64,000 bases of DNA, taken from contig OX485806.1 of the NCBI GenBank assembly GCA_950295325.1, positions 47,611,169 through 47,675,168 of the forward strand, written 5' to 3'. The position numbers and the translations under genes were made by a program. Shown piece after piece: positions 1 to 64,000 of this stretch. Within the stretch, counting starts at the first letter, position 1, and every line of letters starts with the position of its first letter. Origin of the DNA: Polytrichum commune. Taxonomy: Eukaryota > Streptophyta > Polytrichopsida > Polytrichales > Polytrichaceae. The notes under the pieces were generated by a model. It made no database searches. It saw only the letters and a list, made by a program, of their open reading frames with translations, and was not told where the DNA came from.

Positions 1-695
1 AGGCAACTATGGCCTCACATTGGGCCAATGCCCATGGAGGCCGTGCCGTTTGGCCTCGGGTGGGTGAGGCCACACCACCTCACCCATATAAGCCTCTAGG
101 ACTCTACGTGGGGCCCCTACCCCACCGTCAAGAAACCTCTTGTCTTTCTACTAAGAGTTGGGGCCAAGTAGACATTTTTCCTTAGCCGCTGGGCCTAGAA
201 GCCCCTAGCAGCTTCAGTCCATCATAACTTCCTTGTATGATGTCTGATGATAACAAAAAAACCACTTCATCTTCATCTACGCTTCACGTACATGATGATA
301 GACTCCTCACTTGCCCCATTTAGGCAAGTATTGATGAAGTTATGCCTGTTTGAACCTTGGCAGTCCCGGGAATCACTCCCAGACACTGCTGTACCAGGGC
401 GCTATCCCGGGACAGCACCCCACTCAAATTGCCATAACTCCTAGCTCACACCTCCGATTGAGGTGTTCTTGAGCATTCTAGAATCAACACGCTATATGCT
501 ACGCATAGCTTTTGGCCTTACCCTCGTGCCTCCTAGTCTCCGTGGGTGGGAGGCGTTCCCAATGCCCGAGGCCCTCGCCCACACTAGGATCACTTGGGCC
601 CTCTCATCAACGGCGCCACAAGTCCTGGGTGTCACTCCGGGGTCCCCTTTGTGCCCATGGTGTTTTGGGCACTCCTCATGGAGCGGTGCGCGACA
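1..695 (+). mobile_element. LTR fragment of the TGTCGC...GCGACA gypsy family, cut by the window edge
   Basis: The sequence matches the last ~695 bases of the 973-bp LTR seen intact at 42542-43514 and 48728-49700: the same 'ggcaactatggcctcaca' entry, the CACC-rich part, the CCCGGGA-rich part, and the terminal GTGCGCGACA at 686-695. The 5' part lies outside the window, so no target duplication can be tested. Directly after it an FCP1-like coding fragment begins, so the LTR probably landed in that gene. Confidence 0.85.
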
Positions 696-699
696 AGGA

Positions 700-1247
700 A
701 GGTTTTTGAATCACAACATAGCCCAATGATAAGCGGGGAGGTGGCTCCACTATTTCTCCCATATAGTGCCATCATACCTAGGAAAGGATTGGGACGTTTT
801 TTGCGCTTTGTGCTTTCAAACTTCTATGTTGTCGTTTGGTCGTCAAAGCTTCTGAAGAATCTCAAGCCACTTGTCCATCACTTCCTCAAAGGTTGAAGGC
901 AACTTGAGTTTGTGTTTGGGCAAGAGATGTGTCACATTCTAGGCGATGAAAACGGATAAAATATTCCTAGTCATGTGAATGTTGATTCAAGCTTCTTCAT
1001 GAAGGACTTGTGCGGATTTTTTGAGTGGAGCCGGATGCATCCAGTGCCGCATTTGAAGCAACCCACTCATAGAACTACATTACTTGTTCATGACTCCCCT
1101 TATAAATGCATCACGAACCTCCAAGGAGGTACATTAACCCCCCCCCCCTTTTGGTCAAACCAGAGCTTGGATATTCTCCATAATTACCTGCAGAACCTCT
1201 TGAATTCTCAACAATATATCCCGGATTTTGTGGGGAGGAACCCTTAA
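700..1247 (+). pseudogene. FCP1/NIF-like HAD phosphatase fragment, disrupted
   Basis: One frame, read through a TGA at 894 and a later TAA, gives a recognisable C-terminal two thirds of a plant FCP1-like (NLI-interacting-factor-like, HAD superfamily) domain. It has a 'FLRFVLSNFYVVVWSS' strand-turn, a 'FVFGQEMCHIL' segment, a 'TTLLVHDSPYKC' segment (family TLLIDDSPYK; the first Asp is His here) and a final 'YLQNLL...YIPDFVGRNP'. The same landmarks occur in the same order in the exon at 23904-24716. The N-terminal nucleophile motif (DLNG in this plant subfamily) is missing, its place being taken by the LTR at 1-695. Members act as protein phosphatases, e.g. on the RNA polymerase II CTD, but this copy cannot be active. 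I am fairly sure of the family because several motifs line up. Confidence 0.65.
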
Positions 1248-1254
1248 CCATCAG

Positions 1255-1860
1255 GCCAGGGACCCTTCAATCTAAATTTACAAAATTCACAGATATATAA
1301 GCATGCGTTGGCTAGACATAGCCAACTGACTTTTGACCGTAGAATTCTAACTGCGTAGATGTCTATGTAGACACCCAAAGGGCGTCTTGCCATAGTGTAC
1401 ATTTCTTCAAGCTATATAATTTATTGGATTTATGTGGAACTCAAACTGTATTGGCTAAGCACTTCACTTGAAATGTGTTTTGGCTTTGTTGTTGTTGCTC
1501 ATGTAAGGTTGTTGTATCGGCACAATCATCTAAACATGTATATATGTCATGTGAATCTAATAGTTTGCAACATTGGGTATTCATCTGTCATTGTCCCATG
1601 GGCGTTCCCCCGTGGCAAGCATATTGTGGATGTGACGATTGTGTTAGATCACTTTGACTTAGTTAGTTGCGTTTACAGTCCTTCTATTTTCTTTATTAGG
1701 GATTAATATTTTGGACTCCTTGGGCTATATTCTATTTTTGATGCACTTGTTCAATTTTTCCATGGGCCATCGCTCGTGGGCTTCTGCTTCACACAATGTC
1801 CTTCTTGCATGCAATAACCCCATGTATCCTGACAGTATTCCCCATTGCATACACATGCCA
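1255..1860. other. Stretch without recognisable gene
   Basis: Short ORFs on both strands show no domain I recognise. There is a C10 run just upstream at 1139-1148. The stretch could be intron or UTR of the broken FCP1-like locus. Confidence 0.4.
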
Positions 1861-1861
1861 A

Positions 1862-2372
1862 GAATCATGTTCCCACTCCACCTCGTCGACAACATGTTCT
1901 AGATGCTAATGCGGACTCCGCCGAAGTGTCGTCACCATGTCCTAAGGTAATTTATTTTCCATTTGAATGCCCTTTTGTAGTTGTTTCTTCATCCTAGGTA
2001 TTTGAATATCATTTTTTCCTTCTATTGTCATAGACACAGATGCTCCAATCATGTGATGTTGCGGTTGAAGCTCCAGTCACAAATCCACACCCTTGGGCGA
2101 AGAGACAACTTGCTCTCCAAACCCCTCACCCCAGGGAGCGCATGGGTTTTGGAAATAGTTCTGGATGGTGGAAGTGCGGTTTGCCTAATACTACATCATC
2201 AATGTATGATTACATGGCTCCAAAGGTGAAACAACTTCGAGAAGCAACAACTTTGATGAATGACAATCTTCGTGTAGAAGAGCTAAAACGCAAGCAATGG
2301 ACTGCAACTCAAAGAAAACCTCATGACATGAAATTGAAAAGGATTAAAGATTTGTACTCTTATTGTGCTTAG
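1862..2372 (+). CDS. Possible last two exons of an unrecognised gene
   Basis: An open segment ending at 1946 is followed by a GT donor (1947), a T-rich stretch, and a CACAG acceptor at 2039. The next open segment runs 2040-2372 and joins in phase 0. The second exon encodes about 110 residues, Lys/Arg-rich towards the end, with a 'SGWWKCG' patch and a TAG stop. I do not recognise the domain. It lies ~600 bp after the FCP1-like fragment on the same strand. In the paralogous locus at 23904-25638 an FCP1-like exon is also followed by two phase-0 exons with a basic C-terminus, so these may be the 3' exons of the broken gene. Evidence is splice geometry only. Confidence 0.3.
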
Positions 2373-2394
2373 GTAGACCTTTGTGGTTATAGAT

Positions 2395-2950
2395 TTGCAC
2401 CCATGTAATTAGTGTAGTGTTGGTTGTTTACGGGCGTTAACCTGTGGTACATTTATCTGTCTGCTTTGTGTAATATCATGTGCCCACTGTGGTATCTATG
2501 GTTCAATCATTGATTTTTTGACATATTTGTTGTCATGTGCATGGTGGTGTCTTGGTTGTGGTCACCTATCATTTGTGTTGTCGGTTATGTCATTGCCCGT
2601 TTTTTGCATGTGTTGTAGAATGTTTTTGCATGTGACACGTGATGTTGGTTTGTGACGGGCTTTCACCCGTGGATACATGTATCCGTCTACTTTGAGTAAT
2701 ATTGTGTGCCCATTATGGCTTATATGATAAGACCAATGATTTTTGTAGTACACATACGTTGTCATGCGCATTGTTGTTTTTCAGTTGTCTTGACCTTCTT
2801 TTGTTTAGTCAAGCTTGTGTAATGGATATTCCTGCATGTGTTGCACGGCGTTGGTTGGTCATGGGCTATCACCCGTGGTTAGGGTTAAACCTAAGTTTTG
2901 GTTTGTAAAGCAATATGTGCCCTTGTAGCATATATGAATCAACGCTCATC
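2395..2950. repeat. Three diverged tandem copies, period ~215-225 bp
   Basis: A module containing a 'gggc..t(a/c)acc(c/t)gtgg' segment and a 'gtgccca..gtgg' segment recurs near 2430-2480, 2655-2705 and 2860-2920. Copies are heavily diverged. No coding potential is evident. Confidence 0.6.
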
Positions 2951-3044
2951 TTTGAAACAATGTGTTTTTCTCTTTTGATGACCTTCTAGTTGTTCTAAAC
3001 ATTGTAAATGAAGTTATTTTCACGGGATTTTACTCGTGAACTAT

Positions 3045-3091
3045 GTTCCCAACGCACGTTCCCAACGCACGTTCCCAACGCACGTTCCCAA
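3045..3091. repeat. 13-bp minisatellite, about 3.5 copies
   Basis: The unit TTCCCAACGCACG is repeated head to tail and ends with a partial copy. Confidence 0.9.
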
Positions 3092-3194
3092 GGTACAAAT
3101 TGTTTCATAATGGCCCAATTGGCTCATTTTAGTTTATAAGGCCATGTAGACTATATTGTGTTATGAGTGGTTGTCATTGAAATTGTTTGTTCGT

Positions 3195-4640
3195 CATTGC
3201 CAAGCTAATGCAACCAAAAGTTTATGCAACCAAAAACTTATGCAACTAGCAGCAATACAACCTGGACCTATAATTGGTTGTGGTTCTCAATCCAATAGTC
3301 ACACATCTATACACGAATGACTCCAACAACCACATGTTCAACAACAATTCGCTCCAACAAGCACATATCCGTATAAAAATTATCTAAAATGTTTCAATAA
3401 TCATTTTTTTCAATATTAATAGAATTTATAAACACTTCTATTCAACATTCATTTTACTAGTATTCCAAAAACTTTGCGCCTTTAGATACATGGAGAGGGG
3501 AGAAAAAGAATGTCGCAACCCTTGTTAGCGCCCTTTGCCTATCTTGACCATTTGTCAATTCTAGTAAGGTTACAAGTGCTAACCCTTTGCATTCCACCAT
3601 GCAAATGGTTAGCTCCCCATACGGTAGACTTTTTTAGATCATAGGTGTGGGGACTGACCCTCCTACACTTGCATTCGAGACTCTCCCCTTAATTTTCTAG
3701 AAGTCCCCAACAACTTCAAACCACCATAACCTCTTTACATGATCTCTCTCACTTGCCTCATTCATGAAAGTATTCAATAAGTTATTTTTGTTCAAACATA
3801 GGTAACCTCGGGCGCCATACCCGGGTCAGTGCTATCCCAAGGCGTTGTCTTTAGATAGTGCCCCATTCAAATTTCCATATCTCCTAGCTCACACCTCCAA
3901 TAGAGGTGTTTTTGAGCATTCTAGAATCCGCATGCCATGAGCTATTCATAGTTCATGTCTTTACCCTTGTGACTCCTGGTTTTTATGGGTAGGAAACAAT
4001 CCCAACGCCCGAGGCCCTCACCCACACTAGGGTCATGCATTTGGGCCATGTCACCAATGGTGCCACAAGTCCCAGGCGTCATTATGAGATCCTCTTTGCT
4101 CATGGTGTTGCAAGCATTTCTCATGGAGAAATGCGCAACATAAAAAATGCCATAAGCAAAAAATAAAGTGAGAGTGAACCTGACGCTAACCTTCGCATAA
4201 TTGTTTTATCCAACCAATTTTTTTTATGGCCGTAAATCTAATCATACCTAAATCTAACGGTTAGCATTTACAATCAAATGTACCTTAGCTATCATTTTCT
4301 TGACCCTTAAATCCAACAATCTTTGTTTGCCGAACTCTTATCCAATGGCCTTCATCCACATATGCCATTATCCGTTCTATCTTCATCTCTCAACGCCTTT
4401 GTCCATATACGTTGTGATCTGTTCAACGCCCTCATCCGCATACGCCATCGTTCTCTCACGTCATGCCAGATATTTGTATATTGTCTAATTATCTCAACAT
4501 TATTAACTAATTGATGTTAATCTAATTCTTAGCAATTAACTTCTTTTCTTATTAGACCATGAGCCTTAACTCAAACTACAAGCGGTTTGCATGGCTCACA
4601 CCAAACGTTAACCTTCATGAGTCAATTCCATCATATGATT
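3195..4640. repeat. Dispersed non-coding repeat, copy 1 (interrupted by an LTR)
   Basis: The flanks of the LTR at 3511-4140 match 6945-7840: a 'tatgcaacc'-rich opening, a 'gagagtgaa...gctaaccttc' block, an 'aatctaa(c/t)ggttagcat' block and an 'accatgagccttaac' end. Removing the LTR restores colinearity with copy 2. No protein is recognisable and no terminal inverted repeat is clear. Confidence 0.7.
3511..4140 (+). mobile_element. Decayed solo LTR of the 973-bp gypsy family, internally deleted
   Basis: It starts TGTCGCAACCC and ends ATGCGCAACA, both recognisable LTR ends. The central part (the segment around the conserved CCACCTCACCCATATAAG) is missing, leaving ~630 bp. No clear 5-bp duplication is seen; flanks are A-rich (aagaa / taaaa). 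It sits inside dispersed repeat copy 1. Confidence 0.75.
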
Positions 4641-5869
4641 TGTTGGTATATTAAAAACCTCACAATTGAATGATGTTATTATGATTATATTTAGTGCTTA
4701 TAATATCACAATTAGGTTCAATTTCATTTTCTAAAATGTTGACTCAAATCACAAGAACAAGTTTTTTCTAGATGTTTGAGATCAAATTCAATAGTATTAC
4801 TCCACATCTCAAAGATGGTACTAGCAGAGATTGTAGGTACTACGTCCAATAAAGCATAGGGTTTTCTATATTAATCGTGGGTAAAATTTGCATATATATA
4901 TATATATAATATATGGTACTCTAGGTGTGAAAAATATGATTATATGTAATACAACATTGACATAACATCATAAATCTATGTAAGTGGCACACATAACATT
5001 CATATCCTTGCACTTTAATTATGGAGATTGGATGAATAATTATTGATGTTTTGTGAAAAATTAGAGAATGATGAGATCATTTGTGGAATTTTTCTTGTGA
5101 TTTCAAAGGGGTTGGACCTTGTCACCCCATTCTCTTAATCTTCAATTCCGAAACCTACCATTATCTCTATCACATTAGTGGATTGAAATAAACACTTTGG
5201 ATTTTGGTATATGTAGGGAGGATTTTCAATTAAGCTCATTCAAAAAGCCTAATTTATCAAAGAAATTGGAGCATGGCTTGAATGTAGATTTATCATTTAA
5301 CCATTGTTGTCGCATGATTTTTTTCTAGTGTGGATTGAAATCGAATTTTTTGAATTTTAATGTGGGTGGAGGGATTCAAATTAAGGCCTATAGAATCCTT
5401 GTAATTGTGACTTGTAGACACATATGGTTTTTTCACTAATTTTATTACTAACCACTAATTTTATCTCTAAATACTAACTATATATCTCTACCTCATGCCT
5501 CTAAACCTCAAACGCTCCAAAACTTTCAACAATCAACAATTCAACCAGAAGCTAATGCAACCATGATCATTAAACAAAAATCACATTTTATGACTGCAAT
5601 TTATGACTGCTTTAAGTCATAAAATCCCAAAATATGACTAACGAGGCACTAAAGGAGGATGACACACGCGGTGACTGGGTCTACTCAATACCGACGAATC
5701 GCTTCGGACATCAGTCATATGAATATATACGATAGTTTGGGCATATAAAAGAATAAAATCTACAATCTCGACAGCACGTGGGGCATGCCTTGACTCGCCT
5801 TGGAGTCCGTGCCCTTTTTTGATCTGCCCGGGCATAAAAAAAACCAATCCAGCGTGATATGTGACTCTG
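4640..5869. other. AT-rich stretch without gene
   Basis: Short ORFs only. There is a TA microsatellite around 4892-4912. No domain is recognisable on either strand. Confidence 0.4.
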
Positions 5870-6840
5870 TGTCGCAACCCTTGCTAGCCCCCCTTGACCA
5901 TCTTGCCAATTTTCATTCCTAGCAAAGGTTACAAGTGCTAACCCTTCGCATTCTGCCATGCTAATGGTTAGCTCCTCTCACCCTGGACCTTATAGTTCAT
6001 AGGAGGGAACCAACCCTCTTACTTTGCTTTCGAGACTCACCCCTTAATCCGTAACCCATTTCTACATGTGGAATTCCATCCATGGAAGTCCAATCCTATG
6101 TTGATCATCGCATTGCCGGAGCAACACTACAACAACCCGAACCATACTAGGCAACTATGGCCTCACAATGGGCCAAAGCCCATGGAGGCCTTGCTGTTCC
6201 GCCTTGGGTGGGTGAGGCCACACCACCTCACCCATATAAGCCTCTAGGACTCTACGCAGGGCCCCTACCCCACTGTCAAGAAACCTCTTGTCTCTCTACC
6301 AAGAGTTGGGGCCAAGTAGACATTTTCCTTAGCCGCTGGGCCTAGAAGCCCCTAGCAGCTTCAGACCATCATAACTTCCTTATATGATTTTTGATACTAA
6401 CAGAAAACCACTTCATCTTCATGTACGCTTCACATAGATGCCGATGGACTCCTCACTTGCCCCATTCGGGCAAGTTTTGACGAAGTTATGCCTGTTCAAA
6501 CCTTGGCAGTCCCGGGAATCACTCCCAGGCACTGCTGTACCAGGGCGCTGTCCCGGGACAGCGCCCACTCAAATTCTCATAACTCCTAGCTCACACCTCC
6601 AATTGAGGTGTTCTTGAGCATTCTAGAATCACCCCACCATGAGCTACGCATAGTTCATGGCCTTACCCTCGTGCCTCTTAGTCTCCGTGGGTGGGAGGCG
6701 TTCCCAACGCCCGGGGCCCTCGTCCACGCTAGGATCAGTTGGGCCCTCTCACCAATGGCGCCACAAGTCCCGGGTGTCACTCCGGGGTCCCCCTTGTGCC
6801 CATGGTGTTTCGGGCACTTCTCATGGAGAGGTGCGCGACA
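5870..6840 (+). mobile_element. Solo LTR with perfect 5-bp target duplication
   Basis: This is a 971-bp LTR of the TGTCGC...GCGACA family. The bases just before it (5865-5869 CTCTG) and just after it (6841-6845 CTCTG) are identical, the footprint of retroviral-type integration. No internal region is present, so it is an LTR-LTR recombination product. The element's promoter would lie in this LTR; 'cacccatataagcc' near 6230 is a TATA-like candidate. Confidence 0.92.
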
Positions 6841-6944
6841 CTCTGTGTAGTCATGTTTTTTGCTGACGTATAATATGATGGTGACGAGTCATAATTTGGC
6901 AGATGTGGCAGACCACCTCATGATTAGTGTAATGGGAATTGATG

Positions 6945-7840
6945 TAACCAAAAGCTAATGCAACCAAAACTAACACAACCATAAACTAATACAGATAGAG
7001 GTAAGATAACCATGAACTTAAGCAACTAAAAATTATATGCAAACAATAACTTATGCAACAACAATTAATCTAACCAAGAACTTATGCAACCATAGAACTT
7101 ACGCAGCCAGAGTTTATTCAAATAAAAACTTATGCAACCAACAACAATACAACTTAAGATTGCAATCAATTTTGGCCTTTGCTCTAGCAATTACACGTTT
7201 ACGCACAATTCACTTCAACAACCATATATCCAATAGCCGTTCGCTCTAGCAAACACACATTCATATAGAAATTATCCAAACATGGTTGAAAACCCCTATT
7301 ATTTATCAATAGTAGGATTTGTAAACATTTTTGTTCAACATTCATTTTGCTAGCATACTAAGAACATTGTGCCACTACTTATATGGATGGGGAGGGAAAG
7401 AAAATGTCTTAATTAAGAGAGAGAGCTAAGAGTGAATTCTACGCTAACCTTCACGGACAACCCCCTTCCAACTACAAGGTTTTTTTGGCTATAAATTTAG
7501 TTGTACCTAGATCTAATGGTTAGCATCTTTCAACCCTAGCTATCATTCTCTGAATTCCTAAATCCATTGATCTTCATTCGCTCATGTTTTGTCCCAATGG
7601 CCTTTATCCGCTTTACCTTCATCCTCTCGACGCCTTCATTCGCATACGCCGTCTTCAGTTGTTGTTTTTATTCGCTTGACACTTCATCCACTAGACACGG
7701 TGCCAGTCTTCGTATATTGTGTAGTTGTTTTAACAATGCTAACTAATAGGTATTAGTCTAATTCCTAACAAAAAAAAATTCTTACCAGACCATGAGCCTT
7801 AACACAAACCACAAACGGTTTGGAAGGCTCACAACCACGA
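6945..7840. repeat. Dispersed non-coding repeat, copy 2
   Basis: It is colinear with the LTR-interrupted copy at 3195-4640, sharing a 'tatgcaacc'-rich start, a 'gctaaccttca' block, a 'ggttagcat' block and an 'accatgagccttaacacaaacc' end. It carries no coding potential. Confidence 0.7.
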
Positions 7841-7844
7841 TGAA

Positions 7845-8627
7845 AATTAATTCAATTTAAACAACATTTGGCTATTAATTTTAGGCCTTTGAACAAAAAA
7901 AATATAGTTTTAGGATACCATAGCATTTTATTTTGGTCCACTTTACCATTCTTGCACCTAGTCCAAAGCCCTTAGTTCAACTCAATTGTCTTCAAACGCT
8001 AAATACCACTTCACCACCAAATCTTTAACATGAAATTGTCCCTACCGTAGATGTTACCAAAATTCTACCACCTATTGCTAGATTTTTCCAATACACATGA
8101 ATGAATTCCCCTAATTCCACTAGCATGCTTCTTGGGTGACACAACCTCTACCCTTCAAACACGTTCATCAATTCTCACCTACCAATTTAAGTAAGTAAAC
8201 CACCTCCATCCAACCTTCAATTTATAATTGGGAAGATATTTGCAACAACTACTTAAGCTTACTTGAATTTGCTTCAATTTTGCTTCAACTTTCATCCAAT
8301 CAAAGATTAAAAAATGAAATATAGGTGCTATAACCAAGGTTTACAACAAATAATTTGTTAATTTAACCCACCAATGATTTTGACTCATGTTTTTCTTCCA
8401 ATTCATTTTGTACTTGGAATAACTCCATGATCCCAAGACAAGTTTTTAATATGGGTCCTACCACTTATGCACATTATTTCCCTCTAACTTATGACAAATT
8501 GGGCCTAAAAATGTCATATTATGAACATTGAGGTCATAATATGGGGATAAATTAACACTAGAATGTTTGGTTGGTCAATAATGTGTTGTTGTCGAGGTTT
8601 TGTATTATTGAGGTGAGATTGCAATTA
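7845..8627. other. AT-rich stretch without gene
   Basis: I see no domain-bearing ORF and no clear repeat structure here. Confidence 0.4.
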
Positions 8628-8635
8628 TATAACCT

Positions 8636-9186
8636 CACGGGTAGATCACTTAGTGCATTTAAAAAACGACGCGCGGCATAATATAGAGAGGATTAAAATC
8701 ATTTGAAATAAAAATTATAAAGGAATTCCAAATAATGAAGGGGCCATTAAATGTAGACAATCCCATTATAAGTAAGTTAAATGAACATAAAACGTGGGCC
8801 ATTATTTTTTTGTAAAATTAATATAGGGGCTGAAGATAAGGATCCTAGAAGGTATGTTTAGTATGGTATGTAAATGGGTTTAGGACTCACGGGGATGGAC
8901 GATAATTGGGATTTCCGTCTGTCCAAAAATGGATGAAAAGAGAACGCGCCGTCGTTGGGGTCGTCTTCCCCACGCCCGTTTATTACTTAAAAGGAATATA
9001 GAGTACAAAAAATTGCAATGACTTGGACAATATAAGTAATGGAAGGGTGCAAACAAACGGGCCATTTTTGAAATTTAAGTAATTATAGGGAGGCATTAAT
9101 TCAACCCTTGAAGGTAAATAACCCCAAAACAAAAAACACCCAGCCGCATGTGGTGCACAAAAATGCCTTAGAGTGATCTACCCGTG
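8636..9186. mobile_element. Non-autonomous hAT-like DNA element, 551 bp
   Basis: The termini are inverted: CACGGGTAGATCACT at 8636-8650 and its exact reverse complement at 9172-9186, with further imperfect pairing inward (GCATTT). Each side is flanked by TATAACCT (8628-8635 and 9187-9194), a perfect 8-bp target duplication. An 8-bp duplication is the hallmark of hAT-type (or P-type) transposases. No transposase is encoded, so the element needs one in trans. Confidence 0.85.
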
Positions 9187-9194
9187 TATAACCT

Positions 9195-10470
9195 CCCTTA
9201 AAATACACGTCAACTCACTTGTATACTTATTCTAAGAAAGCATGACCTCCCCAAGGTCCACATTGACATACTTGTCATACAATCCCAATAATTTCCTTTA
9301 ATTATTGAACATGCTCTTCAACAATGCAACCATGTAACAAAAATTTGTCTTGTTCAACTTCTAGGCATTCAACTTGTTTTTGAAGTCAATTTGTTTTTTG
9401 CAAATACAAACACATTTTTGCGATCATCAATTTGTAATGCAGTTCAACATGTTTATGAAATTCAATAGCAGAGATTTTATTTAAAGTACATCTTTGAAGG
9501 TTATGTCATATCATTCCCAATTGTGTTCATCTTTTTTCTCCTTTTCGTTCCAAAAATAAGTAATTTTTTTAATGACGCATGTTTGATAGTCAACACAAAC
9601 ATGAATATAATGAAATTCAAAACATAAAGTCAACTCTCAAATGCCACTCAATATGAAAGCACCTTCAGATTTTTTTATAAATTTGAAGAGTCATTTGAAC
9701 ATGTATCATCCTATATAGAACCTAATAAGGATGAAACTATTCGGCTCCATAACACTATATTCGTTAAATTGAGACTTTCTCTAGTCTCAAATTAATATAT
9801 GGATCAAACAACATTCCGTGTTCCGAAACTATATTGCGAACAATCTCAAATATATTATATGTTCTAATATCCCAAATCTATGGGGTGTGGACATAAGCAC
9901 ATATGGTAGAGCACTCAACACCAACTTCATCAACAAAAACACTTTGGGTAGAGCACTCCAAACTAGTTTCACCCAAAAAACATATAAAATGATTTCTATT
10001 ATTAGCATGGTCAATAAAATATAGACATTGCAACATACAAAGTACATGCAATAAATGCATTTTTTTTCAATGGAAAATTTAGTCCCAAACTTAATAAAAA
10101 AATGAACTTCACAACTGTATTGAAATATAGTAAATGGATATTCATCCAACCCCAAACAATATAGCATTCGCAAGTTCTACCCAAACTTTGCCCCAAGTTT
10201 GAAGAGCACACATATGAGTAATATATATTCGTCGAATTACATATTACACTATAATCATGCTAACACAATCCTACCAACTTCTCATTCAACGTGGGTTGCT
10301 TCTTCTGCGATCCGAGCAAGGTTGTCTTTTGCAAAAGTTATGTACTTTTGAGGGATGGACACTGATCCACTATGATTTTTCCGTGGTTTCCATGCTATGA
10401 ATATGGAATCTGTATCTACCCAAGATGGACCGTGCTCAGAATCCACCTTCCACCGAAAGTTAGGGTTTGT
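9195..10470. other. AT-rich stretch, no recognised gene
   Basis: Minus-strand ORFs of 60-114 codons are hydrophobic by composition and match nothing I know. The 'ctcaaattaatatatgga' segment near 9785 also occurs near 16450, marking another dispersed repeat. Confidence 0.4.
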
Positions 10471-10473
10471 ATC

Positions 10474-13349
10474 CTAGCCTGTATAATGCCGAACAACATC
10501 TTCATTCCGTGTTGTCGGTCGGTAGTACTCTACTTGTATTTGTCGAAAATGAGGGCTGGAAGTTACAAAATTTGGTTTCGACAAAGCTCTTGCCACCCAC
10601 ACTGGCTTTGCATATGTCTCATCTCCAGGACGCAAAATGAGCATATAACCTTCATGACAATCCACTGCAATGCGGAAAGATGGTGGCGGACGACTACTAG
10701 CAGGCCCCACGTAATGGTCGTCCACATCAAACTCCTCTCGAACCTCTCCATTTCCCAAAAGACTAGCCTCCGAAGCTTGTACATTGACACGTGTTTGTGG
10801 CCAAAACCCATGCCTTAAAGTAAGGGGTGTATCTTGATGAAGGTTTGCCAAAGCACCACGAACACGTGTCCAATATTGTATCCAACTTCCGTAACGAAGC
10901 CAACACGATCCACCAACATCCGCTACCCTCAAACTCTCCCAATATTGTATGAAGCATGATATGCCTTTACAAATGTCCTCCAAATTCTTCATTAGTATTG
11001 GTTTGCAAGGCTTAGGCTCTCCGTCAGGCAACATCGTCCTTCCCTCCCCATCAACACGCCATACAAGGAGACCCTCCGGCGGGCTCCAGTCTTGTGACGT
11101 GCACAACAACTTGTATTGCATGGCGGGGACACCATCGTCACGCACGTAGAACCGAAATTGTTGTGCCTTCGTATGTCCGATCAATCGGTGAGCTCCGCTT
11201 CGAATATACGGTTCTATAAATGCCTTGAAGTCTGGAACCTCCTCGATCATATGGGGGATGACGGGAATGTTCTCCAAATCCATGTACGACTTCATCAACA
11301 ATGGGATTGTCGGAAAATCCTCCTCGCGCAACTTCATGCTCCACCGCCCAAAAGATGCATCGATATCGTCGTGCGTGTGGCCTACCAATAGAAAGGACAC
11401 AAAAACCTCCTTGAAAATGCCTTTCGCAACCAACAACGACCAATATGCAAAAACATATCTACTTTTATTGTCCTTCGCACAATTGTCCAATTGGACACGC
11501 AGAGTTGGGGGCAAATTCTTGGCAATCACATCTTCGCTTGGTGGCTCCGGCAAGGAGTGCACGCATACATCTCTTCCATCCAAGACCGCTTCATATAGAG
11601 GTGTTGATCCCGAGTTTTCAAATAACAATCTTGATGAATAGGACGGCGGTTTCTCCAAATCACGTAAAAGCTTTGCAAATGACCCTATCGTGTGGTTTGA
11701 ATCCGCCGGATACAAATCAAGAGCATAATGAGCATACTTGACATCACCATGTCCATGTGCAATCATCCCTGTAAAGCCAACCCAATGGTTTAATATTCAA
11801 CTATAACACCAAAAAATTCACATGGTGTACATCTATGGCCCCAAGTACAAACCTAAAGCACAAATTTGTGTTTAGGTAATGCAATGCAATTGTTATCGAA
11901 ATCACCTGTAACCGATACAGGAAGCTTAAAAAGGCCGTCCGTGGCTTTGATTCGATTTGCAAAACATGGTGAGGCTGTTTTGGCATGGTCCATTTTGTCA
12001 TGGATGATTGTAAGGACCTCCAAAGGCCTAGAGATGGACAAAGCTCTATTTGTGTAGTAATCATTACGGTGTGCCTCTTGCATGTTCACATGCTTGAAAT
12101 AGTTCATTTGATGTGCGGCATAGGACTCTGTCCCCATCGTGTGTGCATCTCGAAGGTGTTTCAACTTCTCGCATTTGGAACAACGGGCAAATTTGTCGCC
12201 TCGTCTTTTTGTGATGTATTCGCTAAAGTGAGATTTTTTTATTGCACTCAGTTTCGACAACGAAATAGGGTCCAACCCAGCCTTCTCGCCAACTGCGTTT
12301 ACGTCCAACAATATGTCTTTCCATTTCGTGCCTGTAGGAAGAACCTTTTCCACAACCTTTTCACCGGTTGCGAGTGTGCGTGTTTTGTGCGGTATTGCAT
12401 TGGCAAGGGGGACAATGATAGTTGCCAGAGTGGCGGTTGCTTGTCTCGTTGCTTCCCTTGGTTTCTTTAAGCCCGTATTCCCATGGTGACGGGACCGGCG
12501 GCCTTCCTTGGCATACGCGGCTTGTCTATAAAATTCCGCTTTCGACACACCGTGAATGATGTACCATGCGGTACAACACACGTCTATGCTCTCAAGGGTG
12601 ATGACCTTGCGACCCGCTCCGTTCACATGTATCGCCGTATGGACATCAAGCTTTTTGGCGGATCTTAGACGGAAATCTCCAAGCCACATTTCCTCGCGGA
12701 TGGCCTTCAATTTATCCCTTGGGAACAATTGGCAACAACGATGTACACAACAATCCTTTGTGGCAACTTCTCTAATGGACTCCTCACAAAGCAACCTTTG
12801 ACGTTTACACTCATTTGCAGACGGAGTAGGACGTGCCAATGTATCGTACTTCCGTAGGCCTTTGCGTGGCCGAATGTTTGCTTGGAGCTCTTCTTGGATT
12901 TGGATGTGTCGTCGCTCATGCTCATGCAAATTAACCCCATCAATTGTCACATTCCTCAACGGCCACCTTCGCAACGAGAACCTATGAGTTGGATTCACTT
13001 CAGAATGTACGAGTGATTCCAATATAACAACTCCAACGTCCTCGGTGCCAAGGGGGTTTTCATCAATGCAATCTTGTGGATGTGTGTTACGACAAATACC
13101 CTCCGCCACAGCAACTCCACTGTCATTAACAAGTACTACATCCAAATTCACCCATGAAGCTCGTGAAAGCCCAACACATTCCACAGTGGGGCAAGAAGGG
13201 GCAGATGGCGAAGGACTCCCCAAGTCACCTTCATCTGCACTCTCATCAAAACTATCCTCCCCAACAATGTCTAGCTCATCCCCAGACGTAGATTGGGTGT
13301 TGCCCATGTCGTCAGAGAAGGAATCCCCTCTTCCACCAACTCCCTCCAT
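10474..13349 (-). CDS. DUF7869-family protein gene (transposon-like), two long exons
   Basis: Two minus-strand ORFs are separated by ~85 bp with splice-like ends: GT near 11849 and a TTTACAG acceptor near 11770. ORF 1 (13349-11853, ~498 codons from MEGVGG; an upstream GTGTGTAG suggests a leader intron) holds a Cys cluster 'KDCCVHRCCQLF', a 'SIDVCCTAWYIIHGVS' helix and a 'RGDKFARCSKC' segment, the usual N-terminal landmarks of this family. ORF 2 (430 codons) carries 'RVQLDNCAKDNKSRY' (residues ~90-104) and 'VGHTHDDIDASFGR' (~127-140), the two signature blocks of DUF7869, whose D..N and H.H.D.D residues look like an RNase H/DDE-type active site (my inference). The reading frame meets a TAG just before the apparent donor, so the exact junction is unresolved or the copy is slightly damaged. 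A second, ruined copy at 29290-30175 argues that the family is mobile or multi-copy. Confidence 0.7.
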
Positions 13350-13523
13350 TGCGCCTACACACATGGAAAGAATGTAAGGGTCCAAAAGAATCAAATATCG
13401 GAAAATGCAAGACACCATGATCAATGGGGACACCGAGGATGAAGACATTTCCAACACAACTACAATGTGAACTCCCAACACTGTGTGCAAGTCCAAAACA
13501 AGTTCCAGAAATTATTTTGGTGC

Positions 13524-14165
13524 GGGTTTGGGTCGACCGGCCCAAACCTCATAAGGGTCGGACTGAACCCCTAACACACTGGGGTAGGGGTTTGGGTCGA
13601 CCGACCCAAACCTCACAAGGGTGCATCCACCCACACCAGGTAGGGGTTTGGGTCAGTCGACCCAAACTTGATAAGGGTCAGGAAAAAAACCCTAACACAC
13701 TGGGGTAGGGGTTTGGGGCGACCGACCCAAACCTCACAAGGGTGCATCCACCCACACCAAGTAGTGGTTTGGGTCGATCGACCCAAACCTGACAAGGGTC
13801 AGAAAAAAACCCTAACACACTGGGGTAGGGGTTTGGGTCGACCGACCCAAACCTCACAAGGGTACATCCACCCACACCACGTAGGGGTTTGGGTCGGTCG
13901 ACCCAAACCTGATAAGGGTCAGGAAAAAACCCTAACACACTGGGGTTGGGGTTTGGGTCGACCGACCCAAACCTGTTAAGGGTCAGACATAAACCCTAAC
14001 ACACTAGTGGACAGGTTTGGGTCGGTCGACCCAAACCTGATAAGGGTCAGACAAAAACCCTAACACACTGGGGTTGGGGTTTGGGTCGACCGACCCAAAC
14101 ATGTTAAGGGTCAGACATAAACCCTAACACACTAGTGGACAGGTTTGGGTCGGTCGACCCAAACC
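13524..14165. repeat. Tandem array of TTTGGGTCG-NN-CGACCCAAA palindromes
   Basis: About eleven copies of a 20-bp palindrome with 9-bp arms occur every ~60 bp. They are embedded in a ~120-bp higher unit with 'aagggtcagaaaaaaaccc', 'cctaacacactggggt' and 'gggtgcatccacccacacc' linkers. The centre dinucleotide varies (AC, AT, GT) while the arms hold. The array sits just upstream of the DUF7869 gene start, so it would be in its promoter or leader. ORFs drawn across it on either strand are artefacts of the palindrome having no stop codon. Confidence 0.95.
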
Positions 14166-14169
14166 TCAT

Positions 14170-15070
14170 AGGGTCAGACTCAAAACCCGCCAACACTAGT
14201 GTAAAGGTGAAGGTTCGCCCAAGTACACCACAAAATCCGGCGTATAATGCGGCGGATATTGCGTGGTGTGTTGAATTTGAGCTCATTGCAAAGTTCACGG
14301 TGGGCTTGCATGGTGTGGATAGGTGCTCATGAACTTGCATGCTATGGATAAGTGCTCATGAACGGCAGCATGCACGAACCTTGAAGTACAGCTCCTACTA
14401 AGAGTTCTCTCTACGAATTCGACAGCGGGAGAAGAGAAAAAAAGGACCGACTTTTGGGGGGTGGGCCCCTTTATACTATCCACCTCCGCTTCCCAGACTT
14501 AGTCATTGGATGCCTTCCCCGCCTTCTTCTCTTGCAGAGGTTATTTCAAACCTCCTGACAGAATTCCCCGTTTTCTGTTTATAGTAGAAAAATGCGCATC
14601 TATCAATGCCCCTCTGATACCCCAGCCGTCATATGACTTAGTCTATGTTATTTAATCTATTTGTTTTGTTTTGTGTGGATATAACATACGCCATTGGGAG
14701 GAAGGGTGGCGGCCACATTAATTTTTTCAAGTATCATCAAGGTATATTTTAACCAATATGTAGACCCAAACACAACTCCATTCAATGTATTCAAGTGTAA
14801 ATCTATTTAGGTGGGGTTTGGGCCATTTGGAGGCTGCAATTATGAGAGAGTTTCCAAGGCTTGAGGCCATTGTCATGATGAATAGAATTATTTATTTGTC
14901 CCCCCTAAACCCTAAACCCTAGAACCTTGCTCTATTATCTCGCATGCAAGAGTGGCAATGACGAACGTATGTGGACGTTGTTAAGGGGATACTAACTACC
15001 AATGTCCCTTTCTATTTCAATCTTTTAATGTTACTTAAATCCATCCTCAAGTTCACTTCAAGTTTACTAA
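14170..15070. other. Non-coding stretch upstream of the palindrome array
   Basis: A 'ataagtgctcatgaac'-type duplication occurs near 14318-14365. CT-rich sequence near 14390-14540 could be the promoter of the minus-strand DUF7869 gene. Short interstitial CCCTAAA repeats lie at ~14905-14920. No coding domain is seen. Confidence 0.4.
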
Positions 15071-15075
15071 TGTGT

Positions 15076-15900
15076 GAGAGCAAAACATCCAAGATTGGAC
15101 CCTAAACCCTTATAACATCCACAACATGAAATACGCATTGACTAAATACAAAACCAATTAGGATATCATGTTTAAACGTCCCATATAACATATTAACATG
15201 ATCAAGATTGTATTTACTATGACCTTCCGATTAGACTCTTCTTCATATTATGCAAACAATATCTGTTATATCTTCCTCTATTATCTAATACACGTGGAGA
15301 GAACAATGAATAACAACATGATGTTGTGCTTCTCCGATTTACTTTTACATGACATTCCATATATTAAATACATCATGAACGATGGTTTATTAGCGACTAA
15401 TATGTGATTCCCTAAAGTGAGCGAAACATCCAAAGTTGGACCCCTAGCCCCTATTAACATCCACAATATTTCATGTTATTTGAATAAACACACGACCAAT
15501 CAATATATCGCGTTTAAACGTCTCAAATAACAAATTAACATAATCAACATCGTCTTCACTATAACCTTCCTATAAGACTCTTCTCACGAGTAAGACAATG
15601 TTATACATTGACATTGGATAGATTAATATGTTATAACCCTATCTCCTATCTCCTATCTCCTATCTCCTAAACCCTAAACCCTAAACACCAAATGTAGTTG
15701 TGGTTCACTGATGCCCCCATATACAAACAACATCTATTTTATCTTGCGCCATCATCTAATATACATGGAAGGAACAGGGAATAACAACATGATTGCTTGA
15801 ATGGCTTCATTTGATGTTGTGCTTATCCCATTTACTCTTATATCACAATCTATATATTAAATAAATCATGAACCATGATTTATTGGCGACTATGTGATTC
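15076..15900. repeat. Diverged direct duplication with interstitial CCCTAAA repeats
   Basis: The segment starting 'gcaaaacatccaa(g/a)attgga' near 15080 recurs near 15422, and a 'acaacatgat...tgatgttgtgctt' segment near 15310 recurs near 15785. Near 15640-15690 four 'tcctatc' units run into CCCTAAA telomere-type repeats that lie between the halves. Confidence 0.65.
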
Positions 15901-17395
15901 GTGAAAGTCACGATCTAAAGGATGTACTTAAAACTTGAGCATGTTCGCATTTTCAAATAAGGATCGTGCATTTCAAAACCCTTGCAAAATGCAGTTGGGG
16001 AAGGTATTCATTTATTAGGCTCCACACTCAATTATTCTAAATTGTTCCACATGTTGGGGGGTGTGGGTAATTTTTTTTTTTTCATTCAATATCGTGTGAA
16101 TTGTTGGCATCATTGGTAAGGACTAAATGTGAATGGTTACATCGTTAAATATAACGCAATTATATGGTTTAAATTTTCTAACATGCTCAAACAAAAGAGA
16201 AACCAATGCCTTCAATGATTTTGGAAAATTTAGGGTATGGTGTCATGTAAATAGGGGATAAGTATTAGTTTAGCATAAAGTTTTGTTGTAAGAATGCGCT
16301 GGCTATATAAATGGTTAGTTTTGTAGAATAACACATTTTATGTAGCACCTTAGGGTACTCCATAGTTCTTTTGAAAAAACTAATAAGGGTTTAGAGCAGG
16401 GTCCAAAAGAACCTAAACCCTAAAATTCGCTAATTTGAGATTTTCTCTTCTCTCAAATTAATATATGGACCACAACAACATAGTGTAATGTTTGGGTCAT
16501 CCTACCTAAACCATCTTCATATGAGATCTTAATTGCGTTCTTGATATGAACACCCGCTTCAAAGTATTTGCATCTTACAACATTCTCCAATGTACGTGCG
16601 ATTTTATCCATGTTCTTATATTTGTAACTTTCTCAAAATGCCGAAAAAATCCCAAATTAACGAATATACCGATTAAAACAAATGCAGCCTACAAAATTAG
16701 TGACTTAGCCTATAAAATTTTGAAAGTGTAGGACAAAGAGCCTATGGACAATTTAAAAACATAGGATATCAACCTATGTGATAAAAACATTTAGGAAATT
16801 TTGCCTAAATTTTTTTTAAAAGAAAGGATTTTAGCCATTCATCCTTCTTCAAATTGGGAAATTAGTTGGCCTAAGTACATATCTTTAGGCTATATCTTGC
16901 AGGATGAGTAGAGGTTGAATGAGAACATGGTGAGAACTTTCACCCTTAAACTCATTTGAATTTTAGCAACCTTTCAAAACTTATAATCAACTCTTTAAAA
17001 AAGACTTGGTTAATCCTTGGCCTTCAAACGTGGTGAAAGGCTTAGCCAGGTTCAATTCCTGCCAAGGATCCCACTTAGTACTCAAATTTTGATTTTAAAA
17101 CCTACAACATTAAAAGATATGAAGGATTTTAACCTACTAAAATTTAGTTTTGAGGCAATTGGCGAGGAACTTACAAACTCAAAAGGTTTTCAACTTACAA
17201 AAAGTTGATATTGTAGAATGCAACCTATGCTATGAGGCAAATAGCCTATGTACTCTTAAAGAGGTAGGCCCGCTAAGGGTTTAGAGTCAAGCGTTATGAT
17301 TTAGGTTTTAGGGTTCCCTGTAATCCTGTTTCCGTGGGTGCCCTAATCCTGTGGGCACCCTATTCATGCGGTTGGGGGCCAATGCCCGAGGTAAA
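15901..17395. other. AT-rich non-coding stretch with a dispersed repeat
   Basis: About 16430-16690 is colinear with 25990-26185 (a 'cacccgcttcaaagtatttgc' type segment, then 'tttctcaaaatgcc', then 'aacgaatata'). It carries a decayed palindrome at ~16491-16512. A tRNA-like T-arm near 17050 is discussed under rejected items. No gene is seen. Confidence 0.5.
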
Positions 17396-17399
17396 CAAA

Positions 17400-18232
17400 A
17401 CCCCAACCGTCGCATTTCTCATTTCTTTCTCTCTCTCTCTCTCTCCGCGCCTCGCTTGGAAGCGCCGCCTCTCCTGAAGCGCCGCTTTCGCAAAGCGCCG
17501 CGGCGAATCAGGCTTGGTGTAGGTTAACCCTTCATTCTCCCGCGTCATTGCTTTCTTCTGCATCTTATTTTCCCTCCTTTCTTTTGCTCTTCAATAGAAT
17601 AGCCCTTGTGCAATCTTAGAAGTTAGGAAGAGTTTTGAAAGAAACAGAAACATACGGAGGAAGGTTTTAGAGCGTGAGAGTGAAGGAAGTTAGCAAAAGA
17701 GTGTTGAAGAGTATTGGAAAGTGCTGAAGGAAGTTAGTAGAACATTCGGTAGTAGATAAAGCTTCGGTTTGGGAGGTCCAGGTGTTTGTACTGGAAGTTT
17801 TAGGAGTGCTTGTGAAATTCAAGAGTTCTTTAAGAGTATCAAGAGTTGTTTGAGAGTTTTCGAAGTCGTTTGAGAGATTCAGTAGTTTTGTGAGGGATTC
17901 AGGAGTGGGTTTAGACATTTCGAAGTCTTTTGAGAGGTTTAGTAGTTGTGTGTGAGATTCAGGAGTTGGTTTGGACATTTCGAAGGCTTTTGAGAGGTTT
18001 AGTAGTTGTGTGTGAGATTCAGGAGTTGGTTTAGACATTTCGAAGTCTTTTGAGAGATTCAATAGTTCTGTGTGAGATTCAGGAGTTGGTTGAGAGATCC
18101 AAGAGCTATTTGAGAGAGTTGATACTTGTTTGAAAGTTTCTCATTGAACTTTCTCACAGTTTGTTTGATATTGAGAATTATTGGAAGAACAACCTGCTCT
18201 ACTCCAAATTGTCTGCACAACATCTTTGAAAG
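17400..18232 (+). promoter_or_regulatory. Candidate promoter and 5' leader exon of the ParB/methylase-like gene
   Basis: A CT microsatellite (17421-17444) is followed by GC-rich 'gcgccgc' units (17450-17505), a typical plant pyrimidine-patch/leader composition in otherwise AT-rich DNA. A splice donor AAG|GTATTG at 18232/18233 pairs with a TTTTCTTATAG acceptor at 18843, directly before the ATG at 18844. This suggests a non-coding first exon and a 611-bp leader intron. Confidence 0.5.
17800..18115. repeat. 60-bp tandem repeat, about five copies
   Basis: The unit contains 'gagattcaggagttggttt', 'gacatttcgaag' and 'ttttgagaggtttagtagtt'. It is exactly a multiple of three, so the minus strand reads as a 20-residue periodic ORF (core 'FEMSKPTPESHTQLLNLSK'). 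Because it lies in the presumed leader of a plus-strand gene, I regard that ORF as incidental. Confidence 0.8.
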
Positions 18233-18354
18233 GTATTGTGTTTTATTTTAACCAATATGTGTTTGTATATTCACGGTTTTGTAGCATACACAATGCATAA
18301 GCATTGTATATGCTAGATGCCAAATTTAAAAAATACATTAAAATAATACTGTTT

Positions 18355-18560
18355 GGGGAGACGACCCAAACACAGCCTCTTGTTTGGGTCGACCGACCCA
18401 AACACAACCTCTTGTTTGGGTCGACCGACCCAAACACAGCCCCAAACACAGCCCCTTGTTTGGGTCGCTCGACCCAAACACAAAACAAAGCATCATGTTT
18501 GGGCCGAACGACCAAAATATAACACAAAGCATCATGTTTGGGTCGAACGACCCAAACTAA
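18355..18560. repeat. Palindrome cluster in the leader intron
   Basis: At least five copies of the 9+2+9 palindrome occur, at roughly 18352, 18382, 18415, 18460, 18500 and 18537, with centres AC, CT, AA. Some arms are mutated (e.g. TTTGGGCCG). One more decayed copy lies near 18798. All lie inside the intron 18233-18843. Confidence 0.9.
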
Positions 18561-18843
18561 GTCTTCTAATTATAAACTCATAAAGAAATCCATGATTTTT
18601 GCATCAATATAAAATTCACATCAACCCAAAATAATAATCAAGGAATGCATCAAGGAAAAGTATCAAGGAATCCTGCATGTCACAAACAATATAAAATGCA
18701 AATCCACCCAATAATCACAACATTCTTATTATCATTACAAATGATGCTGAAATATATAAATACACAATCCACCTAAACCTATTCATGTCGTAGATGTTTG
18801 GGTCGAACGACCGAAACTAACTTTGCGCATTATTTTCTTATAG

Positions 18844-21800
18844 ATGGCTCCAAAGAAAAGACCCGGCGAAAGGTGGTTCATGCCTGCGCCGGACTTGTTG
18901 TGGCAGGAGCACGAAACCCCGCAGGATGACTCCTATTCCCCTAAGGACGGGCTTGTCCTCGCTTGGTCTATTCAAGTAGTCAAAGCCTCAACATACAAAA
19001 TGATTTTTGTTGTCAAGGTGGGAACCGTGGAGAAACACACCTGGGCGACTCTTACGGGATGGGAGGTCGTATCGGTACAGTCTCTTGGAGACTATACCGA
19101 CGTCATCCTCGAGAACTCGGCTGTGCAGAACGCGCATATGTTCATGCACCAGTTCTCCGAGCCTTTCGACGCACTCTATGCAAGAGAGTCATGTGTCGAA
19201 CCGGAAGTTATCAAGCCGGAGACAATATTTATCGATGGGAGTACATCGAATACCAAGGTCTCAAGCCGGTTCACAAAACTAAAACATGCAATAACCGTGC
19301 TGAACAGGGGCCTGCAAAGCAAAACCAAATCATAGCAACCTGTGAGGCGGAAAGCTCCCACAGAGGAAGGAGCAGGGTCGTCAAGACCTCAATCGGTGAG
19401 GATGCCGCTACCAGTACCGGCTGACTCGCGTAGGACCACTCCCTCCCAAACACCTACGAATAGTGAGACCCCTACACCTTCTGGGAGCCGTCAAACAACT
19501 CCATCCAAGAGGGCGAGAGAGTCATCTGTGATGACTGACGAGCCAGTCTCACCGGAGTTGCGCATGCCGAAGCCCGGCGAAGAGGTGGATGCAGGGGAGC
19601 TGCAGAAAATCGTGAACAATTTCACGACGAAATGCTCCCACTGTTTTTTCATGGGCAGGGATTTCAAGTTCGACGTGAACATCAGCCAGTGCCATCTAGC
19701 GCCACCGGAGAAGTGTGTCCGGGCAAAGGAGGACGCCTACGTTGACTGGATAATCGCGCAGATCGTTTGCGAGCAGTTTAAAGACGACAAGCAAACGATT
19801 GTGGTGATGCCACAGGGTCTCAAGAAAATGCCTACACGTGAAATGTGGCCAACAATTCAGAAGGGCGATTTTTGGCTGATAGACGGCCAACACAGCGTGG
19901 AGGCATCCAAGAAAATCCAACTCATGAATGAGTGGGACGATCCCAACAATCAGAAGGAAAAGCTGAAGGTTTGGAAGGCACTGGTGGTATGGTCTGACGA
20001 CGAGACCAAGCTCAGCGACATCTCCCGGTACTTCAATATGGGAAACAAGAAGAGGGCCTACTAAGCTTCCTGGATAAGGAATATCATGGCCTCGCGGGAG
20101 GTGTGGGAGTTCTATGGTAGGCCTCCCAAGGAGAGGGAGAATGCGAAGGACAAGAATCCCAAGTGGGAGGTGAGTATTGTTTGGGTCGACCGACCCAAAC
20201 TCCTGGTGCAGTCTTGTGTTTTTTTTAGTTTGGGTCGATCGACCCAAACAACTGTTGCAGTCTTGTGTTTTTTTAGTTTGGGTCGATCGACCCAAACAAC
20301 TGTTGCAGTCTTGTGTTTTTTTTTCAGTTTGGGTCGACCGACCCAAACTCTTGTTGTAGATGTTGGTCATGATATGGTTTGGAAATCACATGTACTTAAC
20401 TAACACGCATTCAAATGTTCTGTTTTGTTCACGTGCAGGATTTCAAATACCAAATGATCAACAAATTCTCCTCCATTGATAATTCGAGCCACAAGCAGAA
20501 GAAATACAGCGACCTGAAGGGGGAGATTTACTTGATTACAGCATCGGACTCAGTTTGGAGGAAGTGGAAAACCGTGTTTGAAAAGCACGAGACGGGGGAT
20601 TTGATCGACCCTGACACTGGCGCTTTCTTCAGCCTGGCCTCGCGCTTCAAGCAGATGAAGCCTCTCGTGAGAGAGTTCTTTAGAACTCTTCAAGGGCTGT
20701 CAGAGACGGAGGTGGAGAAGGCGGCATCGCACATCCTGCACGTGGCACCCACGGCCAAGAGGTGCTGGGTGCACCCGAAGATTGTCTTCGTAAAGCCCAA
20801 ATCCTTCGTTCCTTCATGCTACACCATGAAGGAATGGACGGAGAACAGGAAAAAGAAGACGATTATCGTGCAGGAGCTGCATAAATTGGTATTAGAGAGG
20901 AATATTGTCGTGGACGGCGAGGTTCATGGGGCTAACTGGAGAGCATTCAAAGATGAATATAAGTTCACCAGTACCTCCATGGCGGCTCTAATAAAGGAAG
21001 CGGGGGACGACTTCTTGCGGGCCAAGATGGTGAAGGGTGGGAAGAACCGGGCGCTTCCGGATCACACAGCGCGTGCGTTCTCGAACTTCATCAAGGAGAA
21101 GAAGATTGTCCAGTTTGAAGGGGACGCTTACTTCAACCTTCGAGCCTTCGAGCCTTTGAAAATTCAGGGCTGGCCAGGTCAAGACGCCAGAATGGCGATA
21201 AGGACGAAAGCAAGGGACCGCTTTCCTTTTGGGATGATTGATTTTAGAAATATTCCTGGAAGCTCATTTGAGGGCACGATGAGCACCCTCTTCTACGACC
21301 CCTTTTTAACTAAGTTCGTCGATTATGCAAGCCCTAAGTTCAGGGAGGTAGATATCTGGCTTTGGATAGTCGAGGATAGAAGGGCGGAGCAGGTGTACGA
21401 GCTTGTCCGGAAACTGCAGCCGGAGTATGCAGTGTCCAAGTCTCATTACATCGCCGCACCGGCGGAGGGGGCTTACATGACGTTGAAGGACAAAAAGACC
21501 AAGTTCGTCAACGTCTTGTGTTTGTACTTCGTGTACAAAGCGGAGTTGCTGAAGGTGCCAAACCACCCTATATCCCGGATGGACAAACTCTTCCAAGTTT
21601 CAGAAGGGTTGGGTGCGAACAAATGCCTCTACGACGAGGCTAAATACGCGAACTATCCTGCAGATGAGCTGCGGATGGAATTTTACATGAGAATGACGAG
21701 GACGCTGACGAGGAGAGGGGACTGCATGTTCAACGTCTTCGGAGGCTCAAAACCTGTCCTTGCTGCTATGGTAAGTGACTTTCTATAGCTCGTAAGCAGT

Positions 21801-23418
21801 TTGGGTCGATCGACCCAAACTAGGCTCTTTGCAGGTTTGGGTCGACCGACCCAAACTACACATTGTACTTAGTCTTGTTTATGTGATTGCCTCGACAAAT
21901 TCTAATTTCCCTATAACTTGGATTGTGTAGATGTCGGGGCTGAATATATACTCCTACATAGAGGATGGCGATCTGCCATTTTACAGGGTGCAGAAATCGC
22001 TGGCGAAGAAGATGGACATCCTCGATTGGATCCCGGGTAGCTACGTCGACGAGGTTGTTCAGGGTGGCGAAAACCCTCTTGATAGGGTGAGGCGCATCAA
22101 CCCGGAGGAAATGGCCATGAGGGCCACGACCCAAGTTCCCGAACCTCTGTTCGGGTTGCATCTGGGCAATCCATCCCGCATAGAAGGTGGCGAGGTTGAG
22201 GAGGAGGAGGAGGAAGAAGAGGAACACGAGGAGGCGGAGAAGGAAGGCGACGTCGAGGAAGGGGCAACGGGCTTCACGCAACAATCCGAAGCCCCTCAAC
22301 GGAAGAAGGCGATGCGGGCGGCAACCCCGCAGAGTAAGCTTGTGCCCGTCCTGACTGTGGACGATGCACGGGACATGTACTCCAGGGACGCCACCGCGAC
22401 GTTCAGGGAGAGGAGGAAGTTAAAGGGGAAGAAGCTGTATGGCGACTACTCCGTGGAGGAGACCATTGCCATAAGTAGCGAGGGCGACGATGACATTGAG
22501 CTCACCAAACGGCTAAGATCAGATCCCCCGTCCCCGACAGCGTTCGCTGGCATGGTTAGGGTGAAGCCCGAGGTCCTGAATGTGGAGGAGGCGAACGAGA
22601 AGATGAGGAGGGACGAGGAGCAGCGAGTCCGCCTGCAGAAGGTTGCCGCGGAAGAACCCTCAATGCGGAACGAGGTCGCAGAGCTGAGGGCTCTCCTGTT
22701 GGAGCAGGAGCGTCAAAGGGCGATGGCCCAACCTCCGTCCCATGCCGACTTGATATCACAAGTGATACAAGGAATGTGGGCGCAAGGTTTGGTGGTGGCT
22801 CCCTCCAGCTCCTTCCCGCACTTGCCCCCCGGCTTCCCTCCGCAGAGCATCCCTTAGCAGCCTGTGCCGCAATCGTCTTTCAGCTTCCAGCACTTGATGC
22901 GGCCCCACCAAGTTCCGTACGCGCCGGTCCAGCAAGTGGATGACCCCAACATCTGGCGCGTCTCTGGAGCCTCCTCCCCTTTGGGCCCTCCACCACTTCG
23001 GCCCCCCATAGTCATGGCGCCACCCCACCAATCGGACGACCCCAGGATGTTTGGGTCGACCGACCCAAACCCACCATCCACTGTAGTGTCCGAAGGGCCC
23101 TCTCCAGATGCAGGACAGTTTGGGTCGGGCGACCCAAACCCCGTTGCAGCGCAGTCCTCCCTTGACCAACATGGGTGTCAACTAGACACGGCCATGCTAG
23201 ATGTTGAAGGCCTGCAAGGGCCTGGTGATACCTCTACTCCTAACCAAATCGATGAACCCATGCATGATGCACATGCGGAGATTGGTTTAGGACAAGGGCC
23301 TGATGCCGATCGTTTGCAGGAGAAGGTTCCTGACGTCGTCGGAGAAGGCGGTGGCGAGAGAGGCGGGGCAGCGGGGACGGTGGAGGCTTCCATATCGTCG
23401 AGACATGACCAGGGCGAG
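18844..23418 (+). CDS. ParB-like plus degenerate DNA N6/N4-methylase-like protein gene
   Basis: Exons 18844-20169, 20439-21770 and 21931-23418 join in phase 0 through GAG|GTGAGT..GTGCAG and ATG|GTAAGT..TGTGTAG introns. Residues ~340-440 read as a ParB/DGQHR-type domain: 'GDFWLIDGQHSVEASKKI' (residues 340-357; family GxHR, here QHS), then a 'RYFNMGNKKRAY' block. Residues ~700-900 resemble the C-terminal half of an N6-adenine/N4-cytosine methylase: a late motif-I-like 'GDCMFNVFGGSKPVLAAM' followed by 'GLNIYSYIEDGDLPFYRVQKSL' (family: DPF.GSGTT..AA...GR..IGIEID..Y...A). The expected DPPY/SPPW loop is absent; its place (~706) reads 'FGMIDFRNIP', so catalysis is doubtful. The C-terminus has an acidic Glu run (22195-22260), a coiled-coil-like Glu/Arg region (22570-22730) and a Pro-rich tail. 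Three in-frame stops (TAG 19333, TAA 20062, TAG 22855) look like C-to-T changes in Gln codons. It is therefore either a young pseudogene or a transcript with recoding. The domain calls are by eye. Confidence 0.6.
20179..20348. repeat. Four palindromes in intron (20170-20438)
   Basis: Copies at ~20179, 20229, 20277 and 20328 have centres AC, AT, AT, AC. They are spaced by ~50-bp 'ctgttgcagtcttgtgttttt' linkers, so the whole 50-bp module is tandemly duplicated inside the intron. Confidence 0.93.
21799..21858. repeat. Two palindromes in intron (21771-21930)
   Basis: Copies at ~21800 (perfect, centre AT) and ~21837 (centre AC) lie ~30 bp after the splice donor. Confidence 0.93.
23048..23143. repeat. 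Two palindromes inside coding sequence
   Basis: Copies at ~23049 (centre AC) and ~23119 (centre GG) are read in frame as 'FGSTDPN' and 'FGSGDPN' in the Pro-rich tail of the ParB/methylase-like protein. Both are in the same frame and do not disrupt it. Another copy follows at ~23440-23459, just after the possible donor at 23419. Confidence 0.85.
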
Positions 23419-23903
23419 GTAATACACTGAGCCCTCCCAGTTTGGGTCGACCGACCCAAACTTCCTGGGTCACTGTCTTGTTGGCGTGGTCGTGTCCCCC
23501 TTGCTAGGAGGAAATGCACACCCCCTGCCCCCCCTGGTCTACACTTGCTCCCCCTCCCCCCAACGTGCCCCCCCACGATCCCCTTCGTCTCACCTGCATT
23601 CGACTACGCTCGACCTTGGCGGCGCGCAACCAATTTTGTAGATGTAGAATTAGGATAGTGTGAATGCCGTCGTTCACCGCACCCCCCCCCGAATCAAATT
23701 GTACATAGAGATTTGTAAAAATAAAATTATTATTTTTGGCGCCCATATGTTTGCATCCGTGTCCCAATGTATGTTGTTCCCTTGTATGTTTTTGTTGCCA
23801 CCAATGGTCCAATTCTTCTTGTGTTTGCACAAAATTTCCGTTCTGCTTGAGATGGACATAGCATAACATAGTCCTCGCCGCCTTCTCTCGCTCGTCGCCA
23901 CAG

Positions 23904-24716
23904 GGTTCGGAGCATAGCATCGCGGCTCCCCACCGATCCTCTCCGAGGAGTGTGGAGGACAGCGCGGTGGTCCCCCCGATTTTGCCCTCGCCACCTTCGC
24001 CTCCCAAGACCCGGTTCCTGGTGCTAGACCTCAACGGGGTCCTTGTCCAGTGCGTGCATTGTCCGAGGGTCCCAACGGTGCCTTTCTGCAAGCCCGAGGA
24101 CGCCAACTATGATGGACCCCCCGCGTACATCAAAAGCAAGCTAGTGTACCTCCACCCGTGGCTTCGGCGCTTCCTACAGGTCGCCCTATCCAAATGGTGG
24201 GTGATCATTTGGAGCTCCATGAAGTCCGAGAATACCCAGGCCGTCGTGGAGTTCATCTTCAAGGGACTCCAACCCCCGTGCTTGGTCCTAGGACAGGATT
24301 CTTGTAAAACATTGTACACCCCCGAGGGCAGGGTTGTGAAGAAGCCCAACAACCCCGCCGTAAACCAATTTCTTAAGGTCTTGAAGCCAGTCGTATGGGA
24401 CCAGCGTCCGACCATGGTCGGCTATCCCTACGACGTTCGCCCCACCCGTGACAACACGTTGATGGTGGACGACAGCGCTTCCAAAAACATTTTGAACCCG
24501 ACCTCCAACTTCATCGTTTGCCCCACGTGGACGGTCGAGAAGGTCCGAGACCGCTTTTTGTTAGACCTACTTAAGTACATTCAAACGCTCGTGGGGAGCG
24601 GACTACCCGTGCCCCGGTTCCTTAGTTGTAATCCGATAGGCGAAAGATACATGGATCCGAAGGACTATATGTACAGAAAGTTGTACGCTCACGCAAAATA
24701 TAATAAACTCATTTGA
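23904..24716 (+). CDS. FCP1/NIF-like HAD phosphatase domain exon
   Basis: The exon opens after a CGCCACAG acceptor (23903) and stays open from 23904. An alternative start would need a GTG at 23952, so it is more likely an internal exon. It is phase-0 compatible with the GAG|GTAATA donor at 23418 of the upstream gene. Counting from 23952: 'FLVLDLNGVLVQ' at 22-33 (DLNG is the version of the DxDx(T/V) nucleophile motif usual in one plant FCP1-like subfamily), 'WWVIIWSSMKSEN' at ~79-91, a K-N-P segment, and 'NTLMVDDSASKNI' (DD at 173-174) for motif IV. The end 'YIQTLVGSGLPVPRF' is family-typical. Such proteins are Mg-dependent phosphoserine phosphatases or scaffolds; the second Asp being Asn may lower activity. 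It ends at TGA 24714, which could again be a C-to-T change of CGA. Confidence 0.7.
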   Translation, partial: GSEHSIAAPHRSSPRSVEDSAVVPPILPSPPSPPKTRFLVLDLNGVLVQCVHCPRVPTVPFCKPEDANYDGPPAYIKSKLVYLHPWLRRFLQVALSKWWVIIWSSMKSENTQAVVEFIFKGLQPPCLVLGQDSCKTLYTPEGRVVKKPNNPAVNQFLKVLKPVVWDQRPTMVGYPYDVRPTRDNTLMVDDSASKNILNPTSNFIVCPTWTVEKVRDRFLLDLLKYIQTLVGSGLPVPRFLSCNPIGERYMDPKDYMYRKLYAHAKYNKLI

Positions 24717-24837
24717 GATACTACATGGTGTGCCATTGTGTGTGATATAGTATGCCTCAATTGTATATCGATTTTCTCATGCTCCCCCCCTGCCCCCCTC
24801 CCCTTGGGTTTTGTTTGTTTTAATTTTGCCATCAGCG

Positions 24838-25638
24838 TTTGGAGCCCTCGATTGAGATCGTCAGCGAATCAAACTTGGGGAGCTTCTTCTACGAGACCGT
24901 CTACGATGCCGCGTCCACCATCGACTACTCCAAGGAGCCTTTTGACGCCGGCGTCGTCGATAGCCCCCCACCCAAGCAAATCTTTCGGCGATCTCCGTCC
25001 CCGTCGCCGCTCAAGGGCATAAATCGCAAATGCGTCCGGACGTCCCCCTCTCGGCCCGGCGGCAGTAGTACACCTCAACGGCGGCTGCGGATGGACGCTC
25101 GGCCTACGAAGAGTGGCACCCTTCCTATTCCTTTGCGGGATGCATTGCCCCTCCTCGCCGACTCCGACGGGAACGCCCCCGGTGACAAGGTGAACCCCCC
25201 CCCCCCAAAACATGGTTAACAGCGCATTACAATCATCCGGCACTTAAAAAATGAACGTGTGACACGTTTGGGTCTTCCTCTTTAAACTAACACGTGTGTT
25301 CTTGCATTCACGCGTTGCAGGTTGCTCCCACCCGTAGACCTATGCGGGCTAGTGCGTCCGTCGAGTTGGAGCGTTTCTACTCCATGACCAGAAATGCAAG
25401 ACTGTCCACTTCATCGTGTTCGAATTCTTCGTCATATAATTCGGGCGGCCGACGGAATCCAAAATGTGTTATTGATGGCGGTCACCCCAAGAATGGCTAT
25501 AGTCGCGGGGCGGAGATTTTCAGGAATGTTGAAGCAATGCGAGCAAAAGAAGCCGCAGCAAAAGAAAAAGAGGCAAAAGAAAAAAAAGCAAAAGAAAATG
25601 AAGCAAAAGAAAAAGAGGTAGTCTCCGAGGCTAGATAG
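24838..25638 (+). CDS. Two further exons of unrecognised function
   Basis: The open segment after a CCATCAG acceptor (~24837) runs to 25189, where AAG|GTGAAC is a donor. The partner acceptor GCGTTGCAG ends at 25320 and the next exon runs 25321-25638 in phase 0, ending EVVSEAR-stop. The first exon is Ser/Pro/Arg-rich. The second ends in a low-complexity 'KEAAAKEKEAKEKKAKE' helix with a basic charge pattern. No catalytic domain is recognised. By position it may be the 3' part of the FCP1-like gene or of a larger fused gene. The junction to 24716 is not phase-compatible with any donor I could find. Confidence 0.45.
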
Positions 25639-25799
25639 GCCATAGTAGGCGTAGGGTTTTGGGCCATAGGCAAGAACATTTTGGGTCGCACTATCCAATG
25701 GATGTGTTGTGTTAGCATGCTATGCATTTTACATGCCACACTTTGTATGTTTTTTTTTTGCAATAATATAAGTGTCACATGATTTCCCCTTCCATATGG

Positions 25800-26025
25800 T
25801 CTAAGGTTTGGATTGCCCTACCTAAACCATCACAAATATGAGTTTGGAATATTTTGTATGTTATATTATATTGGTTCACATATTTCCCCTTCAATATGAT
25901 CTATGGTTTGGATTGCCCTACCTAAACCATATTCATACAAGTTTTTGTGCGATAATATGAATGTTTTAAGATTTCCCCTTCAACTTGGCCTAAGGTTTGG
26001 ATTGCCCGCCCTAAACAATCCCAAA
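25800..26025. repeat. Three tandem copies of a decayed palindrome module
   Basis: 'ggtttggattgccctac' followed by 'ctaaacca' occurs at ~25806, 25911 and 25992, each preceded by 'atttccccttc'. The sequence is what C/G-to-T/A decay of the TTTGGGTCG-NN-CGACCCAAA palindrome would give, and it lies next to the palindrome-bearing locus. Period is ~80-105 bp. Confidence 0.65.
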
Positions 26026-26189
26026 TATTGAGTTATTAACGGGGTTCTTGTTCTAAACACCCACTTCAAAGTGTTCGCATCTTACAACTTTCTCCAATAT
26101 GTGTTCCATTTATCCTTGTTCTTATTTCTGTGAATGTCTCAAAATGCCCAAAAAGTCTCAATTTAACGAATATAGTGTTCCATGCAAAT

Positions 26190-27350
26190 TTCAACATTCA
26201 TTACCAACACCGTTCCATCCTAAGGTACATTGGCTTTATTTTACAGGGTATGCATATAGGTCATGTTATTTCTCCATTTGCTTTAAATGTTTCAAAGGGA
26301 TCATTTCGCATATACTCATATCCACTATAGCCATGATATTAGGTGATCAATATAGGTCAAAAATAAAGAATAGGTGTACAAATACGGTGTCCTACTATAG
26401 GACTCCAAGTTACAAATGGGTTATGGTATTCATGGGGGTTTACCTAGTGTAAAATGTTGCATAGACATGTGATATCCAACATAATTTTTTGGGGGGTATT
26501 TTTTTTGGCATACATTTTGAGGACCCTATTATTATATGATATTAAAATTCAAGATTTATATTATTTTCCCTTAAAAATTATTTTTTTTGAAATTGGGATA
26601 AGAATTAATAGAGGCATTTTCAAGATTCAATAAACAATAAAACAACAATAAAATTTTCTTTTGATGTGCATTTATTGAATAGATGTAGTATAAATATTGC
26701 AATACAAATGATGCAAGTATGAACCAGTAAGGTCTACCATACACATAGACCATTTAAACTCAAGCATAAACAAATTATGCTAGACACCAAACATTGTTGC
26801 TACCTAATGCATACAACTATGAGGATGGTTGATATGCCATTGTCACTATACATATAATTGAATCAACATCTATCCATTTGGAGTCTGAAACATCATATTT
26901 GTACTTCAAAAAACCTATAGCTTTAGAAAATCAATACAATAAGACTATAATGTTGTAATTAAATCCAATTTTCTTCCATAGGATGACAGTTGGTTCAAAA
27001 GGTTTATAGGTTGTCGCGATATTTTGATCCAACTCTCTTTTGCATCTCTACACCATTTGCATCTTTTGCACCCATTCTACTTAATAGGATCCCACATCCT
27101 TTGTCGTTGCCACACTTACTACAACTGCAACTCTACCTCTTCTTTGCTTTGCCGCAACTTTTGTAGCAGATTTTCTTAATGTGCTTTGCCTTTTCACAAA
27201 GTATACTATGTAATCTGAGCCCAATTTCAATAGGCAAGTAGAACTAGAAGAAGCAACACTTAGATAGTCAGTAGAATTACTAAATTATATTGACTTTATA
27301 CAAGTCAACATTTCTTTGCTTAAGAAAAGGTTGCTCTTTAGTTGATTAAG
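26190..27350. other. AT-rich stretch, no firm gene
   Basis: Between ~27010 and 27190 the minus strand reads through a Lys/Cys-rich segment with a 'CSCSKCGNDKGCG' cluster. This could be a remnant of a zinc-binding protein but is interrupted and too short to name. Confidence 0.35.
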
Positions 27351-27353
27351 TAA

Positions 27354-28114
27354 GGGGGCCATTCACGGTTGGGGTACTACTTTTGGGCGTCTAACGGAAA
27401 ACGGACTTTTTTGGATAGCTTCACATGCTTGGTATGCTTAGATTTGTATTGTGAAGCATATTTTGGATCATACCTACATTTCATACTCCATATCGAGTAC
27501 ACTGACAAAGTTAATTTAGAAGGAATAGGGTCATCTAAGATATCCTTTTAATTCCTTAAAGGACATTTAGGAGTGCTGTCTTAATTGTTCACCTTAGGAT
27601 CAAGGAATGAAAATGACAACAAGAATCAATCGAAACGATCCCAAATTTTTTCCTCACACTCATCGTTCAAGTGTGTACCAATAGAACCAAATGTGTATTG
27701 AATAGCAATTGCCCAACTTTACATGTGGCACCAAACATGTCCAAATATACATATACTCACAGCCACACGTAAAAGGAACGTCTAGTATTAGAATTGGACA
27801 AAAAAATTTATATGAATGGACACATGACACTTTTACCAAGGTACCAATATACATAACAGGAAATAATTGACCACCAATGCACACCTAAATAGCAAAAAAA
27901 TGCCACTGATGTGGCCTAGGGTTTAGGGTTTAGGGTTTAGGGTGATTATTAAATAATAATAAAAATATTTCTTGATAAAGCTTATAAACTATCTACTTAT
28001 TTATGTAAAATTTATTGATCAAATAATAGTAAATCATGATAAAAACCAAGATCAATGCGACATAGTCCTTAAGTCCTTTGTCCCGAAAGTAGTACCCTGA
28101 TCGTGAATGGCCCC
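27354..28114. mobile_element. TIR element with TAA duplication (PIF/Harbinger-like), 761 bp
   Basis: The left end GGGGGCCATTCACGGTTGG continues with 'ggtactacttttggg'. The right end (28080-28114) is its reverse complement with a few mismatches. Both sides are flanked by TAA (27351-27353 and 28115-28117), the 3-bp duplication typical of PIF/Harbinger elements; TAAG is also possible because of the adjoining G. No transposase is seen inside. It contains a short TTTAGGG array (27908-27941). Confidence 0.7.
27908..27941. repeat. Interstitial telomere-type TTTAGGG repeats
   Basis: About four head-to-tail TTTAGGG units are present, the plant telomere sequence, far too short to be a chromosome end. 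It is located within the TIR element. Confidence 0.9.
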
Positions 28115-28117
28115 TAA

Positions 28118-29285
28118 GGTACGTTTGTATATGGTATTCTCTATGAATTCAACAATATGGGAAATAACATCACATGCAACGACATCAATAGCAACATTTG
28201 GTGTACAATCTTGACTATCCATCATTTGAATTAGTGCATCTTTTACCTCACCCTCCGTAGGATTCACCTCATCACAATTATTGTTAGAGTTTTTCCTCTA
28301 GATGGTACTCATAGCCTAACCACGCCACTTGCGTAATCATAGCCTAACCATGCCACTATGCCATAGTCAAAACTTGCACACCTCTATGATCTCACACACC
28401 CTTGTTAGACACATAACAAATGAGAAAGAAGGGTGGATATGAGCACCCATTAGGGTTTCATGGAGGTCATTCCTCCTCCCCTAAGGTGTCCTTCAATGGA
28501 TTAGATATTGCATTTTATGAATAAATTAATTTCATTATTTGGGATGACAAATTAGAGATCATTAGGAAGAAAACCAAAACATCTATACAACAATTTGGCC
28601 ACTGTTGGCATTTTTCAAAAGAATGATATCAATATACTTATAATTTTTTGGGATATTTGTTCATGTATGTTACATATAATTTTTTTGTAAATCATATTAT
28701 AACTAGTAAGCCAAGTTTCTCTAACCTAAGTATTAGGTATAAAGGCCATCTTTTGTTGATTTTAATTGTAATAAATGCCAACCTATGTTATATTCCACCC
28801 CCTTTTGGAAATATATTGGAATTGTGCCCCCCAAGGGGTATTTGAATACTAGTCGGGTCTACATATAATGCAATAACTTTCATTCCTAAGTAAAGTCTCC
28901 CAAAGATTTCCAATATGATTTCAAAAGATATTGGTAGAGAAATTCCCCCATACATTCAAAGAGTAAGGTATGTGGGAGTTATTTAGTTTGTTTTTCATAT
29001 TTTCCAAGAAACTTTGCATTGCATTACCTAATCTAATGTGAAACATGAACAAAAATCCGATTGAATATTGATGCTCCCTTTATTTACTTATGATTACCAA
29101 CAATCTTTATTGTGTTCACAATTGAATGTGGATTAGTCGTTAAATTTTGAAGAAGTAGTCCAATATGCCTCAAAACATGTGTCTTTATGATGTTTGTTCT
29201 CTTATCTTTATGGTATATTGTAGGTGGTATATAATCTAGGTTATATACAAAGGTTTTAGCCTTTACAATCACTAACAAAGGTATC
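28118..29285. other. AT-rich stretch without firm gene
   Basis: One minus-strand ORF (28267-28052) runs across the TIR boundary and matches nothing I know. The rest is low complexity. Confidence 0.35.
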
Positions 29286-29289
29286 ATGT

Positions 29290-30175
29290 GAATATTAGAT
29301 TATTAAACTTAAATGCTCCACCAAGACTGAAGTCAAGACAATACATTTCAAATTGTGTTCATGCTCCATGGAGTAATCCTCCAAAGAAAGTTACGATCAT
29401 AAGCAAAGCCTGCATTGGGGAGGTTGTAACAAAGTATTGTTGTCCAAAGAGTTGTGTTCAACACTTCTCCAGGGCCAAGATTGTTGCCTTGCAAAGTGGA
29501 ATGTGACGGTGTGATTATTGTTTGAATTCCACAATGAACCTTGACATGCACATGAACATCCATTTGGACTCTGAAGAAAATGGGGTTGTCATAGTGGAGG
29601 ACATAAATTTTTATATTGCAATGCTTGGTGCATTACTTTAATGTTTTTAGGGCCTGTTTATAAGTAGAGGATACTGGCTTTTGGAATGGGAATGATAAGT
29701 GATCATCACGCATGGTAATATGGACACCTAAAATCAAGGCATGCCACCAAACATGTTATTTTTCCACTAGGTTGCATCATTTCTCCATAAGTGAAAGTCA
29801 TGCCCCAGAAGTTGCACATTGTAGCAAATGATGAGGAGGTGTTGGCAAAGGTTTTACCAACATGCACAAAAGGAAGGAGATTCTCAAGGAGGTAAACAAG
29901 ACCAATGAACAATTATCTTTACCTACTTCATCTATATCAAATTTGAGGGAAAATATTCACACAATATTATGGCAATTATGTGGTGAGAACATAGGGTGAT
30001 AAGTTTGCTTGATTCTCCATTTGTGATGACAAGGAGTTGCTAAATGAACATCCTATTGATTTGGTGTTGTACTGGCTCCATAATGATGCCTTGGCCAAAC
30101 ACCTTGTTAAACAAGATGTCCACATGCAACATTATTATGTTTGTAGATATTTCTCTATCAACATGACATCTTAAG
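29290..30175 (+). pseudogene. Second DUF7869-type copy, decayed
   Basis: Reading across frames, four blocks line up in order with ORF 1 of the gene at 10474-13349: 'VVTKYCCPKSCVQHFSRAK' (partner 'EVATKDCCVHRCCQLFPRDK'), 'LDMHMNIHL' (partner 'LDVHTAIHV'), 'ANDEEVLAKVLPTCTK' (partner 'ATGEKVVEKVLPTGTK'), and 'DKFACFSICD' with a distal 'HVHMQHYY..RYFSI'-like end (partner 'GDKFARCSKC' ... 'HRNDYYTNRALSI'). Stops and frameshifts lie between blocks. The part equivalent to ORF 2 (the DUF7869 domain itself) is not seen. Opposite strand to the better copy. Confidence 0.65.
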
Positions 30176-30179
30176 TCTT

Positions 30180-31920
30180 AGCAATTATCTAAGACTTAAT
30201 TATCTAAGAGTTTTTTTTTATGATGGGAGTCCAAAACATAGATAATAATTTTAGGGTGCAAGTCCAAACGTCTATTTTGACACTAAGATGTAAGATGGAA
30301 ACCTAGTCAAGGGCTAATCAAATTCATGATCCTCAACTTCTTTTCTTTTAGGTTTTCTTTCTAGACATCATTCATCCTCGCAGATGTGCAAATGGATGTG
30401 ATGTGGCCCTTGGCCATTGCGTCATGTCATAAATGATGCGATGCTTCTTAAAGTGTATTTTTCATTACTGTAGTAATGATATTAGTACAAAAAATTTATT
30501 TTCAAGTTCATACCTTTGATCGATTGCTACAAATAGTGGATTTCTAAGTACAAATAATTAATAAAAAAAAGAAAAAACTAAATTGTTATATATTGTTGGC
30601 TGCAAAATATAATGATGCTTTGTTTTAATAGTTTGTTGGTTTTTCTTGAAGTCGATTGTTAATAGCAGTCAACCAACTAGCCGACCTTGATGACCTAGAA
30701 AGGGGAGTCCAAGGACTATGCTTGAAAATTCTACAATGCACAATATGAATGAAAAGCTTATGGTTTTTCATGCAAAAGGAACTGTATGGACTTTTGCCTT
30801 GTATGGCGGGCAATCTGACGGTGGGGCTTTCCGCGCTGGCAGAATGACCTCCTTACAAATGGGGAGAATCTGCTTATTTGTGAGCAGGTTTTAATAAAAT
30901 AAAAAACTCACAAGTGCTTTTCGAATACCCTGGGAAATTGTGACAGGGTAATAACACGAACTAAAGAAAACCAATCATACTGTTTCCTACAGCCAGGTGG
31001 ACGGACGAGTAACCACGCGGCTCGGCTGGTCAGTGGCATGAACGACCGAGAGCACCAACGTCATCGTCTTTTATTGTCACTTCCGGCTCCTGAGAACTCT
31101 TAGCTTTGTTTTGGATGGGAATTTTGATTTTGTAGTCGGGTCCTTCATCTTTAATTGCTCCAGCAATTCTCTCATTATACAAGTTTGTCTTGGCCAGTCT
31201 CGAAGTATACTTCCTGTATAGTGCAGATCCGTCGTGGTCACTAGCATTGCGAAAGGTTATCTGCAGTGCGTGCATGCTAAGACGAGTCGGGGGCATTTTG
31301 TGCATGAGATTCTGCTCGAGATACGAGGCGCAGGTTAGTTACTTGAATCTAAGACTACAATATGACCTTGTAAGTTATTGCGTCAATTACTGGATGCGGA
31401 TTCATTGAACTTTGCGCAAGAGAATGTCGCGTCACACATATTTTTCCTGGCCAATTTCGGTGCGTAAATACAGGTCCGTCCTGATGACTACCATCGCAAT
31501 CAACTAAATTCAAGAAGGTTGCCTAGCATTCAGTGCATATCGAACAGTGCTCAACGAAACATAGGCGTTCTATTTACAAGATTCTGCTTGTCTATATACG
31601 GACTCGAGGCGCAGATAATCAGTCGAGGTGATCACTGGACTAGGCTAGAACTTCGTGAGGATTATTCTGTCCTTTAGAGGTTTCACGAACACCCGAAGTG
31701 GAGTGGCCTTCACGATTACACTTGCCACGAAATCTCCGGGCGGTGCAGGCGGAGGTTTGTCAGCCAGGAGAGGTCGGCACAACTCCTGGTGCCGTTCGGA
31801 TCTGTTCTGGGAGAACTTGAAGACACTATTCACTGTGAAAATCAAGGAGGCGAAATATTCAGTTGAAAATCCTGTGTGTCCTGAGGAAATCAGAGAATAG
31901 AGACCTCACGAGCTTGAATA
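30180..31920. other. Intergenic DNA upstream of the GDSL gene
   Basis: From ~30750 the base composition becomes more even than in the AT-rich DNA before it. Short ORFs on both strands (31305-31030 minus; 31655-31900 plus) match nothing I know. It probably contains the promoter and leader of the GDSL gene starting at 31922. Confidence 0.4.
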
Positions 31921-31921
31921 G

Positions 31922-34646
31922 ATGAATATGATGTGGAGAATATCAGTGCTTTGGGGGTGTTTTCTCCTTTTGGTTACCACGTTTTGTGAGATGTCGAATG
32001 TGACAGCCCTACCAAACTGCAGCTTCCCAGCTGTTTACTCGTTCGGTGACTCACTGACAGACAATGGTAACGCTATAGCTGCATTGCCTGATCAATTTGC
32101 TCTGTCAGAAAGCAATCCTTACGGCCTCTTGTTCCCTCATCATGCTGCTGATCGCTACTGTGACGGGCGTCTACTTGTAGATTACATTGGTAACATCCAC
32201 AAACTTCTACGTCCATGCAGATTTTACAATGCTTATATTTTCCTTGATCCTTTGAACTGTATTTGGAGACTGAACTTAAGTACATTGACTCTGTAGAGTG
32301 CTGCTTTCACATGGACACATGCAATAATATTTGAGAAAATAAAAAAACCATTGTTATCCCATTCGTACGTTATCATCTATAGCTTACAATCAACATTCTG
32401 ATATCATGCATATCCCATTGTGACACGCGAACAGCCTTTGCTGTGAGGAGGAGGCCCAACTACGCCATCCTGAGGGGAATTGCAGCAGACTTCACGTACG
32501 GCGCCAACTTCGCTTTTGCAGGATCGACTGCACGCAACAGCACTGTTTGGCAACCAAACTCTGGTTTCAATAGTCCATTTTCACTGAACATCCAGGTCTC
32601 GTGGCTATATCGTTACAGAGTTCGCCTTGAATTCTACTACAGCCAGAACAGTAAGTCATGCGATATACATATCAACAGCCGTTCTTTCTGGTTGCAGTGC
32701 ATCTTGACCATATGATTCTTAAAAACACTTCTTATGCACATTGGTTCTTCCAATTGAATAGGTGTCCTGCGTACTTTGACATTTTCGAGCATTTCTTGGT
32801 TGTGACGATCTTTATCGAAGAGTCAGATTTTCGGCATTTTGATAGGGGGCTCGATCACGGTAGAGTATCTAATTAGCTGGTAGATCTAAATAACACGGAG
32901 TCTATATTACATGTCAATGCTGATTGATACCGGCCAAGACGATTTATCTTATAGGTTGAGTTTCTACATCTGGTGAAGTCAGTACGTAGAACTCCTGAAT
33001 ATGTAGGTTTCAGGTTCAATACTCCATTGGTGATCTCCTGTTACGATGTACACTGAAATTGTGGTCCATAACAGATGTCAGTCGTAACAAGTGAAGAATG
33101 GTTATCTTATTGCAGTTGTAAACCAGTCCCTACCCAGCCTTCAATCCCTCAATGCCTCTCTGTACATGGTGAACGCCGGATATCAGGATTACTTTTTCAG
33201 TCTTTATAACCAGACTTTGATTCCTGCACAAGCTTTGGACATTGTGCCTTCGGTTGTAGACGCAATCATTACAGCTATCCGGGTAAGAAGAATCTCATTG
33301 ATCATTAGGTCATTAATTGTGAATGGCTACATTACTATTCCCCAGAGACCTTGTATTAAATTTTACTTAAATGGATTTAGACAATTTTTGGATAAGGAAC
33401 TAATTTATTTGAAAAGGATGTCATTTCTATGTCGATGGGTCCACCTGTTATTCAATTCATTCGAGATTGATATTTCCACAAATTTTCATAGTCTCCATCC
33501 TGGCAACCAATTCCAGTAGTAGTTTATTCCTTGCGGATATCAAGCATTGAGCATTTACGGTATTCTCATAGTCTGCAGACTCGGATTTGATTCACAGTTC
33601 CGGAATCCAATCAAGTCAATTTGCGATGTATTGTATTACAGGGCATATACGACTTTGGAGCAAGATACATCCTGGTGGTCAATCTGCCGCCTCTTGGTTG
33701 CATACCTGCTCTGCTTACTAGATTCCAAGGATCAGCAGATTCAAGGTACGATAGATATGGTTGTCTCATAGATGCCAATGAAGTGAGCAAAGTGCACAAC
33801 ACGCTGCTTGGAAGAAGAGTCGACAGCCTCCGTACGACATACCCGAATGCAACATTCTACCTCGGCGACTATCACAAAGTATACAAGCAAGTGCTAAAGA
33901 ACTCCTCGAGATTTGGTACGTAGAGCTTTAGTATCGCTCAGCCAAGTGCATTACATGTTTATCTCCCTCTAAAGTCTGAATATTAAATGACATTTACCGC
34001 ACTAACAGTTGCATATTAACAGCCCGTCTCTTTGATGCATTTCGTTAGGCAGTCCTAGCTCCTGTACGGATGTACATTGATTCATGTATCTCAAATATGA
34101 GAGAGGACATGAGGGCAACGAAGTGCCATGGTGAAAGCAACAGCGTCATTATGACTATTTATCTTTGTCTTCCCTTTGTCTCTAGAACTATCTGTCGAAA
34201 TCTCGTTGTTTATCTCTAGCTCCACTCTCATGATAAATCTTTAGGAATAATTTCGAAGTTGAAAGTGTTTTCCAAGTTCAGATTGACCAAATGACCTGAA
34301 TAATGTTCACAATATTCACGGATCCCGCTGTTCAGGTATTTCAAACGCTTTGAGAGCATGTTGCGGATATGGGGGTGAATACAATTTCAATACTCAAATC
34401 AGGTGTGGGAGTAGAGGGAGATTCAATGGCTCAAACCTGGACCTGTCCTACCCCTGCATGAATCCTTCAGCACATGCGAGTTGGGACGGCATCCACCCTT
34501 CGCAGCAAATGAACTGGGTGGTGGCCACTGCATTCATGAGGGGAAAGCATATTACACCAAGGGGTGGCTTCCAATGTTCACCTGATTACAGCAACTGGTA
34601 CACCACTAGCAACATGCCAATCCTGGGGAGTTCTGTTGTTATTTAG
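31922..34646 (+). CDS. GDSL esterase/lipase, five exons
   Basis: Exons 31922-32189, 32435-32650, 33116-33282, 33642-33915 and 34336-34646 all have GT-AG borders and join without a frameshift to 411 codons plus TAG, a little longer than the usual ~360-390. Residues 4-28 form a hydrophobic signal peptide, so the enzyme is probably secreted. Block I is 'VYSFGDSLTDNGN' (Ser44 nucleophile), block II 'YGANFAFAGSTA' gives the oxyanion Gly, block V is 'WDGIHPSQ' (Asp359, His362). Block III, normally GxND, reads 'NAGYQDY' (Gly183, Gln185, Asp186): the oxyanion Asn is Gln, as occurs in some members. The family hydrolyses acyl esters in cell wall, cutin or lipid metabolism; the substrate cannot be told. 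Neighbours are repeats, with no operon-like context. It appears intact. Confidence 0.88.
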
Positions 34647-35870
34647 CCTTTGCACGATTTGGACATAAAATGTGTACGTCGAGAGCATGAAGCGGGACTC
34701 CATACTGCGTGCTGATTGGAATGTTTGATACTGGAAGTGTATTCCAGCTGAAACGTTCGCACTCATGCATTCTAAGCTGAGATTTTTGGAGGCCAGCAGA
34801 TGGATAGTAGATATTTTGGTAGGTGGGCGCATTTCGTCTGTCCGACAGGTTTATTAAATGCCACATCGCCCCCAACTGTTACTGTATATGCTTTACTTCG
34901 TCTCCTGCTCCCGTGAATGCAAGGATTGTTATCTGCAAGGATTCTTCTTACTGTAATCAAGTTTGAGACAAACGCAATGGTCTGGCAGGTACAGCTGAAT
35001 TGCGGTGAAGCTTGATTGGGTCTCGGCCGTTTTTCGCCCTCGAGTTTTTTCATCAATTCAGTCTTGCATGCCGCCGATGTCAAGGACAGGTCGTAACAAC
35101 TAACATTCATGCTTTCTTCGAGCCCACTATCCTTGTTCCAGGAAAGCATGCCCTGAACATTTTTGACAAATAGGGACAAGGGCAACTTGCACGAACACTG
35201 AACTGCGGAGGCACCTCCACTTCTTTGAATTATAGAATGCAGCATAGGCCTCCATTTTTGAGATGACACTTATCCCAACGGCTTAGCGTTACGCTGATGT
35301 TTATTAGCAGTGCACAAATAGAGCATTAGGAAGTTGTTTCAACCAGTAGCTAACTTACACATACTGCTGACGTGTGAAGGCTCATGATACTAAGGTGTCA
35401 TTCTTTGGTTTCAATTGCTTCTTTTTAAGATAACAAACCAGATTATGTGTAGCATGTTTTGTGACCATAATATTTCAGAGTCGATTGCAGATATTCTTGT
35501 AACATTCACAAGCAATATGGTTTCATGTAGATTATACTGCTTGTATATTTTGTGTTATTGCTTTCCACAAGGTCCCAAAACAAAAGCAGTACACACAATT
35601 TGTGATATAGTTTGGATGAAATTTAGTGTGGAATGTGGGAAAAACCATCCACAAGAAATCAAGCACCTTCGAAAGTATTGTGGACCCCAATGTATTTAGT
35701 TAATTGCATAACATTACTCACATAGTTACCAACTATTTTGTGGGACCCTAAGACATGTAGTGCAGATTTCGAGCACAATCAAGTGGGATGCCGGCATCTT
35801 TGTGAGTTCAGACTGAATTCAGGTGTGGGCTTGACTATCACCAATTTTCTATTCCAAAAGGAAATATATA
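34647..35870. other. Region downstream of the GDSL gene
   Basis: A 165-codon minus-strand ORF (35269-34772) overlaps what should be the 3' UTR. It has many Cys and Ser residues but no recognised domain, and I do not call it a gene. The rest has no recognised content. Confidence 0.4.
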
Positions 35871-35874
35871 CTTG

Positions 35875-36760
35875 CTTAGCTATGATTAGTAGGTCCCGGA
35901 TCACTGCCTAGTTTGGGTGAGTGTACAACTAGGTTGCTTTTAGGTGCTAGGGTGTACATCTAGATGGGCATGGCTACACTTCCTCCAATAAAATGAAATT
36001 ATATTTAAAAATCCTAGAAGCCCAAAGGTCAATGAGAGCCAACCTTGCTACCTTCCCACGCATGTGGGACCAATGCCTCCTAACCATGGTGTCACGGTAT
36101 GTGGCGTCGGCGGCCACACCTTATCCGTTGGACTTCATCCATTTAAAGTTGGATGGATGAACCTTAGTTTTGGGAAGTGAGACTCCTAAGTGAGGAGCCT
36201 CCTTCTTGGCTTGGCATTCTTGCCAAGTCAAGTCTTGTGAGTTAGTGTGTGGAGAGAGCTTGTGTGAGGTGTAGATTGCATGATTTTGCAATAAATCTTC
36301 AGTTCTTCTCCCCCTACTTACACTCTTGGATTCTCTCTTGGTGGAGTGAAAGATAGCTTGACTAATTGTATGCATTTGAAGAGAAATTAGAGCTCTTGCA
36401 AGGGTTTGACTGTCTTCCTTCTCACTTGGCAAGAATGCTTCATTTTTTATATTTTCTTCTTCATTCTTGATATATAACACACAAGGAAAGGCGTGAGGAC
36501 AATGAGTGGCGGAGTTTTGAAGTGTTGAAGCGGAGAACACCGCGAATTTGTGGAGAAACAAGGCGAAAAATGCTTCCTTGTGAATTTCACATCAAGGTGA
36601 ATTGTGGTGATGAAGTATTTGATTGACCACGGAATTCCTTGTCATTTTGCTAATTACAAGCTTGAATTCATATCATTGAGATTGTGAAGAGCATTCTTCA
36701 TTCTGATTCAAGTTCAAGTTCATTAAAAAGATTTTATAAAAGATTTAAAAAACAAAATTG
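35875..36760. repeat. Dispersed repeat, possible LTR of another family
   Basis: The 'ttggcattcttgccaagtca' segment near 36210, followed by an 'aataaa'-type signal and 'actcttggatt', is shared with 58727-58850. It might be the LTR or leader of the gypsy element starting at 38384, but I could not find its partner LTR or a primer site. Confidence 0.4.
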
Positions 36761-37145
36761 ACAAGGGAGAGGATAAGAGGAAGAGCGGCGCCGAGAGCCG
36801 GAGCTCTCTGGACTCCGGGCTACGGCGGCAAGCCGGGCCCCTCCCCGCCGCCCTCTCCTCCTCCTCCCCCTCTCCCTCCCCATTCTTCCCCTACCTCCCC
36901 TACCCCTTGCCTTCCCCCTAGCCTAGCTCCTAGCCCTTAGCCTAGCTACCCTAGATCCCCTAGATCCCCTACCTCCCCTAGATTCCCTAGATCCTACCTC
37001 CCCTAGATCCCTAGCCTAGCTACCCCCAGCTAGGTCCCTAACCCCTAGGATAGGCCCTAGCAACCTACCACAACCTAGAGCTACCTTCTACCTACCCCTA
37101 AAACCTAGCTACCTACCACGTTAAACCCAGCTACCTACCAATCAA
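36760..37145. repeat. GC-rich then CCTAG-rich low-complexity tract
   Basis: A Pro/Ser-coding CT-rich stretch (36835-36940) passes into repeated 'cctag', 'ctagatcccc' and 'ctacctcccc' units. Composition differs sharply from both flanks. No gene. Confidence 0.6.
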
Positions 37146-37564
37146 AATACATTCTTCATTATCTATTAGAGGACATTTATTTTAATTTTTTAATTTTTTA
37201 ATTTGTATTTTTAAATACAACAAAAATAAGATAAAAGTTAGTGGATTTATGAAGACAACTTTGGCATAATTTATGCCAAGCATGTTTTCATCAATCTAGC
37301 GGGGGACTTTGGGGCTCAAGGACAATTAAAAATCGTCCTAGTCTCAAGAACAAGTCAACTAGTTTTTGGGATCAAAAATTAGTTTGTGGCAAGGGTGGAA
37401 CATTGCGGGAGAGGTTCGCGGGAGCATCCGGTAACATGCGGAGGACGTGGGATCTCGGCGAATTTGCGGTTAGCTTCTCCCACAACGACTTGATAGACGT
37501 GCTTGGCATAAGCGGGGGGGATTTTCCATTTTCTTATCTTTATAAGGAAAATAAGGACGTTGTG

Positions 37565-37790
37565 ATTTATTTGGGGATAGGTGTAGGATTTATTTTGGGT
37601 TAGGTTTATTAGTTTGTTGAGGGATTGTTGTTGGGATTATTTGGGGATAGGTGTAGAATTTATTTTGGATTAGGTTTATTAGTTTGTTGAGGGATTGTTG
37701 TTGGGACTATTTGGGGATAGGTTTATTAGATTGTTGTTGGGATTTATTTGGGGGTAGGTTTATTAGATTGTTGACGGAATTACCGAGGGG
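37565..37790. repeat. ~71-bp tandem repeat, three copies
   Basis: The unit contains 'tatttggggatagg', 'ttaggtttattag' and 'ttgttgagggattgttgttg'; copies start near 37568, 37639 and 37709, with a shortened fourth. It lies in the presumed leader of the downstream gypsy element. Confidence 0.8.
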
Positions 37791-38383
37791 TAAGGCGAAT
37801 TGGCACATGGAATTACCATTCGATTTAACAAGATCATTGTTAAGGGCAAATTGTGTTTAGAAACACAAATTCCCGGGACTTCGGGGAGGAGAGGATTTTA
37901 TGTTGTAGCACTAGATGAGAGATGTGCTTATGCAATTTCTTTTCTAACCAACAGGGGCTCTTCATTTTGACCACCAACCGCAGGCGGGTGCCGGTTGGTC
38001 GTAGTCGCTTTCAATTTCTACTTAAGTGTTGTTTGGGGAAGAGGATCCAATGCTAAAAATTGCATTGTTTTCTGTGTTTTGTTTTGGTACCTTCCCCCAT
38101 GGCGGGCTGTAGTGCTGGAATGTTCTAGCACTGCCCCATTTTGTATTGTCATAGATTATGATAGGGTATTATGGGGGTGAGGTCGGAGTAATGACCGACG
38201 AGACCCTCGTATGTGCACCAAATGGGTGGTGCTTGTATTCCCTTATGGTGAGGCTGGATTGATGACCAGCAGACCATAAGTTTGGTGATGTTTGCAGGTA
38301 TAGGTTGCCTTTCAGCTTTCACCCTTTTCATTGACACTTTTAGTTAGGTTGTTAGCTCCAGTGACCAAACCCATTGCAGGTTT

Positions 38384-39937
38384 ATGGTTACAACTCGGAG
38401 CCAACATTATCGTTCTCCGTCTCCGGCATCATCACAAGAACGATCATCGGACATCTTCGACGTTGAACCAGTCGTAGCACCCGACGAGGCTTTTCAGCAT
38501 ACTTCAGCAAGGGGGACTGCCACTCGGTCTCACGTCCTTTAGGTGGGATCCTTTGACGAGATGGAGGAGTAGACGCGAGACGGTATCCGAGATCGATTTT
38601 CCGGTCAAGCGGGGACCATTTCCCTGCAAGACTGGAAAATTTCATTTCGGATGTGGATGCGAGAGAAGCGTCAACGCAATGCCAACTTCAACGATTGGTA
38701 TGCGTTCGAGCATCTGCCACAGCATTTGGAGCACGAAGCTCTCCAGACCTATGAGCAATGGACGGATGTTCATTGGATGGAGCTGCGCCAGGTGGAGCGG
38801 TACTGGAAGACTCGGGTTGAGTTGGTGTCCGCATTGAAAGAAAGCGCAGCTTCTAGTTTGATGGCCGTTCCTGAGGTTAAGTCGGAGGTACCGGAGGGAG
38901 TTTATGTGGTGGAAGTGGAAGTAGCTCCTCCTGGTGAGCCGAAAGCTAAGGGTCCTGTTCCCGCCGCGGCGAGTACTTCGAGCCCCATTCTTCCACTGTC
39001 CCGTTATGCCCAGGCTACCCAGGCGGCATTAGCTTCTTTAGGAACTCCGCCAGATTTTGATCCTCTACAGGAATTCCAACTCCATTTGGAGGAGGAATAT
39101 AGAGGCTTCTGCCGCGATCAAATGCAGCGTATCCAAGACTTTCGACGGGAGAAAGATGACACACCTCGTACCATGTACACGAGGTTTGCCAGGGAATCTG
39201 GAGGTGTTTTCGCAGAGAGCCAATTGGTGAAGGTGTTTTTGTCAAAAATCGACAAAAACCTCATTGACTTAGCATTGCCCAGGATCATTATGGATCATGG
39301 TGGCCGTGCGACACTTGCGGAAGTTTTCGCCATTGTTGAGCAGTATGATCGTGTCTTGTGTCAACACGACGCCACTGACTTGGTGTCCATGCTAGTGGAT
39401 TCTAGCAAATCCCGGAAGGTTCCGGTTGCGGCTGCGGGGTTGGCGGAGGCAGAGGTGGACAAGACCTTATATTGTTGGTCTTGTGGGCAGGTGGGCCATG
39501 CTAAGAAGGATTGTCCTTCGAAGCAAAGGCCAGCCCAGACCATCACTACTCCGAAGCGGAAATCATTTGTTCCCGCTAAGGGCTCGGCGAAGGGGGCGGG
39601 TAATCAGTTGCCCAAACAATTGAAGTGTTCTCATTGTGGGCGAAACAATAACGCGGTGGAGAATTGCTTCGCTCTCCATCCAGAGAAACGTCCTTCTTCC
39701 GAACGGGAAAAGACGTTGGAGGCGAAGATTGGTACTTTGGAGGAGAGGTTCAAAACTTTGGCGTCATCCAGCCAAATTTTGGACTCACCATCTACCTCCG
39801 GCACAAAGGCTAGTTCTTCTACTCCAGATTATTTTATGTTCGGAGCTTCAGGGCAGGTGGGTGAGTTCTGTAGCGGTGACACGTGCTCAAACCGTGTCAC
39901 GAGGCACGCCTCCGACTACAGGGGAATCTGTGGATAG
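38384..39937 (+). pseudogene. Gag with CCHC zinc knuckle (methyltransferase-bearing gypsy)
   Basis: The likely original start is ATG 38384, in frame with the long open stretch from 38573. Two TAG codons (38540, 38570) interrupt, both one C-to-T step from CAG. The mid part (~39050-39400) is the typical retrotransposon capsid region with 'DDTPRTMYTRFARES' and 'FLSKIDKNLIDLALP'. A nucleocapsid knuckle 'CWSCGQVGHAKKDC' (CX2CX4HX4C) lies at ~39472-39515. A second 'CSHCGRNNNAVENC' lacks the His. Capsid packages the element RNA in cytoplasmic particles. The downstream frame shifts by +1 near 39830-39930. Confidence 0.8.
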
Positions 39938-40943
39938 CTTACGTGCTCGAGACAATGATCCCGCGGATCAGATTGGCCAGGCACGTCTGCCATTGTCTTT
40001 TGGATTGGCTGATGCTGCCCAATCTATTAGTGCTCGTCATTTGAGCTTGGAGGCTTCGAATCCGGCGACCGATGTGGTGCACACTTTGGCATCCAAAGTG
40101 TTGCACGCACCTTTGTTCACAGCGATGGAGTGGTCATTATCCGATGTCCAACCCACTAAGGTTTTTCACCTAGCGGGTAGGATTTTGGAGGGAAAGGCAT
40201 CACCTTTTTTTTTTACTGTGGCTCAAGCCACCGCGGACCTTCCTACCACGGAGGATCCGCAGGAAGCGGCCAAACAACGAGCGAGGCTTGCGGCTGAGGC
40301 CATTGCGTCTTTTGACGCACACACCTCGGATGGCCAAGAACCCACCTCATCTTATAATTCACCAGCCTCCGCAAGTGCAACTTATCTTTTAGATGTAGCT
40401 GCTCGACCTGCTCGCGAGTGTCGAAGCATTCAACCTGGCGTTGTACGAATGGTGAATGATTCCGGCATTTTGATGGTCGGTCGGACTGGGGGCAACCCTA
40501 TTTGAGTTGCTCCCTAGTGTGTGATAATGGATTCAGGAGCACAACCTGTTATGATCGGCAAAAAACTTGCGCAGGAATTGCGATTGACGGCCGATGACTT
40601 GGCTCCTTGCCCATTTACCATCGTCACATCCATTGGCCACGTAGAGCGGGCCACTGGTTATACTCGGGAGCCATTACAGCTTAGCTTCCGAGTGAAGTCT
40701 AGAGATTCACCCGCACCTGTTCTTCTTAGGTGTGCGGTGACGGATGCGACCAACTATGACATTTTAGTTGGTCAGCAAGCACTTTACCCCCTCGGTTTTG
40801 GTTTGGACAACTGGACTGAGGAGGCTTGGATCCGACCAGGTTGGTCGGCTGGAGACGGTAGTAGGGAACTTATTCCTGTGGCATTCGCAGCGGCTGCCAT
40901 CATCGCACCATTATCCATGGTTTTGGATGCACTAGTATGGTGA
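39830..40943 (+). pseudogene. Linker and retropepsin-type aspartic protease
   Basis: Frame +1 relative to Gag. After ~220 residues of linker and a TGA at 40503 (from CGA by C-to-T), the protease reads 'MDSGAQPVMIGKKLA' (DSG catalytic triplet, ~40527) and 'YDILVGQQALYPLGFGLDNW' near 40757-40816, the usual second protease signature. It would cut the polyprotein into mature parts. The shift between Gag and this frame may be a programmed frameshift or a mutation; the sequence alone cannot tell. Confidence 0.75.
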
Positions 40944-41095
40944 ATACATTGCCTTATGAATCCGCATTATTGGAGGAGTCATTAGCATTCATGGGAAGTG
41001 TTGAAGACCCACATGAGATGGCACCTAGACCCAATGACCCTCTACCTCCGTGGCGTGATTCTACCGGCTTATTCTGAAGGTGTGAGGACATTGCC

Positions 41096-42154
41096 CTCTC
41101 TCTCGGCTTTACCACACCATTAATACCGGATAGTCCATCCACATTGGTACGCCTCATTTTGTGGCGCCCTCCAGACATTGGAATTACTTTGGTGGAGTTG
41201 TTTGGGGGCATCGGCACAAGATTAGCGGCTATATTGGAGGCTGGCCTCACGGTCAAACAATATGTCTATGTGGACAACTCTCAAGTGTCCACCCGTGTGG
41301 CTCGTTACCATCTTCACCAGTTGATGGTGTTGTATCCACAGCAGTTACACCCAACTGCCATTCGTGGATGTTTTTCACGTCTCCCTCGTGATGTCACACT
41401 TATCAGTGAGGCCGACTTACGACACTTGGGTCCGGTGGATATGGTGATTGCGGGATGGTCATGTCAGGGCCATTCACGTGCTAGAGCAGGCCAATGTCTA
41501 GAGGATCCCAGATCCAGTTTATTTTGGGACCTCATCCGCCTCATGCAGTGGTGGTTTTCCCACCAACCTTCCCCTCCAGGGTATATTTTCGAGAATGTAC
41601 CTTTGTTGGAAGATTCTCGGGACAAAGTGCTGGAAGGCGATCATTATGTTTGTCAACACCTTGGAGATCCCATTTTTGTGGATGCCGCGAGCATTGGTTC
41701 TTATGCCCACCGGCCTCGGTGGATTTGGACCAACTTCATACCAGCATCTACTTTAGTTGCAGCATTTGCTGCAGTGCCTCCACCTTTAGATCAGAAGGTG
41801 GATGATATCTTGGATCCAAACCGGAATTCTTTGTCGATTATTCGAGATGATTTACCCCCGTTGGCATTGGTCAACAAAGTTGGGGCACCACGGCGGGCCT
41901 TTCCCACATTTATGACGTTTCCACAGTCATTCGCTTTCCGCGATCAGGGACCGGGAATGGTGTGGGATGCTCACACCAAAACCCACACCGAACCATTGGT
42001 TGACGAACGGGAGCGTGCTATAGGATTCCTCACTAGCATCACCGCAACTCCCGGCCTTTCTAAGGGCCAACGACGCTTCGTGTTGGGCCATGGATCTTCA
42101 TACCATGGTGTGGACTGTTGGTTTATGCCTTTCATTGCAAAGGCATCGTGGTGA
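41096..42154 (+). CDS. C5-cytosine DNA methyltransferase domain inside the gypsy polyprotein
   Basis: Counting from Met 41144: motif I 'TLVELFGGIGTRLA' (15-28, SAM binding), motif IV 'MVIAGWSCQGHSRARAG' (Cys107 catalytic; the preceding Pro of PCQ is Ser), motif VI 'YIFENVP' (Glu150), motif VIII-like 'YAHRPRWIWTN', motif IX-like 'DERERAIGFLTS', and motif X, which reads best in the next frame from ~42088 ('AMDLHTMVWTVGLCL'). A 1-base loss near 42085 thus breaks the last motif. Domain length (~330 residues) suits a catalytic domain alone, without targeting domains. It lies between protease and RT, where gypsy elements normally have nothing. It would methylate cytosine C5, perhaps of the element's own cDNA or host targets; that role is inference. 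Nearly intact; Pro-to-Ser and the frameshift suggest this copy is inactive. Confidence 0.85.
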   Translation, partial: LSLGFTTPLIPDSPSTLVRLILWRPPDIGITLVELFGGIGTRLAAILEAGLTVKQYVYVDNSQVSTRVARYHLHQLMVLYPQQLHPTAIRGCFSRLPRDVTLISEADLRHLGPVDMVIAGWSCQGHSRARAGQCLEDPRSSLFWDLIRLMQWWFSHQPSPPGYIFENVPLLEDSRDKVLEGDHYVCQHLGDPIFVDAASIGSYAHRPRWIWTNFIPASTLVAAFAAVPPPLDQKVDDILDPNRNSLSIIRDDLPPLALVNKVGAPRRAFPTFMTFPQSFAFRDQGPGMVWDAHTKTHTEPLVDERERAIGFLTSITATPGLSKGQRRFVLGHGSSYHGVDCWFMPFIAKASW

Positions 42155-42541
42155 CCAGTGGTTGTTTCTAGGGGCAGAGGACTTTGGTCAGGGGGCACAA
42201 AGGTCCACATCCATGGAGGAAAGAATTCACACCATGGTTGGAAAAGCCGAACGAATTTCTCAATTCGAGCAGCATGTGATGGAGGAGCTTCGGGCTCAAC
42301 ATTTTAACACTGCTTTGGCTTCTTCGCCTCCGGTGGTGGCTTCATCATCACATATTGGTGGTGATGAAGAAATGCCTGACTCTAGTGCTAACACTGGGTC
42401 TGGGGGCATGGTTAATGCCCACTCCTCTCAATACCAATTAGAGTTTTTGCCAGCATCAGGTGGTTCTCCTTTGGTGGAGCGGGAGACTACAACGTTTGAT
42501 GATTGGCCACTTGAATTAGGCCCTCATCTCACTGGTGCTGA
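42155..42541 (+). pseudogene. Linker between methyltransferase and RT
   Basis: It is open in the frame of motif X and continues the polyprotein through a Ser-rich stretch with 'MEERIHTMVGKAERI', up to the insertion at 42542. No domain is recognised. Confidence 0.6.
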
Positions 42542-43514
42542 TGTCGCAACCCTTGCTAGGTCCCTTAACAATCTTGCCAATTTTTGTTTCTAGCAAAGGT
42601 TACGAGCGCTAACCCTTCGCATTCCGCCATGCTAATGGATAGCTCCTCTTACCCCGGACCAATAGTTCATAGGAGGGAACCAACCTTCCTACTTTGCTTT
42701 CGGGACTCACCCCTTAATCGGTAACCCATTTCCCCAATGTGGACTTCCATCCATGGAAGTCCAATCCTATGTTGATCATCGCGTTGCCGGAGCAACACTA
42801 CAACAACCCGCACCATACTAGGCAACTATGGCCTCACAATAGGCCAAAGCCCATGGAGGCCTTGCCGTTCGGCCTCGGGTGGGTGAGGCCACACCACCTC
42901 ACCCATATAAGCCTCTAGGACTTCTCGCGGGGCCCCTACCCCACCGTCAACCAACCTCTTGTCTCTCTACCAAGAGTTGGGGCCAAGTGGACATTTTCCT
43001 TTAGCTGCTGGGCCTAGGAACCCCCCAGCAGCTTCAGACCATCATAACTTCCTTGTATGATGTTTGATCATAACAACCAACCACTCCATCTTCATCTACG
43101 CTTCACGTAGATGCCGATGGACTCCTCACTTGCCCCATTCAAGAAAGTATTGAGGAAGTTATGCCTGTTTGAACCTTGGCAGTCCCGGGAATCACTCCCA
43201 GGCACTGCTGTACCAGGGCGCTGTCCCGGGACAGCGCCCCACTCAAATGGCCATAACTCCTAGCTCACACCTCCGATTGAGGTGTTCTTGAGCTTTCTAG
43301 AATCACCACGCCATGAGCTACGCATAACTCATGGCCTTACCCTTGTGCCTTCTAGTCTTCGTGGGTGGGAGGCGTTTCCAACGCCCGGGGCCCTCACCCA
43401 CACTAGGATCACTTGGGCCCTCTCACCAACGGCGCCACAAGTCCCGGGTGTCACTCCGGGGTCCCCCTTGTGCCCATGGTGTTTCGGGCACTCCTCATGG
43501 AGAGGTGCGCGACA
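42542..43514 (-). repeat. 3' LTR of the nested gypsy element
   Basis: This is the 3' LTR in element orientation. It differs from its partner mostly in two short clusters, near 43140-43225 and 43270-43300. Confidence 0.93.
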
Positions 43515-43528
43515 CTCACCCCCACCAA
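43515..43528 (-). other. Polypurine tract
   Basis: On the minus strand TTGGTGGGGGTGAG immediately precedes the LTR, the standard plus-strand primer of LTR elements. Confidence 0.8.
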
Positions 43529-44309
43529 ACGGAGTCGATGCCCTCATCGACTATACTTGTAGTCGGCACACCAATTCTCAAGTTGCCATCCTCTATGGTG
43601 CGGCATTGTGTTTACCTTAGGGCGCGACCCCCACAATGCATCTTCAAATTTGGCATAGTCCCAAAGGTGTCGTTCCTAGGTGGTCCGTTAGCGACCTTGG
43701 ATCTTTCATCCAAAGACCTAACCTATACTAGACCCACCTACTTTGGGACTCACTTGGGTTGCCCCTCCTTTGGGGCTTCCCCCGTTAGGCTCCAATAGCC
43801 TAACGTGACACATCTAGACGAGACCTCAACGCTTCCACTAAGTTGTCTCGGTTGCAACTCCGAGATGGCTTTCCATTGTTAAGCCACGCCTCGATCGCAC
43901 GGGGGTGATGCCAAGTCCCGCCCGACTCGGTTCCCACTTTGCTCTTTCGAAACATGGGTTCATGACTCCCATGCGCCAACTCTCGTTAGCTCGCGGGTAG
44001 CACTTTTATGAGCACGCGCCATCACCTTGTCCCCGCCCGGACAAACCCACAACTAAGAAGTTTCTTGGTTTTATCCAAGGCCCCTCCAAGCCATGGCCCC
44101 CAATTACTCGGCTTACCCAACCTAGTTTGGCATATCTATTCTCCCTCTTCCATTAACCAAGCACAAGTACAAGACTAGGACCTCATCTCATACTTTTCTC
44201 TTTGCACCACTAAAGTTTGGACTTTATTCCCTCAAGCCAAAAAACAAGTTCATGTTGTGGAGTAATTAACCTCGAAGCTAAGTATGCTACTAGCGTCTCT
44301 CCCCCACTA

Positions 44310-44620
44310 AAGGAGATTGATGTCCTCGTCAATGCCTACGCTTCATTTTATTGGAATCCTTAGCCTTAGTTTTTTCAAAGTGCTTCACCAATTCATTGGT
44401 GTTTACCATGTCTCTTGCCGCCACCCAAGCGGTTTCTTTCTCATGGTATCCTCACCATTTCACCAAGTACACCTTTGTACATTTTCTTTCATTTTCACTT
44501 GGGCTTCCTACACTTGAGGATGCCCTCCTACCTCATGTTCTAAATGACCTCCACAAGGTCGGGACGTGGCCTAATCACTTGCCTGTGATCGGGCCACAAG
44601 GTGTTGTCCTAAAATGACTT
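44310..44620 (-). pseudogene. Chromodomain-like C-terminal tail of the nested element
   Basis: In pieces the minus strand reads 'VGGHPQV', 'CRKPKWK'-like and 'WVAARDMVNTNELVKHF' segments. These match the clearer tail at 57830-57995 ('ILKCKSPKWKENKYLVNLRGF'). In chromoviruses such tails steer integration to chromatin. Frame is broken. Confidence 0.55.
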
Positions 44621-44853
44621 TCGTAATGAGACATGAAATGTCAGATACACTTTGATCTCCGGCGGTAATTCCAACTTATACATGTCCTTGAACACTTGTT
44701 CCACAATGCAAAACGAAGCTCCAATTTTGGACATGAACTTTTGGAGTAAGGCCTTTGGGCAAGGTGAAGTTGTCCACATTCAACAACACCTTATTGGCCC
44801 ACCTCATACTCCACTTCGCGTCTTCCGGCATTGATTTGCACTCCGTAGCACCT

Positions 44854-45750
44854 TCAGGCTTTCTCCACCAACAACTTGGTCATCTCCAAGATTTGTTTAC
44901 CATCTTTGGCCAAGTCCTCACCATCTTGGTTGAACTCTAGTGTTGAATGTGCCCCCTCGAGGGCTAGGTTAATAGGTTGGAGCGTATCCACTCCATAAGC
45001 CACCACGAAAGACCACCCCTTGGTAGCCAAGTGCGTGGCTACATTGCAATTACACTCCGCTCGACCCACATAGTCCGCCCAATCTCCTTGGTCCGCCCCC
45101 ACCAAGTTCCTCAAGTATTGCTTCAAGACTCCATTCACATGCTCCGCTTTCCCATTCATTTGGGAATGCAAGGCCGTGCTAAACCTTAGTTTCATTCCGA
45201 CCTCCTTAGAGAAATGCATTGAAAATGCACTTGTGAACTTTGGATCTTGATCCCACACAATCACTCTTGGCAACCCGTGGTGCCTCAACCATCCTTTGAG
45301 AAAAGGCTATGCGGTCTCCAACGCGGTGGCGGTTCCCACAATCGGCACCATGTGTGCCAACTTGGCAAACCGCTATACCATCAACAAGATGGCATCATAC
45401 CCATGTGACTCCGGCAAACTTGTGATCAAGTCCATGCACATACTATGCCATGGCGCCAACGGGATAGGCAACAGTTGCAAAAACCCGCCTTGTTTTTGGT
45501 AAGAGGCTTGATTCACTTGGCACTTTAATTCAAGCCTTCACAAAGTGGGCTATATCTTCCTTTTATGCACCGCCAATGGTACCTCCAAGGCACCATTCTA
45601 TGGCGGTTTTTCCTTTCTCCTCTATGGCTGGCAATAGGACTATCACATTCTTCCTTCAAAACCGATAGCCTCAACTTGCCTTGAGGCACATACACCCGAC
45701 TTTGCTTACACTTGAACAATCCGTCCACCAACCTAACCTCTTTGAGCACC
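44854..45750 (-). pseudogene. Integrase of the nested gypsy element
   Basis: The ORF 45288-44854 reads 'RVIVWDQDPKFTSAF' (second catalytic Asp), then 'LHSQMNGKAEHVNGVLKQYLR' with the catalytic Glu in 'AEHVN', at DDE spacing. Upstream, 45749-45525 carries the zinc-binding part ('LRLSVLKEECDSPIASHRGE', one His replaced by Cys). Between them the frame is lost, so the first Asp is not visible. Integrase inserts the cDNA into chromosomes; this copy is inactive. Confidence 0.8.
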
Positions 45751-46189
45751 TTGCTCTTGCGAAGCTCACCTAAAAGTTTTTGTACCTCGGGGTAGTTAAT
45801 TTACCCCTCCCGTATCTTGCATCACAAGTTTCCTTTGCCGGCACACATTAGCCACAAGGTTTGGATGGTTCTCATTGCTTGGAACTCTTCCCGTCTACTT
45901 AGCGCATCCGGCACCACATTTCCACGGTCCGGTTTGTGGACCAAATCTACCTTCATAAACGCCAAACTATCATGCCACCGCAATGACTTGGCGCTCACTT
46001 GCGCTTGTATATGTTAAAATACTTTTAGGACACATTGTCCATGTAGACCTTTGTTTTATGCGACCCCAAATAATGTCGCCACATCTTCAAGCAATGCACT
46101 ACGACAAAGAAGTTCTTTGTCATAAGTTGGTTGTCTTCTTTGACAACTATCGAGCGTCAAGCCCCCATATGCAAAGGCCATCCATCTTA

Positions 46190-47020
46190 CATTAACAATC
46201 CATCATTGGCAAAGTTACTCGCCCCCGTATGCACCTCAAAAGGTTTGTCAAACTCCATGAATTTGAGCACGGGCGGCGAAGAGAACTTGCTCTTAAGCTC
46301 CCCAAAGACTTGGTGACAAGGCTAGTCCCACTTTTGGGATAGCCATTTCTTTCACAAGTTGGACAACCATCGAGCTTCATGCTCCCATATGCAATGGCCA
46401 TCTTTTTTTTTTACATCAACATCCGCCAATGGTAAAGTCACTCGCCCCCGTATGCACCTCAAAAGGTATGTCAAACTCCGCGAACTTGAGCACGGGCGGC
46501 GAAGAGAACTTTGTCTTAAGCTCTTCAAGGACTTGGTGGCACGGTTCATCCCACTCTTGGGATAGCCATGTCTTGCACAAGTCGGACAAGGTTTAATAAC
46601 CATTGAGCTTATTGCTTTCATATACAATGGTTCTCCATCTTGGATCAACATCAGCCAATGGCAAAGTGACTTGCCCCCGTATGCACCTCAAAAGGTTTGG
46701 CAAACTCCGCAAGCTTGAGCACAGGCGGCAAAGACAATTTGCTCTTAAGCTCCCCAATGGCTTGGTGACACGGCTCATCCCACTCTTGGGATAGCCATTT
46801 CATGCACAAGCCGGACAAGGTTCGACAACCATGGAGCTTAATGCTCTCATAAGCAATGGTCATCCATCTTGGATCAACATCCGCCAATGATAAAGTCCTT
46901 CGTCTCCATGTGCACCTCAAAATGCTTATGAAAACCCAGAAACTTAACCACATCTTATGAAGGGAACTTGCTCTTGAGCTTTCCAAAGGCTTAGTGACAA
47001 GGCTCATCCCACTCTTGGGA
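46190..47020 (-). pseudogene. Four tandem copies of the RT/RNase H junction module
   Basis: The segment 'GELKSKLSLPPVLKLAEFAKPFEVHTGASHFAIG'-type (read in 19-residue pieces: 'PCHQAIGELKSKLS', 'PVLKLAEFAKPFEVHTG') is normally present once. Here it recurs four times with a period of ~223-232 bp. The landmark 'tcccact(c)ttgggatag' is near 46325, 46550, 46778 and 47008. Copies are diverged and frame-broken. The downstream remainder of RNase H is weak. Confidence 0.8.
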
Positions 47021-47059
47021 TAGCTATTTCCTCAATAAGTTGAGTAAGGTCTTAGCAAT

Positions 47060-47360
47060 CTTAAAACAAATCTAGAATGAAGTGGTGGTAGTAGTTGGCT
47101 AGGCCAACCAATGACCTAAGTCTTTTTGAATCAAGGGCCAATTCTCCTCTTGGATTGCCTAGAAATTCTTCATGTTTGTCCACCAACTTCCTTTGTCACC
47201 ACATGCCTCAAGAACTCAATTTCTTCTTGAGCAAAGTTGCAATTCACTCCTTGGCGGTAACATTTTGAGCAACACATTGGTGAATACATCCTTGTATCTC
47301 ACCAACATCCCACAAGTATGGTTTGGGGGAGGCCCATATTTCCTAGCCTCCCCATGAGTT
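47060..47360 (-). pseudogene. RT remnant with the core deleted
   Basis: The minus strand gives an RT N-terminal segment 'RYKDVFTNVLLKMLPPRSE' near 47290 and then almost at once the C-terminal 'RLRSLVGLANYYHHFI' near 47100. The ~150 residues between, including the YxDD active site, are absent. The element could therefore not copy itself. Confidence 0.65.
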
Positions 47361-47708
47361 CCTTGGAGTTGCTCCAATTGAACCACGACCATTATGTTTT
47401 TTATTTTTTATTTGGTCCATTAATACCATAGAAGTCCTTGTCAATTTGAACCTCAATTCTTTGCCATTATGACACATCATAATGCACGGCAAGCACACCG
47501 GCTTGCACCTCACATCTATCATGTGAGTTTCAAAGAAGGCGGCCTTCACAATGACATGCATTTCATCTATTTCACATGGTGTGAAATTTTGACAAAAATC
47601 CAATGTCCCACATTGAAAGGTTACATGCATCGCGGCCTCCTTTGTCTCATGCAGTTCGCCATTTCCAAACCGCACATTGGTGGGTTTGCCCGCTCTATCA
47701 ATCGGCAA
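47343..47708 (-). pseudogene. Protease-region remnant
   Basis: 'FTPCEIDEMHVIVKAAFFE' followed by 'VDVRCKPVCLP'-like text matches the retropepsin-to-RT region of chromoviral gypsy elements, where a short D-containing strand is followed by a conserved 'GDTFLE'-like turn. No active-site DSG is visible. Confidence 0.55.
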
Positions 47709-48387
47709 GCCCCAACTCCCTTGTGAGTTTTGGGCTCAAGAAGGAATGGCTTGCCTCTTTGTCAACACACGAGACTTGGCCTCGGCTTAAGGCTACTAGC
47801 CTTGGCCACAAAGCCATCTTCCAACATTCCGTCCTCGGCAACTTGGCTTAGTTTGGTCCGCAAACCCAACTTTAAACATTCCGTCCACGGGACAAATTGG
47901 TTTGGTGCCACAAAACCAATTTCTAATAGTTTGTCCACGGAACAAACATGATTTGCCTTGGTAGTACAAAGCCACCTTTCACACTTTATCCGCGGCACGA
48001 ACATGAATTGCCTTGGTAGGATCAACCCACCTCCCAACATTCCGTCCGCGGCACGAGTATGTTTTGCCTTGGTATAATGGGCCAAACTACTTTCACCCAT
48101 TTCTTTAAGACCAATATCGGCTAAAACCCACTTTGTGGTGATGCGCCGCCCAACTTCTTTTCGGGACCATCGGCTTCAATGTTCTTCAAATCTTAAAGAT
48201 TTCCGATACGTCCTCAAGAAGCTTTGGGGAGTTGAACATGGTATTCACCACCCGCTTTTGAAACCCCATTTAAAACGATGTGTTTCTTAGCCAACTAATC
48301 AATCTTAGTTGTGCCATTCATTAAGGTGGTTAAATCGCACACATAGGCCTAAAAGCCTTGAGTGCCACATTTGCACCCATTCCAACT

Positions 48388-48663
48388 TCACCACATTCTA
48401 AGCAATTTGGATTGGAATTTCAATCCAATATTACCACCGTCCAAGCTTTCGGATGCATTCGGTATTCTAGCCCCCGAATACTTTTTGAGGTTTGCGGGAG
48501 CCCTTTCAAAGCACTCCTCCATTTTCCTCACCGAATCCACCCTCATGCCCACCATTGTCATTAGAATCAATGGTATGGTCACAATCCACTTGCACATGAT
48601 CCTTGTTCCAATTTGAGCCTCACAACCTTTTAGAAACCCCGGGCTCACCATCATAATCCGCAT
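48388..48663 (-). pseudogene. Gag N-terminal remnant
   Basis: It shares 'YSGARIPNASESLDGGNIGLK' style text with the Gag remnant near 56875-56945 ('NSGARLPNALKSMEGG'), showing both belong to one family. It lies just after the primer site, as expected for Gag. Confidence 0.7.
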
Positions 48664-48704
48664 TTTTTATAGCCATGTCTACCTCAAAGTGCTAGCTCAA
48701 ATAT

Positions 48705-48727
48705 TGGAACCCTGCTCTGATATCAAG
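48705..48727 (-). other. tRNA primer-binding site (initiator Met type)
   Basis: On the minus strand TGATATCAGAGCAGGGTTC lies two to three bases after the LTR end. TGGTATCAGAGC is the standard complement of plant initiator Met-tRNA; one base differs. It fixes the element's orientation. Confidence 0.88.
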
Positions 48728-49700
48728 TGTCGCAACCCTTGCTAGGTCCCTTAACAATCTTGCCAATTTTCGTTTCTAGCAAAGGTTACGAGCGCTAACC
48801 CTTCGCATTCCGCCATGCTCATGGATAGCTCCTCTTACCCCGGACCAATAGTTCATAGGAGGGAACCAACCCTCCTACTTTGCTTTCGGGACTCACCCCT
48901 TAATCGGTAACCCATTTCCCCAATGTGGATTTCCATCCATGGAAGTCCAATCCTATGTTGATCATCGCGTTGCCAGAGCAACACTACAACAACCCGCACC
49001 ATACTAGGCAACTATGGCCTCACAATAGGCCAAAGCCCATGGAGGCCTTGCCGTTCGGCCTCGGGTGGGTGAGGCCACACCACCTCACCCATATAAGCCT
49101 CTAGGACTTCTCGCGGGGCCCCTACCCCACCGTCAACCAACCTCTTGTCTCTCTACCAAGAGTTGGGGCCAAGTGGACATTTTCCTTTAGCTGCTGGGCC
49201 TAGGAACCCCCCAGCAGCTTCAGACCATCATAACTTCCTTGTATGATGTTTGATCATAACAACCAACCACTCCATCTTCATCTACGCTTCACGTAGATGC
49301 CGATGGACTCCTCACTTGCCCCATTCGGGCAAGTATTCAGGAAGTTATGCCTGTTTGAACCTTGGCAGTCCCGGGAATCACTCCCAGGCACTGCTGTACA
49401 AAGGCCCTGTCCCGGGACAGCGCCCCACTCAAATGGCCATAACTCCTAGCTCACACCTCCGCTTGAGGCGATCTTAAGCATTCTAGAATCACCACGCCAT
49501 GAGCTACGCATAACTCATGGCCTTACCCTTGTGCCTCCTAGTCTTCGTGGGTGGGAGGCGTTTCCAACGCCCGGGGCCCTCACCCACACTAGGATCACTT
49601 GGGCCCTCTCACCAACGGCGCCACAAGTCCCGGGTGTCACTCCGGGGTCCCCCTTGTGCCCATGGTGTTTTGGGCACTCCTCATGGAGAGGTGCGCGACA
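48728..49700 (-). repeat. 5' LTR of the nested gypsy element
   Basis: 973 bp. In the clusters where it differs from its partner LTR it resembles the solo LTR at 52206-53193 (e.g. 'ctccgcttgagg' instead of 'ctccgattgagg'). Confidence 0.93.
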
Positions 49701-51215
49701 GTTGAGGCACGGAAGGTACGAACATTTATTCGCTCGTACCGTAGATGTTTTGCTTTTAGCCTTCATGATCTTGTAGGTTATAAAGGAAACCCATCCACAT
49801 TCAATTGGAGGACGACCATCCCATTTTTCGGAGACCTTACAGGCTCAGTGTTTCCGAGCGGATTGGCGTTCAGGCTCGTTGCTGAGAGCTCTTCGCAACA
49901 AGGCTAATCGAACTTTTCAACGGGGAGTATGCTTGTGCTACGGTTATACCATCAAAGAAGGATATCTTTGGCAATTGGACGGAGAAACGGATGTGTGGGG
50001 ATTACCGTCCAGTTAATCGGAAGGCCAAGTCGGATCGGTACCCCATGCCAATCTCGGAGGAGTTGTTCGATGCCATCGGATTTTCGAGGGTCTTTAGTAC
50101 CTTGGACTTGAGATCCGGATATCACCAACTCCCATTACTTACGGGAAATTGGGTGAAGACCGTATTTTGGGGAGTTGATTATGATGGGAATGATCAACTA
50201 CACCATTGGAAGTTTCTTCCATTTGGTCTCAAGAATGCGCCTGCTGAGTTTCAGAGAGTGATGGACCAAGTTCTCTCAGGCTTGCCTTTTGCTCGGTGTT
50301 ACATTGATGACGTGATCATTTTCAGCAAAACACCACAGGAGCATGTAAAGCATCTTCAAGCCGTTTTTGAGCGATTACGGCGGTGGGGATTGCGCTTGCA
50401 CCATGGCAAGTGTAAGTTTTTTCATAACCGACTAGCATATCTAGGTCATATGATTATTCCAGGAGGTCTTGGGGTGCAACAAGCTAAAGTGGACGCCTTG
50501 CAAAAGATCCCGGCACCAGTCGATGTGCCGAGTCTTCGTGCTTTCTTGGGCTTGGCGAATTACTATCGTCGATTCGTCAAGAACTTTAGCTTAATCGCCA
50601 AGCCTCTTACCATTCTCACAAGCAAGGACCAACCTTGGACTTGGGGTCGTGAGCAGCAACAGGCATTTGAGACATTGAAATAGAAACTGGGTGCGGCTCC
50701 AGTGCTTTGACGTCCGGATGTCTCCAAATCCTTCCAGTTGCATACAGATTGGAGTTTATTGGGTTTGGAAGCAGTTCTCACTCAGAAGGATGATTTTGGC
50801 CGAGAGTATGTTGTTGCTTACGCTTCGCAAAGCAATAACATGGCGGAGGCTAATTATTCATCCTACGAGGGAAAAGCATTGGCGGCGGTATGGGCTATTG
50901 CCCATTTTCGGCCGTATCTTTATGGTCAGCACTTTATTTTAGTGACTGACCACCAGCCGTTACGGTGGCTCATGGAGTCGGATAAACTTACTGGCAAGCT
51001 TGCCAGGTGGGCTTTGTTGCTCTAGGAGTATGACTTCGAGGTGGTACACCGTGCTAGGATTACCAACCTCGATGCAGATGGACTCTCACGCAATCCAAGT
51101 CCTTCGGATGAGGACTTGACCGGGGCCATGTGGCATGGAGATTGTGATTCTTGTAGCTACGTTGGCAAATGGTATTCTGTTGGATTGCATGGTGATGATT
51201 TTGGTGATAGTCATT
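49701..51215 (+). pseudogene. Reverse transcriptase and RNase H of the methyltransferase-bearing gypsy
   Basis: The pre-RT linker (49705-49800, 'RSYRRCFAFSLHDLVGYKG') is followed by a frameshift and then RT: 'MCGDYRPVNRKAKSDRYPMP' (49991), 'FSTLDLRSGYHQLPL', 'FLPFGLKNAPAEFQRVMD', active site 'CYIDDVIIFSK' (~50300), 'AFLGLANYYRRFVKNFS'. RNase H follows: 'FQLHTDWSLLGLEAVLTQK' (50735) and 'VTDHQPLRWLM' (50943). Stops at 50681 (TAG), 50708 (TGA) and 51023 (TAG) all fit C-to-T decay of CAG/CGA. RT copies the RNA into cDNA. Integrase, which should follow, is missing. Confidence 0.88.
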
Positions 51216-51699
51216 AGATTTAATTGTCTTAGTATTTTGATATTAATTAATTTATGGTGTTAATTGACATCATAGTGGCCTTTTGGAATAAAAATACATC
51301 ATTGGTGCAATAGTGAGAATGAGAGGAACACAATTTGACATTAGAAAAAATGCAACACAAGATTGGAATGTCTAGAATAGGTTACATTTTGTAGGTTTTA
51401 CAACATCTACCATTAGTGCAAGTTGGAAAGTAAGTGCCATCCAAGGTGGCCAATTGAACATAGTCATTGGAATATGTTATCGTCACCCAACATAGCCATG
51501 GCCAAAATGCATTGAACTTCCTTGGGAATTTGATTTGTCTAGCATCTAGGAGCATCACCAACGTGTGTGGATTTAATTCAAGGTATTTTTGTTCCTTATG
51601 AAAAACAACCTTACAATGTCATTGCATCGTTTCTACATGTTGCACACTAAGGTGTCAGGTTTCATTAAGACACTTTAACATGAGCGTGCGGTCTCGAAT

Positions 51700-53500
51700 G
51701 GATTTTGAAATAGGTATATGTGCCTCAATCACAATACAAATGGAAGGGATCTCCCATTCTATGAATAAGATAGCCTCAATGCCAAAACAAATGCAAAAGT
51801 GTTATATTTTGTGGTCACTTGAAAGGTGGTGCAATTTGCCCACAATGCTACATTAATTTTGGAATCCCAATCACAGTTGTGATTTTTTATGGTATTTGTA
51901 ATATACACACAATGGCTTGGTTGAGTTGTTCAACTAAGCCATATGTCTCAAGGTCATAGTGTGTGGTCTTTCAATGGTCTATGCCATATGTCAAGGTTAA
52001 TTTCTCGATGACATTGTTAAGGAAATGGCTTCCCCTATTACTGATCAAATCCATTGGAATTCTATATCGAGCAATGATGTTTCCAAAGATGAATAAGGCC
52101 GTCGTTTTCCACGACATTTAGTACTTTTGTTTCCACCTACTTGGTAAGATAATCCACCATGAAAATGATATAAGCTATATCTTGAGAAGACCTAGGATGG
52201 GCTGGTGTCGCAACCCTTGCAAGCCCCCCTTGACAATCTTGCCAATTTTCAATTCTAGCAAAGGTTACGAGCGCTAACCATTCGCATTTTGCCATGCTAA
52301 TGGTTAGCTCCTCCTACCCCGAACCATATAGCTCATAGGAGGGAACCAACCCTCCTACTTTGCTTTCGGGACTCACCCCTTAATCGGTAAACCATTTCCC
52401 CAATGTGGACTTCCATCCATGGAAGTCCAATCCTATGTTGATCATCGCGTTGCCGAAGCAACACTACAACAACCCGGACCATACTAGGCAACTATGGCCT
52501 CACAATGGGCCAAAGCCCATGGAGGCCTTGCCGTTCGGCCTCGGGTGGGTGAGGCCACACCACCTCACCCATATAAGCCTCTAGGACTTTACGTGGGGCC
52601 CCTACCCCACCGTCAAGCAACCTCTTGTCTCTCTACCAAGAGTTGGGGCCAAGTGGACATTCTCCTTAAGCTGCTGGGCCTAGAACCCCCCGAGCAGCTT
52701 CAGACCATCATAACTTCCTTGTATGATGTTTGATGCTAACAAATAACCACTCCATCGTCATCTACGCTTCACGTAGATGCCGATGGACCCATCACTTGCC
52801 CCATTCGGGCAAGTCTTGAGGAAGTTATGCCTGTTTGAACCTTGGCAGTCCCGGGAATCACTCCCAGGCACTGCTGTACCAGGGCGCTGTACCAGGGCGC
52901 TGTCCCGGGACAGCGCCCCACTCAAATGGCCATAACTCCTAGCTCACACCTCCGCTTGAGGTGATCTTGAGCATTCTAGAATCTCCACGCCATGAGCTAC
53001 GCATAGCTCATGGCCTTACCCTCATGCCTCCTAGTCTCCGTGGGTGGGAGGTGTTCCCAACGCCCGGGGCCCTCACCCACACTAGAATCACTTGGGCCCT
53101 CTCACCAACGGCGCCACAAGTCCCGGGTGTCACTCCGGGGTCCCCCTTGTGCCCATGGTGTTTCGGGCACTCCTCATGGAGAGGTGCGCGACAGCTGGTC
53201 CACATAGTCATTTCCCCATTTTTCAAATGGAGAAAGAGGTTGTCATGGTATAAAAAATCAAGCTAGGTGAAGGTCATTTGTCGCATGGTGTTGACAAACA
53301 TCGCATCTAGTGGCATGGGTGTGAGCATCTGTGACAATGGTGGGCTAAAAATACCTTATTCAAAAGGTCATTTGTGACGTGAGACAACCAACAAAATGGC
53401 CTCCACAAGTGTTATTGTGACATGCTCTAAGCATATCATGAATTTCTATCTCATTCACACATTGGTAAAACACCCCATCTTTGGCAAAAGCAATTGGTGA
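51700..53500 (-). pseudogene. Decayed gypsy integrase, interrupted by a solo LTR
   Basis: On the minus strand, from ~53330 down, 'DAHTHATRCDVCQHHA' (HHCC zinc part) and 'PFEKWGNDYVD' are followed, past the LTR at 52206-53193, by 'IFMVDYLTK' and 'ETKVLNVVENDGLI', then 'ETYGLVEQLNQAI' near 51930. This order is that of a gypsy integrase core (the sequence resembles the Tat/Athila side). Stops are frequent. Removing the LTR joins the halves. Confidence 0.65.
52206..53193 (+). mobile_element. Solo LTR with perfect GCTGG duplication
   Basis: 988 bp of the TGTCGC...GCGACA family, flanked by GCTGG at 52201-52205 and 53194-53198. The extra 15 bp over the 973-bp form come from a tandem duplication of 'accagggcgctgt' near 52878-52907. 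It lies inside the decayed integrase above. Confidence 0.93.
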
Positions 53501-54475
53501 TGATAACACTATGACCACTATGGACTCTAATCTTCTGACGTTCTATCATGTCTAACCTTTCGGGCATTGTTTAAGTCTTGCCCATAGGGTTGGCACAAAC
53601 GCGCCTACAACAATGACAATAACATCACATTAGACATGGAATGGTACATCCCAATGAAAATGTACAATGCATGGAAAAAAAATCGGTTTGGTTTTAAAGA
53701 CAACATAATTAGCTAGACATTTTGGAATCCACTTGTATTTTGTGTCTATCTTAATGAGGTTTCTCGAAATGATTGTAAAATTGGCGTAGTCTTTTATTAT
53801 CGTGCACATATCCATGAAGAGTGTCCGCAACATCATGGGCACAAAGGGAACATGGGAGTGACGCCCGTGACTTGTGGCGCAATACGTGAAAGGGCCCAAA
53901 TGATCCGAATACAGATGAAGGCCCCGGGCATTAAGAACACCTTGCACCCACGGAGATCAGAAGTCACGAGGATAAGGCCATAAGCACTGAGTAGCTTATG
54001 ACGTATCAATTCTAGAATGTTCAAAAACTCCCCAATTGGAGGCTTGAACTAAAATGTATAGCAATCTGAGGGGGGCGTTGCCTAAGGACAACGTCTTGGG
54101 ACAGTAGTAACTAGAGAGTGCGCCCGTGACTGCCAAGGTTAAAACAACCATAATTTTCTTGATTCCTACCCAAATGGAGCAAATGAGGCATCTTTCAACA
54201 TCTTCGCAACAAAAAGATGTTGATGGAATGATTATTTGATAGAGTGGGGGTGCGTCACAACAAATTTATGGAGGTTTGAAATTGGTGGGGAAGTCTAGGG
54301 CCAACAACTAAGGGAAAATGTCTATCTGGCCCCAATTCTTAGTTGAAAGACAAAAAATTACTTGGTGGTGGGGTGAGGGCCCTGCCCAAGTTCTAGAGGT
54401 TTATATGGGTGAGGCGGTTTTGTCAAAAAAACATGGTCTCTTTGGGCGTTGGCTTGTGGGGGCACAATTGCCAAA

Positions 54476-56386
54476 TGTCACAACCCTTGCTAGCCCCCTT
54501 AACAATCATGCCCATTTTTATTTCTAGCAAATGTTATGAGCACTAATCCTTCGCATTCCACCATGCTAATGGTTAGCTCCTCCTATCCCGGACCTTATAG
54601 TTTATAAGAGGGGAACCAACCCTCTTACTTTGCTTTCAAGACTCACCTCTTAATTGATAACCAATTCTTTGATGTGGACTTCCACTCATAGAAGTCCAAT
54701 CTTATTTTGATCATCGCGTTGCCGGAGCAACACTACAACAACCCGAATCATAATAGGCAATTATGGCCTCACATTGGGCCAATGCCCATGAAGGCCGTGC
54801 CGTTCGGCCTCGGGTGGGTGAGTATCGCGCACCTCACCATGAGGAGTGCCCGAAACACCATGGGCACAAGGGGGACCCCAGAGTGGCACCCGGGACTTGT
54901 GGCGCCGTTGGTGAGAGGGCCAAAGTGATCCTAGTGTGGACGAGGGCCCAGGGCGTTGGGAACGCCTCCCACCCACGAAAACTAGGAGGCACAAGGGTAA
55001 GGCCATGAGCTATGTGTAGCTCATAGCGTGGTGATTCTAGAATGCTCAAGAACACCTTAATCAAAGCTGTGAGCTAGGACTTATGGCAATTTGAGTGGGA
55101 GTGATTCCCGGGACTGCCATTGTTCAAACAGGCATAACTTCGTTAATACTTACCTGAATGTGCCAAATCAGGAGTCCATCGGCATTTGCGTGAAGCGTAG
55201 ATGAAGATGGAGTGGTTGTTTGTTAACATTAGACATCATACAAGGAAGTTATGCTGGTCTGAAGCTGTTGGGGGCTCCAAGCCCAGCGGCTAAGGGAAAA
55301 TGTCTACTTGGCCCCAACACTTAGTAGAGAGACAAGAGGTTTCTTGACGGTGGGGTAAGGGCGCTGCGTAGAGTCCTAGAGGCTTATATGGGTGAGGTGG
55401 TGTGGCCTCACCCACCCGAGGCCGAACGACACGGCCTCCATGAGCATTGGCCCAATGTGAGGCCATAGTTGCCTAGTACGCTTCGGGTTGTTGTAGTGTT
55501 GCTCCGGCAACGCGATGATCAACATAGGATTGGACTTCCATGAATGGAAGTCCACATCTAGAAATGAGTTACCTATTAAGGGGTGAGTCCCGAAAGCAAA
55601 GTAAGAGGGTTGGTTCCCCTCTTATGAACTATAAGGTCCGGGGTGGGAGGAGCTAACCATTAGCATGGCGGATTGCAAAGGGTTAGCACTCGTAACCTTT
55701 GCTAGAAATGAAAATGGCCAAGCTAGTTAAAGGGAGCTAGCAAGGGTTGCGACAGTGAGGCCACATCGCCTCACCCATATAAGCCTCTAAGACTCTATGC
55801 GGGGACCCTACCCCACCGTCAAAAAACCTTTTGTCTCTCTACCAAGAGTTGGGGCCAAATAGACATTTTCCCTTAGCTGTTGGGCCTAGAAACCGCTAGC
55901 AGTTTTAGACCATCATAACTTGCTTATGTGACTTTTGATTCTAACAAACGACCCTTCCATCTTTATCTACGCTTTAGTTAGATGCCAATGGACTCTTCAC
56001 TAGCCCCATTCAGGAAAATATTGAGGATGTTATGCCTGTTCAAACCTTGGCAGTCCCGGGAGGCACTCCCAGGCCACTGCTGTACTATGGCTCTGTCGCG
56101 GGATAGCACCTCACTCAAATTGCCATATCTCCTAGCTCACACCTCTGATTGAGGTGTTCTTGAGCATTATAGAATCTACACGCCATAAGCTACGTATAAC
56201 TCATGGTTTTATCCTCATGTCTTGTAGTCTCCATGGGTGGAAGGCGTTTTCAACACCCGGGGCCCTCGTCCACACTAAGATCACTTGGGCCCTCTCACCA
56301 AAGGCGCCACAAGTCCCGGGTGTCACTCTAGGGTCCCCCTTGTGTCTATGGTGTTTTTGGCACTCCCCATGGAGAGGTGTGCGACA
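54476..56386 (+). mobile_element. Solo LTR, perfect CCAAA duplication, itself interrupted
   Basis: It runs TGTCACAACC at 54476 to GTGTGCGACA at 56386. The flanks CCAAA (54471-54475) and CCAAA (56387-56391) are identical. Positions 54823-55754 are a further insert. Confidence 0.92.
54823..55754 (-). mobile_element. Innermost solo LTR, inverted, perfect GTGAG duplication
   Basis: A 932-bp LTR lies in the opposite orientation to its host LTR, flanked by GTGAG at 54818-54822 and 55755-55759. First bases TATCGC instead of TGTCGC, a single transition. It is inverted inside an LTR of the same family, so the transcript could fold into a long hairpin. Confidence 0.92.
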
Positions 56387-56632
56387 CCAAATATGCTTTA
56401 GATTATTGTAATGTTGTTCCCTTAATGCAATGATCAATTCAAGACTAACTACCTACGAAGTCCCGAATGTATGTGTAAGAAGGTTGATTATCAAACTATA
56501 AGCTTGGAGGTTTGAGGTATGGAGAGCTAACCATGTGTGTATGTGAGATGTGTAAGGATGAGCTCATAACACTTGCTAGAGTTCCAAAATGATGATGATA
56601 AGTTAAGGGTTGATAGCAAAGGTTGTGACACA

Positions 56633-56651
56633 TGGTATCAAAGTAGGGTTC
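56633..56651 (+). other. tRNA primer-binding site
   Basis: TGGTATCAAAGTAGGGTTC begins two bases after the LTR end at 56630; its first eight bases match the initiator Met-tRNA type. It confirms plus-strand orientation. Confidence 0.85.
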
Positions 56652-56689
56652 TATTTTGTAAGCTAACACTTTGAAATAGAGATGGCTAT

Positions 56690-57604
56690 CAAACTTGTGG
56701 GTGACAATGGTAAGACCTGGGCTTCTAAAAAGTTGGACGCTGAAAAATGAACAAGGATCATATCTAAGACGATTTTGATACCCCCATTGATTCTAATGAC
56801 AATAGTGGGAATGATGGTGCAATTGGGAATCAAGTGGAAGATTCATTTGAAAATGATCCCACAAATCTCGAAGAGAATTCGGGGGCTAGATTACCAAATG
56901 CACTGAAGAGCATGGAAGGTGGTGATGTTGGATTGAAATTCCAACTCAAAATCCTTGAGTTTTTGGATTCCGTGATACAAAAATTCAAGCATGGCAAGGA
57001 CTGGAAGGCCTGACAAAATATAATATGCTCGGTCCTCATGATGTAAGGTGCTAGGCCTTACTCTTCAGCAAAGAAGTTGACCAAGGTAAACATGCCAAGT
57101 ACCTTCTCAGGCTTGGCAAAACAAAAAATATGAAAGAAATTATGTTTGAAATGGACAACTACTATGGTTTCCAAAGGCCCGAGGAGGATGACAAAGTGTT
57201 CATAGTGGCTACATGTTTTAGAGACCATACGCTTGATAGTTGGAATAGCAAAAAAAACATAAGAGCCCGAAGTGGTGGCAAACTTGATTTGGATTGGCTT
57301 AACGGAATTGCTTCTTGAGAGGTTTACATTGGAGTACCAAAAATTGCGGGAGGAGGTGAACTTGGTGTAAATGAGGCATAGGGGATATCTTAAGGTCTAT
57401 AAGCGCAATTATAATGCCCAAATGTGTGTTACACCTAAGATGGATGAGTATGTTAAGAAATGCATTTTCATAGGTGGATTGCAAAAGTGGTTGGTGGACG
57501 CCTTGTTCAAGTTTTCAAAGCTACTTGGGAACGTAATGGAGATCATCATTGAAGCTGATGGCCCCCAAAAAACTCAAGCGATCCTTCACAACAAAGTTGC
57601 TTAA
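56690..57604 (+). pseudogene. Gag remnant of the second gypsy copy
   Basis: Fragments in more than one frame: 'NSGARLPNALKSMEGGDVG' (56875), 'KLTKVNMPSTFSG' (57070), 'YYGFQRPEEDDKVFIVATC' (57160), 'YVKKCIFIGGLQKWL' (57450). The first matches the Gag remnant of the nested element. The middle parts fit capsid text of chromoviral gypsy elements. Stops and shifts make it dead. Confidence 0.7.
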
Positions 57605-58285
57605 GCCAAAATATGCCTCACTCTAAATTTCATATCCAAATTTGTAAGTCCATTTTTTTATCGTGGAATGAGTGTTCAAGGATGTGTATAAGTTGGAGTC
57701 ACCCCTTGGGATCAAAGTGTATCCGACATTCCATGTGTTGCTACCGTAGCCATTCAAGGAAGACACATTGTGGCCTGATCGCAAATAAGTCATAAGGCGA
57801 CCTCCCAACCTTTTAGGAGATCATTTGGAATATGAATTAAAGAGAATCCTCAAGTGTAAGAGCCCCAAATGGAAAGAAAATAAATACTTGGTGAACTTGC
57901 GAGGATTTGATAAGAAAAAAACCACTTGGATAGTTGCAAAAGTCATGGTGAATGCCAATAAAGCAGTGGAATTCATTGAAGAAACTAGGGCTTGAAGTTC
58001 TAATTAAATGAAACATAAGCATTGGTGAGGACCTAGATCTCCTTTAGTGGGGCAAAAAAATTAGTAGCACACTTAGCTTGGGGAAAATTTTCTTTACAAC
58101 ATGTACTTGTTGTTTGACTTGAGGCAATGAAAGTCAATTTTAGTGGTGCACAAAAAGGAGTACTAGATGAGGTCTTAGATTTGTTTTTGTATTTGGTTTA
58201 TGAAATAGAGGAAATAAACATGCCAAACTAGGTTGAGTAGGCCACATAATTGGGGACCATGGTTTTGGAGGGTTTGGACAAAACT
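57605..58285 (+). pseudogene. 3' end of the second gypsy copy (chromodomain tail), pol deleted
   Basis: 'ILKCKSPKWKENKYLVNLRGF' then 'KTTWIVAKVMVNANKAVEF' (57845-57985) is a chromodomain-like tail. The non-coding DNA after it (58035-58280) is colinear with the reverse complement of ~44070-44315. Protease, RT and integrase are gone, so Gag is joined almost directly to the tail. No 3' LTR is seen. Confidence 0.65.
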
Positions 58286-58289
58286 AAAA

Positions 58290-61200
58290 AACCTCTTAGC
58301 CATGGCTTGTTTAGTCCAAAGACAAGGTAATTGTATTCCAACCTTATTTTTTCACTCAATGCCTCATGCATATATCTCGCTAAAGGATTTATTAGAATAT
58401 CCGCTACCATATATTATGTTGGACAATATTTTAACCTTCCTACTTCTTTAATTTTTTTTCTTAATATAATGTGTTACGTGGTATGGTGTCCAGCATCAAA
58501 CCACATCTTGGTTAGTTAGTTTTTAGGCCAATTAATCTTTTTACTTAGTTTATAGGTTAAGGATTATGTTAGTACAACATTTGGGGTAGTTAGCCGGGTT
58601 TATATGGTTGTTTAAGAATAACTTTGACCTTGTGAGACCTTTCCACTTTTTGGAAGCTTCTAACCCTCTTGCTATGGCACCCACTTAAACTCGGGCTTGG
58701 AAGGATCAAGCCACAGTGTCTCCTCTAGTTTGGCATTCTTGTTAAGTCAAATCTTGTAGTTGCAAGAGAGAGGCTTATGGTGTAGGTTCGCAATTAAATA
58801 AAACTTATAATATCTTTTCATTTTTTTTATACTCTTGGATTTTTCCCGTGTGGCGTGAGAAATTGTTTGTTTTGTATCAAGTGAGTCATGTGAGATGTAT
58901 TAATTCTTGAAAATATGTAATGCCAAGATCACCCCCACCCTTAATTGCGTCGTGGTCCAGGTGAGGGATCCCCCTTCCACACTTGCTCCATGTGATGATG
59001 AATGGGTACACTCACACCTTTTCTTTATTTAAATTGGCCCACAAGTATTATAAAAACACTTGAATCAAGCCCCCACACAAAACAAACTCCACTTCTATCT
59101 ATGCAAGGGAAGATTCTAACCTAATTGCCACCTCAAGTGTTATTCCTCTTCACAGTTAACAGATGCTTGAGCATGACCATCACTGATCCCAGCCCCAGAG
59201 TTCAAGCTTCACACAACTACCACGCCAATCAACTCCTAAGCTAACTAGTCTCTACCTATTATTCAATCTCGCCTGCCTTCGATGGGAAGCCCAAGCCAGC
59301 TTGTAATCACCCCCTGTTCCCAGTGTTAGATAATCGATCTATCACCACCCGTTTCTTGGCTGGTCCTGATCTGAGCTCTCAGCTCTGCAACCCGCTAAGA
59401 CAAGGCATCCGAGGCTACTTCATCCAGCTCTCACCCTCGGCACTCATCCCCGAGAGCTGTCTAGTTGCCGCAACATCCCTGCACCCGATTGCGCTCCCAG
59501 CTGCCAAACCTGCCACAACTCAATCCTCACTCCTCAACTCCCTGAACTAGCACTGCTCCAGAGCATCACTCGGCGATGTCCTCACAGCAGCCACTCAATC
59601 ACCATGCCAAGTCTCATGTTGATCCCCGCCACCCCATTTTGCCAAATGTAGCTATTCTCCTTCATGTTCAGCTGTTTGAGAGCTCCTTTATTGAAGCTCC
59701 TTCGCACATCATCACACTAGGCCGGTACAGTCACCTATAGTTTAGTTCAGGCACCTGCTTCTGAAAATTTCTCCAGCGGCAGAGCTGCGATTCTACCGCT
59801 CACCTCAGTCTTCCCCCACCGTGCTTCTTCAACTACCTGAATCCTCCTTGTTCGATCCCAGAAACTCTGGTTGCCTTGCCCCATTTAATTCCAAGCTCTC
59901 ACTCATGTCTTCCGAATTCGGACTGCCCCATGTGGAGCTCTGGGCTTCTAGCTGAGAGCCTAACTGGCATTTTCCATTCGACCCGTACCCGTGAATCCCC
60001 TTCAGTTACGGCCGCAATCCCCCTTACCCATTAGCCGTGCATGAGAACAGGAAAAAACACTGCCCATTTTGGCAACGGCTCCGCCCTTAGTCGACCCGCC
60101 CCCTGTTTTCTTCAACACGAGAGAGAGAGGGAAGAGGCCCCTTCGCCCTGGACCCCTTCTCCTTGGCCGAAAATCCAAGAGGATAACGGTCTTGCCCCCC
60201 CCCCCCCCGACTTGCCTTGCTTTGACCCTTAAATGAACACCCACTCACCTTGAACGGCTAATTGCCGTCTCTTTCCCCCCTTTATAATGATTTCACCCTT
60301 ACATGGCTATGGCCTAAGCTCGACCTATTGGACCTAATGCACTTCCACAACCTAATGAATTAATTTACTCTTTATACTTTTACTTTTAATGTCACTCCAA
60401 TCACATGTCTAAAAAAACCATTCTAACTTAACTAAAACAATGTTTAAGTTCTAATGCCTCCCACGTGTTTTTTCTTTAACGCGTCAAACAACCACAAGCA
60501 TCAAGGTCTCTTGCAAGTTTTAATGTCAGGAACGAATGTGAGCGCGATATTGGGCTCACAAATGCCTCCTTCATTACTTAGTTTCTAGACATCTATCTCA
60601 TTCACTTGGTAAGAATTTCATTTCTTTTTGGTTGAAGAACATTTTGAAGTGTATGGTGATTGAGGACGCATACAAAATATGCTTGGGAGTTCAATTTTAC
60701 CTTCAAGCGGATTGAAGTAAATTCTACAATAAATTCACCTCATTTTTTGGTTATAACTTTTTTAACTTTCATTTTAGGCATTTGAACTAGTTGATTCTCG
60801 CATTTTTATGAATCTTGAGCCAACATTCAAGATCTTCAATGCAAAATTAATCCTTTGAAATACATGTTGAATCTAAGTAGATTCAATTATTTTGTGATTT
60901 TTTATTTTAATCAAATATGATATTTGTATAGAGGGCTTCGAGGAGATTCCATATCCAAATTTGGATCAAAATTATGAAAATTTGGTTGAAAGCCTTGGAA
61001 AAATATTCTTTTGTTGAAATTGGCGCGTTGACACTGCATTTTTCCGATTTTAAATAAATCTTTTTTTTTGGAATTTTTTTGTAGATTTTAGGATCTTCAA
61101 TTTTATAGATTTCAAAATCAACCTTTTGGTAGATTTTAAAATATTTTATGTAGCTATAAAAGAAATTGCGGAATGTGGCTTGTCTATGCACAATTTGTTT
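58290..61200. other. Long stretch without recognised gene
   Basis: About 58720-58850 shares a repeat with 36205-36330. 59060-60240 is C-rich, Pro/Ser-coding in places and includes a C run at ~60196-60209, but no domain is recognised and no splice-joined gene emerges. 60250-61200 is AT-rich. Confidence 0.4.
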
Positions 61201-61206
61201 TTCCAT

Positions 61207-61467
61207 CTACATTGCAGCTCCGTTGATGCATGGTAATGATGAGGGTCCCCCTATCCTTCTCAATGTAAATTCTAAGAAAAAATGCAACTCGCCGAGGTGA
61301 CTCATCTTGCATTCATGCTCGATGGTAGACTTAAACTCAATGATAATGTCAATAATGTTTGCCAAAATGATGATGTTATCTACATATATGATTATTAGTA
61401 CAACATGGTAGCAAGTTTGCAAAACATACAACAAGTGATCTTCCGCAATATTTTTTGAATGGAGCAA
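61207..61467 (-). pseudogene. Ty1/copia reverse transcriptase fragment
   Basis: 'VVLIIIYVDNIIILANIID' followed by 'FKSTIEHECKMSHLGELHF' and 'FLEFTLRR' matches the copia RT block whose canonical form is YVDD...LG.L.YFLG. The second Asp of YVDD is Asn. Only ~86 residues remain. It is the only copia trace in a gypsy-dominated window. Confidence 0.75.
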
Positions 61468-62205
61468 GTGAGGAGTCTATTGGCATCCACGCAAAGAGTA
61501 AATGTCAATGGACTTGTCACTTGATAGAATCAAATGTCAAATAACATAATTATGTATGTTTGAAGTTGTTTGGGGCCTCTTGCTCCAACAACTGAGGAGA
61601 AATATCTATTTGGCCACAAATTTTAGGAGAGGGACAAAAGATTTTGACGGTGGGGTACGGGCCCTACCCAAAGTAGTAGAGGCTTATATGGGGACATTGA
61701 ATTGTCGACCAAATTTGTCCGCTGCAAACCAATGCAACCTTTATGGGCATTGGCCTAACGTGGGGGCGAAGTTGCCATGTATGCTTCGAGTTATTATAGT
61801 GTTGCTCGGGCAACACGATAATCATCTCAAGATTAGATGGGCATGTATGGAAGTCCACACCTAACCATTGAGTACCTAATGAGGGGTAAGTCACAAATGC
61901 ATGTGTAAGAGGGTCTGTATGGGAAACTTACCATGCATGTGTGTGGAATGTGCCGGGTTAGAGCTATTATGGTGTTGCCCGAGCAACACGATAATCAACT
62001 CGAGATTGGATGGACATGTATGGAAGTCCGCTCCTAACCATTAACTACCCGGTGAGGGGTAAGTTGCGAATGTATGTGTAGGAGGGTTTATATGGGAAAC
62101 TTACCATGCATGTGTATGGGATGTGCCGGGTTAGTGCTTGTGACACTTGCTAATCTTGCAAAATGATGAAGATAAGTTAAGGGGAGCTAGTAAGGGGGGC
62201 ACAAT
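61445..62205 (-). mobile_element. Diverged LTR of the same gypsy family with internal duplication
   Basis: Reverse orientation: 'agtctattggcatccacgc', 'ggccacaaattttaggag', 'gacggtggggtacgggccc', 'ggcttatatgggg', 'gttgctcgggcaacacgat' occur in the LTR order. The segment 61796-61968 is repeated at ~61970-62142 (period ~174 bp). It lacks clear ends and duplications, so it is old. Confidence 0.65.
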
Positions 62206-62689
62206 GATTTGAATAAGAATATGTTTAAAACAAACCTAAGCAAAACATGACTGGGGTACTTGCAAAATGGAAAATAAAAAATAGTCATGAGTAGGCAAGA
62301 AACCCTGGCGGTACCAACTTCTTAGAGGGTATTGGCACGGAAAAACTTTAATTGGGAATTTGGACTATCCAATGAATAAAAACCTTCTGTATACAATGCC
62401 GTTCCAAAATTCTACCCATAGCTGAGGTAGATTTATTCAGATTCATGGCAAGATGCCATGTCATAGCTCCTATTGAATAGACAAATGGACAAATGAATAC
62501 CCTGAACAAGAAGAGAAGATGAGGATGACCAAAGGTAGACCTAAGAAGAGCCAAGAGATGGCCAATAATCCTAAACATTTGAAAATGACAAAGAAAAAAA
62601 AGATGAATATGGAAAGGAAGGCAATACATGCCGCCTAGTTCTACAAAATGAAAAAATGAAAAATTGTGATAGATAAGACTTTTGAGTCA

Positions 62690-63545
62690 AAAGCTCTGAA
62701 ACAAAACCCAAATTGTAGGTTTGGAAATCAAAGATGATGAGATGATCAAAGAAATCAACCTAGGGTTTGAAGAATATCTGAAGTTGGTAAGATTGGGTAA
62801 GGATATAGAGGAAACATATGGAAAAAAACTCATAGAGCTCCTTAAGAAATATAAGGATGCAATCGCATGGTTATATGAAGATATGAAGGGATTACCCCTT
62901 ACATTTTGCAAGCATAAAATAGAAATTGAAGCCGATGCCAAGCTAGTCAAGCAAAGTAAGAATCTAATGAATACGGCATGTGTTGCTTAAGTAAAAGAAA
63001 AAATTGTAAAAATTAGTGAAAATAAGATTTGTTTATCTGGTGGATAGACCCGAGCGACTATCTCCAATAATTATAGTAGGGTTCAAAATGGAAAGTTAAA
63101 AGTATATGTGGACTTCCGCAAACTTAATGTAGTGACCAAGTTGAATCCATTTCCATTACCATAGACGGAGTCCATACTATAATCAATAGTCGGGTACAAG
63201 ATTTATTTTTTATAGATGGATTCAACGGCTACAACCAAATTTGGATAGCACCATAATATCATATCTGTACTTGTTCCATCACCAAATGGGGAGCATTAGT
63301 GTACCGAATTATATTTTTTGAATTGATGAGTGCATTGGCAATTGTAAAAAGTCGGTAGTGGAAACATTTGCAAAACATTTGGACAAGTTTATGAAGGTGG
63401 TTTAACATCTACAAAAATAAGGATGACATGTTAGACATATAAAATGAAGTATTTAAAGTTTTTGAGAAAACCAATATGAAGGGTTTGAGAAGATTTCTTG
63501 GTGCAGCTTCATACCATAAAAGGTTCACTCGGATATATGTTGAAA
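62690..63545 (+). pseudogene. Decayed gypsy RT (Tat/Athila-like)
   Basis: The ORF 62721-62990 reads 'LIELLKKYKDAIAWLYEDM' and 'HKIEIEADAKLVKQSKNLMN', the usual lead-in to RT. Then in broken frames: 'VYVDFRKLNVVTKLNPFPLP' (63100), 'FIDGFNGYNQIWIAP' (63213), and near 63485 'LRRFLGAASYHKRFTRIYVE'. The YxDD part is not recognisable. Different lineage from the chromovirus-like copies above. Confidence 0.75.
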
Positions 63546-63759
63546 TCACGTGATTATTTTATTTGTTACTCAAGGAGAAAAATATGAAAGGACACAGGAA
63601 TGCCAATGTATTTTTGATATAGTAAGAGAAATTTTGACAACAATATCAATACTTGTATGCCTAAATCACATTAGGGGAGGAATGGACTCAAAAGGTGCCC
63701 ACGAGTTTGGTCGAGAAAAAGGTTTTTCTCTAATATTTGGGCGTACAAACTAAAATTAA

Positions 63760-63939
63760 ATGATGTACTCCTCCGGTACTTGGGATGTCACCGTGTCCTC
63801 CACATTGTCCAGTCGGCGTCACATCGATGAGGTGAAATACAATGAGGTGGTGTTTGGGTTGCCTGGTTGGCAACTTAAATCATCCACTTCAAAGCTTGCA
63901 TGGCGGATGGATGAGGGTTGGAAATCTACGTGGAGCTAA
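63760..63939 (+). CDS. Small ORF of 59 residues, function unknown
   Basis: ATG-ATG at 63760 opens a frame ending at TAA 63937. The protein has a 'SSRRHIDEVKYNEVVFGLP' stretch and Trp-rich end, of more even composition than the surrounding shadow ORFs. No family is recognised; it may be an exon or a remnant. Confidence 0.2.
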   Translation: MMYSSGTWDVTVSSTLSSRRHIDEVKYNEVVFGLPGWQLKSSTSKLAWRMDEGWKSTWS

Positions 63940-64000
63940 GGAGGAGTCTTTCCAATGAGTGAGGGATTGGCAAGGCCGGTACTAACTGTACATGCCCACT

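What the first reader, a model, noticed from the sequence alone, without database searches (positions are those of the whole stretch)
38384..51215. Ty3/gypsy retrotransposon that carries its own C5-cytosine DNA methyltransferase
Seen: Gag with zinc knuckle, DSG protease, then a methyltransferase with motifs I (FGGIG), IV (catalytic Cys in SCQ), VI (ENV), VIII-like and IX/X-like, then RT with YIDD and RNase H, all on one strand and in polyprotein order. Known: gypsy elements normally lack such a domain; as far as I recall, capture of cytosine methyltransferases by retrotransposons has been reported in charophyte algae and dinoflagellates. Inference: the element may use methylation to hide its copies or to regulate itself.
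Basis: partly seen in the sequence, partly recalled or inferred. Interest (0 to 1): 0.88.

Follow-up and report, generated by a model that had tools for sequence, protein, structure and literature searches.

The report
Moss retrotransposon with own DNA methylase
A family of recently active jumping genes in a moss carries its own DNMT3-type DNA-methylating enzyme, and its DNA layout suggests that it inserts itself in an unusual way; the copy in this window is a broken old relative.

Summary
The window copy (36090-51184) is a broken Ty3/gypsy element with Gag, protease, a C5 methyltransferase and RT/RNase H, split by a nested 7.2-kb element and cut off before the integrase core. Its 408-Mb genome, a moss by its DRM gene, gives 123 scored methyltransferase matches; 18 lie in uninterrupted 1356-1386-aa frames. 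The domain is DNMT3-type by sequence and predicted fold, under purifying selection. Gypsy elements with Dnmt3 and DIRS-like repeats are published from Klebsormidium (PMC5890265), so the kind is known. New as far as my searches reach: (1) the methyltransferase precedes a conserved UAG-CAA-YYA stop, so it should be made with Gag; (2) integrase ends in a PHD finger; (3) the split repeats can be decoded: self-complementary primer site, polypurine tract, 4-bp target duplications, and an integration junction inside the LTR, the palindrome GACAGCTGTC; (4) relatives from bryophytes to green algae fall into two domain orders, each one side of a branch. What the methylation does, and the readthrough and integration steps, are inferred. 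New variant of a known kind.

The parts
36090..36423 (+). 5' repeat A1 of the window copy
   Evidence: 88% identical to A of intact copies; begins TGTCACGG
36424..36436 (+). Putative self-complementary primer site ACTTGGCAAGAAT, directly after A1
   Evidence: its exact reverse complement lies inside A1 of the same copy
36437..38347 (+). Leader (non-coding), decayed
   Evidence: blastn to L023/L024 leader pieces
38348..42428 (+). Remains of ORF1 (Gag - protease - methyltransferase), in several frames
   Evidence: tblastn with intact ORF1, 80-85% identity in four segments
39473..39520 (+). CCHC zinc knuckle of Gag
   Evidence: zf-CCHC E 2.2e-4
40521..40940 (+). Aspartic protease (MDSGAQ)
   Evidence: Asp_protease_2 E 1.2e-3, below cut-off; same place in intact copies
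41177..42150 (+). DNMT3-type methyltransferase domain; motif X frameshifted near 42090
   Evidence: PF00145 E 2.6e-8
42432..42434 (+). TAC at the place of the TAG between ORF1 and ORF2, still followed by CAATTA
42435..42541 (+). Start of ORF2
   Evidence: tblastn
42542..49700 (-). Nested LTR element (not part of the finding's element); direct repeats with spacing 6186, GCTGA/GTTGA flanks, integrase fragment on the minus strand
49703..51184 (+). Rest of ORF2 with RT (49991-50680) and RNase H (50738-51022), cut off before the integrase core and PHD

Best explanation
A family of recently active Ty3/gypsy retrotransposons in a moss that carries a DNMT3-type methyltransferase. SHOWN from sequence: element = A1 - leader - ORF1 (Gag, protease, methyltransferase) - UAG - ORF2 (RT, RNase H, integrase, PHD finger) - B1-GC-A2-B2, with 4-bp target duplications. 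INFERRED: ribosomes read through the UAG (context UAG-CARYYA), so the methyltransferase is made with Gag and RT-integrase only as a minor extension; the transcript primes its own reverse transcription from 13 nt inside A; the polypurine tract before B1 and the primer site after A1 make a cDNA with LTR = B.GC.A; the integrase does not use the cDNA ends but cuts the palindrome GACAGCTGTC inside the LTR (CA|GC on both strands) and joins those ends to the target, while the cDNA ends A and B are joined to each other. That gives A-ORF-B-GC-A-B, or A-ORF-B where only one unit is used. The methyltransferase most likely methylates the element's own cDNA in the particle or nucleus before or at insertion, and the PHD finger helps choose chromatin; this functional step is the least certain (about 0.4). 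The confidence below is for the statement as a whole without that last sentence.
For: 18 of 123 scored matches in uninterrupted 1356-1386-aa frames. TAG-CAA-YYA at the ORF border in 17 of 18 element loci L009-L026, in two subfamilies saturated at synonymous sites; UAG-CARYYA is the type I readthrough motif (passages of PMC5382211). Exact 4-bp target duplications in 9 of 9 copies with both ends held. Primer site = exact reverse complement of 13 nt in A in 15 of 15 copies in which it lies in the stretch held, and in the window copy; the two positions that differ between subfamilies change on both sides. GGGGGCA abuts B1 in 17 of 18 copies with a B. Junction GACAGCTGTC in 13 of 14 copies. A2|B2 joint exact in 11 of 12, one with a 21-base loss at a CTTG microhomology. 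Genome-wide exact patterns: B.GC.A|B 13 and 59, B.GC.A-primer site 0. DNMT3 identity. dN/dS of the domain 0.116 and 0.20. A1 and A2 differ at 4 of 4533 aligned bases over 11 copies.
Against: No transcript, protein or methylation data. No structure after the stop beats shuffles (z -0.84 to -1.23 in 4 copies). The methyltransferase is much less constrained than RT (dN 0.270 against 0.057 between subfamilies; dN/dS 0.030 for RT). A random cut of a 2-LTR circle predicts a mirror form that is not found, so a bias must be added. Copies ending at B1 (3 of 17) can equally come from B1 x B2 recombination. The KnitGypsy domain gave no methylation in yeast, which its authors call inconclusive. Four of 19 element loci (L022, L023, L025, L026) do not hold the A1/primer-site stretch; L025's single B lies behind other sequence.
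Confidence: 0.5

Rival explanations
1. Same element, but the split repeats arise by a DIRS-like templated route: B1-A2 acts as a splint that joins the ends of an A-ORF-B molecule, and a DDE integrase took the place of a tyrosine recombinase.
For: The repeat order equals that of DIRS elements, as PMC5890265 says of KnitGypsy-Dnmt3. A route with a fixed direction would explain why only one orientation (A2-B2 at the 3' side) is seen.
Against: Polypurine tract at B1 and self-complementary primer site at A1 are marks of LTR reverse transcription; the A2|B2 joint with a microhomology loss in L016 looks like end joining (one case); 4-bp duplications show a DDE-type insertion.
Confidence: 0.25
2. The methyltransferase does not act on the element's cDNA but limits or regulates it: it helps to silence element copies and so keeps the host alive, or acts on host DNA or RNA.
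For: The authors of PMC5890265 raise this. The window copy shows methylation-type decay (CG 32 of 289, CHG 29 of 235, CHH 89 of 1170 against A/T transitions 75 of 2030).
Against: The decay spectrum fits the host's own methylation of silent elements just as well; copies are young and numerous, so the element is not held down.
Confidence: 0.25
3. The UAG is an ordinary stop and ORF2 is expressed by another route (reinitiation or a separate RNA).
For: No readthrough-stimulating structure found.
Against: Same frame, single TAG, CAA-YYA kept in both subfamilies while the bases around it differ.
Confidence: 0.1
4. A host gene into which Gag and RT pieces fell by chance.
For: Only the broken state of the window copy.
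Against: Many copies with one order, 4-bp duplications and related elements in other species.
Confidence: 0.01

Closest known systems
KnitGypsy-Dnmt3 of Klebsormidium nitens (de Mendoza et al. 2018, PMC5890265; abstract and four sections seen)
   Same: Gypsy domains with a Dnmt3-type methyltransferase, no introns, DIRS-like repeat order, purifying selection. A Klebsormidium protein is among the homologues, with order PR-MT-RT-RH-IN (P0075).
   Different: There the domain is in the Pol ORF; here it is in ORF1 with Gag, before a conserved UAG. No PHD finger was found in P0075 (a partial protein). The paper's main text does not mention PHD or readthrough.
SymbioDIRS-Dnmt3 and SymbioLINE-Dnmt of dinoflagellates (PMC5890265)
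   Same: Retrotransposons with captured cytosine methyltransferases.
   Different: Tyrosine recombinase or LINE type; here an rve integrase and 4-bp duplications.
Foamy virus 2-LTR circle cleavage by integrase (PMC1180852; abstract and one section seen)
   Same: Palindromic junction, two bases lost at integration.
   Different: There the junction is formed at LTR ends in a circle; here it is built into the LTR, so each copy carries it.
Tf1/Sushi and Tcn1 self-primed gypsy elements
   Same: Primer site complementary to the element's own RNA; Tcn1 of mosses is predicted self-primed (passages of PMC6317226); Tf1 details recalled.
   Different: Those are chromodomain elements; Pfam found no chromodomain here but a PHD finger at the end of integrase. 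Clade membership was not tested.
Type I stop-codon readthrough (UAG-CARYYA) of tobamoviruses
   Same: Stop and next six bases fit in 17 of 18 loci (passages of PMC5382211).
   Different: Readthrough itself not measured here.

Membership tests
Gypsy-Dnmt3 retrotransposons (KnitGypsy type) | Gypsy Pol domains RT-RH-IN plus Dnmt3-type methyltransferase | tested here: met
   Pfam and order; DNMT3A best profile match E 1e-26
Gypsy-Dnmt3 retrotransposons (KnitGypsy type) | DIRS-like repeat order A-coding-B-A-B | tested here: met
   14 of 17 copies readable past B1; 3 of 17 end at B1
Gypsy-Dnmt3 retrotransposons (KnitGypsy type) | Methyltransferase in the Pol ORF | tested here: not met
   It is in ORF1 with Gag, before UAG
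Gypsy-Dnmt3 retrotransposons (KnitGypsy type) | Purifying selection on the domain (Ka/Ks below 0.2 in the paper) | tested here: met
   0.116 (one pair, dS saturated) and 0.20 (mean of 3 pairs)
DNMT3 family, catalytic domain | Motifs I to X in unrearranged order and DNMT3-like fold | tested here: met
DNMT3 family, whole protein | ADD and PWWP domains before the catalytic domain | tested here: not met
   Pfam lists neither in P0001 and P0005
DIRS elements | Tyrosine recombinase | tested here: not met
   rve and H2C2 integrase domains instead; 4-bp duplications
Ordinary LTR retrotransposon | Two full LTRs at the ends of the insertion | tested here: not met
   9 of 9 copies with both ends held have A at the left and B at the right; B.GC.A-primer site absent genome-wide as exact pattern
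Self-primed gypsy (Tf1 type) | Primer site complementary to own RNA | tested here: met
   15 of 15 copies holding it, and the window copy
Self-primed gypsy (Tf1 type) | Primer is the 5' end of the transcript | not testable with these tools
   No transcript data

The most novel reading that the evidence does not exclude
A gypsy retrotransposon whose DDE integrase does not use the ends of its cDNA: it cuts a palindromic attachment site built into the middle of the LTR, with the cDNA ends closed by end joining, and so leaves split direct repeats. This would be a natural, footprint-documented version of integration at a palindromic junction and would explain the puzzling DIRS-like repeats of Gypsy-Dnmt3 elements; the captured methyltransferase, made in Gag-like amounts by UAG readthrough, would mark that DNA.
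Probability: 0.45. Interest if true: 0.86.

Novelty: new variant of a known kind. Interest (0 to 1): 0.74.

Why it matters
Why a parasite would carry the enzyme that its host uses to silence such parasites is left open by the 2018 report. Here is a multi-copy family, almost identical between its repeats, in a moss, with clear predictions: a readthrough ratio, methylation of extrachromosomal cDNA, and the form of the integration intermediate. The footprints also bear on whether an integrase can use a palindromic circle-type junction in nature.

Tried and rejected
Single-sequence structure prediction of the methyltransferase failed (pLDDT 30.3); with 46 aligned sequences it worked. An IMG/VR scan for relatives gave 21 loci, best segments 26-44% identical over part of the domain, no close relative. 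A random cut of a 2-LTR circle was my first model; it predicts a mirror form that is absent: 0 in subfamily 2, and 1 pattern match in subfamily 1 that on reading is a 3' end (integrase and PHD upstream) followed by ACTTGAC and other sequence. Readthrough-stimulating structure: none found in 4 copies. In the first methyltransferase tree I had labelled partial proteins of order MT-IN-PHD as order A, which made order B look scattered, and P0043 (order MT-RT-RH) sat beside order B at support 81. For the second tree I relabelled the partial proteins as order B and left out P0070, P0077, P0081, P0043 (long branches), P0003 (near-duplicate), P0063 and P0085 (under 200 residues) and DNMT3A; A and B are then each one side of a branch. 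Host Dnmt3 genes were not obtained, so the donor of the domain was not tested. Whether gypsy elements without the domain fall inside the family was not tested. Genome-wide counts of A1-primer-site left ends were asked for and never answered.
Full report
What is in the window. Comparison with intact copies extends the element leftwards to 36090 and shows that 42542-49700 is another LTR element (near-identical direct repeats with one spacing of 6186, GCTGA/GTTGA on the two sides) that landed 107 bases into ORF2; our copy resumes at 49703 and its matches end at 51184. The copy is broken in several ways. Its C-to-T changes in CG (32 of 289), CHG (29 of 235) and CHH (89 of 1170) sites against A/T transitions (75 of 2030) are what methylated, decaying DNA would show.

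The family. The genome (G000, 408 Mb, 64 contigs) gives 352 candidates and 123 scored PF00145 matches, a lower bound; 18 of the 123 lie in uninterrupted frames of 1356-1386 aa. I fetched 20 loci: 17 of those 18, two further matches in shorter frames (L026, L028) and one (L027) that proved to be a host gene, so at least one of the 123 is not an element. That gene is a DRM-type methyltransferase (E 1e-46 to DRM2); its nearest named relatives are Sphagnum (74%) and Ceratodon (63%) among 240 hits, 120 listed, so the host is a moss. Seven chromosome-sized contigs would suit Polytrichaceae (recalled, not tested).

Coding plan. ORF1 (1356-1386 aa) holds Gag with a CCHC knuckle (and a second CSHCG motif seen by eye), protease and methyltransferase; ORF2 (1045-1048 aa where whole) holds RT, RNase H, integrase and a PHD finger (PF00628 E 2e-10). 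By sequence the PHD finger is closest to those of CHD4, PHF12, KAT6A and PHF21A. The ORFs are in one frame, separated by one TAG. Of the 18 element loci L009-L026, 17 show TAG-CAA-TCA, TAG-CAA-CCA or TAG-CAA-TTA there; in the eighteenth (L024) a frameshift ends ORF1 earlier at a TAA, with the TAGCA still beyond it. UAG-CARYYA is the type I readthrough motif of tobamoviruses (passages of PMC5382211). The two subfamilies are saturated at synonymous sites, yet both keep it. So the methyltransferase should be made with every Gag chain and RT-integrase only by readthrough. No downstream structure stands out (4 copies).

Ends and repeats. Each element begins TGTCACG and ends ACGACA. In 9 of 9 copies for which I hold both ends, the four flanking bases agree exactly. 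The order is A1 - leader - ORFs - B1 - GC - A2 - B2; of 17 copies readable past B1, 14 have B1-GC-A2 and 3 end at B1 with exact duplications of their own; L025 and L028 could not be counted. B1 is preceded by GGGGGCA in 17 of 18 copies with a B. A1 is followed at once by ACTTGACAACAAT or ACTTGGCAAGAAT, which in 15 of 15 copies, and in the window copy, is the exact reverse complement of 13 bases inside A; the two differing positions change together. In four loci that stretch is not held. A predicted fold of one leader (L011) pairs the two stretches (z -1.72). These are the signs of LTR reverse transcription with self-priming, where the LTR is B.GC.A, about 442 bases in subfamily 2. But in the chromosome the termini are the two halves of the B.GC.A junction, not the LTR ends. 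The junction is GACAGCTGTC in 13 of 14 copies (one substitution in L026); cutting both strands after CA would leave two-base 5' overhangs, as integrase processing does. The A2|B2 joint, which would be the joined cDNA ends, is exact in 11 of 12 copies; L016 lacks 21 bases there, at a shared CTTG. Genome-wide exact patterns give 13 (subfamily 2) and 59 (subfamily 1) B.GC.A|B blocks, and no B.GC.A followed by the primer site: 0, and 1 hit that on reading is a 3' end followed by ACTTGAC and other sequence. So, as exact matches, neither ordinary LTR insertions nor mirror-form circle cuts are seen. The one-sidedness needs a bias; one possibility is that the 5' LTR is the first to become double-stranded and is cut first (inference). 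Copies that end at B1 could also be B1 x B2 recombinants. Foamy virus integrase cuts the palindrome of 2-LTR joints with two bases lost at integration (abstract and one section of PMC1180852), the nearest known chemistry. A1 and A2 differ at 4 of 4533 aligned bases over 11 copies: the insertions are young.

Relatives. A search with the domain inside ORF1 returned 78 proteins, from Marchantia, Sphagnum, Klebsormidium, Closterium, Monoraphidium and many unnamed sources; a second, with the domain alone, 158 (120 listed; only the 7994 candidates sharing most words were scored), adding Calypogeia, Sphagnum troendelagicum and a locus that I take for Spirogloea (recalled prefix). Two orders occur: PR-MT-RT-RH-IN (with or without PHD), and RT-RH-MT-IN-PHD. 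Each is one side of a branch in the RT-RH tree (16 and 16 rows, 99) and in the second methyltransferase tree (50 and 25 rows, 100/96; seven rows left out). So domain and polymerase split together: the domain moved once, or was taken twice from related donors. PHD fingers in both orders suggest that they are old in the family (inference).

Known and new. Gypsy elements with Dnmt3 and DIRS-like repeats are published for Klebsormidium (abstract and four sections of PMC5890265). My literature searches (openly licensed papers only) listed no report of such elements in mosses, of a PHD finger or stop readthrough in them, or of a reading of their repeats as an internal attachment site; I saw outlines, sections or passages of seven papers, none whole.

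Mechanism. Shown: anatomy, selection, target duplications, conserved junctions. Inferred: readthrough, self-priming, cutting of the inner palindrome, end joining, methylation of own cDNA, chromatin choice by the PHD finger. I rate the integration reading at about 0.45-0.5 and the cDNA-methylation role at about 0.4.

Noticed in passing
window 42542-49700 and 52208-53185: Nested LTR element with repeats at 42542 and 48728; a third copy of the same repeat sequence stands about 3.5 kb further right, possibly a solo LTR.
   Followed up: partly
window 46192-47101: Four tandem copies of about 229 bases inside the nested element.
   Followed up: no
L060 (C6:14862566 region): A copy whose A2 is followed by ACTTGAC and then other sequence instead of B2: it could be a captured cDNA end with part of the copied primer site, or chance.
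   Followed up: partly
P0084: A 1770-aa protein with a related methyltransferase at its start and RNase H of other Pfam families (PF13456, PF00075): possibly a further kind of carrier element.
   Followed up: no
P0087: A methyltransferase 69% identical to the moss element's is filed under a Candidatus Obscuribacterales MAG; eukaryotic contamination of the MAG is the likely reason.
   Followed up: no
L012 5' and 3' repeats: A1 and A2 of this copy are both 561 bases instead of about 434, by an internal duplication shared by both: a repeat change made before or during the last reverse transcription.
   Followed up: no
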